Below are positions 1 to 64,000 of a DNA stretch of 64,000 bases, in pieces. Below the pieces are notes generated by a model that saw only the letters and a program-made list of their open reading frames with translations, was not told where the DNA came from and ran no database searches. The stretch covers positions 1 to 64,000 of the forward strand of contig JAADGH010000081.1 in assembly GCA_013152475.1 (NCBI GenBank). Reading direction: 5' to 3'. The translations under genes were made by a program, and so were the position numbers. This stretch comes from Planctomycetota bacterium. Its GTDB lineage: Bacteria; Planctomycetota; Brocadiia; JAADGH01. How positions within the stretch are numbered: position 1 is the first letter of the stretch; the number at the start of each line of letters is the position of its first letter.

Positions 1-1153
1 CCCGTCAAGGATCGTGGGCGGGCCGGTGCTGGTGTGCATGGCTGATGTGAAGCCAGAGCCGATTCGATGGCTATGGCCGGGCCGTATCGCCTTGGGTAAG
101 CCGACGTTGTTTGTGGGCGATCCAGGAACCGGGAAAAGCTGTGTAACGCTGGATATGGCCGCTTGCGTGTCGAGGGGCCGCCCGTGGCCGGATGGAAGCG
201 AACCGAGCGAGAGGGGGTCGGTTATCTTGCTGTCGGCAGAGGACAGTCCCGGTGACACGATCCGCCCCCGGCTTGACGCCGCCGGAGCGGACGTGTCGCA
301 AATTTACATCTTAGAGTCAGTCATGGAACGCAATGACAGGGGGGAAATAGTAAGACGGATGTTTTGCCTTCAGGCGGACGTGGCGCAGCTTGACGGCGCC
401 ATAAAGCGAGTGAGCGATGTTGGTCTTGTGGTAGTGGACCCGATTTCGGCGTATTTGGCTGGCGTGGATTCGCACAGCAATACGGACGTTCGGGGTGTGC
501 TGGCCCCGTTGTCTGACTTGGCCGCTCGACACAGGATAGCGTTGGTCGCCGTGTCACACTTCAATAAGGCCACAGGCACGAGCGCCATCTATCGAGCAAT
601 GGGGAGCTTGGCGTTCACTGCGGCGGCAAGGGCCGTATGGTGTGCAAGTCGGGACAAAGACAATCCAGATCGTCGGCTTTTCTTGCCGATCAAGAACAAC
701 ATTGGCAAGGATGTATCCGGGCTTGCTTACTCCCTTGAGTCAACGCCCGATAACCCGGACGTGCCTGTTGTCGTTTGGGAGCCGGACCCGGTAACGATCA
801 CGGCAGAAGAGGCGCTGCGGGATCAATCAGAGGGAAAGCAAGGGGACAGTCCCATCGAGGACGCGGAAGAATGGCTTCGGGATGCTCTGGGCGATGGTCC
901 GCTACCGTCCAAGGATGTGCTACGTATGGCGAGGGAGAATGGACACAGTGAGCGGACGCTTCGCCGGGCCAAGAAAGCACTGGGAATCACGGTGAGCAAG
1001 GAGGGCTTTGAGGCAGGATCAACATGGTATTGGAGCTTGCCGGGGGACGAAGATTGCCAAAAACGCGAAGATGGCCACACTCCGGACGTGGCAACCTTCG
1101 GGGAAAGTGGCAACCTTCGGAATAGGAGTAAGTGGGAGCAGGGGACGATATGA
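1..1153 (+). CDS. RepA-like AAA/RecA-fold ATPase (5' end outside window)
   Basis: A RecA-fold ATPase of the AAA_25/RepA helicase type, the kind that drives replication of plasmids and integrated elements. The Walker A motif GDPGTGKS follows the family-typical lead-in RWLWPGRI. A Walker B-like LVVVDPIS and the segment around SHFNKATG come later. The last 100 residues look like a winged-helix region (KDVLRMAREN, SERTLRRAKK). The frame stays open to base 2 and the family usually starts further upstream, often after a primase/polymerase domain. The GTG at 14 is therefore probably internal and the gene partial. Its stop overlaps the next start (ATGA). Confidence 0.8.
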   Translation, partial: PSRIVGGPVLVCMADVKPEPIRWLWPGRIALGKPTLFVGDPGTGKSCVTLDMAACVSRGRPWPDGSEPSERGSVILLSAEDSPGDTIRPRLDAAGADVSQIYILESVMERNDRGEIVRRMFCLQADVAQLDGAIKRVSDVGLVVVDPISAYLAGVDSHSNTDVRGVLAPLSDLAARHRIALVAVSHFNKATGTSAIYRAMGSLAFTAAARAVWCASRDKDNPDRRLFLPIKNNIGKDVSGLAYSLESTPDNPDVPVVVWEPDPVTITAEEALRDQSEGKQGDSPIEDAEEWLRDALGDGPLPSKDVLRMARENGHSERTLRRAKKALGITVSKEGFEAGSTWYWSLPGDEDCQKREDGHTPDVATFGESGNLRNRSKWEQGTI

Positions 1154-1503
1154 GCGATAATGCCTTGGGATTCTTGAACAGCCTTGCCGCCGTGGGCGTG
1201 GTCCTGACACGGGCCGACGATCAACTGCGGTTTGATGCGCCCAAGGGGGTGATGACCCCGAAGCTACGGGCGCAAATCAAGGCATATAAGGCCGCGCTGC
1301 TCGATGCTCTGAAATCCCCCGATCTCCCGCCCGATCTGCTCTATCTGTGGGAAGAACGCATGACGATATGCCTGATAGACGGCGGGATAGGTTATGGGGA
1401 GGCCCTCCAGGCCGCTTGGAAGCAGATAGACGGCATGTGCAAGGACCAAAGGAGCGGGGCCGTGGGCGGTGTCTTGCCCTCGGTTCCCACAGCAACGGCG
1501 TAG
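1150..1503 (+). CDS. Small TubC-N-like docking-domain protein
   Basis: A 117-aa protein starting at an ATG that overlaps the previous stop (ATGA), with GGAG about 13 bp upstream. An ATG at 1132 is in frame but lies inside the preceding gene without its own ribosome site. The N-terminal half (LAAVGVVLTRADDQLRFDAP, then KLRAQIKAYKAALL) matches the short TubC-N docking-type domain, which is common in phage and plasmid replication clusters and often sits next to primase or RepA genes. The C-terminal half is unrecognised. The role is unknown; the position suggests an accessory to the ATPase. Confidence 0.65.
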   Translation: MSDNALGFLNSLAAVGVVLTRADDQLRFDAPKGVMTPKLRAQIKAYKAALLDALKSPDLPPDLLYLWEERMTICLIDGGIGYGEALQAAWKQIDGMCKDQRSGAVGGVLPSVPTATA

Positions 1504-1514
1504 GAGGACACAGC

Positions 1515-2117
1515 ATGACACAGACAGTGGATGACCTAATCCTGGCCCCTGAATTCCAGGCTATGATCCCGCCGTATCCGAAAGGCGACGACGAGCGTCT
1601 TGAGGCGCAGGTACTACGAGAGCGGCGCTGTCCTGCGCCCGTGAAGTACTGGAAAGACACCAACATCGTGCTCTGCGGCCATCGAGAACTGCGGTACTGC
1701 ATGAAACACCAAGTCCCCATTGACCTGGTTGTTCTGAAAGTTCAGCCACCAACACGAGAAGTGGCGAAGGAGTACTTCATCCGCAAGCAGCTTGAACGTG
1801 ATGACTTGACAATGTTTCAGGCGGCGGAGCTTGGGGTTCACCTTTGGGGGTTGATTTCATCAAGAGCGAAGGACCGTCAACGTAAGGCCGGAGGCGCGGA
1901 GCCGCAACGTTCATCGGAACCGCCACTCCACGCGAGAAAGGAAGCCGCCGAAGTTGCAGGAGTCAGCGAACAGACCTTGGACCGAGTGAAGCGAATCCTC
2001 GGAAGCGGTGACGATCAGGTCATAGAGCTGTTGCGGCACAGTGAGATCAGCATCAATCGAGCCTATCAAGCGTTGCGCGAGGGGAAGGAAGAAGCGAATG
2101 AAGGCGATGGTGAATAA
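1515..2117 (+). CDS. ParB-like N-terminal-domain protein
   Basis: A 200-aa protein. The ATG at 1515 is chosen because TAGGAGG lies about 8 bp upstream; an in-frame start at 1347 would overlap the preceding gene by more than 150 bp. Residues near CGHRELRYC and IDLVVLKVQPP resemble the ParB/Srx N-terminal fold, here with the pattern 'describe item, then choose alternatives' seen in phage and plasmid ParB-like proteins. The segment HARKEAAEVAGVSEQTLDRV looks like the central helix-turn-helix of KorB/ParB-type proteins. It probably acts in partition or regulation of the element. No parA is visible. Confidence 0.6.
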   Translation: MTQTVDDLILAPEFQAMIPPYPKGDDERLEAQVLRERRCPAPVKYWKDTNIVLCGHRELRYCMKHQVPIDLVVLKVQPPTREVAKEYFIRKQLERDDLTMFQAAELGVHLWGLISSRAKDRQRKAGGAEPQRSSEPPLHARKEAAEVAGVSEQTLDRVKRILGSGDDQVIELLRHSEISINRAYQALREGKEEANEGDGE

Positions 2118-2425
2118 GCGTTTGGGGTGCTGTGTACCGGTCTTGATGAGAAAGCCCGGTATTTGGGGGTTCAGGGAAGTGTCATTTTGGGTACTGGCCT
2201 CCCCCTACGCCGGTCGCGTTTCCGGGGGGTTTTCTCGCTTTTCGCTGGCCTATGGGAGATTTTGCAAAGCCTTTGGAGAGAGAGCGTTGCGCGTATTCTG
2301 TGAAAATGGATAGCAAAAAAGGTGTGCGAAATACTTGACAGATTTGGGGCTTTTGGAGGGCATCGGGTGATGAACACAAGGCGCGGTCTTGATGATTTCG
2401 GCAGGGCCGATGGTGGGCAAAAGCC
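2118..2425 (+). other. Gap without a convincing gene
   Basis: About 300 bp between the ParB-like gene and the first Cys-rich gene. One open frame on each strand crosses it, but their composition is poor and they lack a ribosome site. A TTGACA at 2335-2340 has no matching -10 at 16-18 bp. I see no repeat array or iteron. Confidence 0.4.
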
Positions 2426-2686
2426 ATGAGAGAGGAAGCGTGGAGATGTACGCATTCTCGCTGCCATCACCGCACTCGGCACCGGGTGGACCCATGGATT
2501 TGTTGCGATGATTGCCGGAGGAAATACTGCGAGGACCGAGACCCAGGCGCGCCATGTGGACGTAACGGGTGGGATTGCGGACACCGAACTGTCCGTGATG
2601 GGATTTTCCTCATGGAGTTTGAGCAAAGCGGGAAAAAACGCCGCCAAGAAAGGGACAAGAATGAGGCAGATGCGCAGACGAAGTGA
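2426..2686 (+). CDS. Small Cys-rich protein, possible zinc binder
   Basis: An 86-aa protein unlike anything I can name. The first 50 residues hold nine cysteines and several histidines in close pairs (CTHSRC, CCDDC, CEDRDPGAPC, DCGH), which suggests one or two zinc sites. The tail is basic and charged. No strong Shine-Dalgarno precedes the ATG. It overlaps the next small gene by 26 bp. It lies between element genes, so it may be an accessory regulator. Real but uncertain; the cysteine spacing is the main argument for coding. Confidence 0.45.
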   Translation: MREEAWRCTHSRCHHRTRHRVDPWICCDDCRRKYCEDRDPGAPCGRNGWDCGHRTVRDGIFLMEFEQSGKKRRQERDKNEADAQTK

Positions 2687-2897
2687 GGAGAAAGACCGTG
2701 AGTGCATATTCCTTGGCTGCGAGCGGATGTTCTGGAGCAGTTGGCCGGGTGAGCGTGTCTGCCCGCAATGCCGCAAGCTCTTTGAGATAGCCCGGCCAAG
2801 GTATGGGGAAATCGGGAAATCAGCGAAAGCGCCCGAGACTGGACTTGATCCTGAACTGGCTGAGTTTGCTGAACGGCTTTTGGAAATGAGGAAGTGA
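2661..2897 (+). CDS. Small zinc-ribbon protein
   Basis: A 78-aa protein starting at ATG 2661. A longer in-frame start at 2508 would run through the neighbouring frame without adding recognisable sequence. CIFLGCERMF, then GERVCPQCRKL is a two-knuckle zinc ribbon, of a type common as small single-domain proteins in phages and integrated elements. The C-terminus is acidic. The stop codon overlaps the GTG start of the excisionase-like gene (GTGA), so the two are likely translated together. The function is not known; nucleic-acid binding is a reasonable guess. Confidence 0.6.
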   Translation: MRQMRRRSEEKDRECIFLGCERMFWSSWPGERVCPQCRKLFEIARPRYGEIGKSAKAPETGLDPELAEFAERLLEMRK

Positions 2898-3190
2898 AAG
2901 ACGAACCGGAATCCTTTGTTGATGTGGCGACCGTGGCGGGGTTCCTGTCGATCTCCGAGCGGAGCGTCAGGCGGCTGTACTCTGAACGGAAGGGGGAGGT
3001 GTTGCCACACTACAGAATCGGCGGACAGGTCCGCTTCCGCATGGATGAAGTAGTCGCCGCTTGGAGTGATCGACAGAAGGGCACTCCACGCCAACGCGGG
3101 CGACCCACGAAACGCCTTGACTCCGGTAGGCGGCCGGCGTATCATCTTGCTGACTCCTTAACCGGAGCCGCCCCCTCGGAAGGAGGATAA
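2894..3190 (+). CDS. Excisionase-like helix-turn-helix protein
   Basis: A 98-aa protein with a MerR/Xis-type DNA-binding domain in its first 60 residues. VATVAGFLSISERSVRRLYS is the helix-turn-helix and HYRIGGQVRFRMDEVVAAW is the typical wing plus closing helix of helix-turn-helix domain 17 proteins. The GTG start overlaps the previous stop, and the gene ends 2 bp before the integrase start. This xis-int order is what an excisionase would show. The Pro/Arg-rich tail is unrelated to the fold. It may equally be a repressor-like DNA-binding protein. Confidence 0.75.
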   Translation: MKDEPESFVDVATVAGFLSISERSVRRLYSERKGEVLPHYRIGGQVRFRMDEVVAAWSDRQKGTPRQRGRPTKRLDSGRRPAYHLADSLTGAAPSEGG

Positions 3191-3191
3191 A

Positions 3192-4298
3192 ATGGCAGGG
3201 GTATTTCAACGCGGCTCCAGATGGGGCATTACCTACAAGGACTTCAGTCAGACAGGTCGGCGGGGTAAGCCGGGAAAGTGGGTCCGGCGAATGGTCGCCG
3301 ACACCGAGGATGAAGCCCGGATCGTTCTCGCGGAGATTCAGCATCGGCAGGCTCGCGGTGAGTACGGCATCCTGGACAACGAAATGATGTTTGACGACAT
3401 CGCGGCGGGGTTTATGGATTGGTATGAGATGCAGGTGAAGCCGAGCACCTTCAGGCGAGCTAAGACGTTGCTCAAGAATCTGGAACACGTCTTTACTGAG
3501 CGGATGGTGAGCACGCTGAGCTTGCGAGATGCGCAGGATCATTGCCGCCGCCGTCTCGCACAAGGAACCACTCGGCGGACCTGTAACATGGAGTTACTGC
3601 TGTTGAAGCAGATTCTCGACTACGGTGCGCGGAGCAAGCTTATCGCCTGTAACCCACTCGCCGACGCGAAGCCGCTTCCCGACAAGGATGAGAAGGAACG
3701 GCGCATCTTGGAGCCGGAGGAGATAGACAAGATCATACAGCACGCCACCGAACCCATGAGGCCTTTTTTTCTGTTGCTGGCCAGAACCGGCATGAGAAAG
3801 TCTGAGGCAAGCGGGTTGCTCTGGAGTGAGGTTGATCTCAATTCCGGCAAGATTCGGCTCTCCGGCACGCGCACCAAGAACGGGCGGAGCCGTGAGATTC
3901 CACTGAGCGATGCTCTCCGGCTGGAGTTGTTGAGGTTGCGCCTCACAAATCGCCAATCGAAATGTGTCTTCGTGACGGCGCACGGCACCCAACGGAAGCA
4001 CAACGTGTATCGTCAGCTACAGGGAACGGCGAAGCGGGCGGGTGTAAGCACAGACGGCCTCATGCTTCACAGCTTCAGGCACTCGTTTGCAACACACGCA
4101 GCACGGGCCGGGGTGAATCCCAAGACACTACAGATGATCCTTGGGCACGCCGACGTAGGAACTACGCTCAAGTACTACGTGAAGATGAATTTCGCAGACA
4201 TGAAGGAAGCGGTAGATCGACTCATGGAGTGGGGCGAGGAGCGTCTTACGAATGCCTCACATAACGGCGAGGAGCCGTCGCAAGAAGCGGTAGGATAA
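3192..4298 (+). CDS. Tyrosine-type site-specific integrase
   Basis: A 368-aa phage-type integrase. The N-terminal 60 residues are an AP2-like arm-binding region (GSRWGITYKDFS). A core-binding SAM-like domain spans about 65-160 and the catalytic domain about 165-350. Catalytic residues visible are Arg in ARTGMRKSEA (about 203), the beta-hairpin Lys in RTKNGRSREIP, the HSFRHSFATH box (about 292-301), LGHADVGTT, and the nucleophilic Tyr in TLKYYV (about 328). AAGGAGGAT lies just upstream of the ATG. It is the last gene of the element and faces the tRNA-Arg half-gene, its probable target. Confidence 0.95.
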   Translation: MAGVFQRGSRWGITYKDFSQTGRRGKPGKWVRRMVADTEDEARIVLAEIQHRQARGEYGILDNEMMFDDIAAGFMDWYEMQVKPSTFRRAKTLLKNLEHVFTERMVSTLSLRDAQDHCRRRLAQGTTRRTCNMELLLLKQILDYGARSKLIACNPLADAKPLPDKDEKERRILEPEEIDKIIQHATEPMRPFFLLLARTGMRKSEASGLLWSEVDLNSGKIRLSGTRTKNGRSREIPLSDALRLELLRLRLTNRQSKCVFVTAHGTQRKHNVYRQLQGTAKRAGVSTDGLMLHSFRHSFATHAARAGVNPKTLQMILGHADVGTTLKYYVKMNFADMKEAVDRLMEWGEERLTNASHNGEEPSQEAVG

Positions 4299-4316
4299 CG
4301 AGTTATGGCAAGCGAA

Positions 4317-4362
4317 ATTCGGATTCGAAGTCCGCGACTCTATCCAATTGAGCTACGGGCGC
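4317..4362 (-). tRNA. 5' half of tRNA-Arg(UCG), attachment-site remnant
   Basis: Read on the minus strand from 4362: acceptor 5' strand GCGCCCG, then TA, a D arm GCTC-AATTGGATA-GAGT, and an anticodon arm with loop CTTCGAA (anticodon UCG). The anticodon stem can be followed only for 4 pairs; the bases after TCCG do not form a variable loop, T arm or acceptor 3' strand. The tRNA is therefore cut in its anticodon arm exactly where the integrase region begins. This is either the attR/attL half left on this side of the element or a decayed copy. The intact tRNA would be expected at the other end, outside the window. Confidence 0.75.
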
Positions 4363-4433
4363 GCATGGGGCAGACCTCGTTGATGCGGCGGCAAGATAGT
4401 GAATTCGGCCAGGATTGTCAAGAACAAAGTGGC

Positions 4434-4471
4434 GGCAGCTTCCCCTCCCCGGAAAAGAGGAATGGCTGCCC
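4434..4471 (-). terminator. Possible terminator for the cytochrome/SUMF1 gene
   Basis: An imperfect inverted repeat with arms beginning GGCAGC and ending GCTGCC lies 20-60 bp beyond the stop of the minus-strand 4492-9294 gene. There is no clear U-run after it, so intrinsic termination is only suggested. Confidence 0.35.
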
Positions 4472-4491
4472 CTCTCTCGGCCACATTCTTT

Positions 4492-7400
4492 TCACTCTGC
4501 CGCACACACCACACGGAAGCCCACGTTATACACCGGATGGTAAGCCGGGTAGCGCCAGCGGAAGGCCGACGTGGCATACGCGAACTTGTCGTTCCACGAG
4601 CCGCCGCGAATGACTTTCATGCCGGTCGCCTTGGGATTATCCCGCCCGTCGGAGGGAATGTAAGGGTAGGGCTTGTAAACACTTAAGCACCATTCCGCCA
4701 CGTTGCCGTGCATGTCGTACAGCCCCCAGGCGTTTGGCTTGTACTTCCCGCCCGGGATCGAGAAGCGCGCGCCGTCCTGGTAGCCCTGCTCCACGCGGCC
4801 CCAGTTCCACCGGCGGAGCGATTCGTCGGACAGGTTGGCCACGTCGCGCATCCCCGGCTTGATCTTGCCGAAGTAGAAGGGCGTCGCCGTCCCGGCGCGG
4901 CAGGCGTACTCCCACTGGGCCTCGGTGGGGAGCGTGCAGCGCGTGCCGGTCTTCTTCGACAGCCACCGGCAGAAGGCCATGGCCTCGTTCCACGACACGC
5001 GGATCACCGGCTGCTTCGGCTCGTTCACCGGATACCCGCGCGTGAAGCGGTCCTTGCCACGCGCGTCCATGTAGCCGCTGTCGTGTGCGGCGTCGAACAG
5101 GGCGTACTGCTCGTTGGTCACCTCCATCTCGCTGAGCCAGAAGGGCCTGTCGATGGTCACCACCGACTGTGGCTGCTCGTCTGGCCACGAGCCGTCACCG
5201 CCCATGACGAACTTGCCGGCGGGGATGGGAACCAGCTTCATCGCAATGCCGCTGCCAAGGTCGAGCGCCTTCGGCTTCAGGCCGCACGTCTGCTGCCGCC
5301 TGGCCGCCTCCTTCGCATCGAAGGGCCAGCCGTCCACTTTCGCCGGCGCTTTTGGCTGCTCGCGCATCTTCGCGGGCTTCGTGAATTTGGCGGGGGAAGG
5401 CATGGCGAGGGGTTTCTCGTCCTCGTCCACGATGCTGGCGAAGAGCATTTTATACTTTGCCCGGCGCTCGACCTGGTCTTTGGTGGGCAGACGAGTGCTG
5501 TCGCGCCATCGCGGGGCGTAGGGGATGTTGAGGTCGATCCATGTGGTGATGCGGTCCCATTCCTCGGCGGTCAGTTGGACGTTGTGGTGTCCCTTCTTTA
5601 ACCTCTGCACCAACGGGCTGGTGTCGGCCTCCCATTCGGCGGGAGCGGGCAGGTGGTAGTCGGCCTCGTATCCCGCTCGACGCACATAGGGATGGAGGGC
5701 CATGTAGGAGGCGCTGAATACGCCTTGGTACGTGCCCTTGTCATCGCCGCGCACCTGCTTCGACCGGAAGTCGGGGATCGTCTTCCCATCCTTTCGGGGT
5801 TTGCCGTTGTGGCAGCCGACGCAGCGCCGGTCGAGGACGGGTTGAATCTCTTGCTCGAATCCGAACCCGCGGGTAGGCCCATGCCAGGGCTTGATCTCGG
5901 AGACGGGATGCCGCATGGCCAACGTGTCGGCGTTCGGTGTGCCGATGTTCTGTTTTTCATGGCAGCCGACGCACGAGAGGTACTCGCCCGGCATGGCCAC
6001 GAACCAGCTCCGCATCTGCTGCTGCGCCTTGCCCTCGGCATCGAGGGGCTGGACGATGATCGGCGTGTTGGCCGGCACACGGAAGTAGGCCGAGCCGTCC
6101 TCGTAGACCGGCACCGTGCCCATAATTTTTTTGACGTCCCAGCCGCCTTCGTACGAGGCCCCGATCGGGCTGCCGCCGTGCCCCGAGTAGCGGAAGTGGG
6201 TGGAGGAAACGCGCAGTGCCTTGATCGAACCCCGGGGATACCCCCGCAGCCCATTGCCCTGGTAAACGTCTACCAGATACACGAACGCGTCCTTGCGCTT
6301 CGGATCCACGCGGTCGGGAATGACCGGCGGCATCGGCCGTGGGCGCAGGGGGATGGCGTTGCTGTATCCGCCCATGAGGATCGGCGTCATGTTGTCAAAG
6401 ACGTCCACGAGGTAGAGTCCCCACGGCGACTGCGGTGTCATCCTGCACGTGACGAGGAAGTACTTCCCAGCCCCCGCGTTGGTTTCTGGATCGGCCAATG
6501 GCCACGGCGCGGCAAAGCGTGGCCACGACTCGCCGACCAGACCGTCCATGATAACCGGTTCGACCTTCTTCCCCCTGCCGGGGATGCGCTGGATGACACC
6601 GTTGGCCTCACGCTGCCCCTTGGCGGGGTCGAGGAGGACCAACTCGCCCATCCGGGGCACGCCATGGTGGCCCGAGACGATGCAGACGATCTCCGACGGG
6701 CTGCCGGGGATCGGGCGCGGCCAGTACATGGCGTTGGGCCAATAAGAGTTGCTGCCGTAGTACTCCATCTGCCCGCTGCCGTCGGGGTTCATGCGGAAGA
6801 GCAGGCGTGTGAAGTAGTGCGGCGTGTCGTTGTACTCCCATCGCGTGTAGAGTACGCGGCCGTCGTTCATCACCACCGGGTTCCAGTCGTGATCCTGGTC
6901 GAAGGTGAGGCGGCGTTCGTTCGCGCCGTTGTCATCCATGATGTGCATGTTGCCCACGTCCGGCGCGCCGGTGCATGGAACAGCCTGCTCGCAGGCGGTG
7001 GAGACGAATAGGATCTTGCCGTTCGGCAGGCGGCAGGGATCGTAGTGCTTGAAGGGGTTGCCCTTCGGCGAAATTTGCCGATGCCCCGAGCCGTCCGCGT
7101 TGATCTCCTGGATGTTCTTGCCGTCGCTGAAGAGGATTTTCTTCGCATCCCAGCTCAGGTCCATGCTGCTGATGTTGGCGGTCTTGTAGATCGTGGTCAC
7201 CTTGCCGTCGGGCTTCACCGGGGACAGCACCACAATCTCCCTGCCCAGCCGATTCGGCCCGCCCCAGTTGGACGCAAACCCGGGGCCGCCCTTGATGAGC
7301 AGGAGCTTGTCGAAGCCGAGCAGCGGGTTGGCCAGGAGGATGTCCTTCGACGCCGTGTCGAGCTCGTCCCGAAGGGCCAGCACGTCCTTCAGCGCCGCGT

Positions 7401-9294
7401 CCCCGTTGGCGATCACGTTGGACAGGAGCGCCTTGGCCTTGCCATCGAACGCTTTGATTCGCGCCAGGTACTCGTCCCCCTTCGGGTAACGGCTGCCGAA
7501 GGATTTCTTCTGGTCGGCCACGGCCAGCCGCATGGTCTCGGTCCGGTTCGCCTCCTTCAGCATTTCCTGAAGCGTAGCCACGGAATAGTAGGTGCGGCGG
7601 AGCTCACCGATATCCTCGCAGTCCTTGTATGCCTTGAATCGCTCCGCAGTGGCCGCGGCATGCTCCCCCTCCAGCTCTGCGAGCCGTTTCTCAATGGCCC
7701 CCTTGTACTGGTCCACGAGGAATACCGGGACGCCGGGGTTCCAGTCGGTCAGGAACTTCTCCTTTCGCGCCATCGACCGGCGCGCGAACTTGATCCAGAT
7801 GCTGTCGGCCTGTTCCCAGGTGATCTGCTGCACGCTCACCGGATCGGGGAAGTCGCGCTTGAGCTGACTGAAAAGCGCCTCCCGGCGGCGAATCCGTGTG
7901 CGCAGGTCGCCCGCGCCGGGGTTGTTGATCGGCGCCTGCGGACAGAACCAAAAAGATGGGGACTGACCCGCCGTTTGGTCTGTCCCCATTTTTTCGGAAG
8001 GGATGTGCAGCCGCGCCAGGACCTGATAGTTCCCCGGCTTGATCTGGAGTTCCCACGATATTTGATTGGGGACGACCTCCTTGAGCTCGCGCGGCGGCCA
8101 GAGGGTGCGATACCGCGGCAATATCTTTATCCACGCGGAGGCGAAGCCGATGCCGATGGTGTAGGGGTGCCGCCGGTCGAACTCGGCGGTGACCTTCATC
8201 GACCGGCAGAGGAACACCACCGAGTCCGGAAAGATGGGGACTGACCTGCCGTCCGGTCTGTCCCCGTTTTTCCGGGGAGCGAAGGCTTTCACAAGGTCGA
8301 TCATTGTCCCGTCTTCCAGGTCCTTGCGTTCCTGCCAGGTGAGCGGCTTCCCGTCTTTCGTCTTGTATTGCTTCTTGAGATCGACGGTCTTCTGGCGCTC
8401 GATTTCACGGGCCACCGGATCCCCCCGGTTTATCGGTCCAAGGGCATACCACGAACCGAACTGCATCGCCGAGTCAGGCGCGGCGAGCTTGTCCTGCATG
8501 CATTCCCATTCGAGGATCGCCTCCCGCGCGGCGACCATGGTCTCCTGCCAGGTGGCCTTCTTCTCGTAGGCGGGTTTCTTCGGGGCCTCCCGGATGGCCT
8601 TACGCCGCTCGATCTCCTCCTTGGAGAGGACGAGCACGTCGTCCTTTGCGCCGAGCACCTCGATCTCGATCACGGCCGTGGCGCTCGCCGCCGTGTTGCC
8701 AGCCTTCGCGGGCGTGCCGGCCTTGACGTTGTAGGTCCGCCAGATTCGGAACTGCACCCAGTCGGCCTTGCCGGGGAAAAGCTCCCCGCCGTCCTTCGCC
8801 ACGAAGTAGCTGTGGAACCCGCCGCCGTTCTTGCCGATGACCTTGTCTCCGCTGGTCAGGTCTGGTTTCTTCTTGAACGTGGGCAATTTGCCGGGATTCG
8901 CGCTGTTGTTGGCGAAGCGCACCTCGTAGTCCTGGTTTGCCCGGGCATCGAGGTTGCAGGTAAACAGGCCGACTTGGGTGATCGTCTTCGGCTCACCGAG
9001 GTAGAAGCTGAAGACCGAGGGTGTGCCGTTGACAAAGGCCCGGCCCTCGTGGCACCGCACACCCGCTGCGCCGTCGAACATGAGGCGGATGGCGCCGGCG
9101 CTGATATCCTTGTTCTCGCCGATGGCGACGCCGCGCCGGGCGAGCAGGTTGCGCCGGTTCATCGACTCGATGCGCTGGGTGAGCTGGGCGAAGGCTTCGT
9201 CGGTGTTCGCCCAGCTTTCGGTCTTCATCTCCACGTCCACGGCGAGGGCGGAGGTGCAGAGCACGAGGAGGAGGGGGAGGGCCAGCTTCTTCAT
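4492..9294 (-). CDS. Secreted c-type cytochrome, HzsA-like, with SUMF1 C-terminus
   Basis: A 1600-aa exported protein. The ATG at 9294 is chosen because it starts a clean signal peptide (MKKLALPLLLVLCTSALA) with GGAG 9 bp upstream; in-frame codons extend 288 bp further but through the divergent promoter region. Residues about 730-1150 resemble the propeller/middle domain of hydrazine synthase alpha-like proteins (RRLTFDQDHDWNP, INADGSGHRQIS) and end in two heme-binding CVGCH motifs (about 1106 and 1156). From about 1350 to the end is a SUMF1/formylglycine-enzyme-like domain (LPTEAQWEYACR, GNVAEWC, RGGSWND, NVGFRVVCAAE). The catalytic cysteine pair of true formylglycine enzyme is absent. Two palindromes are inserted in frame near residues 341 and 433. 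The function is probably periplasmic redox or surface-linked, not hydrazine synthesis. Confidence 0.9.
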   Translation of the reverse strand: MKKLALPLLLVLCTSALAVDVEMKTESWANTDEAFAQLTQRIESMNRRNLLARRGVAIGENKDISAGAIRLMFDGAAGVRCHEGRAFVNGTPSVFSFYLGEPKTITQVGLFTCNLDARANQDYEVRFANNSANPGKLPTFKKKPDLTSGDKVIGKNGGGFHSYFVAKDGGELFPGKADWVQFRIWRTYNVKAGTPAKAGNTAASATAVIEIEVLGAKDDVLVLSKEEIERRKAIREAPKKPAYEKKATWQETMVAAREAILEWECMQDKLAAPDSAMQFGSWYALGPINRGDPVAREIERQKTVDLKKQYKTKDGKPLTWQERKDLEDGTMIDLVKAFAPRKNGDRPDGRSVPIFPDSVVFLCRSMKVTAEFDRRHPYTIGIGFASAWIKILPRYRTLWPPRELKEVVPNQISWELQIKPGNYQVLARLHIPSEKMGTDQTAGQSPSFWFCPQAPINNPGAGDLRTRIRRREALFSQLKRDFPDPVSVQQITWEQADSIWIKFARRSMARKEKFLTDWNPGVPVFLVDQYKGAIEKRLAELEGEHAAATAERFKAYKDCEDIGELRRTYYSVATLQEMLKEANRTETMRLAVADQKKSFGSRYPKGDEYLARIKAFDGKAKALLSNVIANGDAALKDVLALRDELDTASKDILLANPLLGFDKLLLIKGGPGFASNWGGPNRLGREIVVLSPVKPDGKVTTIYKTANISSMDLSWDAKKILFSDGKNIQEINADGSGHRQISPKGNPFKHYDPCRLPNGKILFVSTACEQAVPCTGAPDVGNMHIMDDNGANERRLTFDQDHDWNPVVMNDGRVLYTRWEYNDTPHYFTRLLFRMNPDGSGQMEYYGSNSYWPNAMYWPRPIPGSPSEIVCIVSGHHGVPRMGELVLLDPAKGQREANGVIQRIPGRGKKVEPVIMDGLVGESWPRFAAPWPLADPETNAGAGKYFLVTCRMTPQSPWGLYLVDVFDNMTPILMGGYSNAIPLRPRPMPPVIPDRVDPKRKDAFVYLVDVYQGNGLRGYPRGSIKALRVSSTHFRYSGHGGSPIGASYEGGWDVKKIMGTVPVYEDGSAYFRVPANTPIIVQPLDAEGKAQQQMRSWFVAMPGEYLSCVGCHEKQNIGTPNADTLAMRHPVSEIKPWHGPTRGFGFEQEIQPVLDRRCVGCHNGKPRKDGKTIPDFRSKQVRGDDKGTYQGVFSASYMALHPYVRRAGYEADYHLPAPAEWEADTSPLVQRLKKGHHNVQLTAEEWDRITTWIDLNIPYAPRWRDSTRLPTKDQVERRAKYKMLFASIVDEDEKPLAMPSPAKFTKPAKMREQPKAPAKVDGWPFDAKEAARRQQTCGLKPKALDLGSGIAMKLVPIPAGKFVMGGDGSWPDEQPQSVVTIDRPFWLSEMEVTNEQYALFDAAHDSGYMDARGKDRFTRGYPVNEPKQPVIRVSWNEAMAFCRWLSKKTGTRCTLPTEAQWEYACRAGTATPFYFGKIKPGMRDVANLSDESLRRWNWGRVEQGYQDGARFSIPGGKYKPNAWGLYDMHGNVAEWCLSVYKPYPYIPSDGRDNPKATGMKVIRGGSWNDKFAYATSAFRWRYPAYHPVYNVGFRVVCAAE
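7950..7995. repeat. REP-like palindrome inside a gene, copy 1
   Basis: Inverted repeat with arms 7950-7968 and 7976-7995, each carrying the core GGGGACWGACC flanked by an A-run or T-run. It sits in frame in the cytochrome/SUMF1 gene and codes for part of a short insert (near MGTDQTAGQS). Confidence 0.75.
8228..8273. repeat. REP-like palindrome inside a gene, copy 2
   Basis: Inverted repeat with arms 8228-8246 and 8255-8273, same GGGGACWGACC core as the copy 260 bp away and about 85% alike in the arms. It is also in frame and codes for a different peptide (near NGDRPDGRSVPIF) because it is read in another phase of the repeat. Confidence 0.75.
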
Positions 9295-9336
9295 TTCCGT
9301 CTCCTGCGAGCACAACGTATCATACTCTCTATCGGA

Positions 9337-9365
9337 ATTATATCGTAACTTTCGCCAGGCCGCAA
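9337..9365 (-). promoter_or_regulatory. Promoter of the cytochrome/SUMF1 gene
   Basis: On the minus strand TTGCGG (9365-9360), 17 bp spacer, TATAAT (9342-9337). It lies 43 bp upstream of the ATG at 9294. Confidence 0.6.
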
Positions 9366-9406
9366 CAGGCGAATCGCCATTGGGAAAACTCCCCGACGGC
9401 AAGTCC

Positions 9407-9435
9407 TTGACAAACAGGCCCTTTGATCGTATGGT
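9407..9435 (+). promoter_or_regulatory. Promoter of the lipoprotein esterase gene
   Basis: TTGACA, 17 bp, TATGGT, ending 58 bp before the ATG at 9494. It is divergent from the 9337-9365 promoter, so the two genes share a control region. Confidence 0.6.
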
Positions 9436-9493
9436 ATATGATTTTGGGAGCGATATCCGTGGGCTTTTTCGTTGGAGTTGGACAAAAAAATCC

Positions 9494-10444
9494 ATGAGAC
9501 GTAATCTGAGTCTTGCCGGTTTTGTGTTTGCGTGCTTCATCTTGTCAGGGTGCATCTCCCCGCCGGTGATCGGTCTGATCAACGCGGACTACGCCGTTCG
9601 CCGGGTTACCTATGCCACAGTGGATGGTGAGAAGTTGCAGTTCGACGTCTTCTGGCCGAAGGGCAAGAGGCCGCTTCCCATGGTCATCAACTTCCACGGT
9701 GGGGGGTGGTCCAAAACCGATCAGGAGATGTTCCCGGAGCCTATGTGCAAGTGGCTTTCGAACCGGGGCTATGTGGTGTTTAACGTCTCATACCGTTTGG
9801 CGCCAAAATACAAATTCCCGGCCCAGGTCAACGATGCCCTTGGGGCGGTCCTTTATATCAAGGAACACGCATCGGAATACAACGGCGACCCCACCCGCGT
9901 GGCCGTAATGGGTGACAGCGCCGGCGGGAACCTTGCCGCCATGGTCGCCCTCTGCTGGAATGATCCCTACTTCAAACCGACCTATGCGGGCAATGGGAAG
10001 GTAACGGCCGAGCCCCAGGCCGTCGTGCTGCTTTTCCCGGTCCTGGATCTTATCAATCTTCACAGTATGTTCGGCCCGTACGTTATCGTCGAGGATCCGA
10101 AGGCCATCGCCGAGACCTACATCGGCGGCCCGCCATCCACCATGCTGGATACCTACAAGAAGGCCTCACCGCCCTTCCTTGTGCACAAGAACATGCCGCC
10201 CGTGATGTTCATTTGCGGGAAGGACGACCCGGTGCTGCCGCAGTCTATCGAGTTCAAGCAGAAGCTCGACGAACTGGGCGTGCCGAATGGCTTTTATCTT
10301 GCTACGGGCGAGACGCACGGTTTCACGGCCTTTGCCTTCAACAAGGGAGCGGTGGATGCCTACAACGCCGCTGCCGCATTTCTCGATCTGGAACTGAAGT
10401 ATCTGCGCCCGCGAACGTGGATGGGGAAAAAGGCGGGAAAATAG
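9494..10444 (+). CDS. Lipoprotein esterase/lipase, alpha/beta-hydrolase fold-3
   Basis: A 316-aa protein of the hormone-sensitive-lipase-like family, which hydrolyses short acyl or acetyl esters. The ATG at 9494 opens a lipoprotein signal ending in the lipobox LSGC, so it is probably membrane-anchored outside the cytoplasm. The oxyanion motif HGGGW is at about 67, the nucleophile motif GDSAGG at about 140, the catalytic Asp in GKDDPV at about 243 and the His in ETHGF at about 275. All members of the triad are present. A promoter lies just upstream. With the sulfatase and lyases nearby, deacetylation of polysaccharides is a plausible role, but the substrate is not shown. Confidence 0.9.
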   Translation: MRRNLSLAGFVFACFILSGCISPPVIGLINADYAVRRVTYATVDGEKLQFDVFWPKGKRPLPMVINFHGGGWSKTDQEMFPEPMCKWLSNRGYVVFNVSYRLAPKYKFPAQVNDALGAVLYIKEHASEYNGDPTRVAVMGDSAGGNLAAMVALCWNDPYFKPTYAGNGKVTAEPQAVVLLFPVLDLINLHSMFGPYVIVEDPKAIAETYIGGPPSTMLDTYKKASPPFLVHKNMPPVMFICGKDDPVLPQSIEFKQKLDELGVPNGFYLATGETHGFTAFAFNKGAVDAYNAAAAFLDLELKYLRPRTWMGKKAGK

Positions 10445-10507
10445 CTACTGTAGGCGCGCCAAGCCCCAGCGACTCCGGCCGCATCCCGATTTTATGTGTG
10501 CGGGCGG

Positions 10508-12460
10508 CTACTCGCCCACGTTCGGCAGGATGGGCTTGCCGCTGTTGGCGTCGATCTTCTTGTAGACCTCGTCGATCTCTTTCTCGTATCGCTTGCAAAT
10601 AACCAGGCGGCGCGGTTTCATGCCATCGCTGACGAGGCCCTTGCCCGGCTCCCATTCGCTTGCCGGGCAGCAGATGAAATCGGCCATTCGATGACGGGGC
10701 GAAACCTTTTCGTTAACGTTCACTATCTTCGGCAGAAGTTCCTCATAGGACAGATCGGTGCCGAGGACGCCGATGAGCGAACGGTGGGTGGTGGGGTGTT
10801 CGGGAATGAGATCGCCGTCGTATTCCGACCGGCTGACGATGATTGCGTTCACCACCCCGTCGATGACCTTGATAAGCCCTTCCACGTCTTCGGGATTGAA
10901 CTTGGCTTCGGCGCCGTTGTCATAGATCCAGAACTTCTGCCTGCCGAGAAACTCCATCTTCAAGTCGGGAGTAATGCGGACGATGTCGCCCGTGTCGAAG
11001 TAGCCATCCTCGTCAAGCAGGGGTTTCTCGTCAGGGAAGTAACACACCGCCATGCCGGGGGTCTTGACGCGGAGGATGCCGGTGACGGCCTCGCCGGACT
11101 TCTGCACGGCCTCGGCGTCATAGACCTTGCCATCTTCGGTATAAAGTTTGAACTTGATGCCGTCGATGAACTCGTAGATATTGTTCAGGCCGAAGCCGAT
11201 AGCGCCGACCTCACGGGTACCGTAGTTCTGGCGGACCTTAAACAGGGAGCATCCGCCCATGACGCCGAGGGCGCGGTGGTCCAACTTCTGGCTGCCGATG
11301 ACCGATCCCACGAACGTGCCGCCGAGGAAGTTGTAAAGCGCCTTGTGGACGAGGAGTTTGCTGATGAGGAACTTGATCTTGTCGCCAAGCGTCATCCTGC
11401 CATCGCCGAGGATGTTGGCGCAGAACCACTTGTAGCCGGATTCAGAGGCCATGTTGTAGAGCTTCTGGGTCTTTTTCTCGCCGAACTTCAGGACGAGCTG
11501 GTGCTGCAGGCCGCGGTTGATGTCGTAGACGAGTTGCGGGGTCATAAACCAGAGTTGCGGGCCTTTTATCTTGAGCGACTGGAAAATGTTCTCCCGGTCC
11601 CGATTGCGGAAGAAGAAGGAACGGTCGCCTTCCGCCGCGATGAGCAGCGTGAAGAAGGAAAAGATGTCGTCGGAGGGATAGGCCCCGTTGAGCAGCGAGG
11701 CGTTCTCGCCCAGGTCGAAGTGCTTTCGGAACTCTTCGCTCAGCGACTGGCCGCAGCGGATCATGTTCTGGTGATCGAAGAAGAACGCCTTCGGATCGCC
11801 GCTGCTGCCGGAGGTGACGGTCAGCGTCGAGAGGTCCGTCGGCTTGATCTTGGCCACCAGATCGTCGAAGGCATTGGGGGCCTCCTTCAGGATGTCACGG
11901 CCCCGGGCGCGCATCTCGTCCATGGTCATGAGTCCGTCGATGTTCGCATCGTCGGGTTTTTCGCCGGTAAGAAGGACCACGACCTTGGGTTTGGACTCGA
12001 TCGACGGGTATGCCTCGGAAAACTTGGCCAGGTAGCCCAGATCGTGGAGCATGACCGCCTTGGGCTTCAGTTCCGCAAAGACCTTCGTCAAGTCCTCGGA
12101 ATTGGCGACGCCGGCAAAAATGACGCGGTTGGCCAGGATGCCCCACCAGGCGGGGAAGACTTCTTTGCCGTACTCGGCGTGCATGGTGGCAAAGTCCTGC
12201 TTGCCGGTTTCGTCGGGGTTCTGGAATTCGGCCATCGAGGCGAGCCCAAGGGAGAACTCTTTGACGGCCTCGTGAAGCTCGGCATAGGACATCTGCTGGA
12301 CGTTGTCGTTTTCCCCCACCCACTCCAGCGCGGGGCGATCCGGATACTTCTTGGTGCATTCGTTCAGGACATCCGGAATAACGTTGAATTGCGAAAAGTC
12401 GGAACGCGACTGTACCGTCGTCTCTCCCGCTTCTTCCTTCTCTTCAACGGTGCTTGCCAA
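10508..12460 (-). CDS. AMP-forming acyl-CoA synthetase/ligase (ANL superfamily)
   Basis: A 650-aa adenylating enzyme that activates a carboxylate, most likely a fatty acid, to an acyl-AMP and then a thioester. The P-loop-like TSGSSGDPKA is at about 213-222, an A5-type NYGTREVG at about 411, YFDTGDIV at about 485, GRQKFWI after it, and a C-terminal Lys in SDGMKPRR at about 612. The start is a TTG with AGGAGG 6 bp upstream. The sequence between the motifs is divergent, so the substrate cannot be told. It follows a secreted-protein gene by 32 bp, probably in one operon. A 745-codon open frame on the other strand is a GC shadow. Confidence 0.85.
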   Translation of the reverse strand: MASTVEEKEEAGETTVQSRSDFSQFNVIPDVLNECTKKYPDRPALEWVGENDNVQQMSYAELHEAVKEFSLGLASMAEFQNPDETGKQDFATMHAEYGKEVFPAWWGILANRVIFAGVANSEDLTKVFAELKPKAVMLHDLGYLAKFSEAYPSIESKPKVVVLLTGEKPDDANIDGLMTMDEMRARGRDILKEAPNAFDDLVAKIKPTDLSTLTVTSGSSGDPKAFFFDHQNMIRCGQSLSEEFRKHFDLGENASLLNGAYPSDDIFSFFTLLIAAEGDRSFFFRNRDRENIFQSLKIKGPQLWFMTPQLVYDINRGLQHQLVLKFGEKKTQKLYNMASESGYKWFCANILGDGRMTLGDKIKFLISKLLVHKALYNFLGGTFVGSVIGSQKLDHRALGVMGGCSLFKVRQNYGTREVGAIGFGLNNIYEFIDGIKFKLYTEDGKVYDAEAVQKSGEAVTGILRVKTPGMAVCYFPDEKPLLDEDGYFDTGDIVRITPDLKMEFLGRQKFWIYDNGAEAKFNPEDVEGLIKVIDGVVNAIIVSRSEYDGDLIPEHPTTHRSLIGVLGTDLSYEELLPKIVNVNEKVSPRHRMADFICCPASEWEPGKGLVSDGMKPRRLVICKRYEKEIDEVYKKIDANSGKPILPNVGE

Positions 12461-12492
12461 GGTAATCCTCCTGCGAACGTGCCTGGTTCACG

Positions 12493-13497
12493 CTACTTCT
12501 TCTTCGGCTCCAGGACCGCCTTCTGGAACAGCTCATTCCATTTCTCACGGTTTTTGACGGTGTCTTTTTCCGTTGTTTTTTTCAGGTCCACGAGCCCCCC
12601 GAAGAGCTTCGCCCAAAATCCCTTTATCACCTTGAGGGGTTGGGCCTTTGTCGACATGAAATTGCCGAGGGCGAATGTCCCGTCCTTATTGTCCTGGATA
12701 ACGGTCATGCTGATCTGCTCGACGACGGGATAATACGGTTTTTTCTTTTTGTTCTTGTATCCACGAGGCCTTTGTCCCGCCGAATCGTCACAGATCATGT
12801 TCTGGAAAATGACGTAGCAGCCGTTGCCGAGGTCATACTCGCTGTAATGCTCGATCGTTCGGACATTCAGGACCTGTTCATAGATAAATCCCATCTTGTT
12901 CACGGCCAGGACAACGGTTACGGCCACGACAGGATCGCCGTTTTTCATCTTGCCCAGTGGCGTCACCGTCCGGTCCATGTGCCCCCACAGTTTGCTCCAG
13001 CTCTTGCCGTTCGCCGTGTCCTTCAGGCCAATCTCGCGCATGATTTCAACGGCCCGTTTGGCGCTGCCTTTGAACACCTTGACGCCGCCGGAGCACATTG
13101 CGCCGTTCCGCTCCGCTTTGCACACGATCTCGATTTTAGGAAGAGGTTTGCCCTGCTGGATGGCTTGGAGACATTCCTTGACGCGCTCCCAAGACCAGAT
13201 GAGCTTCTCGATGTCTTTCTCGGAGTAGCCCTTCGTTCTCCTGATGGCTTGAATGCCTTCGTCGCATTGTTTGATGAGGGCGGCAGGGTCGGTCTTGCCA
13301 TTGCGCAGGCCCTTTTCGACGATGACATCGATCTCGACTTTATCAAGTTTATCAAGTTTCTTGGCGTCAAACTTCTTCGCCCGTTCACGCGCCATCCGCA
13401 CGTCTTTCTCCCGCTGATCGTCGGCTGAACTTACGGCGCCAATCACAAAGACCACGCAACAACATATGTACAGGGTTATCTTGCTATAGCGTTTCAT
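12493..13497 (-). CDS. Secreted protein of unknown function
   Basis: A 334-aa protein with a signal peptide (MKRYSKITLYICCCVVFVIG) followed by a Lys/Asp-rich, probably helical region (KKFDAKKLDKLDKVEID) and a mixed alpha/beta part that I do not recognise. In-frame starts at 13554 and 13518 exist; 13497 is preferred because it gives a normal signal peptide, and 13554 lies at the expected transcription start. No clear Shine-Dalgarno. It lies directly upstream of the ANL ligase and shares its promoter at 13563-13591. Export is likely, function unknown. Confidence 0.7.
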   Translation of the reverse strand: MKRYSKITLYICCCVVFVIGAVSSADDQREKDVRMARERAKKFDAKKLDKLDKVEIDVIVEKGLRNGKTDPAALIKQCDEGIQAIRRTKGYSEKDIEKLIWSWERVKECLQAIQQGKPLPKIEIVCKAERNGAMCSGGVKVFKGSAKRAVEIMREIGLKDTANGKSWSKLWGHMDRTVTPLGKMKNGDPVVAVTVVLAVNKMGFIYEQVLNVRTIEHYSEYDLGNGCYVIFQNMICDDSAGQRPRGYKNKKKKPYYPVVEQISMTVIQDNKDGTFALGNFMSTKAQPLKVIKGFWAKLFGGLVDLKKTTEKDTVKNREKWNELFQKAVLEPKKK

Positions 13498-13562
13498 GAA
13501 TGATACTTCAGATTTCATTAGGGAAAACGGGACGCCAACAAATGCCACCATCAAAGAGCCGT

Positions 13563-13591
13563 ATTATATAGCAATGGCAGCCACCACGCAA
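13563..13591 (-). promoter_or_regulatory. Promoter of the secreted-protein/ANL-ligase operon
   Basis: Minus strand TTGCGT (13591-13586), 17 bp, TATAAT (13568-13563). It lies in the short gap after the xylose-isomerase-like gene. Confidence 0.6.
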
Positions 13592-13600
13592 GCAATATCC

Positions 13601-14638
13601 TTACTTGCCCATCAGTTTCTGGATGAGATACATTTCAAGGCCTTCGTAGTCTCGGGCCGTACGGAAGGACTCAACCTTCTTCTCACTGACCTTGCGAACC
13701 AAGTCCACCAGCATAAGAAATATCTTCCGGCTGTTTTCCAGGTGTTTCAGCGACTGCGCCTTCTTCTGCGTGCGAAGGGCCTTGACGTCGAGACCGACGA
13801 ACTCGCCGTTGCGCCCGAAGCCGCCCTTTTCGAGGACCCAGACCTGGTCAAACGCCCGCCGCAGGTTGACCGCCCCAAAGGACTTGTCCTCGTCGAACTT
13901 CAGGCCGTTCTGGTCGTTCAGGTGTACGCCCCAGAGCTTGTCGTGCCAGAGGGCGTAGGCCATCTCGTCGGAGGGATCGAGCCCGGCCAGGATCACGTGG
14001 GCCGTCTCGATCAGCGCCCCCACGCGGCCGGGATCGACCGTTTTGTAGGCCAAGCCGATGAAATGGCCCGTGGTGGGCACATAGGCCTGGTCCGTGGGCT
14101 CGTTCGGTTTCATCTCGCCAAGGATGAGGATATTCGGGTCATACTCGAGCATGGCGTTGATGTAGTCCACCATCCGACCGACGGCCGTCTGGGCATCCTT
14201 GGCCTCACGGATGTAGGTCCCCTCGCGGGCGGGCCAAAGGACGATGCGTCTCGTCCCCATAAGGTTCGCGATGTCGATGGCTCGCTTGGAACGGTCGATG
14301 GCATACTTCCGCTCGGAGGCGCTGTTGGAGGTGCACCCGCCGTCAATGGTCCGAGGATCTTCCCAGAGACGCGGGGCGATGAACTCGGCATCGAGTCCCT
14401 CGCCGTCGAGAATCTTCTTCACTGCCTTGCAGCCTTTTATCATTTTCTGGCGGCCCCAGTCGGCGGGGACGACGTCGTCATCGTGGAACTGGACGCCCTC
14501 GAAGCCGAGTTTCTTGTACATCTTCATCTTCTGCGCGAAGGTGAACTCCGTTCGCACCTCCGGACCGAAGGGATCGGCCCCGGTGTGCACATTCCACGGC
14601 CCGAATGAGAACCGATACTTCGTCAGCTTCTTTGCCAT
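13601..14638 (-). CDS. Xylose isomerase-like TIM-barrel protein
   Basis: A 345-aa protein close in pattern to class I xylose isomerases (YRFSFGPWNVHTG, VQFHDDDVVP with the catalytic His at about 49, VLWPAREGTY, WGVHLNDQNG, EFVGLDVKA). These enzymes interconvert aldoses and ketoses with two divalent metals in the cytoplasm. The ATG at 14638 has GGAGGAGG 6 bp upstream; an ATG 15 bp earlier lies in the Shine-Dalgarno itself. It differs from bona fide XylA in spots (WPAREG where XylA has WGGREG), so xylose may not be the substrate. No xylulokinase gene is adjacent. Own promoter at 14689-14717. Confidence 0.85.
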   Translation of the reverse strand: MAKKLTKYRFSFGPWNVHTGADPFGPEVRTEFTFAQKMKMYKKLGFEGVQFHDDDVVPADWGRQKMIKGCKAVKKILDGEGLDAEFIAPRLWEDPRTIDGGCTSNSASERKYAIDRSKRAIDIANLMGTRRIVLWPAREGTYIREAKDAQTAVGRMVDYINAMLEYDPNILILGEMKPNEPTDQAYVPTTGHFIGLAYKTVDPGRVGALIETAHVILAGLDPSDEMAYALWHDKLWGVHLNDQNGLKFDEDKSFGAVNLRRAFDQVWVLEKGGFGRNGEFVGLDVKALRTQKKAQSLKHLENSRKIFLMLVDLVRKVSEKKVESFRTARDYEGLEMYLIQKLMGK

Positions 14639-14688
14639 TGTCGCCTCCTCCATCCATTCACATGAGACATCGTGCTATCCTGGCCGGA

Positions 14689-14717
14689 AGTCTACGCGAT
14701 CATCCGTCCAAGGTCAA
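14689..14717 (-). promoter_or_regulatory. Promoter of the xylose-isomerase-like gene
   Basis: Minus strand TTGACC (14717-14712), 17 bp, TAGACT (14694-14689), 51 bp upstream of the ATG. Confidence 0.6.
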
Positions 14718-14730
14718 GAGGTTTCGGCGC

Positions 14731-14759
14731 TTGACAACGGGGCGGGATCAGGTTAACAT
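14731..14759 (+). promoter_or_regulatory. Promoter of the pilT-like gene
   Basis: TTGACA, 17 bp, TAACAT, 64 bp before the ATG at 14823; divergent from the xylose-isomerase promoter. Confidence 0.6.
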
Positions 14760-14822
14760 ACTCCCGCAAATCCGGGAACGGCGAACAGGGCCGGACGTAA
14801 TTCAGCATGAAAGGGAAGGCCG

Positions 14823-15926
14823 ATGGGCGCGGACATTGACTACGCAGAAGTCCGGGAGATATTTCGGCGGGCACGCAAGGCCAGGGCTTCGGACATCCAT
14901 CTTGTTGCCGGGCTTCCCCCCGCCTTCCGTATCGACGGCCAGATCGCCACGGGCAGAGACCCGGCGCTGAGCCCTCAGGACACCAAGCGTCTGGCGCTGG
15001 CCCTTCTCAATGCCCCGCAGCGGGAGGCGCTGGAGAAGGAATTCGAGCTCTGTTTCTCCTATCTGGACGACGAGCTGGGCCGGTTCCGAGTGAACATCTA
15101 TTACCGAAACGCCAATCCTGAGATGGCGATCCGCTGTTGCAATGAAGAATTGCGCTCTGCGGAGGAGCTCGGCCTGCCGCCGATCATCGACAAACTCGCG
15201 ATGCGCCCGCACGGGATCATCCTCGTCACCGGGCCGACCGGCATGGGCAAGACGACCACCATGCACTACATGATCGACCTCATCAACCGCAACCGCCGGT
15301 GCAAAATTGTCACGGTCGAGGACCCGATCGAATACGTCCACGCCCCCAAGCAGGCCATCATCGTGCAGCAGGAACTCTACACCGACACGCTCTCGTTCCA
15401 CCGGGCCCTCGTTCATATCCTCCGGCAGGACCCCGACGTGATCGGCATCGGCGAGATGCGCGACCAGGAGAGCATCCGTGTCGCCCTGGAAGCCGCCGAG
15501 ACGGGCCACCTCGTCCTGGCTACGCTGCATACCCCCGATACCAGCCAGACGCTGGACCGTATCGTGGCGGGATTTCCATCAAACGACCAGAACCAGATCC
15601 GCACGCAGCTCGCCGGTTCGCTTCAGGCGATTGTCGCACAGAAACTCATCATCCGCGCCGACAAGCGCGGCCTCTGCCTTGCCTATGAAATGATGATCGC
15701 AAACGCCGCAATCCGAAACCTCATCCGCGACAACGAGACCTACAAACTCTACAGCATCATGCAGACCGGTATGCGGGAGGGCATGATTACCTTCGAGGAA
15801 TGCCTGGTAAACCACTACCGGGCCGGGGCGATCACCTACAATGCCGCCATCGCCCATGCACCCCGCCCCGCCGAGGTCCGCCGGTCGCTCGAAGCCGCAG
15901 GCATTTCCGCCCCTGCCGCCTCGTAG
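14823..15926 (+). CDS. pilT: PilT-type twitching/retraction ATPase
   Basis: A 367-aa secretion-type ATPase of the length expected for PilT, the hexameric motor that retracts type IV pili at the inner membrane. It shows the N-terminal domain motif ASDIHLVAGLPP, Walker A GPTGMGKTTT (about 137-146), an Asp box (VTVEDPIEYV), Walker B-like VIGIGEMRD (about 206), a His box (GHLVLATLHTPD) and the PilT-specific C-terminal AIRNLIRD (about 295-302). AAGGGAAGG lies upstream of the ATG. No pilB, pilC or pilin gene is near, so it stands alone here. It could also be a PilU-like paralogue. Confidence 0.9.
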   Translation: MGADIDYAEVREIFRRARKARASDIHLVAGLPPAFRIDGQIATGRDPALSPQDTKRLALALLNAPQREALEKEFELCFSYLDDELGRFRVNIYYRNANPEMAIRCCNEELRSAEELGLPPIIDKLAMRPHGIILVTGPTGMGKTTTMHYMIDLINRNRRCKIVTVEDPIEYVHAPKQAIIVQQELYTDTLSFHRALVHILRQDPDVIGIGEMRDQESIRVALEAAETGHLVLATLHTPDTSQTLDRIVAGFPSNDQNQIRTQLAGSLQAIVAQKLIIRADKRGLCLAYEMMIANAAIRNLIRDNETYKLYSIMQTGMREGMITFEECLVNHYRAGAITYNAAIAHAPRPAEVRRSLEAAGISAPAAS

Positions 15927-15955
15927 CAAGAGGGGCGCACGAGCGTCTTGTTCGC

Positions 15956-15984
15956 TTGACTTCCCTTCTCCACCGGGGTTACAA
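15956..15984 (+). promoter_or_regulatory. Promoter of the sigma/anti-sigma operon
   Basis: TTGACT, 17 bp, TTACAA (or TACAAT with 18 bp). It begins 30 bp after pilT and 92 bp before the sigma gene start. Confidence 0.5.
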
Positions 15985-16047
15985 TCCGCCGGTACACATC
16001 TTCAGCCCTGAAAACTTTTTGCCGGCTTTTCGTGTAATACCTATTGG

Positions 16048-16629
16048 ATGCGGGATATGACACCGGAAGACCCCGCAAAACAGGTGATCCTCAAGGCCCG
16101 GGACGGCGATCGGGACGCCTTCGGGGAGATCGTAACCCACTACCAAAGGCTGGTTTACAATCTCGCCTTCCGCATGTGCAGAGACCGGGCAGAGGCGTGG
16201 GATATGGCCCAGGAGGCCTTTCTGAGGACCTTCCGGAACCTGGGGAAATATGACCCGCAACGGGCGTTTCGGCCCTGGCTCATGAGGGTGGCTACCAATG
16301 TCTGTCTGAATTGGATTCGGGACAAGCGCCCTTCCATGCCCACGGTAAGCGACGTGGCCGACCCCGAGGGCGAGCCCCTGCAGGCAGTGGATGACGCCGA
16401 CCCGGCGATGGAGGCCGCAGGCCGCGACGCAGCCAAGTTGGTCCGTGACGCCGTGGCCGAACTGGCGCCGAACTACCGCGTGGTGGTAACACTGCGGTAT
16501 CTGGAAGAGCTGTCCTATGGGGAGATTGCCGATCGGCTCGACCTGCCGATCGGCACGGTAAAGAACCGGCTGTTCCGGTCAAGGGAAATGCTCAAGGAGA
16601 CATTGAGGCATCTTGAAAATGGACTGTGA
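16048..16629 (+). CDS. ECF-type RNA polymerase sigma factor
   Basis: A 193-aa sigma-70 family protein of the extracytoplasmic-function class. Region 2 is clear (YQRLVYNLAFRMCRDRAEA, then AQEAFLRTFRNL and RPWLMRVATN), a short linker follows, and region 4 ends the protein (PNYRVVVTLRYLEELSYGEI, GTVKNRLFRSREMLK). The ATG at 16048 or the one at 16057 may be the start; the second has the better purine-rich lead (GGATGCGGG). The next gene overlaps its 3' end and codes for a zinc-finger anti-sigma factor, so this sigma is probably held inactive at the membrane. Confidence 0.92.
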   Translation: MRDMTPEDPAKQVILKARDGDRDAFGEIVTHYQRLVYNLAFRMCRDRAEAWDMAQEAFLRTFRNLGKYDPQRAFRPWLMRVATNVCLNWIRDKRPSMPTVSDVADPEGEPLQAVDDADPAMEAAGRDAAKLVRDAVAELAPNYRVVVTLRYLEELSYGEIADRLDLPIGTVKNRLFRSREMLKETLRHLENGL

Positions 16630-17209
16630 CAGAACACGCAAGCAACTGCACGAGTATCTCGACGGCGCATTGCCCGAATCGCAGGATCGAGAGATGGAGC
16701 GCCACCTCGATTCCTGCGCCGCGTGCAGGGAGGAGCTTAACCTGCTGCGCCGACTCGATGTCGCGCTCCGCGCCGAGCCCTGGCAGGAGCCGCCGGGAAA
16801 CCTGGCGACCGCTGTGGCGCGGCGGCTTGGGAGACGCTTCACGTACACGTGGCGGGACATTGTCGTGGCCGCCGCCTCAGTGGCCATTGTGCTTGGGCTG
16901 GTCTGGGCGCTGGAGCCCTTCCTGGGATACGGCCTGACCGGTGCAACGCCGGCGGAGGGTCTGCCGCCGATGGCGGAGATCTTTCGCATCGACGTGGGCG
17001 AAACGACCCTCTCCTTCTCCGACCTCCGCGATTCCCTGCTGGAAAGCGGCGCGGCAACCTCCGGCGCCATCACCGATATGACGGCCTATGGCTTGGGCGG
17101 GCCTACGGTGATGATCCTGCTGATTCTGAGCGCCCTGCTGGCGATCGGCACAAATGCGGTGTGTTACCGTCAGGCCCACACGAAGCGCCTGAGGGAGACT
17201 CGATTGTGA
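16619..17209 (+). CDS. Zinc-finger (HC2) anti-sigma factor, membrane-anchored
   Basis: A 196-aa protein that should bind and restrain the ECF sigma encoded just upstream. The N-terminal putative zinc finger has the family pattern: CDRTRKQLHEYLDGALP, then HLDSCAACREEL with the H-x3-C-x2-C ligands. A transmembrane helix follows at about 80-100 (VVAAASVAIVLGLVWAL) and a second near the C-terminus (VMILLILSALLAIG). The ATG at 16619 lies inside the sigma gene (11-bp overlap); a TTG six bases earlier is also in frame. Overlap implies translational coupling. The part between the two helices would face outward and may sense the signal. Confidence 0.88.
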   Translation: MDCDRTRKQLHEYLDGALPESQDREMERHLDSCAACREELNLLRRLDVALRAEPWQEPPGNLATAVARRLGRRFTYTWRDIVVAAASVAIVLGLVWALEPFLGYGLTGATPAEGLPPMAEIFRIDVGETTLSFSDLRDSLLESGAATSGAITDMTAYGLGGPTVMILLILSALLAIGTNAVCYRQAHTKRLRETRL

Positions 17210-17225
17210 CAAAGGAGAAGTCCTC

Positions 17226-17873
17226 ATGAAGTGGAACACGCGCACGCTTTCCCTGGCGATCCTGTCGCTGACAATGCTGACCTTGCTCCTGCTGTCTTCC
17301 ACGCCTGCGATAGCGCAGGGCCGCGATCCCCTCCGCTTTGTCAGGGGAGAGCGCATCGCAACAATATGGGGGGGCCTGGCCCTCGCGTCCCTGATCATCG
17401 TCTTGTCGATCGGGGTGGGCGGCCTGGCGATCCAACTCTGGGCGAGGGTCACCTTCCCCCAGCGTACCGCGGCGATCCTGAAGGCCCTTGAAGAGAAGCG
17501 GTGGAAGCTCTTTCTGGTCGGCCTGGTCAATGTGTCCTTCCTCTTCTTCTTGTCTTACGGATTCGCCCAGGTCAGGTGGCTGCAATGGCTCGCCATGCTG
17601 ATCGCCACGGTCCTTCTCGCGGTGGTGTTCCTTGGCCTCCTGGGGAAGGCGGAACGTCTCGGCGCGCGTATCCTGGACGAAGCGGGCCGCATGCCCACCC
17701 CGGTGGGGAGCATCCTGGTCGGATGGCCGGTCCTGTATTTCGTGGCGATCATCCCCTTCCTCGGGTGGGCGCTCTTTCTCTACCTGATCATATCCGGGAC
17801 CGGCGCTGTCGTGCTGTCACTTATTGGGAACACCAGGACGCCGACGGAGGAACCAGCCAAACAGAATACGTAG
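17226..17873 (+). CDS. Multi-pass membrane protein in the sigma operon
   Basis: A 215-aa protein with an N-terminal signal-like helix (LSLAILSLTMLTLLLLSS ending in an AQG cleavage-like site) and four further hydrophobic helices. A ribosome site AAAGGAG lies 7 bp before the ATG, 16 bp after the anti-sigma stop, so it belongs to the same operon. The length and helix layout resemble the membrane proteins that accompany HC2 anti-sigma factors and bactofilins, but I cannot assign a family. It may be the cargo or a partner of the envelope-stress response. Confidence 0.75.
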   Translation: MKWNTRTLSLAILSLTMLTLLLLSSTPAIAQGRDPLRFVRGERIATIWGGLALASLIIVLSIGVGGLAIQLWARVTFPQRTAAILKALEEKRWKLFLVGLVNVSFLFFLSYGFAQVRWLQWLAMLIATVLLAVVFLGLLGKAERLGARILDEAGRMPTPVGSILVGWPVLYFVAIIPFLGWALFLYLIISGTGAVVLSLIGNTRTPTEEPAKQNT

Positions 17874-18059
17874 CTCGAACATGACGCCGGCGGCTTGGGG
17901 AACGTATTCTCAATCATTTTTCTCTTGATTTTCGTAGGAGTTTTTGCCACACTTTGAGTGGTAACGGTTGGGTGGTTTTGCCGGTGGTCAGGAGCCGTAC
18001 CGCCTTGGGGATCGTGCACGGCCTGCCGTCTTGTTGTTGCTGTTAAGAGGAATGGAGCA

Positions 18060-18743
18060 ATGCTGAGGGCCTTCCTCTGGGTTATCATCGCCGCATTGGC
18101 GGGGGCGATTGCCTGGCTGCTTTTCTTCGGCGCACCGGGCAAGACACTCACCGAAGAGGAATCCAACGACGCACTGGGGGCGCCCGCAACGATCACGCCT
18201 TCCCCCTCCGAGCCCTCTGCCGAGTCTTCCACACACCCCGCCGCCTCGTCCCAAACGGCCAGCGAGGAGCAGCTCAAACTTCGCAGACTCATTCTGAGCG
18301 GCAACTACGACGCCGCACCCGCAGATGAAGAGAAAGCGCAGCGGCCCGCGGATATTGTCTATCTCAAGGGAGGCAAAAAGCTGCGCGGGAGAATCGTTTC
18401 CGACGGCGTGGACGCCATCATGTTTCAGGCCGAGGGGAACACGCAAGTCCGCCGCATCCCCCGGAAAAGCATCGTGCGAACAACCACGGCGCTCAGGGAC
18501 GCCTCGCGTGTAGCCGCCCGCGGCAACGAGACCCGATCCGACGTATCGTCCGACGAGGAAAAAGCGGAACTCCGCATGAGCCCGGAGGAATACAAGAAAC
18601 ACCAATTCCGGAAGCACGTGGAGCAACTCGATCGCTATCGGAGAAAAGGCGGCATTCGGGCAATCAACATGGCAAGGGACTTAAAGGAAGAAATCGAGAA
18701 CAAAAACCGAGGCATCGGGGCCACTAAGAAGGAGGAAAGGTAG
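18060..18743 (+). CDS. Membrane-anchored protein of unknown function
   Basis: A 227-aa protein starting at ATG 18060, preceded by AAGAGGAATGGAG; in-frame codons upstream have no start with a ribosome site. A single N-terminal helix (LRAFLWVIIAALAGAIAWL) anchors it, then a Ser/Pro/Thr-rich linker, and a small beta-rich segment (DIVYLKGGKKLRGRIVSDG, then VRRIPRKSIVR) of a type often seen in planctomycete envelope proteins. The last 60 residues are charged and probably helical. No enzyme motif is visible. It follows the sigma operon by 190 bp and may or may not belong to it. Confidence 0.7.
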   Translation: MLRAFLWVIIAALAGAIAWLLFFGAPGKTLTEEESNDALGAPATITPSPSEPSAESSTHPAASSQTASEEQLKLRRLILSGNYDAAPADEEKAQRPADIVYLKGGKKLRGRIVSDGVDAIMFQAEGNTQVRRIPRKSIVRTTTALRDASRVAARGNETRSDVSSDEEKAELRMSPEEYKKHQFRKHVEQLDRYRRKGGIRAINMARDLKEEIENKNRGIGATKKEER

Positions 18744-18836
18744 CACAAAAAGTCGTTTTCAGTTCAGCCTTCCAAATCAGTTTCTGTATGGGCATGACGT
18801 ATTTCGGTGGGAGCGAATTTTTGGAGGAGAGGAACC

Positions 18837-19199
18837 TTGAAATTGTCTCGCAACATGCGCAGGAGAATCCGTAGTCTCACGCGCAGGCAATTGCTTGCGT
18901 ATATTTTCTTGGACGGGGTTGCAAAACTCGATGTGGAGGAAACGCCGGTCAAAGAGATGACCAAGAAACTGCTGGGGGATGTCATCGTGTCGTGGGGCTG
19001 GGAGGGCAAGGCGGAGGATTTCTACAGACACCTCCGTGACGCCAAGGCCCTGGCGGCTTCCAACGACGATCTCTTCTGCGAGTTCTTCCGAAAACACACG
19101 CCGCCCATGGAGGACATGGTCGAGCGACAGAGGGAAATTCAGCTTGCTTTCCAGAAACAAGAGGGGACAAGGGCGAAGTCCGAAACTGGAGCACGCTAA
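18837..19199 (+). CDS. Small helical protein of unknown function
   Basis: A 120-aa protein. The TTG at 18837 is taken as start because GGAGGAGAGG lies 5 bp upstream; a GTG at 18807 in frame has none. The sequence is basic at the N-terminus (MRRRIRSLTRRQLLAY) and predicted helical throughout, with a conserved-looking KEMTKKLLGDVIVSWGWEGK. No domain recognised, no signal peptide, no membrane helix. It ends 77 bp before the convergent rmuC gene. Confidence 0.6.
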   Translation: MKLSRNMRRRIRSLTRRQLLAYIFLDGVAKLDVEETPVKEMTKKLLGDVIVSWGWEGKAEDFYRHLRDAKALAASNDDLFCEFFRKHTPPMEDMVERQREIQLAFQKQEGTRAKSETGAR

Positions 19200-19275
19200 G
19201 CATGCCCGACCTCCATGGGTGAGCTTCGCGGAATACCGGCAATGGGGAGGGGGGTCGTAGGGCTTCCTCCCCTGT

Positions 19276-20514
19276 TCATTGGGAATCGTCCGTGGACGCC
19301 TTCTCATCCCTGTCCTCCCCCGGCCCCAGCGCGGGGGGACCGTCGCCATTCACGCCCATCTGTTCCCGCTGGCGGAGTTCGTCGATCTTTCGCAGCTCAC
19401 GTTCCAACTGGTTCGTTCGTGTCGTCGTCAGGTTGATGTACTCCTTCTGAGCGTCATCCAGCTTCCTGCCCATCTTCTCCATGGACTCGACGAACCGCCG
19501 CCACTGTTTCTCAAACGAGGCAAGCAGCGACATGATCTCCCCCGCCGTTCGCCCCAGATTGAAATTCTCGGCGGCCTGCCGGATCACGGCAAGCACGGCA
19601 TAGAGCGTCAGCGGGGAACAAAGCACAGCCTTCTGCTCCAAAGCCATGTCCAGGATCGAACTGTCGCTTTCATGAATAAATCCATAGACCTGCTCGTTCG
19701 GGATGAACACCAGCACGTAGTCCACCGTCTGCTCCGCCGGGTTGATGTAATCCCGGCTCGTCGCCTCCTTAATACGATCCCTCACATCCTTCAGAAAAAG
19801 CGACCGATACTGCTCCCGGTCGGAGTCCGTCTCCGCATCGAGAAACCGCCGGAAGTTGTCGAGCGGGAACTTCACGTCCATGTTGATCTTAAAGCCGTCC
19901 GGCAGGAAGAACGTATAGTCCGGCTTGGTGCTTGAGCCGTCCATGGCCTTCTGCTTCACGTAGTTCACGCCCTCGATGAACCCGGCCAGCCGAAGGATGT
20001 CCTCCGCCATCCGCTCCCCCCACTGCCCTCGCGCGTGGGTCCCCGACAGGGCGTTCGCAAGGTGCTGTGATGTCTGGTCCAGCTTCTCCACAGCCTTCAT
20101 CGCATTGTCCAGATTCGTCGAGAACTCCTTGGCCTGGCTCTCACGCTCCTTGTCTAACTTACCCACCAGGTCTTGCAGCTTCCCCAGCTTCTCCGCCATG
20201 CCCTGGATGTTCTGCGTGATCAGGTCCTTCTTTTGCTGCAGGTCCTGCTTGCTGGCTTCGGTTTCCGTTCGAAGCTGTCGATCTGCGAAGGCTTGGAACT
20301 CTTTCAGCGCATCCTGCGACAACCGGCCGAAGGAGTCCCGCAACTGGTCGATGATGCGGTTCAGATCCTCCACCTTCTCCGTCTGCGATTGCTCCACCAG
20401 CTCCCTGGCCAGCTCCCCGGCCTCCTTCTTCCGAAGCCGATCCACAACCAGCATCACACCGATGCCGACCACTAAACCGAGCACAATCCCTATGGCAAAC
20501 GCGGCAATTTCCAT
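19276..20514 (-). CDS. rmuC: DNA recombination protein RmuC
   Basis: A 412-aa protein. ATG 20514 has GGAGGAAGG directly upstream; an earlier in-frame ATG at 20556 lies on the -10 box. Order: N-terminal membrane helix (AAFAIGIVLGLVVGIGVMLVV), a long coiled coil (about 30-150), then the RmuC domain (GQWGERMAEDILRLAGF, KPDYTFFLPDG, NMDVKFPLDNF, VLVFIPNEQVYGF, SPLTLYAVLAVIRQA), a PD-(D/E)xK nuclease-like fold. RmuC limits inversion at short repeats and acts in genome defence or repair. The C-terminal tail is acidic and low complexity. Lone gene with its own promoter. Confidence 0.95.
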   Translation of the reverse strand: MEIAAFAIGIVLGLVVGIGVMLVVDRLRKKEAGELARELVEQSQTEKVEDLNRIIDQLRDSFGRLSQDALKEFQAFADRQLRTETEASKQDLQQKKDLITQNIQGMAEKLGKLQDLVGKLDKERESQAKEFSTNLDNAMKAVEKLDQTSQHLANALSGTHARGQWGERMAEDILRLAGFIEGVNYVKQKAMDGSSTKPDYTFFLPDGFKINMDVKFPLDNFRRFLDAETDSDREQYRSLFLKDVRDRIKEATSRDYINPAEQTVDYVLVFIPNEQVYGFIHESDSSILDMALEQKAVLCSPLTLYAVLAVIRQAAENFNLGRTAGEIMSLLASFEKQWRRFVESMEKMGRKLDDAQKEYINLTTTRTNQLERELRKIDELRQREQMGVNGDGPPALGPGEDRDEKASTDDSQ

Positions 20515-20556
20515 TCCTTCCTCCCATTGGTTTCTCGCCCACTGAATGATCGCCAC

Positions 20557-20585
20557 ATTATACCAGAGCGATCCGACACTGATCA
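20557..20585 (-). promoter_or_regulatory. Promoter of rmuC
   Basis: Minus strand TATAAT (20562-20557) with a weak TGATCA (20585-20580) 17 bp before it. The -10 box is perfect, the -35 box poor. Confidence 0.45.
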
Positions 20586-20598
20586 GAAAAAGCAGGCA

Positions 20599-22050
20599 TC
20601 ACGAGGCATACATCTCCCCAAGCACCTTGATGGCCTCGTCCACAATGACCTGCCCACCCTGTGGCGAAACACGGCAACTGGCCGGCACCGCCCCGTAGCT
20701 GCACCCGGCGGCCGCCCGCTCCGTGGGGAGGTAGGTGCCTCCCCCTGCAAGCTGCACCACGAAGGTTTGCACTGCCGGGCTGCGACCCTTGATGCGGTCG
20801 CCGAAATCCAGGTAGTACTCAAAGGGCGATGTCACGAATGCGATGTCTCCCAGCCGGATCACATTCATCTCGACCGGGATACTCTCCGGCGGGTTCTCGT
20901 AGCGCTCGACCACCCTCCGGCACCAGTTGATGCGCGACCTCGTGCTCGTGACCCGGGCGCTGAGCGGATCGTCGGACGGGAGCGTGGCAAGCGCGGCCTC
21001 GTGCTGTGCTATCTGTTCCTGGACTTCGTTGTATTCCTTCTCGGTCACGTTCCAGTGCGGTAGCGCAAGGGAACGGCACACATGCCGCATAGTCAGGCTC
21101 TCGTGCAGGTCCTTCCTGACGAAGGGCTCCGCGTCGGAGACGGCGTCGGCGATTCGGCGCGCAATGTCCAGCCGCAGGCTCTGGTTGCTCCCCCGGTTTA
21201 GGCCCTCGCCGTACTTCAGGCGCATCATGCGGTCCTCGGCCTGCGCCGCGACCTGGCGGTGAGGCGAGATGTCGCCCGCCGCCGAGCACTGTGGCAGGAT
21301 GAACACCTTCTCCCCGAACCGCCTTCGAATCTCATTGCGCGTGTCGTGCCAGAAGTCGGCCGAGATGTAGTCCTGCCCCCCCTCGTTTGACTGAGACGGG
21401 CAGGCCAGGTTGACCAGCACCCCCATCAGCGTCCCGTCGGGGCCGTAGGTGAATAGGAGATTGACCCCATGGTCAACGTGCCCCTCGACATGCGAGAAGT
21501 CCGGCTCGTTCGTCTTGCCATACATGACCGCGCGGCCGTCGAAGTAGCGGATTCGGCGGTTCTCGCCCACGACGGCGTACGAGTATCCCCACCCGACCGA
21601 CGCATCGCCTCGCGTCTCCCACGCCTCGCAGGCGGCATCGGCGAGGGAACCCACGAGCAGGCGCGTGTAATCGGCAACGCTCATGTAGTCCGGGTACCTC
21701 GCCCGAATGGTCTCGACATACTCCTCTTCCTTCTGGAGGCCGATCGTGCCTCCGGCAAACGGTCCGGTATGCGTGTGCGTCGCACTGACGACCAGCTTGT
21801 TTCTGTCGAAGGCGGGGAGTCTCTTGCCGACGATGTCGCGGGCCTGGGCAATCACTTCGTCGTCGGCCCCGCAGGCGTCGATGGAGGCGATAATCGCCTG
21901 GTCGCCGTCGCCATCAATCGCCAATGCCGTGAGGGTGAGTGGGTCGCGGACACGCGTCGATATCCTCAGATTGAAGAGACCTCGGATCATCACCGGACGT
22001 TGGGGGGTGATGTCTCGCGTCGCCCAGCCGATCTTGATTCGTGCTGCCAT
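20599..22050 (-). CDS. Neutral/alkaline ceramidase-like protein
   Basis: A 483-aa protein of the neutral/alkaline non-lysosomal ceramidase family, shorter than full ceramidases (about 650-700 aa) because the C-terminal immunoglobulin-like domain is missing. Hallmarks: the opening KIGWATRDITPQRPV, VVSATHTHTGPF near 88-95 (zinc-ligand histidines), and AAGDISPHRQ near 256. The ATG at 22050 has AAAGGAGAAAGG upstream; an in-frame start 69 bp earlier lies in the promoter region. No signal peptide is visible, so it may be cytoplasmic. Short ceramidase-like proteins are frequent in sugar-degradation loci and their substrate is generally unknown, so amidase activity on ceramide should not be assumed. 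Confidence 0.82.
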   Translation of the reverse strand: MAARIKIGWATRDITPQRPVMIRGLFNLRISTRVRDPLTLTALAIDGDGDQAIIASIDACGADDEVIAQARDIVGKRLPAFDRNKLVVSATHTHTGPFAGGTIGLQKEEEYVETIRARYPDYMSVADYTRLLVGSLADAACEAWETRGDASVGWGYSYAVVGENRRIRYFDGRAVMYGKTNEPDFSHVEGHVDHGVNLLFTYGPDGTLMGVLVNLACPSQSNEGGQDYISADFWHDTRNEIRRRFGEKVFILPQCSAAGDISPHRQVAAQAEDRMMRLKYGEGLNRGSNQSLRLDIARRIADAVSDAEPFVRKDLHESLTMRHVCRSLALPHWNVTEKEYNEVQEQIAQHEAALATLPSDDPLSARVTSTRSRINWCRRVVERYENPPESIPVEMNVIRLGDIAFVTSPFEYYLDFGDRIKGRSPAVQTFVVQLAGGGTYLPTERAAAGCSYGAVPASCRVSPQGGQVIVDEAIKVLGEMYAS

Positions 22051-22118
22051 ATTACCTTTCTCCTTTGCCTTGCCGAATCCCAGAAAAACCAAACGGATTA
22101 TACTACATTCATCCGGCA

Positions 22119-22147
22119 TTGACGGGAAAATTCGGACAAGTTAGAAT
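22119..22147 (+). promoter_or_regulatory. Promoter of the DUF4091 gene
   Basis: TTGACG, 17 bp, TAGAAT, 42 bp before the ATG at 22190. On the other strand a TATAAT box (22102-22097) without a good -35 may serve the ceramidase-like gene. Confidence 0.6.
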
Positions 22148-22189
22148 ACCCCACACACTGACAGCCCAACCACCAACAGGAGACATACT

Positions 22190-23941
22190 ATGAGAAACAG
22201 AACCGTGTTACTGACCGTCCTGGCCACGTTCCTCATCGCCAACGTCAGCACCGCCCAGAAAAAGAAGAAACTGCCCGACTTCCCACCGGCCGAAATGGCT
22301 ATCAAAGACAACGTCGGCCCTTGGGGCATGCCCTTCTCCGACCTCAAAAATAAGTTCGACCGTGGCTTCGCCCTCTACCAGGAGAAATACAAACAGGCCC
22401 ACCCCGACGTGGAGGCGCTTAACTATGTCCTCGGCATCGAAACCTCCCTCCGAAAGGTCTTCCGAAACAAATGGTGGTTCAAGGGGGAGATCACGGATAT
22501 GGCAAGCATCTCCGCCTGCCGAAACGAAGTCGAAAGCTTCCAGATCGCCGTCATGCCCCGCATGGGCAAGGAGCTGCAGGACGTGGCCGTCAAGTGGACC
22601 GGCCTCGCCGGCCCCAGTGAGATTCCGAAGGAAAACGTGACCCTCTACAGCGTCCTCTTCATCAAGACCCTCCCCGCCCAATACCCCACCAAGCACACCG
22701 GCTACTGGCCCGACGCCCTCATGCCCCTCAAGCCCTTCTCCGTCACGGGCCTCGACCTCGGCCTGCTCTGGGTCGATGTCAAGGTCCCCAAAGACGCCAA
22801 GCCCGGCGACTACACAGGCGCCGTCATCGTCCAGCCCAAGGGCGAGCCGGCCATCGAGGTCACCGTCAAACTCCACGTCTGGGACTTTGAGATACCCGAC
22901 CGCATCCCCTTCCCCATGACCGTCTGGCCCCAGAATCGCGAGCCGAAGGACTGGACCAAGCCCATGCCGCCTGAGCAGTTTCTGAAATACTGCGCCATGT
23001 TCCTGGAGCATCATATCGACCCGTGCAGCGTGGGGTATCTCTATGTGAAGGACAACGACTTCACTGTCCTGGAGCAGAACCTCCTGTTCTGCTTCGAGCG
23101 CGGCCTGCAAATCTTTCGCGCGCCCCGGCTACGAAAGGGCAAGGAAGAAGAACTCAAGCCCTACTACGACTACATCAAGGAAAAGGGGTGGCTCGACAAG
23201 TGCTTCGTCTACGGTGCACAGGACGAGCCGTCGCTCGATCAGTTCAACGAGATCGTCATCCCCTCCACCCAAAAAGTCCGCGAGCTCTACCCCGGCCTTC
23301 GCGTCCTCCTCGCCACCGAGTGGCATCCAAACCTGGACCAGGGCATGGACATCTTCATGACCGACGTCTCCACCGGCTTCGAGCTTTACGGCACGCCCAA
23401 GCGGCCCCGTGGCAAGGAAAAACTCTGGTGGTACTTTTGCCACCTGCCCATCCGCATCGACTTCACCCGTCCCCTCGTCGAGGCGCCGAACATGGAGATC
23501 GACAACGATGCCATCGAGCACCGCATGGCCTACTGGCTGATGTGGAAGTACGATGTGAAGGGCTGCTTCATCTGGAACGGCACAAGCTGGCCTCGCAAGC
23601 TCAACGCCAAATGGCCGGAGGAGGAGTGGGTCGTTCAGGAAAAACCCTATGGCTACCCCTATGCGGGCATCCACAACGGCAACGGCTACCTGGTTTACCC
23701 CGGCCCGCACCCGAGCGTCCGGCTGAAGGTCCTGCGTGACGGGGCGGAGGACTATGGCTATCTCATGGCCCTTCGCGCCGCAAAGGACCATCTGTCGGGC
23801 AGGGACAAGGTGGAGGCCGAGGGGCTGCTCGCCATCACGCCCGACCTCCTGGTGGACACCCACTACTTCAACCGCGATCCCCAGGCCCTCCTGGACTACC
23901 GGGCGAAGGTTGCGAGGCTTATCGAGAAGGCGGGGCCATAG
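22190..23941 (+). CDS. Secreted DUF4091 glycoside-hydrolase-like protein
   Basis: A 583-aa exported protein. A signal peptide (RTVLLTVLATFLIANVSTA) is followed by a beta-rich N-terminal domain with the fold seen before DUF4091 (NEVESFQIAVMP, PKDAKPGDYTGAV), then a TIM-barrel-like domain (CFVYGAQDEPSLDQFNE with an acidic D-E pair) and the C-terminal DUF4091 region (HPSVRLKVLRDGAEDYGYL). Proteins of this type are thought to act on polysaccharides. AACAGGAG lies before the ATG. It is convergent with the sulfatase gene that follows, with a 30-bp gap. Confidence 0.88.
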   Translation: MRNRTVLLTVLATFLIANVSTAQKKKKLPDFPPAEMAIKDNVGPWGMPFSDLKNKFDRGFALYQEKYKQAHPDVEALNYVLGIETSLRKVFRNKWWFKGEITDMASISACRNEVESFQIAVMPRMGKELQDVAVKWTGLAGPSEIPKENVTLYSVLFIKTLPAQYPTKHTGYWPDALMPLKPFSVTGLDLGLLWVDVKVPKDAKPGDYTGAVIVQPKGEPAIEVTVKLHVWDFEIPDRIPFPMTVWPQNREPKDWTKPMPPEQFLKYCAMFLEHHIDPCSVGYLYVKDNDFTVLEQNLLFCFERGLQIFRAPRLRKGKEEELKPYYDYIKEKGWLDKCFVYGAQDEPSLDQFNEIVIPSTQKVRELYPGLRVLLATEWHPNLDQGMDIFMTDVSTGFELYGTPKRPRGKEKLWWYFCHLPIRIDFTRPLVEAPNMEIDNDAIEHRMAYWLMWKYDVKGCFIWNGTSWPRKLNAKWPEEEWVVQEKPYGYPYAGIHNGNGYLVYPGPHPSVRLKVLRDGAEDYGYLMALRAAKDHLSGRDKVEAEGLLAITPDLLVDTHYFNRDPQALLDYRAKVARLIEKAGP

Positions 23942-23971
23942 GTCCGCGACCGCGCCCCACTTTGCTCCGCA

Positions 23972-25430
23972 TCACGCCCCCTCCGGCAGGCACGCCTTCC
24001 ACCCGCCCCGGAGCAGCGCGCTGAGTTCTTTGACAGTATCGGCGTATTTCGGGTCTTTGGCGAGGTTGGTAAACTCGCCGGGGTCCGCTTCCTGGTCGAA
24101 GAGCTCGGCGCGGTCGGGTTTGCCCTTGTACTCGTTGTAGCGCCACTTTTCCGTGCAGATGCTGTGGCCCCGCCTGCCGCCGGTCATGAGCGCGCCTTTC
24201 TTCCACGGGGCTTCGGGGTTCTCCAAGAGCCGACGCATGCTCATGGCCTCGATACCCTTCGGCTGGGGGATGCCACAGACATCGAACATGGTGGGGAAGA
24301 TGTCGATCGTCTCGACAGGCCGCTTGCAGACGCTCCCCGCCTTCGTCACCCCGGGGGCCTGCATCAGCAGCGCGACCATCGTGCTCTGGTCGCGGAGCTG
24401 GCCCTTGCGCCACATGTAGTGCTCGCCGAGCATGAAGCCGTGGTCGCTCCAGATCACGACCATGGTCTTGTCCTTTCGCCCGGACTTCTCCAGCGCGTCG
24501 AGGATGCGACCTACCTGCGCATCGACAAACGACAGGCAGGCATACTGCGCGGCGATGGCCTTCTTCCACTGCTCCACCGTGTGCGGGTTCAGGTCGCTGA
24601 GGATTTTGGGGTTCTTCGGCATGCCGTCCGGGCCGGAGTCGGGGTTCTTCGGGATCTTCATCTCCTGCCAAGGATACATCTCGAAGTACTTGTCGGGGCA
24701 GCAGAAGGGCAGGTGCGTGGCGTGGATGCCGAGGGCGAGGAGGATCGGCTTGTCCTGCTTCTGGTTCAGGATGCGGATGCCCTGCTCGGCGACCATACCG
24801 TCGATCTCCTCCGAGTCGTCCAGGCCGGTCGGCCCGTAGGTGAAGGGGGAGCCGCGCATCTTGAACTTCTTGCCCGACTTCTTTGCCGCCTTGTATTCTT
24901 TCCAGTATTCCACGCCGGGGCCCTCGGCGGGGCGACGCTGGTGTTTTCTGGCGGGCATGCCCTCGCTCGGTTTGATAATCTTGCTCCAACACGTCTCCTT
25001 TTCGAAAGCGCCGTCCGCTGCCGCCGTGAAATATCTTGCCGCAGCGGATCGTCTCGTAGCCGTTGTTGCGGAGATGCTCCGGCATGGACAGGGCGCTGGG
25101 GATCAGTTCCACCCAGTTGTCGCGGTTGCCATAGACCTTCGTCGTGTCCGGGCGCAGCCCAAGGAGCAGCGCCGTGCGCGAGGGGCAGCACGGCGGGTTC
25201 GTGTGGGCCTCGCCGAAGCGGATCCCCCCCGCGGCGAAACGATCCATGTTCGGTGTCTTGCCCACCGAGTCGCCATAACAACCGAAGCGGTGCGGGCTGA
25301 CATCTTCGATGGCGATGAAGAGGATGTCCGGTCGCTTCTTATCCTGGTCGTCCTGTCCAAGGACCGGCCGGATGGCGGCCAGTCCGCCGACCAATGCGCC
25401 GCCTGTTTTCAAGAATTGTCTTCGGTTCAT
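23972..25430 (-). pseudogene. Type I sulfatase, frameshifted
   Basis: Two minus-strand frames together make one sulfatase of about 486 aa. The first (from ATG 25430, SD GGAGG) has a Tat signal (MNRRQFLKTGGALVGG), metal ligands (FIAIEDVSPHRFGCYGD) and the sulfatase core C-C-P-S-R at residues 81-85, where Cys81 would become formylglycine. The second ends at 23972 and carries WSDHGFMLGEHYMW and the C-terminal part. The frame changes by one base between about 24985 and 25030, shortly after GKIFHGG; downstream the correct frame reads KETCWSKIIKPSEG. This may be a real loss of function or a single-base assembly error. Closest in pattern to iduronate-type sulfatases (S1). Confidence 0.88.
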
Positions 25431-25482
25431 GTTTGGCCTCCATCTTTGCTTCTATTGCCATGCCAAACGCCTCCCCATACAT

Positions 25483-25511
25483 AGTCTACAGACATTCCCT
25501 TCTTTTTGCAA
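25483..25511 (-). promoter_or_regulatory. Promoter of the sulfatase gene
   Basis: Minus strand TTGCAA (25511-25506), 17 bp, TAGACT (25488-25483), 53 bp before the ATG. It has survived although the gene is frameshifted. Confidence 0.6.
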
Positions 25512-25515
25512 CCGG

Positions 25516-25544
25516 TTGATTCCGGCGAAACGGATCGTTACCAT
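25516..25544 (+). promoter_or_regulatory. Promoter of the DUF4962/heparinase gene
   Basis: TTGATT, 17 bp, TACCAT, 41 bp before ATG 25585. It is back to back with the sulfatase promoter (5 bp apart), a compact divergent control region. Confidence 0.55.
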
Positions 25545-25584
25545 AGGTGTGGAACAACATGAACTCAGAGGAGCGAGGGTGACT

Positions 25585-28443
25585 ATGAGAGGGATGCGCA
25601 TCATCGCGGCGTCGTTGTTTCTGGCAATCAATATCTGCGTCTGTCAGGAGGTCAAGGTGGGGGAGGTCATCGAGGCGGAGTCGATCCCGGATATGGTCGG
25701 CGCCGAGCCGGAAACGGCGTACGCCGAGGGGGCGTTGGGCGGGGCGTACATCTACTTCCCCACGGGTCACATGAAGGCTGGCGATGACCTGAAACCCGCG
25801 CTGACGATCCGATTCCGAAGTTCCGCCGGACGACTTGCCGTCCGGGCGCGGGTGTTGGCCCTGAGCAACGGGACGGACTCGTTCTGGTATCGAGTGGACG
25901 GCATGGCGTGGCAGTTGTCGGGGATTCCCGAAAAGAAGAAGTGGGCGTGGCGAGAGCTGAACCTGATCCTGTTTATGGCGGGGGAACACACCTTTTCGAT
26001 TGTACCGCGTGAGCCGCTGCGGCTGGATGCCCTGGAGCTGCGCATTGAGGAAACGGTTCCCGCGCCGTATCATGTGACCCGTATGAACTGCCAGCCATCC
26101 CAGTCGAAGCCCCCGATGACGAACCCGCCAGTTCTCTTCTGGCCGGACGTGGGGCAGCGGAAGACCGAGATCGAGTGGAGCTCGGATGCGGCGTTCCCCG
26201 AAGCTGCGACGAAAAGCGCCGTCATCGAAGGGGACGTTTTCTATCGCCTGCCCGATGCCCTCGGGCCGGGCAAATACTTCTGGCGCTTCCGTCCGGCGGG
26301 AACGGAGAAGTGGCTGATGATGAATTCGTTCGAGATCACGGCCGGCACGCCGAAGTTCATCGTGCCGAAGGAATCGGAGTGGATCGCCCGTGTGCCGAAG
26401 AAACATCCACGGATTTACATCCGCCCTGAGGACGTGCCGCGCATTCGTGCCCTGGTCAAGGGCAAGCTCAAGGAGGAACTGGCCGGGCGCTGGCGCCAAC
26501 TGGCCAAACGCATCGGCCAGGAGCTTCCCTCCGACACCTCCCAGGTCGAGAAGGTGGTGGACTACAAAACGAAGTGCAAGCGGCGGTGGGCGTCAAAGGC
26601 GCTGGCCACCCGGCAGTCGCGCGCCGTGGAGCAGTTCGCCGTGGCGTATCTGCTCACGGGCGACGAACGGTTCGGACAGGAGGCGAAGCGCCGCGCGCTG
26701 CATCTCTGCCAGTGGGACCCGAAGGGCTTCACCTCGCACAAGGTTTCCGACTTCGCCAACGGCTGGACGCTCGAGTACTGCGCCATGGCGTACGATTATT
26801 GCTACGACCTGTTCACACCGGAGGAGCGGACGAGGCTGCGGGACATGCTGAAAGCCCGGGCGGAGCAGATTTGGAAGTCTTACCACCAGCGAATTGATCG
26901 GCATTTTCTCCACGCCCACGGCTGGCAGCACATCATCCCGAGCTTTGGCGTCGGAGCGCTGGCTCTCTACGGCGAAGTGCCCGGGGCGGAGGAGTGGTTC
27001 AAGTACTTCGTGAACATTTGGACGTGCATCTACCCTCCGTGGAGCCGGACGGATGGCGGATGGGCGAACGGCATCGGCTACTATAGCACGGCGATGTTCA
27101 ACAGCGTGGGGATGCCGCAGCTCATCAAGTCGGCCACGGGCATCGACACGATGGAGAAGCCCTGGCACAAGAACGCCGCCCGGTTCCTGATCTATGGCAT
27201 GCCGCCGGGGATCTGCCGTCCGAGCTTCGGCGATGGTTCGCCCGCGCCGCCGAACAAGCGACACGCATTTCTCATGGATTACTACGCCCGACGGTATGCC
27301 GATCCGCAGGCGGCGTGGTACGTGCAGAATTGTGGCTTCCCCCGGCTGTGGTCGATCAACGAACTATTGGCTGTGCTCTGGAGCGAGATGCCGCGCCCCG
27401 ATCCAAAGCCGCCCATGGACTGGCCGAAGGCGGAGTGCTTCCCGGATATCGGGTGGGTGCTCTCGCACACCGACATCACGAACCCGAAGGACGATATCAC
27501 GTTCGCGTTTAAGTCGAGTCCGTTCGGATCGTACAGCCACATGCACGCGGATCAGAATTCGTTCGTGCTTCAGATCGGCGGGAAGCCGGTTTGCATCGAT
27601 TCCGGGTACTACATCGCCTACGGCGATGACCACTTCAAAGGATGGTACATCCTGACCAAAGCCCACAACTCGATCCTCATCGACGGGGAGGGGCAGACGC
27701 CGCACAGCACGGAGGCCTACGGCCGCATCACCGATTTCTACACGAGCGCCCGGTTCGATTACTACTGCGGCGACGCGACGACGGCCTATCCGAAGGAATT
27801 GGGTCTGAAGCGTTTCAAGCGCCATGTGCTCTACGTCCGGCCGGATATTTTTGTCATTTACGACGAGCTGGAGGCCGACCACGACGCGCGGTTCGATTGG
27901 CTGCTTCACACCTACAGCAAGATGACCATCGATCCCAGGACTCGGACGGTCCTTGTGAGTGAGGAGACGGGCGACGTGAGCGTGCAATTCGTCCGACCGG
28001 CCAAGCTGTCGTTCGAGCAGACGGACCAATTCGACGTGCCGGCGGTGAACTGGCGTGGCAAGGGGTGGAGACGGGGAATGAAGCCGGCGAACCAGTGGCA
28101 CATGAAGGCCTGGCCGGAGAAGGGTAAGCGTAAGAGCGTCCGGTTTCTGACCGTCCTGCATCCCTGGCACAAGGATTCACAATCGCGAATCACAAAGATC
28201 GAGGACCTGTCCACGGACGAAATCTGCGCCGTGCGGATCGGCCTGGCCGATGAGGATGTAGTCGTTGCGTTCCGTCGCGACGGCAAGCGGGGCAAGGTGG
28301 CTGCCGGAGGATACGAGGCCGATGCGTTCGCCTTTGCCGCGAGCGAGAAGGGATACTGCGTCGTTCGAGGCAGTTCCCTGAAGCGCGGAGACAATCCGCT
28401 GATTGAGGCGAACCCAGCGGGTACAACGGCATCCGGGCCGTGA
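25585..28443 (+). CDS. Secreted DUF4962/heparinase II-III family polysaccharide lyase
   Basis: A 952-aa exported protein. In-frame codons run back to 25309 through the sulfatase and the promoter, so ATG 25585 (or 25594) before a signal peptide (RIIAASLFLAINICVC) is chosen. After a beta-sandwich carbohydrate-binding-like region (about 20-170), a DUF4962 segment (about 175-260), an alpha/alpha toroid (about 280-600; WTLEYCAMAYDYCYD, HGWQHIIPSFG) and a C-terminal heparinase II/III beta-sheet domain with SHMHADQNSFVLQIGGKPVC and KAHNSILIDGEG. This layout is that of PL15/PL17/PL21-like lyases, which cut uronic-acid polysaccharides. It is divergent from the sulfatase. The exact substrate cannot be told. 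Confidence 0.9.
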   Translation: MRGMRIIAASLFLAINICVCQEVKVGEVIEAESIPDMVGAEPETAYAEGALGGAYIYFPTGHMKAGDDLKPALTIRFRSSAGRLAVRARVLALSNGTDSFWYRVDGMAWQLSGIPEKKKWAWRELNLILFMAGEHTFSIVPREPLRLDALELRIEETVPAPYHVTRMNCQPSQSKPPMTNPPVLFWPDVGQRKTEIEWSSDAAFPEAATKSAVIEGDVFYRLPDALGPGKYFWRFRPAGTEKWLMMNSFEITAGTPKFIVPKESEWIARVPKKHPRIYIRPEDVPRIRALVKGKLKEELAGRWRQLAKRIGQELPSDTSQVEKVVDYKTKCKRRWASKALATRQSRAVEQFAVAYLLTGDERFGQEAKRRALHLCQWDPKGFTSHKVSDFANGWTLEYCAMAYDYCYDLFTPEERTRLRDMLKARAEQIWKSYHQRIDRHFLHAHGWQHIIPSFGVGALALYGEVPGAEEWFKYFVNIWTCIYPPWSRTDGGWANGIGYYSTAMFNSVGMPQLIKSATGIDTMEKPWHKNAARFLIYGMPPGICRPSFGDGSPAPPNKRHAFLMDYYARRYADPQAAWYVQNCGFPRLWSINELLAVLWSEMPRPDPKPPMDWPKAECFPDIGWVLSHTDITNPKDDITFAFKSSPFGSYSHMHADQNSFVLQIGGKPVCIDSGYYIAYGDDHFKGWYILTKAHNSILIDGEGQTPHSTEAYGRITDFYTSARFDYYCGDATTAYPKELGLKRFKRHVLYVRPDIFVIYDELEADHDARFDWLLHTYSKMTIDPRTRTVLVSEETGDVSVQFVRPAKLSFEQTDQFDVPAVNWRGKGWRRGMKPANQWHMKAWPEKGKRKSVRFLTVLHPWHKDSQSRITKIEDLSTDEICAVRIGLADEDVVVAFRRDGKRGKVAAGGYEADAFAFAASEKGYCVVRGSSLKRGDNPLIEANPAGTTASGP

Positions 28444-28520
28444 CAGACGCAATGCGCATGCCCGGGTGCGTGCTGAGGACGCCGGATGCTCGGCGACTTC
28501 CGCTGCCTGCGAGCGAAAAA

Positions 28521-29861
28521 ATGAAGCGAGCGCTCCTGATCAATCCACCGATTCACGACTTCACCGCGTTCGATCTGTGGATGAAGCCGCTGGGGCTGCT
28601 CTACGTCGGCGCGGCGATGGAGACGGCCGGATGGAAGGTGGACCTGCTGGACTGCCTTGACCGCTTCCACCCCGACTGCCCCGCCCCACCAACCAAGACC
28701 CAACCTCGGCTGCAGCAATTCGGCTGCGGGAATTTCCTATCCGAACAAATCCCCCGCCCAAAGCCCCTGGCCGATGTGCCACGCTCGTACCACCGCTATG
28801 GCCTCTCCCCGTCCGTGATTCAGAAGGAACTGGCGCGACGCCCCATACCCGACCTCATCGCCGTGACCTCCATGATGACGTACTGGTATCCCGGCGTCTT
28901 CGAGATCATTCGCCTGGCAAAGGAGACCTTTCCCAGCGTGCCGGTTTTTCTCGGCGGCGTCTACGCCACATTGTGTCGCGACCATGCGGAGCGCCACTCG
29001 GGTGCGGATCGTGTGCTCGCAGGACCGGGAGAACTTGGCATGATGGATGTCATGCGTGAAATCTCCGGTCCGATAGAGTGGAAATCGCTCACGCCCGCCT
29101 ACCATCTGATGCGGCGCGTCACCTCCGTAAACGTGTTGACATCGCGCGGCTGCCCCTTTGGGTGTACATATTGCGCATCGCGGGAGCTGTGGCCGAGGTT
29201 CGTCCAGCGCAATGCCGCTGAAGTGGTCAATGAGATTGAGACCCTTACCGAACGCCTCGGTGTCATTGACGTCGCCTTTTGCGACGATGCGCTTCTCCTC
29301 CATGCCAAGTCGCACATCCTCCCGATCCTCCGTGAACTCCGGAAGCGCAAACTGGCCCTTCGGTTCCACACACCGAACGGGCTTCACACCCGAATGATGG
29401 ATGAGGAGATGGCTCTCGAACTCCGGACAAGCCATTTCGTGACGATCCGACTCAGCTTCGAGACGGCCAGCGAACAGCGCCAGATCGACTCGATGCGCAA
29501 AATCAGCAACGACGACCTGCGCCGCGTGATCGCCAACCTGCTCGGCGCCGGTTACTCCCACCGCGAGATCGAGGTCTATGTCATGATGGGTCTGCCAGGA
29601 CAGGACTCGGGCGAGGTCGAGGACACCCTACAGTTCGTTCACGACTGCGGCGGCTGGATCAAGGTCGCGCAGTACTCCCCCATCCCCGGCACAGAGGAAT
29701 TTGATCGCGCGGCCGCGGTGAACCCCGCCATTCGCGACGAACCCCTCCTCCACAACAAGACTGTCTTTGCCGTCGCAGGCGGTCCCGAGCGCTTTGCCTC
29801 GTTCAGGAGGCTGAAGGGCCTTGCGAACTCGCTGAACCGGCGCCTCGTGCCGCCGGCTTGA
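28521..29861 (+). CDS. B12-binding radical SAM protein
   Basis: A 446-aa protein with an N-terminal cobalamin-binding-like domain (ALLINPPIHDFTAFD, LGLLYVGAAMETAGWKVDLL, VPVFLGGVYATL) and a radical SAM domain with the cluster motif C-x3-C-x2-C (GCPFGCTYC, about 210-217). The ATG at 28521 fits the usual start of the family; a GTG at 28440 overlaps the previous stop and would add 27 residues of low-quality sequence. It follows the lyase gene directly. Members modify cofactors, tRNA, peptides or lipids; the substrate here is unknown. Its tail overlaps the promoter of the next gene. Confidence 0.88.
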   Translation: MKRALLINPPIHDFTAFDLWMKPLGLLYVGAAMETAGWKVDLLDCLDRFHPDCPAPPTKTQPRLQQFGCGNFLSEQIPRPKPLADVPRSYHRYGLSPSVIQKELARRPIPDLIAVTSMMTYWYPGVFEIIRLAKETFPSVPVFLGGVYATLCRDHAERHSGADRVLAGPGELGMMDVMREISGPIEWKSLTPAYHLMRRVTSVNVLTSRGCPFGCTYCASRELWPRFVQRNAAEVVNEIETLTERLGVIDVAFCDDALLLHAKSHILPILRELRKRKLALRFHTPNGLHTRMMDEEMALELRTSHFVTIRLSFETASEQRQIDSMRKISNDDLRRVIANLLGAGYSHREIEVYVMMGLPGQDSGEVEDTLQFVHDCGGWIKVAQYSPIPGTEEFDRAAAVNPAIRDEPLLHNKTVFAVAGGPERFASFRRLKGLANSLNRRLVPPA

Positions 29862-29886
29862 CATGGAACCGGGGCTCTGGTATTGT
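29858..29886 (+). promoter_or_regulatory. Promoter of the SGNH hydrolase gene
   Basis: TTGACA, 17 bp, TATTGT. The -35 box overlaps the stop codon of the radical SAM gene; the ATG is 50 bp downstream. Confidence 0.55.
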
Positions 29887-29935
29887 CTCATGTCATGTGT
29901 TGAGAACCATGGCCGTGTTTCTTAAGGAGAGCAAA

Positions 29936-31648
29936 ATGGCAAGACTGGCCCGTGTCCTGATTGCCTACTTTGTCCTCGCCGGTCTTACCCAGGCAGGCGC
30001 CGACCCTGTCGTCCTCGAAGACTTCGAGACACTGGCCGGGTGGCAGGCCCGGGCCAAGTCGGCGGCGTTCAAGCAGGCCGATTCTGCGGCGGTCGGCAAG
30101 GGGGCGATCCGTGTCACCTTGCCCGGCATGGTATTCAAGCAATTGAGCAAGAGGCCGCTGGAAGGCAGCGCTGCTTGGGATCGATACGAGGGCCTCTCGT
30201 TCTGGGTCAAGGGCGACGGCTCGGACCTGTTCGGCTCTGTCGCCATCGGACCCAGACCCGCCGGCTACTACTCTTATGTCTGCTACTTTCCACTGAAGAA
30301 CACGGAATGGCACAAGGTTACCGTCGCGTGGGAGGACCTCGTGCCCGAGGGACAGTACGACCCTATCGGCACGTACGGCGCTCTGCCGCCCAGCGGGATC
30401 ACGGCGGTGCGCTTCGGCAGCCGGTGGCGCATCTATTTCAATAATGCGAAAATGCCCAAGCACACCTATTGCATCGACCAGATTCAGATCGAGGAGAAGG
30501 TCGAGAAACCCGGCCCCGTCCCGAAGCCGAGGCCCTTTTCGGAGGTGGTGGACCTGCTCAAGGCAAAGAAGAAGGTCCACATCGTCTGCATGGGCGATTC
30601 GATCACCGCCGGCACCGGCCTGGCCGACAGGGACAAGGAACGTTACGCCGTGCGAATGCAGGAGCTCCTGCGCGAGTGGCTCGGCTACGATGACATCATC
30701 TGCGAGAGCCGCGCCGTCGGCGGCGCCCGGCTGACCGACGCGCGAGCGTGGACGCCGCGTGACTTCGTCGGCGAGCCGCCCGACCTCGTCACCATCCTCT
30801 ACGGCTACAACGACAAAAGCAGCGCCTATACAAAGGACTACTTCAAGCGCTCGCTGAACGACTATATCGACCGCATTGCGCGGAAGACGCAGGGCAAGAC
30901 GGCCATCCTCCCGCTGGCCACCATCCCCGGCACGGGCCCGCGCTTCGTCATGATGGACGACTATGCCGATGCCGTCCGCGAAACCGCGAAAGAGCGGGGA
31001 CTCGCCTGCTTCGATCTGCAGAAGGTCTTTAAGGCTATCGGCCGTGACAAGATCGAAAGCTACTTCCACGACCAGGCCCACCCGAACGCCGAGGGGCATC
31101 AAATCATCGCCGACGCCATCGTCACATTCCTTGTGAAGTCGGCGGGCATCACGACACCCAAACCCAAACCGAAAGCAAAGGCTGCCGTCCTTCCGGGCAA
31201 GGAGCACGCTTGGTCCTTTGAGCCCAATGACAAACAGTGGTTGGTCAAGTCGGACGAGATTGCACTCTCCCAGGAAAAAGCATCTTCCGGTAAAACCGCT
31301 CTCAAGTTTCTGATGAAGGCGAAAGCAAAGGCCCATCGGTGCGCCTACTCCCCGGCCTTTGCGGTGTCGCAAGGCCAGCGGTATCGCATCGAGGCGAAGA
31401 CATTCTGTTCCGACGTAACCAGCGGAACCATCGGGATTTACGCCTGCGCCTACACCAACGCCAAGGCCGAGGGCTCACCCGACATCAAGTCGGTGCGCAG
31501 CGCCTCGAACATGACGGGACGGTGGGAGGCACTGAAGGGTGATTTCACCGTGCCCACAGGGGCGGTTGCGCTGAAGATTTTGGTCTGGTCGCGAAGTGAT
31601 TCGGTCGGCACGTTTTATGTGGATGATGTGAAGGTCATCCCGCAGTAA
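29936..31648 (+). CDS. Secreted SGNH/GDSL esterase with carbohydrate-binding domains
   Basis: A 570-aa exported protein; signal peptide LARVLIAYFVLAGLTQA, ATG 29936 with AAGGAGAG 5 bp upstream. An N-terminal carbohydrate-binding-like domain (about 25-185; VVLEDFETLAGWQ, RYEGLSFWVKGDG) precedes an SGNH hydrolase: block I GDSIT (Ser about 221), the Gly block (SRAVGGARLT), ILYGYNDKS (Asn) and the C-terminal D-x-x-H of DQAHPNAEGH (His about 381). A second carbohydrate-binding domain (about 420-565) ends with YVDDVKVIPQ. SGNH enzymes deacylate sugars, so it fits acetyl-polysaccharide removal. It is followed closely by the Mrp ATPase, probably co-transcribed. Confidence 0.9.
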   Translation: MARLARVLIAYFVLAGLTQAGADPVVLEDFETLAGWQARAKSAAFKQADSAAVGKGAIRVTLPGMVFKQLSKRPLEGSAAWDRYEGLSFWVKGDGSDLFGSVAIGPRPAGYYSYVCYFPLKNTEWHKVTVAWEDLVPEGQYDPIGTYGALPPSGITAVRFGSRWRIYFNNAKMPKHTYCIDQIQIEEKVEKPGPVPKPRPFSEVVDLLKAKKKVHIVCMGDSITAGTGLADRDKERYAVRMQELLREWLGYDDIICESRAVGGARLTDARAWTPRDFVGEPPDLVTILYGYNDKSSAYTKDYFKRSLNDYIDRIARKTQGKTAILPLATIPGTGPRFVMMDDYADAVRETAKERGLACFDLQKVFKAIGRDKIESYFHDQAHPNAEGHQIIADAIVTFLVKSAGITTPKPKPKAKAAVLPGKEHAWSFEPNDKQWLVKSDEIALSQEKASSGKTALKFLMKAKAKAHRCAYSPAFAVSQGQRYRIEAKTFCSDVTSGTIGIYACAYTNAKAEGSPDIKSVRSASNMTGRWEALKGDFTVPTGAVALKILVWSRSDSVGTFYVDDVKVIPQ

Positions 31649-31666
31649 AGGAGGTACAGGTAAGGA

Positions 31667-32554
31667 ATGTCTCAAGATAAACCGAAATCGTGCAGCGCCT
31701 GCGACAAGGCTGACTGCGACCCGAGACAACAGAGACCCGGCGAAACGCCCGAGATGCACGCCGATCGCCTGGCCATCCTGGACCGCATGGGCGACATCAA
31801 GCACAAGATCCTCGTCCTCTCCGGAAAGGGAGGCGTGGGCAAGAGTACCGTCGCGGCCAACCTGGCCCTCTCCCTCGCGGAGAACGAAAAAGAAGTCGGC
31901 CTGTTGGATGTGGACATCCACGGTCCGAGCATCCCGCAACTGCTCAAGCTGGACGGCACGTCCATCGTCATCAAGGGCGAAACCTTGGTCCCGCCGAGGG
32001 TCGGCCGTTCACTCAAGGTCATGTCGATGGGGTTTATGCTGCGTCACAAGGATGACGCCATCATCTGGCGGGGGCCGATGAAGATTGGGGCCATCAAGCA
32101 GCTTCTCAAGGACACGGAATGGAGCGCGCTGGACTATCTCATTGTGGACTGCCCCCCCGGCACAGGCGACGAGCCCCTGTCGGTTGCCCAATTGATCGAG
32201 AACGCCGACGGCGCCATCATCGTCACCACGCCGCAGGAGCTGGCCCTTCTGGACGTCCGAAAGTCCATCAACTTCTGCCGCAAGCTCAGCCTGCCCATCC
32301 TCGGTGTGATCGAGAACATGAGCGGCTTTGTCTGCCCGAAATGCGGAGAGACCATCAACGTCTTCAAGGCGGGAGGCGCGGAGAAAATGGCCAAAGAGGT
32401 GGGGGTTCCCTTCCTCGGGCGCGTGCCGCTCGACCCGGAAATCGTGCGGGCCGGCGACGCGGGCGAAACGCTTGCCGAGCGCGATGTGGCCGAGGAGACA
32501 ATGGACGCCTTCCAGTCGATTTGCGACGCGATCGAGAAGGGCCCAAAAGAATAA
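31667..32554 (+). CDS. Mrp/NBP35-type iron-sulfur cluster carrier ATPase
   Basis: A 295-aa P-loop ATPase of the Mrp/NBP35 family, which carries [4Fe-4S] clusters to apo-proteins in the cytoplasm. The deviant Walker A GKGGVGKST is at about 54-62, DVDIHGPSIPQ follows, and the metal-binding CPKCGE is at about 225-230. Before the P-loop stands a Cys-rich stretch (CSACDKADCD) as in eukaryotic and archaeal NBP35, less usual in bacteria. The start lies 18 bp after the previous stop. It may serve the neighbouring radical SAM enzymes. Confidence 0.93.
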   Translation: MSQDKPKSCSACDKADCDPRQQRPGETPEMHADRLAILDRMGDIKHKILVLSGKGGVGKSTVAANLALSLAENEKEVGLLDVDIHGPSIPQLLKLDGTSIVIKGETLVPPRVGRSLKVMSMGFMLRHKDDAIIWRGPMKIGAIKQLLKDTEWSALDYLIVDCPPGTGDEPLSVAQLIENADGAIIVTTPQELALLDVRKSINFCRKLSLPILGVIENMSGFVCPKCGETINVFKAGGAEKMAKEVGVPFLGRVPLDPEIVRAGDAGETLAERDVAEETMDAFQSICDAIEKGPKE

Positions 32555-32584
32555 CCCCAGAAAAGCAGTCTGCCCACGGATTCC

Positions 32585-33424
32585 ATGAAAAGCAAGAGCA
32601 ATTCCGTTCGCCTGACCGTCCTTCTCGATGACACAGTTCACCCCAGGGAGTTGAAGGCTGAGCATGGATTGGCGATACTCATCGAGAAAAAAAACGATGC
32701 CGTTCTATTCGACACGGGCCAGACGGCCCTTTTTTTGGACAATGCCAAGACGCTTGGGAAGGACCTTTCGCGCGTCAGGGCTGTGGTCCTGAGCCACGGT
32801 CACTATGACCATACAGGCGGACTGATCGAGGCGCTCAAGCAAACCAAGGATGCCACCGTTCACGCCCACTCGGATGTCTTCCGCACGCGATACACAATAC
32901 CGAAAAACAAGAAACCCGTATCCGCCGGGATGCGGTTCCGCCAGCGGGAGATCGAGGCGGTGCGGCAGATCGTTCTCTCCGCTGAACCGGTCGAAGTTCT
33001 GCCCGGCATTTACACCACGGGCCAAGTTCCGCGTGTGACGGACTTCGAGGACACCGGCGGCCCCTTTTTCATTGATCCCGAGGGCAAAGAAAAGGATGAA
33101 TTGTTGGACGATATGTCGCTCTTCTTCGAGGCCGATCAGGGGACTATCGTCGTCACCGGTTGCGCCCATGCCGGGATCGTCAATATCCTGGAGCACGTGG
33201 CCAACCTGACCGGCCGTCGGCAGATGCATACGGTGATCGGAGGAATGCATCTGATTGCCGCCTCCGACGAGCGAATGAAGCGGACGTCCGATGCGTTCCG
33301 CGACTTCAATGTCCAGCGCATCGGCGTGGCCCACTGCACCGGTCTGTCGGCGACGATTCGGTTCGTCGGCCAGTTCCCCGATGCCGTCTTCTCATGCACT
33401 ACGGGACTTCAGATGCCCCTCTGA
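32585..33424 (+). CDS. MBL-fold metallo-hydrolase
   Basis: A 279-aa metallo-beta-lactamase-fold protein with the metal motif SHGHYDHTGG (about 72-78), a second His in GCAHAGIVN, and a C-terminal HCTG. Its N-terminal LTVLLDDTVHP and FDTGQT identify the branch related to dihydropterin ribofuranosylaminobenzene phosphate synthase (MJ0301-like), widespread with unknown role. It follows Mrp after 30 bp and may be in the same transcript. No signal peptide, hence cytoplasmic. Confidence 0.88.
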   Translation: MKSKSNSVRLTVLLDDTVHPRELKAEHGLAILIEKKNDAVLFDTGQTALFLDNAKTLGKDLSRVRAVVLSHGHYDHTGGLIEALKQTKDATVHAHSDVFRTRYTIPKNKKPVSAGMRFRQREIEAVRQIVLSAEPVEVLPGIYTTGQVPRVTDFEDTGGPFFIDPEGKEKDELLDDMSLFFEADQGTIVVTGCAHAGIVNILEHVANLTGRRQMHTVIGGMHLIAASDERMKRTSDAFRDFNVQRIGVAHCTGLSATIRFVGQFPDAVFSCTTGLQMPL

Positions 33425-33466
33425 TTGTCGTCCGTGCAGCGACGCAAGTTCCCCTTCGGAATCGGC

Positions 33467-33495
33467 TTGACCCGTCGCCTGGGTTCGGCTACCAT
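33467..33495 (+). promoter_or_regulatory. Promoter of the small secreted protein/DJ-1 group
   Basis: TTGACC, 17 bp, TACCAT, 56 bp before ATG 33552. Confidence 0.55.
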
Positions 33496-33551
33496 ATTGT
33501 TGTGATGTGACAGCAGATAACAGTGTCTTCGGTGCATTGGGAGGCGTCGCG

Positions 33552-33977
33552 ATGAAACAAACGATCCTGCCCGTTCTTGCTGCAACCGTATGCTTGTCCC
33601 TCCTTACGGTCTTCGCCCAGGACAAGAAGCCCTACTACTACAAAGGCAACCACCGGAAGATGCGCTTCCACGCTGCCCCCAAGAAGCTGCCCTTCTCCGC
33701 CAAAACCGGCACGGCCGCCACGAACGTCCCGGGCGTGATCGGCGCGGAGGAACTGGATAGGCGCTACTTCGCATGTGGCGACGTCACGAGAAGCAGATCG
33801 ATAAGGTCCTATTCGATTGCCACCGGGGCGCAGATGGAACGGCCTATGCGCACCTTCACCGTCGGCCCCGGGACGGTCATGGTGCCCTATGTCCCCCCGG
33901 ACCGCGGACACATGCGCGTGCGCCGCAAGCACCTCAATCCCTACTACACAATCGAAAGCTGGGCCCCGCCCTACTGA
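33552..33977 (+). CDS. Small secreted protein of unknown function
   Basis: A 141-aa exported protein. ATG 33552 follows GGAGGCG and begins a signal peptide ([18 protein letters not shown]); an in-frame ATG 45 bp earlier lies near the expected transcription start. The mature part is basic with many Tyr, Pro and Arg ([27 protein letters not shown]). No domain recognised. It is followed after 38 bp by the DJ-1-like gene. Confidence 0.65.
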
Positions 33978-34015
33978 CCGCCGGTGCCATCGCTCAATCC
34001 AAAGAAGGAGGGAAC

Positions 34016-34597
34016 ATGAGCGCGAAAAAAATCCTCATGCTCGTTGGCGATTTCGTGGAAGACTATGAAGTGATGGTCCCCTTCCAGGCCCTGCTCATGG
34101 TGGGCCACACCGTCCACGCCGTCTGTCCGGACAAGCAGGAGGGCGATACGGTCCGCACCGCCGTTCACGATTTTGAGGGCGACCAGACCTACAGCGAAAA
34201 ACCCGGCCACAACTTCACCCTGAACGCTACATTCGATCAGGTCAATGCCAAGGACTACGACGCCCTCGTCATCCCCGGCGGCCGGGCGCCGGAGTATATC
34301 CGGCTCAACGACAAAGTCCTCCAGATCGTCCGCCATTTCGCCGAGACCGGGAAACCCATTGCCGCCATCTGCCACGGACTCCAGGTCTTAGCCGCCGCCG
34401 GCGTGCTGGAGGGGAAATCCTGCACGGCCTACCCCGCCGTCGGGCCGGATGTGAACCCGGCAGGCGGCAAGTATGTGGACGTTCCCGTGGACAAGGCTCA
34501 TGTCGATGGCAACCTCGTAACCGCCCCCGCGTGGCCCGCCCACCCGGAGTGGCTGGGGGAGTTCCTCAAGGTGCTCGGCACGAAAATTGAGCCCTGA
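34016..34597 (+). CDS. DJ-1/PfpI family protein
   Basis: A 193-aa protein starting at ATG 34016, directly after AAGGAGGG. It has the DJ-1/PfpI fold pattern [17 protein letters not shown] with the conserved Glu, [13 protein letters not shown], and the nucleophilic elbow [13 protein letters not shown] (Cys about 119). Such proteins are proteases, deglycases or glyoxalases acting on stressed proteins or methylglyoxal, or regulators; which applies is not decidable here. The insert [16 protein letters not shown] is common to a subgroup. It is followed after 3 bp by a 42-aa open frame. Confidence 0.88.
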
Positions 34598-34600
34598 CCT

Positions 34601-34729
34601 ATGAATCCCAAGGGCAAGCTCCACAACCGGCCGGCCCTCATCACCGGCGAGGAGATCGTCGTGGGCGGCGGGTCCTCGACCGGGTTCATCTTTGAAACGA
34701 ACCCATTCGCGGAAGGAGAGAAGTCATGA
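34601..34729 (+). CDS. 42-aa small open frame coupled to DJ-1 and lipoprotein genes
   Basis: ATG 34601 opens a 42-codon frame 3 bp after the DJ-1 stop, ending with the ATGA that starts the lipoprotein gene. The peptide (NPKGKLHNRPALITGEE, then VVGGGSSTGFIFETNP) has even, protein-like composition and no signal. I do not recognise it. Its position, tight coupling and good frame usage argue for translation; the lack of a clear own Shine-Dalgarno argues against. Confidence 0.4.
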   Translation: MNPKGKLHNRPALITGEEIVVGGGSSTGFIFETNPFAEGEKS

Positions 34730-35505
34730 AGAGGGTCATTGCCGGTGTGGCGTTGTTTTATCTGCTTGCGGTCATGGGCTGTGCTACCCCCGTTGCCCCA
34801 CGGCCGATCACGCTCAAGTGGGAGCTGCAGGAGGGATCGCAGTACACCTACGACTACACCCGCGAGATCACACGGAAGATATCGACCGGCGGCGCCGTCG
34901 TCAGCCGCACCGACACGAAGAAAACCAAGGAGACGGGAACCGTATCTGTTGTCGGTGGCAAGAACATGGCCCGGGCCTGTGTAAGCCTCAAAAGCACGCA
35001 GAGGCCGACGCCCGGCAGCAAGAAAGAAACCATTCGCACGATCGCCGCCGAGTACCCCCTGTCCCTTGACGGCACGGCCCTGGTCAGCCCCGGCTCGCCG
35101 CCGCTGCGCGACGATCTGCTCCTCCCCTTCCCAGCCAGGCCGCTTGTGCCGGGCGAGATACTTCGGCAGGAGATGGTGTGCATGACCCCCGGCTGGCCGA
35201 TGGCCGACGGCACGGGCGAGTTCTCCTACGTCGGTCGCGAGACCGTGGACGGCGTGCCATGCGTTCAGTATCGCGTATCCTGCAATCTTCGCAACGAGCC
35301 GAAGCCGGGGAAGAAACCCGAAGCAACGGTCGAGATCAAGGCCGATATCAACGCGCTCTTCACCCTCGGGACCGGGCATCTCGTCTCGGCGGAAGGCATC
35401 ATCCACAAGCGCCTGTCCCGTCCGGTGAAGGGCCTGTCCAAGAAAGAAATGGGCACGTCGAGCATCACCGAAGAGACGCAGAAGGTTTCTCTCCGCCTGA
35501 GGTAA
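34726..35505 (+). CDS. Lipoprotein of unknown function
   Basis: A 259-aa protein with a lipoprotein signal (RVIAGVALFYLLAVMGC, lipobox AVMGC), ribosome site GGAAGGAG 6 bp upstream. The mature part is beta-rich (LKWELQEGSQYTYDYT, GTGEFSYVGRETVDGVPC), of the kind that forms an outer-membrane-facing barrel-like or lipid-binding fold, but no family is recognised. The last 40 residues are basic. The gene is followed by the MITE-like element. Confidence 0.75.
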   Translation: MKRVIAGVALFYLLAVMGCATPVAPRPITLKWELQEGSQYTYDYTREITRKISTGGAVVSRTDTKKTKETGTVSVVGGKNMARACVSLKSTQRPTPGSKKETIRTIAAEYPLSLDGTALVSPGSPPLRDDLLLPFPARPLVPGEILRQEMVCMTPGWPMADGTGEFSYVGRETVDGVPCVQYRVSCNLRNEPKPGKKPEATVEIKADINALFTLGTGHLVSAEGIIHKRLSRPVKGLSKKEMGTSSITEETQKVSLRLR

Positions 35506-35514
35506 GCATTTAGC

Positions 35515-35696
35515 TGGTGTAGTGTTTCACGCAGATATTAACTTATGCGGGGCGCCGTTTGTGGTGCGGACTTCAGTCCGTGCCTTGTCAAAAAGGGCTA
35601 AAGCCCTCACTACGAACAGAACTTCGACCGATCCGTAATAAAATGGCAGAAACATGAGATATTGGTAAGTTAAGGCATCTATGAAACACTACACTA
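35515..35696. mobile_element. MITE-like element with 32-bp terminal inverted repeats
   Basis: A 182-bp segment between terminal inverted repeats at 35515-35546 and 35665-35696, identical at about 23 of 32 positions with a 12-bp perfect core (TGTAGTGTTTCA / TGAAACACTACA). Inside are further palindromes (GGACTTCAGTCC near 35570, GGGCTAAAGCCC near 35598). No transposase frame. A clear target duplication is not visible. It sits between the lipoprotein gene and a truncated gene. Confidence 0.65.
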
Positions 35697-35905
35697 TATG
35701 TAGTGATAGAAACCTGGCCCCCAAAAGGTATTGTCATTCCCCCGCGCGCGAGGGCGAAGTGAGCAAGAAGCCGGAATGGTGCACCATCCGCTTCACCGTC
35801 CCGCCCGAGATGTTGGACCCGGAAACCAAGCGCCAGCGCTTCGGCTTCGGCGGCGCCGACGCGCAGGTGTGGGTGTCGTCGATCAAGATCGAGGAGAAGA
35901 AATGA
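35681..35905 (+). pseudogene. Remnant, C-terminal tail of a carbohydrate-binding-type protein
   Basis: About 50 sensible codons (from about 35760: KKPEWCTIRFTVPPEMLD, then RFGFGGADAQVWVSSIKIEE) look like the last strands of a carbohydrate-binding module of the CBM4/9 type, similar in pattern to the C-terminus of the SGNH protein in this window. The apparent ATG at 35681 lies in the right repeat of the MITE-like element, so the original gene's 5' part is missing. The stop overlaps the next start (ATGA), suggesting this was once the gene upstream of the enolase-superfamily gene in one operon. Confidence 0.5.
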
Positions 35906-37089
35906 GAATCGCGGAGATCCGTTGTGTTCCCCTTGAGTGGCAGATACCGAAGAAACTTCAGAAGTGGCCCTCGGACTACGGAATCAAAACGGAAACCCAC
36001 GCGATTATCGTGGAAGTAAAAACCGACGAGGGCATCACGGGCTACGGCGAGGTCCACCCCGGTTATGGCTACACCCGCGGCGCAGCACACGTCGCCAAGG
36101 CCATCGTCGAGAAGGAGCTTGCACCGCAGATTCTCGGCGAGGACCCCACCCGCCCGGAGGTCATCTGGGAGAAGCTCTACAACGGCCCGCGCTACGATCT
36201 GGCCACCACCTACGGCCACTCCTGCCCCGGCATGGGGCGGCGAGGGGTGACGATCTGCGCCATGAGCGGCATCGACATGGCGCTGTGGGACGTGTTCGCC
36301 AAATCTCTGGGCGTGCCCATCTACAAGCTCCTCGGCGGGGAGTATCGACGAAAAATCCCCGCCTACGCCAGCGGTGGCCACGCCCCGGCCGAGCACGCGG
36401 GAGAGGAGGCGGCGGGGTATGTGAGCAAGGGCTTCCGGGCGGTGAAGATGCGTGTCGGGGGGATGGATGCGCCGCGCGTCGTAGAGGGCGCCATCGACCG
36501 AATCGCGGCCACACGGGAAGGCATCGGCCCGGACGTCGGCCTCATGCTCGACGCCCATGGATCGTTGAACGTCTCCCAGGCGACGCAACTGGTCCATGCC
36601 GCCGAGGAATACGATATCACCTGGTTCGAGGAGCCCGTGCCGAGCGACAACTGGAGCGGCATGGCCGAGGTGCGCGACGTGACGGACGTACCCATCGCCA
36701 CAGGCGAAAACGACTTCACACATTTCGACTTTCGTGATATGATCGAGAGAGGAGCGGCGGACATCCTTCAACCCGACCTCGCGGTCGTTGGAGGGTTTAC
36801 CGCCGCGCGCCGTGTTGCCGTGCTGACCCAGGCGGCGAACCTGCAGTGCATTCCCCATGTATGGGGATCGGCAATTCTATTTGCCGCCAGCTTGCAATGG
36901 GCCGCGGCGCTTCCGAACTGCCCGGTGTTCGAGTTCAGACAAGGCTCGTGCCCCCTCTTCACGGAGCTCCTCGGCGAGCCGTTCACAGTTGACGAGGACG
37001 GATGTGTGGCCATCCCCGACGGGCCGGGGCTCGGCGTCGAGCTCGACCTGGCCGAGGCGGAGAAGCGCTTCCCGCTCTCCGACGGTTAG
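35902..37089 (+). CDS. Mandelate racemase/muconate lactonizing enzyme family (enolase superfamily)
   Basis: A 395-aa protein of the enolase superfamily, which abstracts a proton next to a carboxylate with Mg2+. ATG 35902, with AGGAG just upstream, overlaps the previous remnant. The catalytic barrel holds KMRVGG (acid/base K-x-R rather than K-x-K), metal ligands Asp in MLDAHGSL (about 215), Glu in WFEEPVP (about 242) and Glu in ATGENDF (about 269), and a His in CIPHVWGSA. This fits a sugar-acid dehydratase more than a cycloisomerase. With the lyases nearby, it could feed uronic or aldonic acids into central metabolism. Confidence 0.88.
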   Translation: MRIAEIRCVPLEWQIPKKLQKWPSDYGIKTETHAIIVEVKTDEGITGYGEVHPGYGYTRGAAHVAKAIVEKELAPQILGEDPTRPEVIWEKLYNGPRYDLATTYGHSCPGMGRRGVTICAMSGIDMALWDVFAKSLGVPIYKLLGGEYRRKIPAYASGGHAPAEHAGEEAAGYVSKGFRAVKMRVGGMDAPRVVEGAIDRIAATREGIGPDVGLMLDAHGSLNVSQATQLVHAAEEYDITWFEEPVPSDNWSGMAEVRDVTDVPIATGENDFTHFDFRDMIERGAADILQPDLAVVGGFTAARRVAVLTQAANLQCIPHVWGSAILFAASLQWAAALPNCPVFEFRQGSCPLFTELLGEPFTVDEDGCVAIPDGPGLGVELDLAEAEKRFPLSDG

Positions 37090-37119
37090 CGGAAAGGCCT
37101 ACCGCATAGACGGGATACC

Positions 37120-38916
37120 ATGAGACTCGACAGCATCCAGACGAAAGACTTCCTTCCGATGTCGCCGGCCGAGGCCAAGGAGAAGGGCTGGCCGGAGATC
37201 GACATCGTGCTGATCACGGGGGACGCCTATGTGGACCACCCCAGCTTCGGCGTGGCCATCATCGGGCGCGTGCTGGAGAACGCCGGCTACCGCGTGGGGA
37301 TCATCTCCCAACCCCGGTGGACGCACAACGAGGACTTCCAGGTCTTCGGCCCACCGAGGCTTTTCTTCGGCATCACCGCCGGCAACCTGGGCTCTATGCT
37401 CAACCTCTTCACCGTCGCCAAGAAGCCCCGGAGCGAAGACGCCTACTCTCCCAACGGCTGGCAGGGGCGCCGTCCGAAGCGCGCAACGATCGTCTACGCG
37501 ACCAAGGTGCGCGAGATCTACCCCGACGCGCCGATTGTCATCGGCGGCATCGAGGCGAGTCTCCGTCGGTTCGCCCACTACGACTACTGGGACCACCGCA
37601 TCCGGCCCTCGATCCTCATCGAGAGCCACGCCGACATCCTGGTCTATGGCATGGGCGAGCAGCCCGTCTGCGAGATCGCAGCGGCCCTCGCGTCGGGGAA
37701 GTCGCGCCATCAGCTTGACCACATCCACGGCACGGCAGTGGTTCGAGATAAACCGCAACCCGTCGGTGAGCACAAGGTCCTGCCCAGTTGCGAGGTCGTC
37801 ACTCGGGACACCAGCGACTTCTGCCTGGCCTTCCGGATGATCCACGAGGAGCAGGACCCCGAAAACGGGTGCGCCCTCGTCCAGCAGCACGGAAACAAGC
37901 ACGTAGTTGTCCACCCGCCCGCCCTTCCGCCGACGGAGGAGAAGCTGGACGACATCTACGGCCTGCCATTTACCCGCCGGGCCCACCCATCCATGGGGAA
38001 AGTGCCGGCGCTCCAGCCAGTCCGGTTCTCCATCACGTCGCACCGAGGTTGCTTCGGAGACTGTGCCTTTTGTGCGTTGGCGGCGCATCAGGGCCGGACC
38101 ATCCAGAACCGGAGCATGGGGTCCATTGTCGAGGAGGCCCAGACGATCGTGCGGCATCCCGATTTCAAGGGGGCCATCTCCGACGTGGGCGGGCCGACGG
38201 CGAACATGTACGGCATGAGATGCCGGCTCGGGCGCTATCGCTGTCCGGATCGCCAGTGCCTCCTTCCCAAACCCTGCGAGAATCTGGACATCAATCACGA
38301 GAACATCCTCGATGTCCTGCGCGTGCTGCGGAACATGCCGGAGATCAACAAGGTCTTCGTCTCCTCCGGCATTCGGTACGATCTCGTGCTTGCCGACGAG
38401 TCGAGTAAGTACCTTGAGGAAGTCTGCCAGCATCACATCAGCGGCCTCATGAAGGTGGCCCCCGAGCACATCGCGGACCACGTGTTAGACGCGATGAACA
38501 AGCCGCGGTTCGAGGTGTATCAGCGCTTCTGCGACAGGTTCAAGGCCGTGAACAAAAAGTTGGGCAAGGAGCAGTACCTGGTCTCGTACTGGCTCTCCGG
38601 CCACCCGGGGTGCGATGTGCCGGACATGATCGCGCTGGCGGAGTACTTCCGCGACACCAAGACGCACCCGGAGCAGGTGCAGGATTTCTACCCCGCGCCA
38701 ATGACCCTCGCGGCGTGCATGTTCTACACGGGCAAGAACCCGTTGACGGGCGACGAGGTCTTTGTGCCTCGCTCCGTGCGGGAAAAGGCCATGCAGCGGG
38801 CGCTGATGCAGTACTGGATGCCGGAGAACCGCGCCCGCGTGGCAACGGCGCTCACCAAGTACGGCCGCCGCGACCTCGCCGGCAATAAACCGAATTGCCT
38901 GATCCGGCATCTGTGA
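37120..38916 (+). CDS. ygiQ: YgiQ family radical SAM protein
   Basis: A 598-aa protein matching the UPF0313/YgiQ family over its whole length. The N-terminal part has FLPMSPAEAKEKGW and SFGVAIIGRVLENAGYRVGI, the cluster motif C-x3-C-x2-C is in RGCFGDCAFC (about 311-318), and the C-terminal DUF3362-like part has VQDFYPAPMTLAACMFYTG and PLTGDEVFVPRS. The reaction is unknown; the family is widely conserved. It starts 30 bp after the enolase-superfamily gene. A cold-shock gene follows with its own promoter. Confidence 0.93.
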   Translation: MRLDSIQTKDFLPMSPAEAKEKGWPEIDIVLITGDAYVDHPSFGVAIIGRVLENAGYRVGIISQPRWTHNEDFQVFGPPRLFFGITAGNLGSMLNLFTVAKKPRSEDAYSPNGWQGRRPKRATIVYATKVREIYPDAPIVIGGIEASLRRFAHYDYWDHRIRPSILIESHADILVYGMGEQPVCEIAAALASGKSRHQLDHIHGTAVVRDKPQPVGEHKVLPSCEVVTRDTSDFCLAFRMIHEEQDPENGCALVQQHGNKHVVVHPPALPPTEEKLDDIYGLPFTRRAHPSMGKVPALQPVRFSITSHRGCFGDCAFCALAAHQGRTIQNRSMGSIVEEAQTIVRHPDFKGAISDVGGPTANMYGMRCRLGRYRCPDRQCLLPKPCENLDINHENILDVLRVLRNMPEINKVFVSSGIRYDLVLADESSKYLEEVCQHHISGLMKVAPEHIADHVLDAMNKPRFEVYQRFCDRFKAVNKKLGKEQYLVSYWLSGHPGCDVPDMIALAEYFRDTKTHPEQVQDFYPAPMTLAACMFYTGKNPLTGDEVFVPRSVREKAMQRALMQYWMPENRARVATALTKYGRRDLAGNKPNCLIRHL

Positions 38917-38954
38917 AATCCGCGAAAAAAGTGGTCCTGCCCCCGGAAAAACAC

Positions 38955-38983
38955 TTGACCCGTGAAAAGGCATCTGCTATACT
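38955..38983 (+). promoter_or_regulatory. Promoter of the cold-shock gene
   Basis: TTGACC, 17 bp, TATACT. The start site would be near 38990, giving a 5' leader of about 94 nt before the TTG start, as is typical of cold-shock mRNAs. Confidence 0.7.
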
Positions 38984-39083
38984 TACTTTCTCCAGTCGAT
39001 AACATTTCGGAGATCATTCCTGATTTAGACAGGTTGTCACACGCCCCCCGGCAATCGGGGTGAGTTTCATTGGAGGTAGTTTC

Positions 39084-39422
39084 TTGGCAAGCGGCACAGT
39101 GAAATGGTTTAACGAGAGCAAGGGATTCGGTTTTATCGCCCAGGATGGCGAAGGCCGCGATGTCTTTGTCCATCACTCGGCGATCAAGGGAAGCGGCTTC
39201 AAGACGCTCGTCGAAGGCGAGTCCGTCGAGTTCGAGATCGACGCAGCGGAGGACAGCAAAGGCCCTCGCGCCGCGAACGTCGTTCGGCTCGACCCGCCTC
39301 AGACGGAGACGGCCACGAAATCGGACCCGTCCTCCGCCCAGCAGGGTACGAACCTTAGCCTGTTCCTTCACGAGGCAATGGGCAAAAAGGTGCAGCGCCA
39401 GCTCCGCGGCGGCCTCGACTGA
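39084..39422 (+). CDS. Cold-shock domain protein with C-terminal extension
   Basis: A 112-aa protein. The TTG at 39084 is chosen because TTGGAGG lies 7 bp upstream; a GTG at 39060 in frame would add eight residues and overlap that ribosome site. The first 65 residues are a cold-shock domain with both RNA-binding motifs (GFGFIAQDG and DVFVHHSAI). The remaining 45 residues (about 68-112) are not part of the classic CspA fold and end in a charged helix ([15 protein letters not shown]). Single-stranded nucleic-acid chaperone is the known family role. Long leader and strong promoter suggest post-transcriptional control. Confidence 0.9.
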
Positions 39423-39650
39423 GCACCGGCGCAAGCTGGGAGATGTGGCGCAGAGCATTCAGACACGTCTTCACTCGGCGAGGAAGTCTGTCGTCATGCC
39501 TGTGTCACCTGGGCTATGCGCAAGTCTGTCGTTTCTCTTTACCTCCTCCTTATCCTCGCGGCATGACGGGGTATGCCCCTGACCCCTTTTCCATCGCCAG
39601 GACTTTTTCCAGGACCTGAATACACGGTTACTGCCATGGCGTGTAACTGA

Positions 39651-40013
39651 GGGAAGAGGAATGAGAAGAACGATGCGTTCTTTGAATGGCGATACAAGGG
39701 CAAAGTGATCACCGTCCACTCGAACGTGCGCGGAAAAAAGAAAGACGAGGTCGTCGAGCAGTTGATGACCGTTGAAAACCCGGTCAACCCCGTCGAGGTC
39801 GTCATCCACGCCAATATGCTCAAAGAGGGATGGGACGTTTCGAATCTCTATACCATCGTTCCCCTGCGGGCCGCGAACTTCCGAACCGGGGTGGTCATCG
39901 GGAAGGATATCCTGGAGGCGGGGAAGAAAGCAGCGATCGTCGAATCCGAGTTTGAAAAGATCATTTCTGCGGCCCGGTGGAAGGGGAGGCCGTCCTTTGT
40001 AGCGATCTCCTGA
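39651..40013 (+). pseudogene. Fragment of type III restriction enzyme helicase subunit (Res)
   Basis: About 120 codons read NEKNDAFFEWRYKGKV and then HSNVRGKKKDEVVEQL, IHANMLKEGWDVSNLYTI and VPLRAANFRTG, a strong match to the late helicase part of the type III Res subunit, which is normally about 900-1000 aa. There is no start with a ribosome site, a stop precedes the fragment at 39648, and the family pattern breaks after AANFRTG. The rest of res and the modification gene are absent, so this is a relic. Confidence 0.75.
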
Positions 40014-40103
40014 TCCCGCGCCACCGTCGTTCCGATACCGATGGCGCACACGGTTGCGATCAACCCGATCACAAGACGCGGGTCATTTCTCTTCTTCGTC
40101 GAT

Positions 40104-40499
40104 CTACTCCATTCGCTTCCGCCAGAAGCCGCCGGTGCATCCGACGTAGAGGACATCGGGGTCGGCGGGGTTGATGCCGAGGCAGATGTATTGCGTCATG
40201 AGGTCCTTCAGGCCGCCGGTCACATCGTTCCACGTCTGCCCGCCGTCGCGGGATAGTTGGATGCCGAGCGCGTCCGACCCGGCGATGACGATGTCGCGGT
40301 TTTTGGGATGCGGCCGCACCGACTGAAGGCCCCCCGCCTCGCCCGGTCCGATTGGCTCCCAGCCATCGTAGGTGAATGGGGCGCACTGGCCGATCGGCGT
40401 TCGGTAGTCGTCAGCCGCAATTGTCCCCGCAAGGAGTCCAAGCACGGCAACCAGCACGATGCGTTTGCCTTGTCCACTTATTCCTGCGCGTGTTTCCAT
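40104..40499 (-). pseudogene. Truncated BNR/sortilin-like repeat protein
   Basis: A 131-aa frame with a signal peptide (KRIVLVAVLGLLAGTIAA) followed by GWEPIGPGEAGG, VRPHPKNRDIVIAGSDALG and LSRDGGQTWND, the opening blades of a BNR/VPS10-type beta-propeller. Such proteins need six to seven or more blades (over 300 aa), while this one stops after about two. It keeps a promoter at 40551-40579. It is probably a truncated gene next to the Res relic rather than a functional small protein. Confidence 0.6.
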
Positions 40500-40550
40500 A
40501 TCTCCATCGCTCCCAGTCTGTGCACACGGTCGCCGACATGATCCCAGATC

Positions 40551-40579
40551 ATTCTGCCCTCTTCGTTCGTGGGTGTCAA
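40551..40579 (-). promoter_or_regulatory. Promoter of the truncated BNR gene
   Basis: Minus strand TTGACA (40579-40574), 17 bp, CAGAAT (40556-40551), 52 bp before the ATG at 40499. Confidence 0.5.
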
Positions 40580-40599
40580 CCGTTTCCTTCTAAAGATGC

Positions 40600-40628
40600 T
40601 TGACTCCGGCGGCCCCCGTGTGTACGTT
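40600..40628 (+). promoter_or_regulatory. Possible promoter of the GH-like gene
   Basis: TTGACT, 17 bp, TACGTT, 77 bp before ATG 40705. The -10 box is weak. Confidence 0.35.
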
Positions 40629-40704
40629 GTTGGAGTAGGAGCGGGAGAGCATGTTGTTACCGACCTCAGTGAACAATACAATACTTGGCTAAATGGTTGT
40701 CGAT

Positions 40705-43110
40705 ATGATGAGAACACTTCTTGCAATCGCAATGTTTGTATGGCTTCCCACGTTTGTGCTTGCTGACTGGCAGGACCACGATGGGTACCCCGATTGGTGC
40801 AGGCGCGGCGCGGTGCGGTGGGCGCATGGGTTTGAGAAGATGGGCACGCCGCAGGTGAAACTGATTCTCTATTGCGGGCAGAATCTCAAGCAGTCGGGGC
40901 GCTTCGCCGATGAGGCCGCGCGGGAGCTTGCCCGCAGCGAGGGCCTCAAGTTTCAGCCCTACATCTGCAGCAAGACGATCCGATGGAAGCGACTCTTCCC
41001 CCAATTTCCTCAATTGGAGAAGTGCACCTGCCTCGGCCCCGACGGCAAGCGGCGGCTGATGTATGCCAACCCGGAGCGCTACGCTGGTTGCTACAACAAC
41101 CCCATCTGGCTCGACTACATCAAGATGCGGATCAAGGAGACCATCGACAAAAAGCGCCCGGCGTCGATATTTTTCGACAATGTGAATTTCTACGACTGCC
41201 ACTGCGACCTCTGCCGTGACAAGTTCAAAAAGTACACCGCTGAGAAATTCGGCGTTCCAATGGATTTGTCGAAACCGAAGGAACATCCGAACTTCCAGTA
41301 CGCGAAGGCGCTGTTTCAGGCCGATTCGACGTACGACTTCTTCGACAAAGTGAAGGCTTATATCCGCACACTCGATCCGAATGTGGTCATCTCACCCAAC
41401 TTCCACGTCGGCGGCGCCTGGACGACCTATCTCACGATGCGCGGGACGCCGGACATCGTCTTCTACGAGGAGGGGCACAGTTTCCCTCCCTTTACCCATC
41501 AGGTGATCGGCTACAAGGTCGGCCTCGCCGCCTCTCATGGAAAGGTGGTCGGCCAGCTTCTCGGCCTGCCCCCCACGGTGGCCAACGAACGGGCGCTGCG
41601 CTGGTCTAAACACTGGGAAATCGCGATTCGAGAGGCCTTCACCTATCCCGAGGAATACAAACTTGCCACCGCCGAGGGCGCGGCTTGTAACGGAACCTTC
41701 ATCCCTTCTTTCTGCATTCGCGAGCAGAATATCTACGTCAGCGATGACCCGCACCAAAAAGAGGTCCAAGAGGCGCTGCATGATTACAACGCGTTTTTGA
41801 AAAATAAGAAAGGACTCTACAAGCTGGCGCAGCCGGGATCAAATATCGCGGTGCTCCATTCCATCTATAGCCGACTGGCGGATCGCAAGGGCTACTGGCG
41901 CGATTTCAAGAGAACATGCCGCGCGCTGATGGACGCGGGGATACCGTATGAAGTGATCATCGAGGATGATCTGAAATCGGGGGGACTGAAACCTTACAAT
42001 GCGCTTCTCCTCCCCCCCACGCCTGTTCTTTCAAAGGACGAGGCCAAGGCGATTCTGGATTACGCGAAGGGCGGCAACGGCATTGTCGTTCTCGGCAAAC
42101 TTGCCCGTGCGGACCGACTCAACCGGGCTTACTCGGAAGCCGATCTCCCCGATCTCGCCACGCTGCCCACCGAGGAGCGCCAGTCCCTCGGTGAAGGCCG
42201 GGCATGGACGCCCGCTGCGCCCCTTGACCAGATGCCCGTCGAAGAGCTCGTGCGCGGCATCGAGTTCGCTGCCGGCGGCATCGAGTATCGAATCTCGCCC
42301 CCGAGCAAGACGCTCTTTGTGAATGCGCTCAAGACCTCGGATGGGGGCGCCACATCAATCCATTTAGTGAATTATGACTTTACATACAAGCCGAGGAGCA
42401 CGGGCGACGTCGCCGATGACGACAACTTTTCCGAGGCGCGAACCTACCTCGCCAACACAAAGTGGCGGGCGAGGAAGATTCTGATGGTCAAGGACCCTGC
42501 CTCCATCAAGGAACCTTTTGTGCGGTTCTTCGGCGGCACTCCCGGTGCGGATTTTCAGTTGGTGATCTCTTTCAATGGGCAGGACATCAAGACCTTTCCC
42601 GGATGTGATCTGAGAGAAACGGCATGGCACGAGGCCCCCGTGCCCAAGGGACTGCTTAAGGAAAAGAACGAAATTGTCCTTCGCGTAACCGGCAATCCGG
42701 ACCACAACCCCGACTACTTCAATCTGATGGTGGATACCACGGCGAAGACTCGCCGGTCGGAGTGGTCAACTGATGAGGGAAAGACATTCACGACGGACGA
42801 CATCTCTCCGGACATGGATACGCAGACCGGCGAATACATGGTCCGTCTTTCCGACGGCTCGCAAAAGGAAAGAACGGTCAAGTCGAGTGACCTGATGGGA
42901 CTGCTTCAGGTCAACCCGACTGGCCGCATAGAAGTAATCGTTCGCGTGAAGGCGGACAAAGCGCCGACGGCTATGCTCATCTCACCCGATGACAAACCGA
43001 TCCTGATCCATCCCCAAATCAAAGGCGATCAGGCGGTCTACGCCGTGCCCAATGTCTATATCTACAGTGTGCTCGTGATCCCGGCAGACCGCTATCTAAA
43101 CAACGAGTAG
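40705..43110 (+). CDS. Secreted glycoside-hydrolase-like protein with GATase-like domain
   Basis: An 801-aa exported protein; ATG 40705 or 40708 opens a signal peptide (RTLLAIAMFVWLPTFVLA). An N-terminal TIM-barrel region (about 25-370) has the look of retaining glycosidase-like proteins: IFFDNVNFYDCHCDLC, and DIVFYEEGH with acidic residues at strand ends. It is followed by a Rossmann/glutamine-amidotransferase-like domain (about 385-470; AVLHSIYSRLAD, AILDYAKGGNGIVVLG) as in GH42 trimerisation domains, and C-terminal beta domains (about 530-800). The true substrate is not known. It is convergent with the Gfo/Idh gene. Confidence 0.82.
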   Translation: MMRTLLAIAMFVWLPTFVLADWQDHDGYPDWCRRGAVRWAHGFEKMGTPQVKLILYCGQNLKQSGRFADEAARELARSEGLKFQPYICSKTIRWKRLFPQFPQLEKCTCLGPDGKRRLMYANPERYAGCYNNPIWLDYIKMRIKETIDKKRPASIFFDNVNFYDCHCDLCRDKFKKYTAEKFGVPMDLSKPKEHPNFQYAKALFQADSTYDFFDKVKAYIRTLDPNVVISPNFHVGGAWTTYLTMRGTPDIVFYEEGHSFPPFTHQVIGYKVGLAASHGKVVGQLLGLPPTVANERALRWSKHWEIAIREAFTYPEEYKLATAEGAACNGTFIPSFCIREQNIYVSDDPHQKEVQEALHDYNAFLKNKKGLYKLAQPGSNIAVLHSIYSRLADRKGYWRDFKRTCRALMDAGIPYEVIIEDDLKSGGLKPYNALLLPPTPVLSKDEAKAILDYAKGGNGIVVLGKLARADRLNRAYSEADLPDLATLPTEERQSLGEGRAWTPAAPLDQMPVEELVRGIEFAAGGIEYRISPPSKTLFVNALKTSDGGATSIHLVNYDFTYKPRSTGDVADDDNFSEARTYLANTKWRARKILMVKDPASIKEPFVRFFGGTPGADFQLVISFNGQDIKTFPGCDLRETAWHEAPVPKGLLKEKNEIVLRVTGNPDHNPDYFNLMVDTTAKTRRSEWSTDEGKTFTTDDISPDMDTQTGEYMVRLSDGSQKERTVKSSDLMGLLQVNPTGRIEVIVRVKADKAPTAMLISPDDKPILIHPQIKGDQAVYAVPNVYIYSVLVIPADRYLNNE

Positions 43111-43175
43111 GCCAAGCCGTGACGGTAGGTCGGGGGCCGATTGAGGAGGGGCAGTATAGTACTATCTACTACACC

Positions 43176-44150
43176 TTACGCCGTTGCCGGGCTGGGGGCA
43201 ATGTCTTGAGACGCTCCTTCCTTTGCGGCTTTCACCGCGAGCTCGACCATCGCCGTGGTATAATACCCCGCCGCCCCGTCGATGGGAGGAGCGTAGCCGG
43301 TGCGCACGGCGCTTATGAACTCGGCAAGCTCGATCGCGAAGGTGTTCGGCGCCTCCTTGGGTTTCTCGATGACCTGGACGCGGTCGGTGTGCAGGATGAT
43401 TCGGTCGTTGCGCTCCACCTGCATGTACCCCTTTTCTCCGAGGACCGTCAGGGCGAAGTCCCGTCCGGTCCATTCTCCCTCTCTGGCATACATGCCGGAC
43501 AAAGAACCGACGGCCCCATTGTCGTATTCCACCGTGATGGCGAAGGCGTTCTCGCGCGGCCAGCCGTAGGAGTAGTCGAGTCGGGCCGCGCAGATCCTGC
43601 GGGGGACTACACCACAGATCGAATGCACCAGATCGAAGTCATGGACGGAGAGCTCGTACATGGCCCCGACCTCCGGCACCCAATCCCATCCTTCCCGCGG
43701 GCGGTAGGGCTGTTGCTTGAACGTCGCGATCAGATGGATGGGACCGACGTTGGGCACGAGTTCCTTCGCCTTAACGAATATGGGCTCGTGGCGCATTTTG
43801 AACCCGACGCCGAGCCTCCGGTCCTGCACCTGCGCGATTCGGATCAGATCGCGCGCCTGGTCAATGTCCATCGTGATAGGCTTCTCGCAGAACACATGGT
43901 GTCCCTTTTCGAAAAGACACTGAACGATGGCTTGGTGTGTTGAGGGCGGTGTCACGACACTGACGCATTCGACATCGTCCGGAATCTCGCCAATGTCCCC
44001 CAGGGCCTGGCATCCGATCTCCGCAGCCCTGCGCTCCGCGAGCGGAAGGTTCTTGTCCACGACACAGACCAGCTCGGCCTCGGGGATCTGCTGGTAGGCC
44101 CGGGCATGGGCCATGCCGATGCCTCCACAGCCGACGATTGCGACCTTCAT
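43176..44150 (-). CDS. Gfo/Idh/MocA family oxidoreductase
   Basis: A 324-aa NAD(P)-dependent sugar oxidoreductase. ATG 44150 lies next to GAGGAG and starts directly with the Rossmann motif VAIVGCGGIGMAHARAY; an in-frame start 81 bp earlier overlaps the upstream gene. FCEKPITMD holds the Lys of the EKP motif, and the catalytic-region His is in ELSVHDFDLVHSI. The C-terminal alpha/beta domain is complete. It follows the DUF3604 gene by 14 bp, so the two are one operon. Family members oxidise sugars, inositols or amino-sugars, and a role in monosaccharide processing is likely. Confidence 0.92.
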   Translation of the reverse strand: MKVAIVGCGGIGMAHARAYQQIPEAELVCVVDKNLPLAERRAAEIGCQALGDIGEIPDDVECVSVVTPPSTHQAIVQCLFEKGHHVFCEKPITMDIDQARDLIRIAQVQDRRLGVGFKMRHEPIFVKAKELVPNVGPIHLIATFKQQPYRPREGWDWVPEVGAMYELSVHDFDLVHSICGVVPRRICAARLDYSYGWPRENAFAITVEYDNGAVGSLSGMYAREGEWTGRDFALTVLGEKGYMQVERNDRIILHTDRVQVIEKPKEAPNTFAIELAEFISAVRTGYAPPIDGAAGYYTTAMVELAVKAAKEGASQDIAPSPATA

Positions 44151-44164
44151 CAATGGCTCCTCTC

Positions 44165-46171
44165 TCATTCGCTCAGGGATGGGGACGGTTTGCTTACGCC
44201 TTCGGGGCCGATCCAGATCGGGCTGGACCATGCCGCGTTGTTATCGGCCTGAAATACACGTATGTAATACCAGTCGCGCGTCGCCGGCGGCGCATCGAGT
44301 TGGTCGGTGAGCGTAAATTCCGCATGATCGCCCTTCGGGCAGACGCGCTGGAGCAACCCGTTGTTCTTCATAATGTCGATCCGGCGGATGTAGTCCGTTC
44401 CGCAGACGGTGACCTTGATCTCACGCCTGGAGAGGAGATCGTCGTCCGGACCGTACTCGAGGACCGATCCCATGTGTGCGCCGTTAAGATGAAACCGGAG
44501 CACGATGCGAACACCCGTCGTTCCGTAACAGTGACGATCGTGCATTGCATCCCAGATGGCCTCGCGGGTCAGCTCCGGCGCGTAGACCGCTGCAAGCCCC
44601 GCCTTCCAGTTCTGGCACCAGTTCGGGTCGGAGAACATGAGTGAGCGGCCCGGATAACCGACATGGCTATCGCCCGCGGCGATCACGCCTGGGGTGTACC
44701 CCAGGCTGAAGCAATACATCGCGCTCTGGTTGCGGGGCCGGCGCTTCGAGTTGAGGGGGTTATCATTGCGCGACTCGTAGGACCCCCAGCAGGAGTAGAT
44801 TTCGATCATCCGGTCAATCTCCGGATCGAATACGCTCCAGTCGAGATATTTCATAAAGGAGTGGTTGACCGCCATGATGGTATACGGGCTCTCGCGGCAG
44901 AACCGGAGAAGGGCGTGGGCATTCGTCGGTTCACTATCGCGTCTGCGGGGCCTCTCGAAGTTGGGCTCCATCTCCGCCTCCCGATAGATCAGACAGCGAT
45001 CCCCCTGAACACCCAACCCGCACTCCCAAGACTTGAACGTGACATACCTCCCCGGCTCGTAGAAGTCGATGATCGCCTGTTGCGTCTCCTCCCAGCCGGG
45101 GTTGCTTGGGGTGGGGCAGCCGCTGTTGGAGTTGGCCACAAAGTCGAGAAGGCTGCACTCCTTGGCATATTGGTGCAATTCGGCGGGTGTGCGTGTAGAG
45201 TCGCCGCGATTTTCGAGGGGCTTCCACTGGTGATAAATGCACTGTGCGTGGATGTCGCCCCAGTAAAGATTGTCTTTCTTCTCTTCCGAAACAAGCACCG
45301 GATTGGTCACGACTTCGTCCACGTCTGTCGTAACTCGGATGGAACCGATTCCCGCTCTTCGGGCGCGGATTCCATCGAAAACGCGAGCGCCGCCCTCCTG
45401 TACGGGTGGGGAATCGGGCACGTGCAAAACGTCACCCACGGCGCCGAGCGCCATCGGGCCGTCATAGGGTCTGTTTGGATGGGTCAGGTTCCGGTCCATT
45501 ACGGAAGCCCGAACGGTGATCGAGTCACCTGGCCGGATGATTGATGGCGCTGCGGCCATGATCTTCTCCGGCGGACCGCCGAGGACCTCTACGGGAATGG
45601 GTGAGCCGGGGACCTCACGAAGCCGACCGTCTCCCTCGACATCCACCACGCAAATAAAAGGCCGCGTGGAGCCTTCGGGGAAGGGCTGAACGCGGATGCC
45701 GGCGGGATGTTCGTTCGTGTCGCCGTACGTGATGATGATTTGGTCGCCGGGTTGAAAGTCCGCCAATTCCACATCCGAATTGATCCACCATCGCCAGTGG
45801 ACAGCCGTTTTGGCCCACTCCCACCCCGGTTTATCGGCGACGGATTTCAATGGGTAGGCTCCCCGCTCCTCGGCCCACATCCTGATCCATGCGCCGGAGT
45901 CCGTTTTAAGATCGAAGGTCGTGTTCAGCGGCTTCCAGGGATTGTGTTTTCGTTCAGGACCCGACACCACCTCCTCGATGGGATTCGGACAGAGCACCAG
46001 CGGCTCGCCCCAGCCCATGTTCGGCGTGCCGATGCGCAGACGGCCGCCTTTCTTCAGGCCGGCGGCGCCGATCGTGTAGGTAAAGGTGATTGTGGTATAA
46101 CTCCCCGCCTCGAAACGACCGGAGGGAGACATCTCGAATCTGCCCAAGTCGGCCTTGCTCATGGCCGTCAT
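44165..46171 (-). CDS. DUF3604 family protein
   Basis: A 668-aa protein with the DUF3604 landmark NLYWGDIHAQ (about 300-308), a PHP-like metal site, and other blocks of that family (CLIYREAEM, AVNHSFMKYLDW, GVIAAGDSHVGYPG, DAMHDRHCYGTTGVRI). The first 250 residues are beta-rich. The start may be ATG 46171 or the one at 46162; AGGATG lies before the latter. No signal peptide is visible. DUF3604 proteins occur in polysaccharide and sulfatase loci and are thought to be hydrolases; the reaction is not established. It is co-transcribed with the Gfo/Idh gene. Confidence 0.88.
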   Translation of the reverse strand: MTAMSKADLGRFEMSPSGRFEAGSYTTITFTYTIGAAGLKKGGRLRIGTPNMGWGEPLVLCPNPIEEVVSGPERKHNPWKPLNTTFDLKTDSGAWIRMWAEERGAYPLKSVADKPGWEWAKTAVHWRWWINSDVELADFQPGDQIIITYGDTNEHPAGIRVQPFPEGSTRPFICVVDVEGDGRLREVPGSPIPVEVLGGPPEKIMAAAPSIIRPGDSITVRASVMDRNLTHPNRPYDGPMALGAVGDVLHVPDSPPVQEGGARVFDGIRARRAGIGSIRVTTDVDEVVTNPVLVSEEKKDNLYWGDIHAQCIYHQWKPLENRGDSTRTPAELHQYAKECSLLDFVANSNSGCPTPSNPGWEETQQAIIDFYEPGRYVTFKSWECGLGVQGDRCLIYREAEMEPNFERPRRRDSEPTNAHALLRFCRESPYTIMAVNHSFMKYLDWSVFDPEIDRMIEIYSCWGSYESRNDNPLNSKRRPRNQSAMYCFSLGYTPGVIAAGDSHVGYPGRSLMFSDPNWCQNWKAGLAAVYAPELTREAIWDAMHDRHCYGTTGVRIVLRFHLNGAHMGSVLEYGPDDDLLSRREIKVTVCGTDYIRRIDIMKNNGLLQRVCPKGDHAEFTLTDQLDAPPATRDWYYIRVFQADNNAAWSSPIWIGPEGVSKPSPSLSE

Positions 46172-46210
46172 CCTCGTGTTGGCTCGACTGTCCGTTCAGC
46201 ACGGTCCTCA

Positions 46211-46238
46211 ACTATAACCGTGCAGCGGCGCGAGTCAA
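46211..46238 (-). promoter_or_regulatory. Promoter of the DUF3604/Gfo-Idh operon
   Basis: Minus strand TTGACT (46238-46233), 16 bp, TATAGT (46216-46211). Confidence 0.55.
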
Positions 46239-46250
46239 GCCAATATCGCC

Positions 46251-46279
46251 TTGCGGCCCCGAAACGGATGTGGTAGAGT
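46251..46279 (+). promoter_or_regulatory. Promoter of the first tldD-tldE operon
   Basis: TTGCGG, 17 bp, TAGAGT. The expected transcription start near 46286 coincides with a GTG that would make a leaderless start. Confidence 0.55.
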
Positions 46280-46324
46280 TATACTGTGGAGGTGTTCAAT
46301 CCACTGAGCGCCAGGGAGACTGCG

Positions 46325-47689
46325 GTGAAAGACCGACTCGTTCAGGCCCTGAAAAAATCAAAGGCCGACTACGCCGATGTGCGGTTCGAGATCGCGGATG
46401 CGAACGCGATCAGCTATCGCGGCGAAGAGATCGAGACGATGAACTCCAGCCGTTTCATGGGCGGCATCGCCCGGGCGTGCACAAAAGGGGGCTGGGGGAT
46501 CGCGACCTTCGATGATGCGCAGAAGATGCCGCACGCCGTGGAGGAGGCATGTGCTTGCGCGGCGCTGGTGGGGAGGGAGAAGACCGAGCTGGCGGAGGTA
46601 GAGATTGTGGATGCGGTCGCGCCGGCGCGGTTGGAGCGCGACTTCCGCGGCGTCCCGCTCGACGACAAGCTTGCGCTCATCGCGAAATACAACGACCTCA
46701 TTCTGAAGGCCGACCCGGCGATTGCGACATCGTGGGTGTTTTTCACCGACGCCTTCCGAACGGTGCACTTCGCGTCGTCGCGGGGGGCGTATTTTATGGA
46801 GGAGCGGCCTCGGGTCATCCTGTCGGCAAGCGCCGTTGCCCGATCGGGCTCTCTGGTTCAACGGACGCACCACAGCGTGTCGTCGGCCCGGACGTATGAC
46901 GTCGTGCTCGGGCTGGAGGAAGAGGTCGAGGCCACGGCGAAGCGGGCTGTGGCCCTGCTCGATGCCCCGCCATGCGAGGGGGGTGTCCACACGGTGATCC
47001 TCGACCAGAAGCTCGCCGGTGTGTTTGCTCACGAGGCCTTCGGGCATCTGAGCGAGGCGGACTTCCTCTACGAGAACCCGAAGATGCGCGACCTGATGCA
47101 CTGCGGCCGCGAGATGGGCGCCAAGGGTCTCAACATTCTCGACGATGGGAGCGCGCCCGACCTCTTGGGCTCCGTAGTCTTTGACGACGAGGGAACGCGG
47201 ACCCACAAGACGCACCTCATCAAGGATGGGGTGCTCGTCAACCACCTTCACTCGCTGGAGACGGCAGCAAAGATGGGCGAACCGCCGACGGGAAACGCCC
47301 GAGCCATCGACCGGACATACCCGCCCATCGTCCGGATGACAAACACGTATATCGATCCCGGGCAGGCGACGTTCGAGGATTTGATCGGGAGCGTGGACAA
47401 GGGCATCTATGCCTGCGACATGCAGGGGGGCCAGACGATGATGGAGATGTTCACCTTCTCCGCTGCCTATGGATACAGGATCGAGAATGGGAAGGTGGCC
47501 GACTTGATCCGCGACATCACGCTGACCGGCAACGTGTTCGAAACGCTGCACAACATCGACGGCTTCGCGAACGATTTTGAAGTCCATCAGACAGGCGGCG
47601 GATGTGGGAAGGGGGGGCAGTCCCCGCTGCCGGTCACGTTTGGGTCGCCCCACATTCGGATCCGTAATGTGGTTCTGGGCGGGACGTAG
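46325..47689 (+). CDS. tldD: TldD family metalloprotease (copy 1)
   Basis: A 454-aa protein of the TldD family. The GTG at 46325 has AGGGAG 6 bp upstream; a GTG at 46286 in frame would sit on the predicted transcription start. The zinc motif HEAFGHLSEAD is at about 235, and GNVFETLHNIDGFA and GGGCGKGGQS are the usual C-terminal landmarks. TldD pairs with TldE to form a protease that threads unfolded peptides and matures peptide antibiotics or clears damaged peptides. The partner gene follows after 10 bp. Confidence 0.93.
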   Translation: MKDRLVQALKKSKADYADVRFEIADANAISYRGEEIETMNSSRFMGGIARACTKGGWGIATFDDAQKMPHAVEEACACAALVGREKTELAEVEIVDAVAPARLERDFRGVPLDDKLALIAKYNDLILKADPAIATSWVFFTDAFRTVHFASSRGAYFMEERPRVILSASAVARSGSLVQRTHHSVSSARTYDVVLGLEEEVEATAKRAVALLDAPPCEGGVHTVILDQKLAGVFAHEAFGHLSEADFLYENPKMRDLMHCGREMGAKGLNILDDGSAPDLLGSVVFDDEGTRTHKTHLIKDGVLVNHLHSLETAAKMGEPPTGNARAIDRTYPPIVRMTNTYIDPGQATFEDLIGSVDKGIYACDMQGGQTMMEMFTFSAAYGYRIENGKVADLIRDITLTGNVFETLHNIDGFANDFEVHQTGGGCGKGGQSPLPVTFGSPHIRIRNVVLGGT

Positions 47690-47699
47690 GGGATGAGTC

Positions 47700-49013
47700 A
47701 TGCAGAAATCCATCAAGGAAATCCAGGGGCTGTTCAAGAATGGGCTTGATACTGCGCGAAGACTTGGCGCGCCGGCAGCCAAGTTCCTTCTTTGCCGATC
47801 GGAGTCCGTCTCCTGCTCGTTCGAGAATGCCCGGCTCAAAACGGCATCGAGCGAGGAGCGTTTCTCGTATAGCGTTACCACCGTCGTCGACGGCCGCCGC
47901 GGGGTGGCGGCGGGGAACGACTTCGCCTGCCTGGACCAGATGATCGAGCGCTCCGTGGCCTTGGCCAAGGTCGGCAGCGTGGCCCACTTTGACGCATACC
48001 CAGCGGCGTCCGAGACCGCCAAAGTCAAAACCTACTCAGAACGAACGAAGCATCTTTCCCGCGAAAAACTGACCGAGAGTTGCCAGACCATTGTGAACGG
48101 GTTGAAGGAGTACGACCCGGAGCTTTTCATCGAGGCAAGCGGCGGACGGTCGATCAGCGAGAGAGTTACGGTCACGAGCGGCGGGGTTTGTCACCATTCC
48201 CGGAGCACCGGCTGGGGGATCGGTGGGGGTGTGCAGCGGACCGAGGACAGCGACATGCTCTTTGCCCGGTCCCATCGGGGCTGGCGGGACGTGAACGAGT
48301 ATTACGACACGGCGTTTGTCCTCGATCAGATTTTGACGGACCTTCGCAACGCAGAAACCATTGCGGAGGCCCCGAAAGGGAGGGTGACGGCGCTCATCGA
48401 CCCGTATGTCCTGAGCATGTTCCTGCATGCCATCACGCTTGGCGCCAGCGGACGGAATGTGGCCAAGGGCGATTCGCCGCTGAGGGGCCGCCTGGGCGAG
48501 CAAATTCTCGATTCGTGCATGACGATTCTCGACGATCCGCACTGGGAGTTCTCTTCCGGCGCGTGCGAGATGGATGACAACGGCGTCCCGACACGGGTGA
48601 ATGAGATCGTGAAGGACGGCGCGCTTCAGATGTTCCTCTATGACCTGGACTCGGCGGGTCTCGCGGGCGCTGAAGCAACGGGAAACAACGGGTGCTCGCC
48701 TTACTCGCTCCATGTGCTGCCGGGAGACCGGCCGAGGGGGGATCTCCTTGCGTCGATCGACGATGGAATTTACATCAAGTCACTGATCGGCTTCGGGCAG
48801 AGCAATATCATGAACGGTGATTTTTCTTGCAATGTGGCGCTGGGCTTCCCCATCCGAAACGGAGAGCTTGTGGGTCGTGTCAAGAACACGATGATCGCCG
48901 GCAACGTCTATGACCTGCTCAGGAGGGATGTAGAGCTGAGCTCGGACTATGAGGACCCGACACATCGGGTGCCCCATGCGGTGATTCAAGGGCTCAGCGT
49001 GAGCGCGCAGTAG
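47700..49013 (+). CDS. tldE: TldE/PmbA family protein (copy 1)
   Basis: A 437-aa partner of the TldD just upstream. It has the same two-domain fold without the HExxxH motif (ENARLKTASSEERFSYSV, ISERVTVTSGGVCHHSRSTG, SNIMNGDFSCNVALGFPIRN, KNTMIAGNVYDLLRRD). Gene order, close spacing and family knowledge indicate one heterodimeric protease. No peptide precursor gene is visible nearby. The GT4 gene starts 4 bp after its stop. Confidence 0.92.
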   Translation: MQKSIKEIQGLFKNGLDTARRLGAPAAKFLLCRSESVSCSFENARLKTASSEERFSYSVTTVVDGRRGVAAGNDFACLDQMIERSVALAKVGSVAHFDAYPAASETAKVKTYSERTKHLSREKLTESCQTIVNGLKEYDPELFIEASGGRSISERVTVTSGGVCHHSRSTGWGIGGGVQRTEDSDMLFARSHRGWRDVNEYYDTAFVLDQILTDLRNAETIAEAPKGRVTALIDPYVLSMFLHAITLGASGRNVAKGDSPLRGRLGEQILDSCMTILDDPHWEFSSGACEMDDNGVPTRVNEIVKDGALQMFLYDLDSAGLAGAEATGNNGCSPYSLHVLPGDRPRGDLLASIDDGIYIKSLIGFGQSNIMNGDFSCNVALGFPIRNGELVGRVKNTMIAGNVYDLLRRDVELSSDYEDPTHRVPHAVIQGLSVSAQ

Positions 49014-49017
49014 GAGC

Positions 49018-50193
49018 ATGGCGGGCGTGGAGCGGATTCGCGTTGTCCATATCATCACACGCCTGATCATCGGAGGCGCCCAGGAAAACACCCTGCTCAC
49101 CGTCGAAGGGCTCCAGCGCATGCCGGGGTATGACGTCGTGCTCATTACCGGTCCGGCCCTCGGTCCGGAAGGGGAGCTTGTCGAGCGCGCGCGACGAAAC
49201 GGCGTGCATCTCGACATTATTGACGAGATGCGGCGCGAGATTCATCCGATCCGGGATTCCATTGCGCTGGCCAAGCTGGTTCGACGTCTCAAGGAGTATC
49301 GCCCCCACGTAGTCCACACCCACAGTTCGAAGGCCGGTATCCTCGGCAGGCTGGCGGCCCACATTCTTCGTGTGCCGGTTATCCTCCACACGATCCACGG
49401 CCTGCCGTTCCACCCGTATGAGAGCAGGTGGCGCAACCGGCTCTTCATTGCCCTCGAGCGCCTGGCTGCGCGGTGGTCGGACCGGATCGTCACGGTGGCG
49501 GATGCTATGATCGGGAAGTGTCTGGCGGCTCGAGTGGCGCACCGGAGCAAATTCGTCACCATCTACAGCGGCATGGAGGTCGAGCGATTCCTAAGGTCCG
49601 GCACATTTCGCCAGAGGGTGCGCAAGGAACTGGGTTTCCGCGCCAGGGACGTCGTTATCGGCAAGATTGCCCGGTTGTTCGAGCTGAAGGGCCATGATTT
49701 CGTCCTCGACGCCGCGCCCGAGATCATGGCCCGGCATCCGAATATCCGCTTGCTGTTCGTAGGGGATGGGCTGTGGCGGGGGCGGCTGGAGAAGAAGGCG
49801 CGGCGTTTGGGCATTGCCGAGCGCGTTACATTCTGTGGGCTTGTGGACCCGTCGCGAATTCCTGCCATGATCTCGGCGATGGACATTGTCGTGCATGCCT
49901 CATTGCGAGAAGGCCTGGCGCGGGTCCTGCCGCAGGCGTTTCTGTGCGGCAAACCGGTGGTGAGTTTTGATGTCGATGGCGCGCGGGAGGTGGTGATCGG
50001 CGGAGAGACCGGCTGGCTCGTGCCGGCGGAATGCACGGCGGCGCTACGAGAAGCCTTGCTGGCGGCGGTGGAAAACCGAGGGCAAGCACGGAAGCTCGCG
50101 CGAAAGGGGCGGGCGATTTGCAAGGAGCGATTTCCTGCGGAGATTATGGTCCAACGGATCGCACAGTTGTATCAGGAATTGCTGAACCGTTGA
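49018..50193 (+). CDS. Glycosyltransferase family 4 (GT-B fold)
   Basis: A 391-aa GT4-type glycosyltransferase. The N-terminal acceptor domain has IITRLIIGGAQENT and VVHTHSSKAGILGRLAA; the C-terminal nucleotide-sugar domain has GKIARLFELKGHDFVLDA, LLFVGDGLWRG, the E-x7-E-like LREGLARVLPQAF and FDVDGAREVV. Such enzymes add hexoses to lipids, polysaccharides or cell-surface glycans at the membrane. It belongs to the tldD-tldE transcript by spacing. A strong terminator follows. Confidence 0.9.
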   Translation: MAGVERIRVVHIITRLIIGGAQENTLLTVEGLQRMPGYDVVLITGPALGPEGELVERARRNGVHLDIIDEMRREIHPIRDSIALAKLVRRLKEYRPHVVHTHSSKAGILGRLAAHILRVPVILHTIHGLPFHPYESRWRNRLFIALERLAARWSDRIVTVADAMIGKCLAARVAHRSKFVTIYSGMEVERFLRSGTFRQRVRKELGFRARDVVIGKIARLFELKGHDFVLDAAPEIMARHPNIRLLFVGDGLWRGRLEKKARRLGIAERVTFCGLVDPSRIPAMISAMDIVVHASLREGLARVLPQAFLCGKPVVSFDVDGAREVVIGGETGWLVPAECTAALREALLAAVENRGQARKLARKGRAICKERFPAEIMVQRIAQLYQELLNR

Positions 50194-50213
50194 CTGGCGT
50201 GCAACTCAAAAAG

Positions 50214-50249
50214 AAACGGGACATCCACATGCCTGTGAATGTCCCGTTT
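50214..50249. terminator. Bidirectional intrinsic terminator
   Basis: 16-bp stem (AAACGGGACATCCACA against TGTGAATGTCCCGTTT, one G-T pair) with a TGCC loop, flanked by A-run and T-run. It lies between two convergent genes (GT4 and the giant surface protein) and can stop both. Confidence 0.8.
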
Positions 50250-50274
50250 GTCGTTACCGCGCTGCCCTCGTGCC

Positions 50275-53200
50275 TTACGGATAGCCCTGGTAAAATTGGA
50301 AAGCGGGCAGGAACACCACGGTTCCGCCGCCGCCCGGGACGGAGACCTTGAGTGTGTTGCCGACGCCGGCGAATGTTCCACCGTCCCCGATCTGCCCGCC
50401 AAAGGAACCGGTGATCGTGACATCGCCAAAGGTCTCGGCCAGCAGAGAGCCGTCAAGATTGCCGGTTATTGTGGCCTTTGTGTTGGCGCCGCCTGGAGCG
50501 GCCGAGCGGGTGATGTCGATGGTGCATCCGGCCTCAACGGTTCCCTTGACGCTGAGCGACTTGGTGAGGTCGCGGCCAAAGGTGATGACCGAGCCGCCGG
50601 TCATGCTGGATGCGCCCTTGGCTCCCTGGATCGTGGCCTGGGTCACATCACCGTCCAGATCGATAGTTGCCGCGCCTGAGATTGCTTCTGTTACGGTAAA
50701 CTTCCCTGTGGTGCCGGTCACGTGGAGATTGGTGGCCGCGCCATCCACGTTGCCCTTGATGTCGAAGCTGCCGACATTGCCGTTTATCGTAACCAACGCC
50801 CCGCCAGACGCGCCGTTCTTGAGCGAGACGATGCTCGCGTCGCCCGTGGCCGTGATGACGGTTCCCGCGCCGAGCCCTCCGGATGTGTAGAGCCGGTTGA
50901 CGCCGGCGGTGGCGTTGACGACGGTGTTCGTGACGCCCGGATACAGGGCGCCGCCGTAGAGGTAAAGCTTGTCCGCCAGACCGTTGAACGTCAACGCGAT
51001 ATTATCCAGGCCGCCCGAGAACTTCGCCATCGACGTAACGCCGACGAGAACGTCGACCGTCGTGCCGTTGTCCATGCCGCCTTTCACGTCGATCTTGCCG
51101 ACATCGCCGGTCAGCGTGATGGCTGTACTGTCGACCTGGCCCCGGGCCTGGATTCCCTTGGTGGTGCCGAGGATGTCGATGGTTGAGCCCGTCACGTCGC
51201 CGGTGAAGCTGAGGTTGCCGATCAGGTTGCCCGCGATGTTGATGTCCGCGTTGGTGACCATATCCTGGAACTGTACGTTGCGGACATCGGTCCCGTTTGC
51301 ATTCAAGGTAAGATTTGTGACTGTGCCCCGGACCCGGAACTGATTGAGGAGGCCGCCGACGGTCACGGTCAGATCGTTGACGGTCGTTCCCTTGCCGGTG
51401 GCGAACATGGCGCTGCTGAGATCGCCGGTTACGGTGGCGACATCGTCGGCGGGGCTGCCGACGATCGATCCCATGACGAAGACCTTTTTCAACGCGCCCG
51501 TGACCTCGAAGGGCACGTCCTGGCCTACGCCGTTGTTATCGGTCAGGTCGCCGCGGACGTAGAACTGGGACGCATCGACCGGTGAAAAGAATCGAGAGTC
51601 CACCATGTCCCCCATGCAGCGGGCGTTAAAGAGCGCGCCGACATTTGTCCAGACGTAGGTCGTGTTCAGCGAGCCGGCCATGAACGTCTTGATCTGGTTG
51701 GCGTTGATGTTGCTGCCGGTTACGGCGCCAGTGACCCGAACGTTGGTCGCGTTGCCGCCGATCGTCACGTTGCTGCCGGACATGCTCCCTCTGACGGAGA
51801 CCTGCTTGAGGTCGCCGCCGCTGACGATGTTGCTGCCGCTCATGTCGCCGCTGATCCGGACGCCGTTTCCGGCGGTTGCGATGTTGATCGTGGAGGCCCC
51901 GCTGAGGTTGCCGGAGATCGAGACCTGCCTCAGGCCGCCGTTCAGGCTTTGGATGGTGCTGCCGGCCACGTTGCCGCGAATCTGCACCATGTTGCCCTCC
52001 CCGGCCACGGTTCCGATAAACACCTGTGAGGTGATGAGGTCGCCCGTGACCATCAGCTTCGACAGGTCGCCGTTGTTGGTCTGGAACTGGCAGGACGTGG
52101 CGTTTTCATAGATTTGAATCATCTTGGCGTCCGTGCCGACGATGATGTTGGTGTTTGTGGCGTTGCCGCGGATCGTGGCCCGCGATAGCTCGCCCGCGCC
52201 GGTGATGTTCAGGGCGACGTTGTTGGTATCGCCGCGGACCTCAAAGCTGGATACATAAATGCCGTCGAGGTTGAAGGTGGTGTCGGAGAAAGTGCCTTCT
52301 TCGTTGAGTACGCGGAAGGAGCCAAGCTCGGTGCCGCTGATGGTCTGGACGAGGGTGGCGGTCAGGGAATCGCCGCCTGCGAGGGGGTCCTTGTCTTCCA
52401 TGGTGAACCGGGTGCGGCGATCCGCCGCCTGGAGGTAGATGCTCGCGATGTCCTTCCCGTTCACAATGGGCCCTCCGCCGACGGCGGTGACCGCCGCCGA
52501 GCCGAAGCCGGAGTACGTGAGCGTTACGAGATCGCCGCTGAGATCCGTGAAGGTGAAGGTGGGGTTGGCCTTATTCAGGATGAGACCGTTGTTGCCCATG
52601 CCGAAGAGGTCGATGACATAGGAGGCGCCGGCCCCGGCGTTCTCGTTCGTGTCGAAATTAAGGGTGTCGGTCTGGACCGTATAGTCGGCGGGATCGAAGT
52701 AGACATCCACCGTGGCGGTCTGGCCCGGAGTAAGCGTGCCAATCGCTGCGACCTGGGAGACGTCGTAATCCAACGGGAACGGCTCCGAGCCGAGGGCGAC
52801 ATTTGTTATGTCGAGGTCGGAGAAGCCCGTGTTTTTGAAGACGAGGGTATGTGTGCCAACCGCGCCGCCTGCCCCGTCGTTGGTCACAAAGCCGAAGTCG
52901 AGGCTCAATGGGTTGCTGCTGGTGGTGCTCGTCAGTTGGAGCTGTGCGCCCTCGCCTACGGTGAAGGTGGTCACGAAGTTGCCGCCCTCGGACCCATTGC
53001 CCGATGGGAAGAAGATCGGGGGGGGTTGGATCTCGCCGTCAATGCGGTTCCCGGCGTAGTCTTTGATGGACGCGTCGCCTTTGAGCGTGATCTGATAGCG
53101 ATCATCGACCATGGGGGTGGCAAAGGTGAACTCGATCTGACTCCCGCCGCCGACCACGTTGACCGCGGTGGGGTTGACGTTCTTGTCGTCGCCGTCGCCG

Positions 53201-55389
53201 AAGATGCCGTCCAGGTTGCTTCGAATGATCTTGAAGTCGGAGGAGGTCACCGTGGCCGGGTCGATCCGGTTCTCGTTGAATGTGACGGTGATTGTGTTGA
53301 TGCTGCCGGACGCTTGCTGGGTCTCCGGCAGGGGGCTCATGGTCGAGATCCGGGGCGCGACGGTGTCCAGCGTCGTTCCGTCGGAATTGTAGGGCCCGGC
53401 CTCCTGATTGCCCGCGCGGTCCGCGTATTGGACCCAGATCGTTTTCAGTCCGTCCGCGCCCGCAATGCTGACGCCGGTATAGGTCGAAGAATATGGGACC
53501 CATGACTCTGTATCGAACACGCCGTCGGTGGAGAAGCGCATCTGACCGGGGCCGGAGCCGATTGCGCCGTCGTCGCAGCCGAGGTTTTCGAGCGTGGCGA
53601 TTGTCTGATTGGTGTAGCCGTTGTTGTCCTGGATCACGATGACGCCGTTTGTCGGCTGGGTGTCGTCCACGTAGAAGAGGCTGGTGAAGGTGCCGCCCAT
53701 ATTGCCGTCTCCATCCCCGTCGATGGGTACACCATCGAAGTCACGGATAGCAGAACCGGAGACGGAAATTCGATACACTTCCTCGGTTAGAGGGATCTCA
53801 CTGGGATCGATATCGACCGTGGCGGTATCCGTGAGTACGCTATAAACGGGGTTGGCGGTGGGCACGCCGTCAGGTCGAAGGGTAATGACAACGTCGTTGC
53901 CGTTGCCGAAGATTCCGTCGCCTCCGCTTTTGGCCAGCCCGAAGTTGGCCAGGACGACTGTGGTGGGGTCCAGGTCGTCGCTGAAGGTGAGGCTGAACTG
54001 TGTGGGAGCGCCGCCGGTGGTGGTGGCCGAGCCATCCAGCGGCGTGACGCCGGTGATCGTGACGACGCCAAAGTCGTACTTCGACAGGTAGGCATCGTCC
54101 CCCTGGGAGGTATAGGTGTCCGTCCCCCCGGTGGCGTCCAGATTGACCGGATTGCCGTTGAACCACCCGGTGACGAAGACATCTCCCTCAATATTCGTGT
54201 CGATTCCCACGCCGATGGCGGTAGCGCCTGTCCACCGATCGGATCGTCTGGTTCCATCGCCGTCGAACTTCATGATGTACATGGTATTGCCCCACGACTG
54301 CCCGGTGATGAGGACGCCGTCGAGGGGATCGATCGTGATGTCCTCGCCGGCGCCGAGGGCGAGAGCGCTTCCATACTCGTCTGACCACTGGAGATTTCCG
54401 CTTGTGTCATAAGCGGCCACAAAACCATCGCCCCACACTTCTCCGGTCAAATAAGGGCTGCCACCGGCATTCAGTGCAACAGCGAGGCCCTCTTCCCAGT
54501 CGTCGTCGCCGTACTTCACTGCCCAGCGGTAGCTTCCGGTATCGTCGTACTGCGTGAGAAACGCGTCCGGGGAGAGATTGGATGTGACCAACTCATCCGT
54601 TTGGTTGGGATCGGAGTTGAAATCGACCGTCCCTGCGAAGTAGCCGGCCAGGTAGATGTTACTGCCGGAATCGGTGGCCATGCCATTGGCCTCGTCGTCA
54701 TAGGTCCCGCCGAAGGTTTCTGTCCAGCGGTAGCTTCCAGCGGTACTGAACGAGGTGAGAAAGACATCGAATCCGCCGGCGGAATTATGGTTGTCGAGCC
54801 CCGACCCAGGGTTGAAGTCTACCCGGTTGTGGAACCCGCCGGTAACCATGACATTGTTGGTTCCGCTAATGGCAATATCCCAGGCGTGATCGTCCCCCCC
54901 GGCGCCCATGGTTTTCGTCCAACCATAGAATCCCTGCGAGGTAATTTTCGTGACGAAGATGTCTTCGTTCCCCCTGCTGGTGTGGTTGTCCTCGTTGGCG
55001 GTCGGGTCAAAATCCACTGTGCCCCGAAAGCCGCCGCAAACGTATATGTTGCCGAATGCGTCTTGCGTCACACCGTAGCCCCTGTCAAAGTCCGTTCCGC
55101 CGAAGGTGAGTGTCCAGGCGTATGACCCGTCGTCGTTGTATTTCGTGAGGAATACGTCCGTTTGCCCGGCGGAGCTGTGGCTGTCCGTCGTGGCGGAGTC
55201 GGGGTCGAAGTCTACCGTGCCTGAGAATGCGCCAACGACAAATTGGTCACCCGAATTACTGACAAAGATGTCGTAGCTTCTGTCGGAGCCGTTGTCGCCC
55301 CATGTGTTCGTGCCGCCATAAACAAGCACCGGAGCGATTCGGGACTCGAGTTCTTCAACCAACAGGCTTCTATGAACGCGCATGGACAT
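50275..55389 (-). CDS. Giant secreted repeat protein with LEELESRIAP-type N-terminal tag
   Basis: A 1704-aa protein. ATG 55389 has AAGGAGG 7 bp upstream. The N-terminus RSLLVEELESRIAP resembles the LEPR-type tag of planctomycete surface proteins, believed to direct export; no classic signal peptide is present. Then come about eight SBBP-like beta-propeller repeats (about 25-430; each with GTVDFDP, DVFLTKY, YAWTLTFGG-like parts), two Ig-like/Big_5 domains (about 450-560 and 690-810), a HYDIN/choice-of-anchor-D domain (about 830-950) and a long beta-helix-like region (about 1000-1690) built of short G-x-V-x-x repeats. The final residues (VVFLPAFQFYQGYP) show no anchor. Role: probably adhesion or surface layer. 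It has a long 5' leader. Confidence 0.88.
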   Translation of the reverse strand: MSMRVHRSLLVEELESRIAPVLVYGGTNTWGDNGSDRSYDIFVSNSGDQFVVGAFSGTVDFDPDSATTDSHSSAGQTDVFLTKYNDDGSYAWTLTFGGTDFDRGYGVTQDAFGNIYVCGGFRGTVDFDPTANEDNHTSRGNEDIFVTKITSQGFYGWTKTMGAGGDDHAWDIAISGTNNVMVTGGFHNRVDFNPGSGLDNHNSAGGFDVFLTSFSTAGSYRWTETFGGTYDDEANGMATDSGSNIYLAGYFAGTVDFNSDPNQTDELVTSNLSPDAFLTQYDDTGSYRWAVKYGDDDWEEGLAVALNAGGSPYLTGEVWGDGFVAAYDTSGNLQWSDEYGSALALGAGEDITIDPLDGVLITGQSWGNTMYIMKFDGDGTRRSDRWTGATAIGVGIDTNIEGDVFVTGWFNGNPVNLDATGGTDTYTSQGDDAYLSKYDFGVVTITGVTPLDGSATTTGGAPTQFSLTFSDDLDPTTVVLANFGLAKSGGDGIFGNGNDVVITLRPDGVPTANPVYSVLTDTATVDIDPSEIPLTEEVYRISVSGSAIRDFDGVPIDGDGDGNMGGTFTSLFYVDDTQPTNGVIVIQDNNGYTNQTIATLENLGCDDGAIGSGPGQMRFSTDGVFDTESWVPYSSTYTGVSIAGADGLKTIWVQYADRAGNQEAGPYNSDGTTLDTVAPRISTMSPLPETQQASGSINTITVTFNENRIDPATVTSSDFKIIRSNLDGIFGDGDDKNVNPTAVNVVGGGSQIEFTFATPMVDDRYQITLKGDASIKDYAGNRIDGEIQPPPIFFPSGNGSEGGNFVTTFTVGEGAQLQLTSTTSSNPLSLDFGFVTNDGAGGAVGTHTLVFKNTGFSDLDITNVALGSEPFPLDYDVSQVAAIGTLTPGQTATVDVYFDPADYTVQTDTLNFDTNENAGAGASYVIDLFGMGNNGLILNKANPTFTFTDLSGDLVTLTYSGFGSAAVTAVGGGPIVNGKDIASIYLQAADRRTRFTMEDKDPLAGGDSLTATLVQTISGTELGSFRVLNEEGTFSDTTFNLDGIYVSSFEVRGDTNNVALNITGAGELSRATIRGNATNTNIIVGTDAKMIQIYENATSCQFQTNNGDLSKLMVTGDLITSQVFIGTVAGEGNMVQIRGNVAGSTIQSLNGGLRQVSISGNLSGASTINIATAGNGVRISGDMSGSNIVSGGDLKQVSVRGSMSGSNVTIGGNATNVRVTGAVTGSNINANQIKTFMAGSLNTTYVWTNVGALFNARCMGDMVDSRFFSPVDASQFYVRGDLTDNNGVGQDVPFEVTGALKKVFVMGSIVGSPADDVATVTGDLSSAMFATGKGTTVNDLTVTVGGLLNQFRVRGTVTNLTLNANGTDVRNVQFQDMVTNADINIAGNLIGNLSFTGDVTGSTIDILGTTKGIQARGQVDSTAITLTGDVGKIDVKGGMDNGTTVDVLVGVTSMAKFSGGLDNIALTFNGLADKLYLYGGALYPGVTNTVVNATAGVNRLYTSGGLGAGTVITATGDASIVSLKNGASGGALVTINGNVGSFDIKGNVDGAATNLHVTGTTGKFTVTEAISGAATIDLDGDVTQATIQGAKGASSMTGGSVITFGRDLTKSLSVKGTVEAGCTIDITRSAAPGGANTKATITGNLDGSLLAETFGDVTITGSFGGQIGDGGTFAGVGNTLKVSVPGGGGTVVFLPAFQFYQGYP

Positions 55390-55908
55390 TTTGGCCTCCT
55401 TCGCCCTTGTCGCCGCAGAGGGTTTCTCTCGGGATCGTGTTGAGTTGTCAAGCTGCCGCCCCCCAATGCCCCGGTGAAATCGGCGACCCTATAGAGAGAT
55501 GGGACAACCGGATAACATTTAGAGTGATACGCCTTCTGCAGCGCCCCCTCTGTCGCAACGGCGGCAGTGTTGCCCAGTGGTGGGCGAAAACAATTCTGTC
55601 GTCAAGTGGGTGAGCGAAATACACTATATCTTAGTGACCTGGGCTTATCTCGATTATAGGTTCCCACGGGAATGTGTCAAGAAAATTCTCACGAAAAACC
55701 ACAGCAGGTCGTTTGACCTGGGTTCCTCGCGAGTAGTCGCTGCGGCAGAGGAAGCCATGCGCATGTGCATGACCGACCATGCGCCGCGAGCCGCCCAAAT
55801 TCGTCGAGATTGGGCCGGCCATGGGTCCCATGCAAGGTACGCGAAATCACATCGCCTCTGGTTAGGGTGGAAAGCCATAGGCGCGAAAAACGGCGATTGG
55901 ACACTTGG
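55390..55908 (-). other. Leader/intergenic region upstream of the giant protein
   Basis: About 520 bp without a convincing gene. A plus-strand frame (55577-56095) overlaps the membrane-protein gene on the other strand and has no ribosome site. The promoter at 55653-55680 leaves about 260 nt of leader for the giant protein gene. I recognised no riboswitch in it. Confidence 0.5.
55653..55680 (-). promoter_or_regulatory. Promoter of the giant surface protein gene
   Basis: Minus strand TTGACA (55680-55675), 16 bp, TATAAT (55658-55653): both boxes are consensus. Confidence 0.65.
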
Positions 55909-56595
55909 TCACCTTGACTCGGACGCCATCACCTTGCGCCTGCCAAGATGCACCACCGTGCGTGTAACAAACACAAAAAGAAATGTCGTGGGGAGGAACG
56001 CGGTCAGGAGCCGCGAGATGGATGCCGGAACGGAGTTTGCGTTGACCTTCGGGAGCGGCACAATGTTCCAGCTTAACGAGACTGTGGCCAGTTGAAAGGC
56101 ATGCACAAGCCACAGGGCGGCAAAAGCGGAAAGGATGAGGGCGACAGGACGTCTGCAATAGATCCACAGCCCGCCGCGCCGGAGGCAATCCACCGTCCAC
56201 CAACTCACGACCGCAGAGAGAACAGGGAGGACGACAGCAAACGCGAGGATCGTGCCTGTGGTTCCGAAATGCCAGTAGAGAAGCTCGCACAGCCATGACG
56301 CCATGGGCGGGGCGACCATCCAAATGGGCGCGCAGGTCCATAGCGCGCGTCGGGCGTCGGGCGGGGCCGACATCTGCCACGCACTCACGAGGAAGACCGC
56401 GAAGGGCGCAACGAACACAACGGCCAGTCCGCCCAGACAGGCCGGGCGCGAGTCGATTCGCATGAGGAAGGCCCCAGCCGCAAGAAGCACGTTGCCGATA
56501 GCCGCCGCGACGAGAATGCGGAGGAGCCGGTGGAGGAAACTGGCGCGGGGCTCGTCAAAGTCGGACTCAACGGCGAGAGCTTCGTTCTCGGGCAT
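55909..56595 (-). CDS. Multi-pass membrane protein of unknown function
   Basis: A 228-aa protein with about five hydrophobic helices (LVAAAIGNVLLAAGAFLM, GGLAVVFVAPFAVFLVSAW, ILAFAVVLPVLSAVVSWW, LILSAFAALWLVHAF, LLTAFLPTTFLFVF). ATG 56595 follows GGGGGG; an ATG 75 bp earlier in frame lies in the promoter. The acidic N-terminus faces the cytoplasm. No family recognised. Its promoter is back to back with that of the diguanylate cyclase gene. Confidence 0.7.
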   Translation of the reverse strand: MPENEALAVESDFDEPRASFLHRLLRILVAAAIGNVLLAAGAFLMRIDSRPACLGGLAVVFVAPFAVFLVSAWQMSAPPDARRALWTCAPIWMVAPPMASWLCELLYWHFGTTGTILAFAVVLPVLSAVVSWWTVDCLRRGGLWIYCRRPVALILSAFAALWLVHAFQLATVSLSWNIVPLPKVNANSVPASISRLLTAFLPTTFLFVFVTRTVVHLGRRKVMASESR

Positions 56596-56660
56596 CGGAT
56601 CGCCCCCCAAAGGGCTTGGAGGTCTATTCACACAGTCCCGAGTCGCCCCGGGTTTCCTGG

Positions 56661-56689
56661 AGCATACCACAAAGATCGGCGCTTGTCAA
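56661..56689 (-). promoter_or_regulatory. Promoter of the membrane-protein gene
   Basis: Minus strand TTGACA (56689-56684), 17 bp, TATGCT (56666-56661). Confidence 0.6.
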
Positions 56690-56702
56690 AGAAATGACGG
56701 GC

Positions 56703-56731
56703 TTGACAAGGGCTGGCTCGGTGCGTATAAT
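56703..56731 (+). promoter_or_regulatory. Promoter of the diguanylate cyclase gene
   Basis: TTGACA, 17 bp, TATAAT: perfect sigma-70-type consensus, 70 bp upstream of ATG 56802. Confidence 0.75.
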
Positions 56732-56801
56732 GTCAAATGTGATGTTAGGGTCGGTTTGTCTGCCGACGCTTGGATACTCGGCTGGTTGGAGCGCAGCCTG
56801 C

Positions 56802-57803
56802 ATGGCCAAAAAATCCACGATTGCCATCCTGGAGTCCGAAGGCGAATTATTCGCCGCCCTCCAGCCGGAGCTTCCCGCGCTGAATTGCGAGGAAAAACAG
56901 TTCCAGACGGTTGCCGACCTGATCGACCAGATCCTTCGGGATCCGCCCGATCTGATTTTGGTCGAGCTTCAGTTCCCGGATGAAGACGCCTACGACATCT
57001 GTCGGCGCATCCACCTGTGCGCAGAGCAATTCATCCCCCTTATTGTGGCCACACGTCTTGATGATGCGGAGACGCGGGTGACGGCGTTCAACTCGGGGGC
57101 CGATGAATTCATCGCCATTCCCATCGACGTGCCCGTTACGTGTGCGCGAATTCGCTCGATGCTCCGCCTGAAAACGGCGCTGGACAGCCTGAGCGAATCG
57201 CGGCGTCAGCTCGACGAAGTCAACACCCGCCTGGAGGAACTGGTGGTGCAGGACCCCTTGACGGGGCTGTACAACCACCGCCACATGCACGAGCTGTTGG
57301 ATGCCGAGGTTGAGCGAGCCAGGCGCTATGGGCATCCGCTCACGTGCATGATGGCCGATCTCGACAACTTCGCCGAGTTGAACAACCAGTATGGACACAT
57401 GTTCGGCGATACCGTGCTCAAAGACGTGGCCGGTCTTATCGCCGAGCAGTCTCGCTCCACCGATCTTGTCTGCCGATACGGGGGCGATGAGTTCCTGGTC
57501 ATCCTGCCGCATGCCGACTCACGGGCGGCGCGCGATCTGGGGGAGCGGCTGGCAAGCGCCTTGAGCGACATGTCCTACGAGATGGCGAGGCACACGATCC
57601 AGGTGACCGGCAGTTTTGGGGTCGCCGCTCTCGGGCCGAAAGGAACGAAGGCCGAGCTGATTCACCGCGCGGACTGCGCCCTGTACGGCGCGAAACGAAA
57701 GGGGCGCAACTGTATCTGCTTCTGGGAAGAGGTACGCGACAATCCCATGCCGCTCATCGGCGACCTGCACCGGCCCCAGGAGAAAGCGAAGCAGTCGAGT
57801 TAG
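56802..57803 (+). CDS. Response-regulator-like GGDEF diguanylate cyclase
   Basis: A 333-aa protein. ATG 56802 is chosen (GGAG upstream); earlier in-frame starts lie in or before the promoter. The first 120 residues form a receiver-like domain (AILESEGELFAAL, DLILVELQFPDEDAYDICRR, DDAETRVTAFNSGADEFI), but the phospho-acceptor position is Glu (LVELQ) instead of Asp, so normal phosphorylation is doubtful. A GGDEF domain follows with the intact motif RYGGDEFLVILP and an RxxD inhibitory site (RSTD) just before it. It should make c-di-GMP and be subject to product inhibition. No kinase gene is adjacent. Confidence 0.9.
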   Translation: MAKKSTIAILESEGELFAALQPELPALNCEEKQFQTVADLIDQILRDPPDLILVELQFPDEDAYDICRRIHLCAEQFIPLIVATRLDDAETRVTAFNSGADEFIAIPIDVPVTCARIRSMLRLKTALDSLSESRRQLDEVNTRLEELVVQDPLTGLYNHRHMHELLDAEVERARRYGHPLTCMMADLDNFAELNNQYGHMFGDTVLKDVAGLIAEQSRSTDLVCRYGGDEFLVILPHADSRAARDLGERLASALSDMSYEMARHTIQVTGSFGVAALGPKGTKAELIHRADCALYGAKRKGRNCICFWEEVRDNPMPLIGDLHRPQEKAKQSS

Positions 57804-58324
57804 CTCCGTGACCCCAACTCGGTCTCCAGCACATGGGCCCACTCCATCGCCTTGCCGAGAGTCGGGATAAACAGGCTCTTGTATATCGTGGCAAGAACTC
57901 CGAGACCGATCAGATCGAGCCAGGAACCTGCCAGCAGAAAGAGGAGAAGCCCGTAGATGGCCGGCGCCTCGGAGATAGCGGAGGTGATGATCGAGTATCT
58001 CAGGAAAAAGTTGCCGTACTCATTCGCGGAGGGCGGCTCCCCGGCAGCCGTCACCTGTTTCCAGAGCAGCCAGCGCACCATCAGCACGAAGGGAAGGGTG
58101 ACACCCAGGGCGATCGCCCAAAGGACATATCGAAGGATTGTGATGAGTGAATCGCCTTCCCCCGCCTGGGCGAAGCCGGAGAAGGGGTGGTTGGCTGCGG
58201 CAATCGCGTATCCGACGATCAAATAGAAGGCAATCGACGCACAGGTCGCGATATAAACGATCTGCGCCGTGCGCACTTTCGTTTCGAGGATCTGCCGTTC
58301 TTCATCCGTCCATTCGTTCAGCAT
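57800..58324 (-). CDS. Four-helix membrane protein
   Basis: A 174-aa protein with four clear membrane helices (IVYIATCASIAFYLIVGYAI, VLWAIALGVTLPFVLMVRWLL, ISEAPAIYGLLLFLLAGSW, LIGLGVLATIYKSLFI) and a charged N-terminus. The gene has GGAGGGAGG before the ATG. Its stop overlaps that of the diguanylate cyclase. It lies 18 bp after the second tldE and is the last gene of that operon. No family recognised. Confidence 0.75.
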   Translation of the reverse strand: MLNEWTDEERQILETKVRTAQIVYIATCASIAFYLIVGYAIAAANHPFSGFAQAGEGDSLITILRYVLWAIALGVTLPFVLMVRWLLWKQVTAAGEPPSANEYGNFFLRYSIITSAISEAPAIYGLLLFLLAGSWLDLIGLGVLATIYKSLFIPTLGKAMEWAHVLETELGSRS

Positions 58325-58342
58325 GAGACCTCCCTCCAGAAG

Positions 58343-59653
58343 CTATTCCGTTCCAGCAATATTTATTGCGTCAAAGAGCACCGGCGGCGCGTTGAGGCAA
58401 CCCTGCCATTCGGCCTGCGATCCGATGGCGAGCAGCTTATCCTTCCAGAGATTAAACACGTTGCCCGCGATCATGCAGTCCTTGATTCGTCCCACAATCT
58501 CGCCGCTCTCGACGAAGAACGCAAGGTCCAGATTGACGGAAAATTCGCCTGCCAGGACATTGCTTTGCCCCTCGCCGAGGACCTGTTCCACGACAACGCC
58601 CCGTCTCATGGCGCGAAGCATGTCCTCTGTGGCGGTCGCGCCCGCCCGAAGCACGATGTTCGTGTGCCCCGGGGCGGGTTGCGACGTAAACCCCCGCATG
58701 CCGTGGCCCGTCGATCTCGCGCCCATCAGGCCGGCCGTCTGCAAGTCGAAGATGAAACTCTTCAAGACCCCGCGCTCAAACAATGGGGTGGTCCTGCAGG
58801 GCATCCCCTCACCGTCAAGCGGTGCAGACCCAGGCGCCAGATGAACGGTGGGATCGTCGCATAGGTGCACCCGTTCGTCAAGCAGTTTCTTGCCGAGCTT
58901 GCCCGTAAGGGGCGATGCGCCTTTCTGCACGGTTTTTCCGTTCGTGCCCATGAGGAAGGGGGCCAGAAGGGTCTCCAGGGCCTTGGGCATGAAGAGCACC
59001 GGGAATCTGCCGGCAGGAAGGTGGATCTCTCTCCGGCACATGGCAAGCTTTTCAAGGATAGTCCTGGCGTGGTGCGGCAGACCGCCCGTCAGGGAGCGGT
59101 GTTCTTCCCCTTCGGAAATTTCGAGGAAACTTTCCCCTTGGATGCGGAGAGCCGAGAGGCCGATGGCGTAATCGGTGTATTGCACGCGAAGGTCCAGCCC
59201 TTCGGTGTTGATGAGCCGCATCGTGGAAACGGCCTTTTCCACGGTCGCGCTGCATTGCACGTCTGGCGCCGAGGTCAGGATCGTATGGATTGCATCCTTG
59301 CCCTCGTCCACAGCCCTGCCAACGGGATACGCGGCAACGGCCTCGTCGAAGACCTTCACTGTAGCGGGGGTGCAGCGCGACGGGAGAGTGAACGTCGCCT
59401 CCTGGCCGAACTGCGCGCTGGCGAGGGCATTCGCAACCAGCCGGTCCGGTTTGGCGAGGTCGGTCGTGCTGGAGAAGCCGATTCGCCCGTCCTTGATCAC
59501 GCGGAGCCCAATGCCCCGTTCCTCCTTCGTTGTGATGTAATTGAGGTGATTATTCTCGAAAACGACCTCGCGCTCCTCGTTCGCCTCGAACAGTACCTCT
59601 GCGGCGTTCGCCGAACGCGAGGCCATGTCCAGGATGTCTTTGATATGGCTCAC
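58343..59653 (-). CDS. tldE: TldE/PmbA family protein (copy 2)
   Basis: A 436-aa TldE-type protein, clearly paralogous to the 47700-49013 gene by its blocks (ENNHLNYITTKEERGIGLRV, GQSNVLAGEFSVNLDLAFFV, KDCMIAGNVFNLWKD). It starts 1 bp after the stop of the TldD upstream. The central part differs considerably from copy 1, so the two pairs are not recent duplicates. Partner role: non-catalytic half of the heterodimer. Confidence 0.9.
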   Translation of the reverse strand: MSHIKDILDMASRSANAAEVLFEANEEREVVFENNHLNYITTKEERGIGLRVIKDGRIGFSSTTDLAKPDRLVANALASAQFGQEATFTLPSRCTPATVKVFDEAVAAYPVGRAVDEGKDAIHTILTSAPDVQCSATVEKAVSTMRLINTEGLDLRVQYTDYAIGLSALRIQGESFLEISEGEEHRSLTGGLPHHARTILEKLAMCRREIHLPAGRFPVLFMPKALETLLAPFLMGTNGKTVQKGASPLTGKLGKKLLDERVHLCDDPTVHLAPGSAPLDGEGMPCRTTPLFERGVLKSFIFDLQTAGLMGARSTGHGMRGFTSQPAPGHTNIVLRAGATATEDMLRAMRRGVVVEQVLGEGQSNVLAGEFSVNLDLAFFVESGEIVGRIKDCMIAGNVFNLWKDKLLAIGSQAEWQGCLNAPPVLFDAINIAGTE

Positions 59654-59654
59654 T

Positions 59655-61016
59655 CTATCTGCCCCCGATCAGGACGTCTTTGATCCGGACATGAGGGCCG
59701 CCGACGGCCGTGCGCAGGGGCCCCTGGCCCCCCTTGCCGCATCCCCCAAGTCCTCCGTAGAGTTTCAGGTCGTTTCCGACGGCGTCGATATTCCCCAGCG
59801 TCTGGAACACATTGCCGGTGAGGACCACGTCCCGGAGTCGTCTGCCCACCGTTCCGTTCCGTATCTCGTAGGCATCCTCGGCCGAGAATGTGAACATCTC
59901 CATGTTGGTCTGGCCGCCGATGGCGCCCACGGCGTAGATGCCGTTGGCGATTCCTTCCAACATGCCCTCAAACGTGGCGTCACGGGGTTCCATGAACGTG
60001 TTCGTCATGCGAACGATCGGTTCGAAGGCGTGACTGAGCGCCCGCGCGTTGCCCGTAGGCGCCTCATTCATCTTCGCTGCCGTCTCGCGGGAGTGAAGCC
60101 GGCCGACCAGGATGCCCTCGTTTAGAAGAGGGGTCCGTTGCGTCGGCGTGCCTTCGCTGTCATAGGCCATGTAGCCGGCCTCGCCCTTCATGCTCCCGTC
60201 GTCCACGATAGCGAGGACGTCGGGGCCAAAGCGTCTCCCAAGGACCATGATCTCCTGCAGGCGATCATTCTCATGGACGAAGTCGGCCTCGCTCAAGTGC
60301 CCGAAGGCTTCATGGACAAAGACGCCGCAGAGCTCCGGGTCGATGACGACGGCGTACCTGCCGGCCTTCACCGGATCGGCGTTCAGCAGGTCGATGGCCC
60401 GCTTGGCGATCTCGTCACATTTCTCCTCCAGGCCCAGTGCGTTTTCATATCCGCGCAAGTCACCCGTGGACTCGTACGCGCGCTGGACATTCATCCCGTC
60501 TTTGGCGATGGCGAAGACCGAGACGCCGCAGAAGGTCATGCGCTGCGTGATGAAACTGCCCTCCGAGTTGGCGAAGATGATTTGCCCCGAGGCGTCACGG
60601 TATCGCACGCTCGATGTCTGGACCCTGTCATTCTTCAGAAGGATGCGGTTATATTTCTCGCAGAGGGCATGCTTGTCGGCGAGGGGAACAGCGGCGGGGT
60701 CGATCTCCGGCTTCACAGATACCGTGTCCGTGTGCGGAGCGACAGGCGCCAGGCGCACGCCGGCGTCGCCTACAAGCCGCGCCTGCTCGCAGGCCATCTC
60801 GACGTATTTTGGGAGGTGCGCGATGTCCGTGAACGACGCAAAGCCCCACCCGCCGCCCACAAGCGCCCGGACGCACCCGCCGAGGCCGGTCATCTCGCCG
60901 ATGGCCTCCAATTCCTTTCCTGCATAGGTAATCCCGGTCGCGGCGCCTTCCTGGATGCGTATCTCCAGGTAGTCGGCAGGGGCAAGGCGGATCGCGTTTT
61001 TGATGGATTGTTCCAT
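59655..61016 (-). CDS. tldD: TldD family metalloprotease (copy 2)
   Basis: A 453-aa TldD with the zinc motif HEAFGHLSEAD at about 234, GNVFQTLGNIDAVG and GGCGKGGQGPL. It shares an A with the stop of the upstream glycosyltransferase (TAATG), so the two are translationally coupled. This is the second TldD in the window; its partner follows directly. See copy 1 for the family role. Confidence 0.92.
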   Translation of the reverse strand: MEQSIKNAIRLAPADYLEIRIQEGAATGITYAGKELEAIGEMTGLGGCVRALVGGGWGFASFTDIAHLPKYVEMACEQARLVGDAGVRLAPVAPHTDTVSVKPEIDPAAVPLADKHALCEKYNRILLKNDRVQTSSVRYRDASGQIIFANSEGSFITQRMTFCGVSVFAIAKDGMNVQRAYESTGDLRGYENALGLEEKCDEIAKRAIDLLNADPVKAGRYAVVIDPELCGVFVHEAFGHLSEADFVHENDRLQEIMVLGRRFGPDVLAIVDDGSMKGEAGYMAYDSEGTPTQRTPLLNEGILVGRLHSRETAAKMNEAPTGNARALSHAFEPIVRMTNTFMEPRDATFEGMLEGIANGIYAVGAIGGQTNMEMFTFSAEDAYEIRNGTVGRRLRDVVLTGNVFQTLGNIDAVGNDLKLYGGLGGCGKGGQGPLRTAVGGPHVRIKDVLIGGR

Positions 61017-62119
61017 TACGTCCTGCCGCCGGCCAGTTTGTCAAAGGCTTCGTCATAGCGCCCGCACATCTCCTCCCATCGGAATCGCGCTGCCGTTTCG
61101 GACACCTTTGTGGCCCGTGTGGAATCGATATGGCGCACGGCATGGTCGAGCCCGCGCCTCAGATCGGTCAGGCTGTGGTAAAGGTGTCGCTCGTGCCGCT
61201 CCGGTGGAAGCAGCTCAGGATAGGACAGCCGGTGGGGCAGCAGGGGGAAGCACCCGCAGTAGATCGCCTCGACTACGGAGATGCCGAAGAACTCGTGGAT
61301 AGCCGTAGAGACCACGATGTCCGCCTCGTGCAGCAGGCGTGCATAGTCAGCCTTTGATGGAAGGAAGCCGAACTGGATGATGTGGTCCCGGAGCCGTTCC
61401 CTGGCGGTATCGAAGACGGCCGGATAGGTCCGGAACCTCTCGCCGACGACGGCCAGATCGAATCGCAACCCGCTTTCGGCAAGGTCGAAGAGGACAGCGA
61501 AAAAATCCTCCGGGTTCTTGTCATACTCCCATCGATGATTCCAGAGGAGGAATGCGGGATCGTCCCCGGACCGGGGCGTGGCCTGGCATTCGTCGAAGAC
61601 GCCGAAGTCCACCCCCAGCGGCAGCGTGCGGGCTTTGCCTTCGATCTCTCGTGCGGCGGCTTCCGGCCGGTGATCGGGCATCTTGTGCAGGAAGCCCCCG
61701 ACGGCCTCGATGAATGATGAGCGATGGAAATCCGAGTTGAAGAATACGGCGTCCGCCGCGAGGCAGGCGGTAATGTTCGTGAATGCGAAATGATAGTCCC
61801 GTTCACTTTCGTCCTGCACGGGATAAGTCAACTGGTTTTCGTGGAAGTAGACGGCTTTCGGGACGGACGCGAGGCGCCTGGGCCGAAGGCCCACGAGATC
61901 GGCGAGGGAGAGATAGTCGGAGCAGAAGAGGAGGTCCATGGGGCCGTCGTGCCTGTCCAGCATCTCGGCAAAGGTCAGCGCCGCGCCGCGCATCCGCCAC
62001 TTCCACTTGCGTGCGGGTAGAGAGAGGATGGCGAAGTCGTGCCGGCTGTGCCGGGCAAGGCCGTCCAGGAACGCCTTGTGCGATCCGCCGTAGTAGGGCT
62101 CTATGGCAACGATGTGCAT
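61016..62119 (-). CDS. DUF3524 glycosyltransferase, tRNA-queuosine mannosyltransferase-like
   Basis: A 367-aa GT-B glycosyltransferase of the DUF3524/GTDC1 family. The typical opening is IVAIEPYYGGSHKAFLDGLA; KWKWRMRGAALTFAEML, YFHENQLTYPVQDESERDYHF and NSDFHRSSFIEAV are strong family landmarks, and FGISVVEAIYCGCFPLLP is the sugar-nucleotide part. The animal homologue mannosylates queuosine at the wobble base of tRNA-Asp. In bacteria the same activity is an inference from the family. It precedes and is coupled to the second tldD gene. No queuosine synthesis gene is present in the window. Confidence 0.87.
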   Translation of the reverse strand: MHIVAIEPYYGGSHKAFLDGLARHSRHDFAILSLPARKWKWRMRGAALTFAEMLDRHDGPMDLLFCSDYLSLADLVGLRPRRLASVPKAVYFHENQLTYPVQDESERDYHFAFTNITACLAADAVFFNSDFHRSSFIEAVGGFLHKMPDHRPEAAAREIEGKARTLPLGVDFGVFDECQATPRSGDDPAFLLWNHRWEYDKNPEDFFAVLFDLAESGLRFDLAVVGERFRTYPAVFDTARERLRDHIIQFGFLPSKADYARLLHEADIVVSTAIHEFFGISVVEAIYCGCFPLLPHRLSYPELLPPERHERHLYHSLTDLRRGLDHAVRHIDSTRATKVSETAARFRWEEMCGRYDEAFDKLAGGRT

Positions 62120-62139
62120 TGCGGACCACCGATGGCTCG

Positions 62140-64000
62140 TTATCTGTGCGCCGTCACGCGCACGAGGTTTCCGTTCTTGTAGACCGGCTGCACCTTGCCG
62201 TTCACTACGAGAGTCTTTGTCTTCGGCGCGTCGATCCAGAGGGTTGACGGCGCCTCGCGTCGGGACTTCGCCGCGATGAGCAGGTCCGGGTGCTGCCGAA
62301 CCAGGAGATAGGCCGGTCCCTCACTCGTGATGGCGCCGTCTTTGACAATATCGAAAAAGGCAGCGGCCGTCGTGCCGCTGGCTTGATCCACAAGGATGTG
62401 AGCGGACTTGTCCAGGCGCGTCAGCGTGACCAGCCCCGCTTCCGCCGCGCGCGGCGTCTGTTCGAGATCGAGGTTCGGGAAGCACACTACGGCGAAGCGG
62501 TCGTTCCGTTCGTGGTCGATCGAGATACGGCCGTAGCCGTTGCCGATGCCGGTGAGGATGAGGTCGGCCGGCTGCAGAAAGATGTAAGCGGTTTGCTTGA
62601 TGTGGCACCAGGACACGTCTCGAAGCCTGCTTTTCTTTCCCAGGGCGGGAAAGGCCATCCACCGGACGCCGCGCGGGTTGCGATAGGTGAAACGGGCGGC
62701 CCGTGTCCGGAGGATGGAAAGACACGTCTGCACCTGCGAGGGTTCGAGTGCAGGCGCCCAGTTGCCGTCGGTGATTCGCTCCGGCCCGAGGTCCTTCCCG
62801 AATGTGCTACTGACGGACACGCGCGCCTCCAGGGCCAGGTTTTTCGCTCCCGGTGGTATCGGGTCGGTATCCTGCTTTGCGCCGGTCTTATAGAACTCCA
62901 CTTCCGCGATTTGTGTGGTGAAGCCGTCGGCATCGGCCGGGAAGTAAAGGCGGTAGAAGGGGGCCTTGCTCGGCCGGAGATGGTACGTGAGTCCTCCGAG
63001 AGGTACGTCGCCGGACCGGGGAAGGTCCTCACGCTTCACCTCGCGCACCCGCGTCCATGCCGACCCGTCGCCGGACACCATGAAGTACATGGTACGGGGC
63101 ACGCAATACAATCGGCCGCGATAGACGCGGAAAAAAATGCGCGCGAAGTCGATCTGGACGCTTTTCTGGAAAGCGAACGTGATCGAGGCGCGATGGTCCG
63201 TTGGCTTTGCTGCCCACCCCAGGTTCCTGATGTCGTAGGACTTCGTTTCGATGCCGGACCCCGCGAAGACCATCTTGTCCTCGAAGAAGACCCAGGACTT
63301 GTTTGCCGTGAGAAAATTGTCCTTTCGCTTGATCCGGAGGCGTACGCCGGCAATGGCCGTCTGGTCGTCCAGAACGGCGGCGTCGGGGCATGTGGTTTCG
63401 GAACACTTTCTGGAATCGTATACTGCCTTTTTTTTCTCCGCAATGTATTGTGAGAACGTGCCTCCCGGCAGGAGCGGCTCGAACTCCGGCATGAGAAAGA
63501 GCAGGTTCGGGTCGTTTGGTGTGGACCGCACGTTCGTCGCCACGTCAAGCTGGGAATAGTCCAGGGCTGCCCGTGCGCGCGAGGGGAATCGAAGCGAGGC
63601 GAAAAACGAGGGCCGCTGGACGGCCAAGTATCGTTTCTCGGGGAAGTACTTCGTACGCGGCTCCACGGCGTACTCTGGGACACTTGCCACGCGACTTGTC
63701 AGCGGGCGAAGAGTAAGAAGATCACATAACCTTTCCCTGTGCCCAAAGGCGCATCGAATGACCGAATCATACGCAAAACGCCAGGTCTCCCGCGTATTCG
63801 GGCCGGCGGCGGTCAGATACGCCACGGTGCTTGCGATGTCGCGTTCCACCTGTCCCGACCATTGCCGCGGGTTCCGGTACGCGAGCAAGTCCGCGCGGCC
63901 GCGGTAGACCGTCCACAGAATGAAATCATGCAGAAGGTCCCCGGCGGCGCGGATGGATTTCGCCCTTGGTGCGAAGTCGGTGTCTCGGGTGAAGTAATGA
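62140..64000 (-). CDS. PL8-like polysaccharide lyase (5' end outside window)
   Basis: The frame is open to the window end, so at least 619 C-terminal codons are present. HYFTRDTDFAPRA near the edge and SWVFFEDKMVFAGSGIET at 63250-63300 match the pattern of polysaccharide lyase family 8 (hyaluronate, chondroitin, xanthan lyases), where the second motif is the beta-sandwich block with a conserved W-x-x-x-D-x-x-V-x-x-G-S-G-I. An F5/8-type discoidin-like stretch follows (about 63150-62880), then the C-terminal beta domains. The catalytic toroid lies upstream, outside the window. A TTG at 63888 is not a real start. It leads the operon of GT, tldD and tldE by position. Confidence 0.72.
   Translation of the reverse strand, partial: HYFTRDTDFAPRAKSIRAAGDLLHDFILWTVYRGRADLLAYRNPRQWSGQVERDIASTVAYLTAAGPNTRETWRFAYDSVIRCAFGHRERLCDLLTLRPLTSRVASVPEYAVEPRTKYFPEKRYLAVQRPSFFASLRFPSRARAALDYSQLDVATNVRSTPNDPNLLFLMPEFEPLLPGGTFSQYIAEKKKAVYDSRKCSETTCPDAAVLDDQTAIAGVRLRIKRKDNFLTANKSWVFFEDKMVFAGSGIETKSYDIRNLGWAAKPTDHRASITFAFQKSVQIDFARIFFRVYRGRLYCVPRTMYFMVSGDGSAWTRVREVKREDLPRSGDVPLGGLTYHLRPSKAPFYRLYFPADADGFTTQIAEVEFYKTGAKQDTDPIPPGAKNLALEARVSVSSTFGKDLGPERITDGNWAPALEPSQVQTCLSILRTRAARFTYRNPRGVRWMAFPALGKKSRLRDVSWCHIKQTAYIFLQPADLILTGIGNGYGRISIDHERNDRFAVVCFPNLDLEQTPRAAEAGLVTLTRLDKSAHILVDQASGTTAAAFFDIVKDGAITSEGPAYLLVRQHPDLLIAAKSRREAPSTLWIDAPKTKTLVVNGKVQPVYKNGNLVRVTAHR

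Follow-up and report, generated by a model that had tools for sequence, protein, structure and literature searches.

Two palindromes within one gene

Two palindromes of ~44–46 bp lie within a single gene of the window (the whole stretch of 64,000 nucleotides analyzed here) and leave its reading frame unbroken, which raises the question of what these sequences are and how they became part of a protein. The host gene (4492..9297, minus strand) encodes 1601 aa. Copy 1 occupies 7952..7997 (minus strand, sense sequence GAAAAAATGGGGACAGACC-AAACGGCG-GGTCAGTCCCCATCTTTTT) and encodes approximately residues 434–449 (SEKMGTDQTAGQSPSF); copy 2 occupies 8230..8275 (minus strand, GGAAAAACGGGGACAGACC-GGACGGCA-GGTCAGTCCCCATCTTTCC) and encodes approximately residues 342–356 (RKNGDRPDGRSVPIF). 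Their 30-bp cores (7958..7987 and 8236..8265) each consist of GGGGACWGACC arms with an 8-nt loop, both copies are matched by our covariance model R1 (E=1.3e-10 and E=1.9e-11, respectively), and they are 89% identical to each other. A preliminary description of this DNA had reported two in-frame palindromes with this core and had located their peptides correctly; its spacing of 260 bp was approximate, the measured distance being 278 bp start to start with a gap of 232 bp. GGGGACWGACC occurs four times in the window against an expectation of 0.11, and none of the shuffled sequences reached this count. Both palindromes fold into hairpins as DNA (z -5.0 and -2.8) and as RNA (z -4.4 and -3.1). Since the two copies are translated in different frames, the resulting peptides share their DNA, not their sequence.

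The host protein has an apparent signal peptide at its N-terminus, judged by eye, and carries an HZS_alpha-middle-like domain (aa 1023–1114) and an FGE-sulfatase domain (aa 1354–1597), both downstream of the two insertions and in the same frame. Residues 1023–1114 match PF18582, the model of the hydrazine synthase alpha middle domain, and the protein scores far under the NCBIfam cut-off for hydrazine synthase alpha; judged from its sequence, this region is a related domain and not evidence of a hydrazine synthase. A structural model of aa 241–545, itself of low confidence (pLDDT 59), predicts that each peptide forms a coil between strands, also with low confidence, so that their position in loops is suggestive only. 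By eye, an integrative-element-like segment with an ATPase/RepA-like gene, a ParB-like gene and a tyrosine recombinase spans positions 14–4298 of the window and stops just downstream of the 3′ end of the host gene.

The palindromes belong to a dispersed family

We searched the contigs of the genome from which the window derives (6.5 Mb, 250 contigs, 95% complete, 6.9% contamination) with sequence patterns and the covariance model R1. Eighteen well-matching copies were found on many contigs, with best-strand E values of about 1e-12 to 1e-6, and weaker variants were seen at C2 and C72; a reversed-pattern control gave a lower count than the true pattern. The alignment of 17 copies yields the consensus G-A4-6-Y-GGGGACWGACC-N8-GGTCWGTCCCC-R-T4-6-C of about 44 bp, and almost all of the aligned copies have GGGGACAG in one arm or both. 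All copies are single, the closest being the two in the window gene. Five likely intergenic copies, at C38, C106, C163, C241 and C249, are joined by shared sequence, which at C38, C106, C249 and C163 runs well past the palindrome; therefore not all copies represent independent insertions. One arm pair (12–43) switches between T-A and C-G, and covariation of the arms as a whole did not exceed that of shuffles.

The same family was not found in 147 genomes of relatives and 392 genomes of the phylum, a few of which contain palindromes of the same architecture and different sequence. Searches of viral contigs and plasmids gave no matches to the element. The genome of the window also holds another family of palindromes, which has GGGGAC ends (GGGGACACGAAGTCG...TTGGTTCATGTCCCC), copies at C72:401, C72:1471 and C178:4888, an additional model match at C72:2532 and a spacing of about 1.06 kb on C72. 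Separately, near-identical stretches CAGAGATGGCCTGACGGGGACAGACCGRCAACGGAARAGCGGGAAGC-RTR-GCTTCCCGC at C128:10772 (minus strand) and C140:86740 (plus strand) hold a half-site together with a different hairpin.

Copies inside genes keep the reading frame

Repeats of this form had been described beforehand as normally intergenic, a generalization that fails for this family: 10 of the 18 copies lie inside coding-like ORFs, and all ten are in frame. Two genes are doubly decorated, namely the window gene and the gene of a beta-helix protein at C6. Single in-frame copies occur at C37, C128 and C147 and in the genes of an aldose-epimerase-like protein (C91), a family-2 glycosidase (C172) and a cyclase-like protein (C212). 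The C2 variant, which stands outside the homology comparison below, is likewise in frame within a coding-like ORF of 511 codons. As far as they can be annotated, the hosts are hydrolase-like, epimerase-like or unknown proteins, with no core genes among them.

The A-form of the element is stop-free in all three frames, and the ten in-gene copies use these frames in a ratio of 7/3/0. Seven read as KMGTDRTxGxSPF-type and three as KNGDRPDxRSVPIF-type peptides; the third frame is never used though open, the chance of which is about 0.017 for ten copies. The encoded peptides contain many G, D, R, S, T and P residues, a composition that loops tolerate. This pattern fits neutral survival of the in-gene copies, and we infer that the peptides themselves are selectively neutral.

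Homologues lack the encoded peptides

That the peptides interrupt an otherwise family-like sequence, as first noted from the sequence, is borne out by four homologues of the window protein lacking both of them, one of which is a 51%-identical paralogue encoded at C75 in the same genome. No homologue was seen to carry the peptides without the palindrome. Relative to these homologues, the window protein has a net gain of +9 residues at copy 1 and +14 at copy 2. For the other eight in-gene copies the peptide is also missing from homologues or paralogues, with net gains of about +2 to +16 residues: ~+8 and ~+15 for the two copies at C6, +12 at C91, +10 at C147, +8 at C212, ~+6 each at C128 and C172, and ~+2 at C37. 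At C37, C128 and C172 the support for an insertion is weak, as loop lengths vary among the homologues; for C128 and C172 one homologue each equals the decorated protein in length, and the homologue search for C128 returned paralogues from its own genome only. At C91 and C212, alignment to PDB structures was weak in the region of the insertion site.

Most of these net gains fall below the length of the element (44 bp, or 14.7 codons). The shortfall may reflect the loss of a few host residues during insertion or later, loops that already differed, or uncertain boundaries. Since no pair of strains with an empty site was found, no single insertion event is dated.

The ends of the element resemble those of TIRYT transposases

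TIRYTs are described as RAYT-like transposases that are flanked by terminal inverted repeats (TIRs) instead of REPs, and some of their TIRs share the motif GGGGWSAS and form dispersed families (Di Nocera et al. 2013, PMC3733652). The arms of our element start with GGGGACAG and fit this motif as given there. The genome yielded seven Y1_Tnp matches, two of which, in genes of 249–286 aa, have no GGGGAC-type TIRs alongside; two others are of the TIRYT type, with the TIRs GGGGACAGTATATT (C118) and ATCAGGGACAGACGGTA (C213), and C227 holds a degraded third TIRYT with GGGGACACCATA-like ends. The TIR at C213 is the nearest end to the element arm in this genome, although not an exact one. A TIRYT or RAYT with exact GGGGACWGACC ends was not found in the 95%-complete assembly, and of all element half-sites listed in it none flanks a Y1 gene. 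At C100:51600-52256, a Y1 transposase gene adjoins tandem copies of GGTAGAAGCGGCATCTTGCCGCTTCC...GAGGCTGGAAGCCTCTTCTAC, a different repeat that thus lies beside its own transposase.

Across the phylum, the motif [AG]GGGAC lies upstream at a roughly fixed distance in 19 of 29 TIRYT-homologue loci, compared with 4.5% of control stretches. The TIRYT of the relative G135 has the TIR GGGGACAGACCACATATTTT, whose start GGGGACAGACC (GGGGACAGACCACATATT) equals the element arm in 11 of 11 bases. In the relative G039, a TIRYT has one GGGGACAG end and one GGGGACTG end, a pair that mirrors the A/T asymmetry of many element copies in the genome of the window. The clearest parallel is the relative G345, which encodes a TIRYT with the TIR GGGGACAGTCACCGAT and contains 42 solo palindromes, of which almost all carry this TIR as their arms. 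By ORF and GC heuristics, essentially all of the 25 palindromes examined among these 42 appear to be intergenic. A rough Fisher test of the in-gene share against the 10 of 18 copies here gives p 2e-5, a value that is indicative only as it compares different genomes by heuristic calls. The G345 copies look intergenic, so a large share of copies within genes characterizes this family or lineage and not TIR palindromes generally.

Origin of the element

The simplest reading of these sequences would be that fused TIR pairs were mobilized in trans. The ~44-bp element would then represent two TIRYT-type TIRs fused head to head without a transposase; a RAYT/TIRYT-like Y1 (HUH) single-strand transposase probably recognized the hairpin and inserted it in trans, and in-gene copies would survive where the frame is kept and the ~15-residue hydrophilic peptide falls into a tolerant loop. 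Overall we consider it likely that the element is a TIRYT-type non-autonomous palindrome that was inserted by such an enzyme and is tolerated in gene loops. Against this explanation count the lack of an exact-ended TIRYT and of an empty-site pair, the short net gains, the weak support at C37, C128 and C172 and the arm covariation not beyond shuffles. A Y1 gene bounded by GAAAAAYGGGGACWGACC would support mobilization in trans, and a DDE gene at such a place would favor a MITE instead.

Such a MITE, derived from a DDE-type insertion sequence with GGGGAC ends and unrelated to Y1 transposases, would be compatible with the near-perfect inverted repeat and with the failure to find an exactly matching Y1 element. 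We regard it as improbable, as ends of the GGGGAC type recur in consistent positions around the TIRYT genes of the phylum, the solo palindromes of G345 have the arms of their own TIRYT, and visual inspection of the listed copies showed no obvious target-site duplication. Somewhat less improbable, though still unlikely, are classical REPs of the GTAG or CGTC type that are moved by a resident RAYT. The preliminary description had favored a REP-like nature and a RAYT gene, and it was right insofar as the hairpins are small and dispersed and the genome does contain Y1_Tnp genes, including the two without adjacent GGGGAC-type TIRs. The comparison with REPs breaks down at their hallmarks: a GTAG or CGTC foot is not conserved in the 17 aligned copies, where CGTC-like bases occur in the loop only, and the about 18 copies are singles that form no head-to-head or tail-to-tail dimers or clusters. 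Moreover, no RAYT or TIRYT with exactly matching ends was found in the assembly, no copy lies beside a Y1 gene and the arms instead fit the TIRYT TIR motif.

The strong RNA folding, the order of A-tract, hairpin and T-tract with a T-rich 3′ side, which resembles a bidirectional terminator, and the position of intergenic copies near gene ends could also speak for functional RNA hairpins (attenuators or bidirectional terminators) that are kept in genes for regulation. Yet a terminator scan called neither window copy, the copies sit at variable positions in unrelated genes, with two of them 278 bp apart in one gene, and every in-gene copy preserves the downstream frame, which makes a regulatory role very improbable. 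Hardly any weight remains for ordinary lineage-specific loop insertions in which the palindromes are alike by coincidence or through an artefact of assembly. The insertions do locate to variable loops and the 250-contig assembly is contaminated, but near-identical 44-bp palindromes recur at 18 loci, the reversed-pattern control was lower and ten of the copies lie where the proteins have residues that their homologues lack. Taken for the entire family, coincidence is refuted by the covariance-model matches together with the homologue alignments.

Beyond the preferred origin from fused TIRYT-type TIRs, we tentatively consider, with more doubt than confidence, that arms open in three frames might make the element unusually well tolerated in coding DNA, so that in this lineage insertion into genes would be one of its chief means of spreading and would repeatedly supply new protein loops, independently of Rickettsia.

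Comparison with known intragenic repeats

With the TIRtron/TIRYT TIR families (PMC3733652) the element shares GGGGWSAS-fitting arms, its occurrence as solo dispersed repeats and a genome and phylum in which Y1/HUH transposases bear such TIRs. It differs in that over half of the good copies lie in genes, in frame, and in that it flanks no exactly matching TIRYT gene in its own assembly. The survey of intragenic repeats in PMC3733652 deals with GTAG and CGTC repeats, and we found no intragenic TIR-type repeats described there. The intragenic GTAG/CGTC REPs that it reports come from Opitutus terrae, Thauera and Xanthomonas, and some genes carry two of them. These are alike in being REP-class hairpins that decorate proteins, whereas our element is without a GTAG/CGTC tag and occurs as single units; its hosts are mostly large hydrolase-like or unknown proteins, compared with the repair genes given for intragenic REPs (PMC3733652).

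The palindromic elements of Rickettsia and Wolbachia (RPE/WPE) are in-frame palindromes in unrelated genes that encode peptides in exposed loops (Ogata et al. 2000, via PMC3767692), sometimes with two per gene; as described in PMC3767692, RPEs measure 100–150 bp and occur in AT-rich intracellular Rickettsiales. The family described here resembles them in decorating many unrelated coding genes in frame (10 of 18 copies), and it is set apart from those descriptions by its length of ~44 bp, a GC-rich planctomycete-like genome and a plausible transposase family. Enterobacterial MITEs of the RU/ERIC type, which have been found intragenically (103–168 bp, PMC2759123), are also small mobile sequences that add reading frame to genes; they differ in length, sequence and organisms.

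In-frame palindromic insertion is a rare, documented way for mobile DNA to add segments to proteins. The suggestion made at the outset that such insertions create new protein segments had already appeared in print for the RPEs of Rickettsia and for intragenic REPs; intragenic palindromes as such are established from Rickettsia and Opitutus. What appears to be new is the combination of TIRYT-type ends on an intragenic family, a majority of copies inside genes and a planctomycete-like host, a placement that rests on homologues and relatives. We know of no enzyme responsible for the Rickettsia elements. In the present case the ends match those of a transposase family that can be defined, and the proteins with insertions can be set against homologues that have none, including a paralogue from the same genome; this makes the mechanism, as well as the peptides' cost, testable outside Rickettsia. 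The G345 family, which is larger and whose transposase is still present, is a good comparison system.
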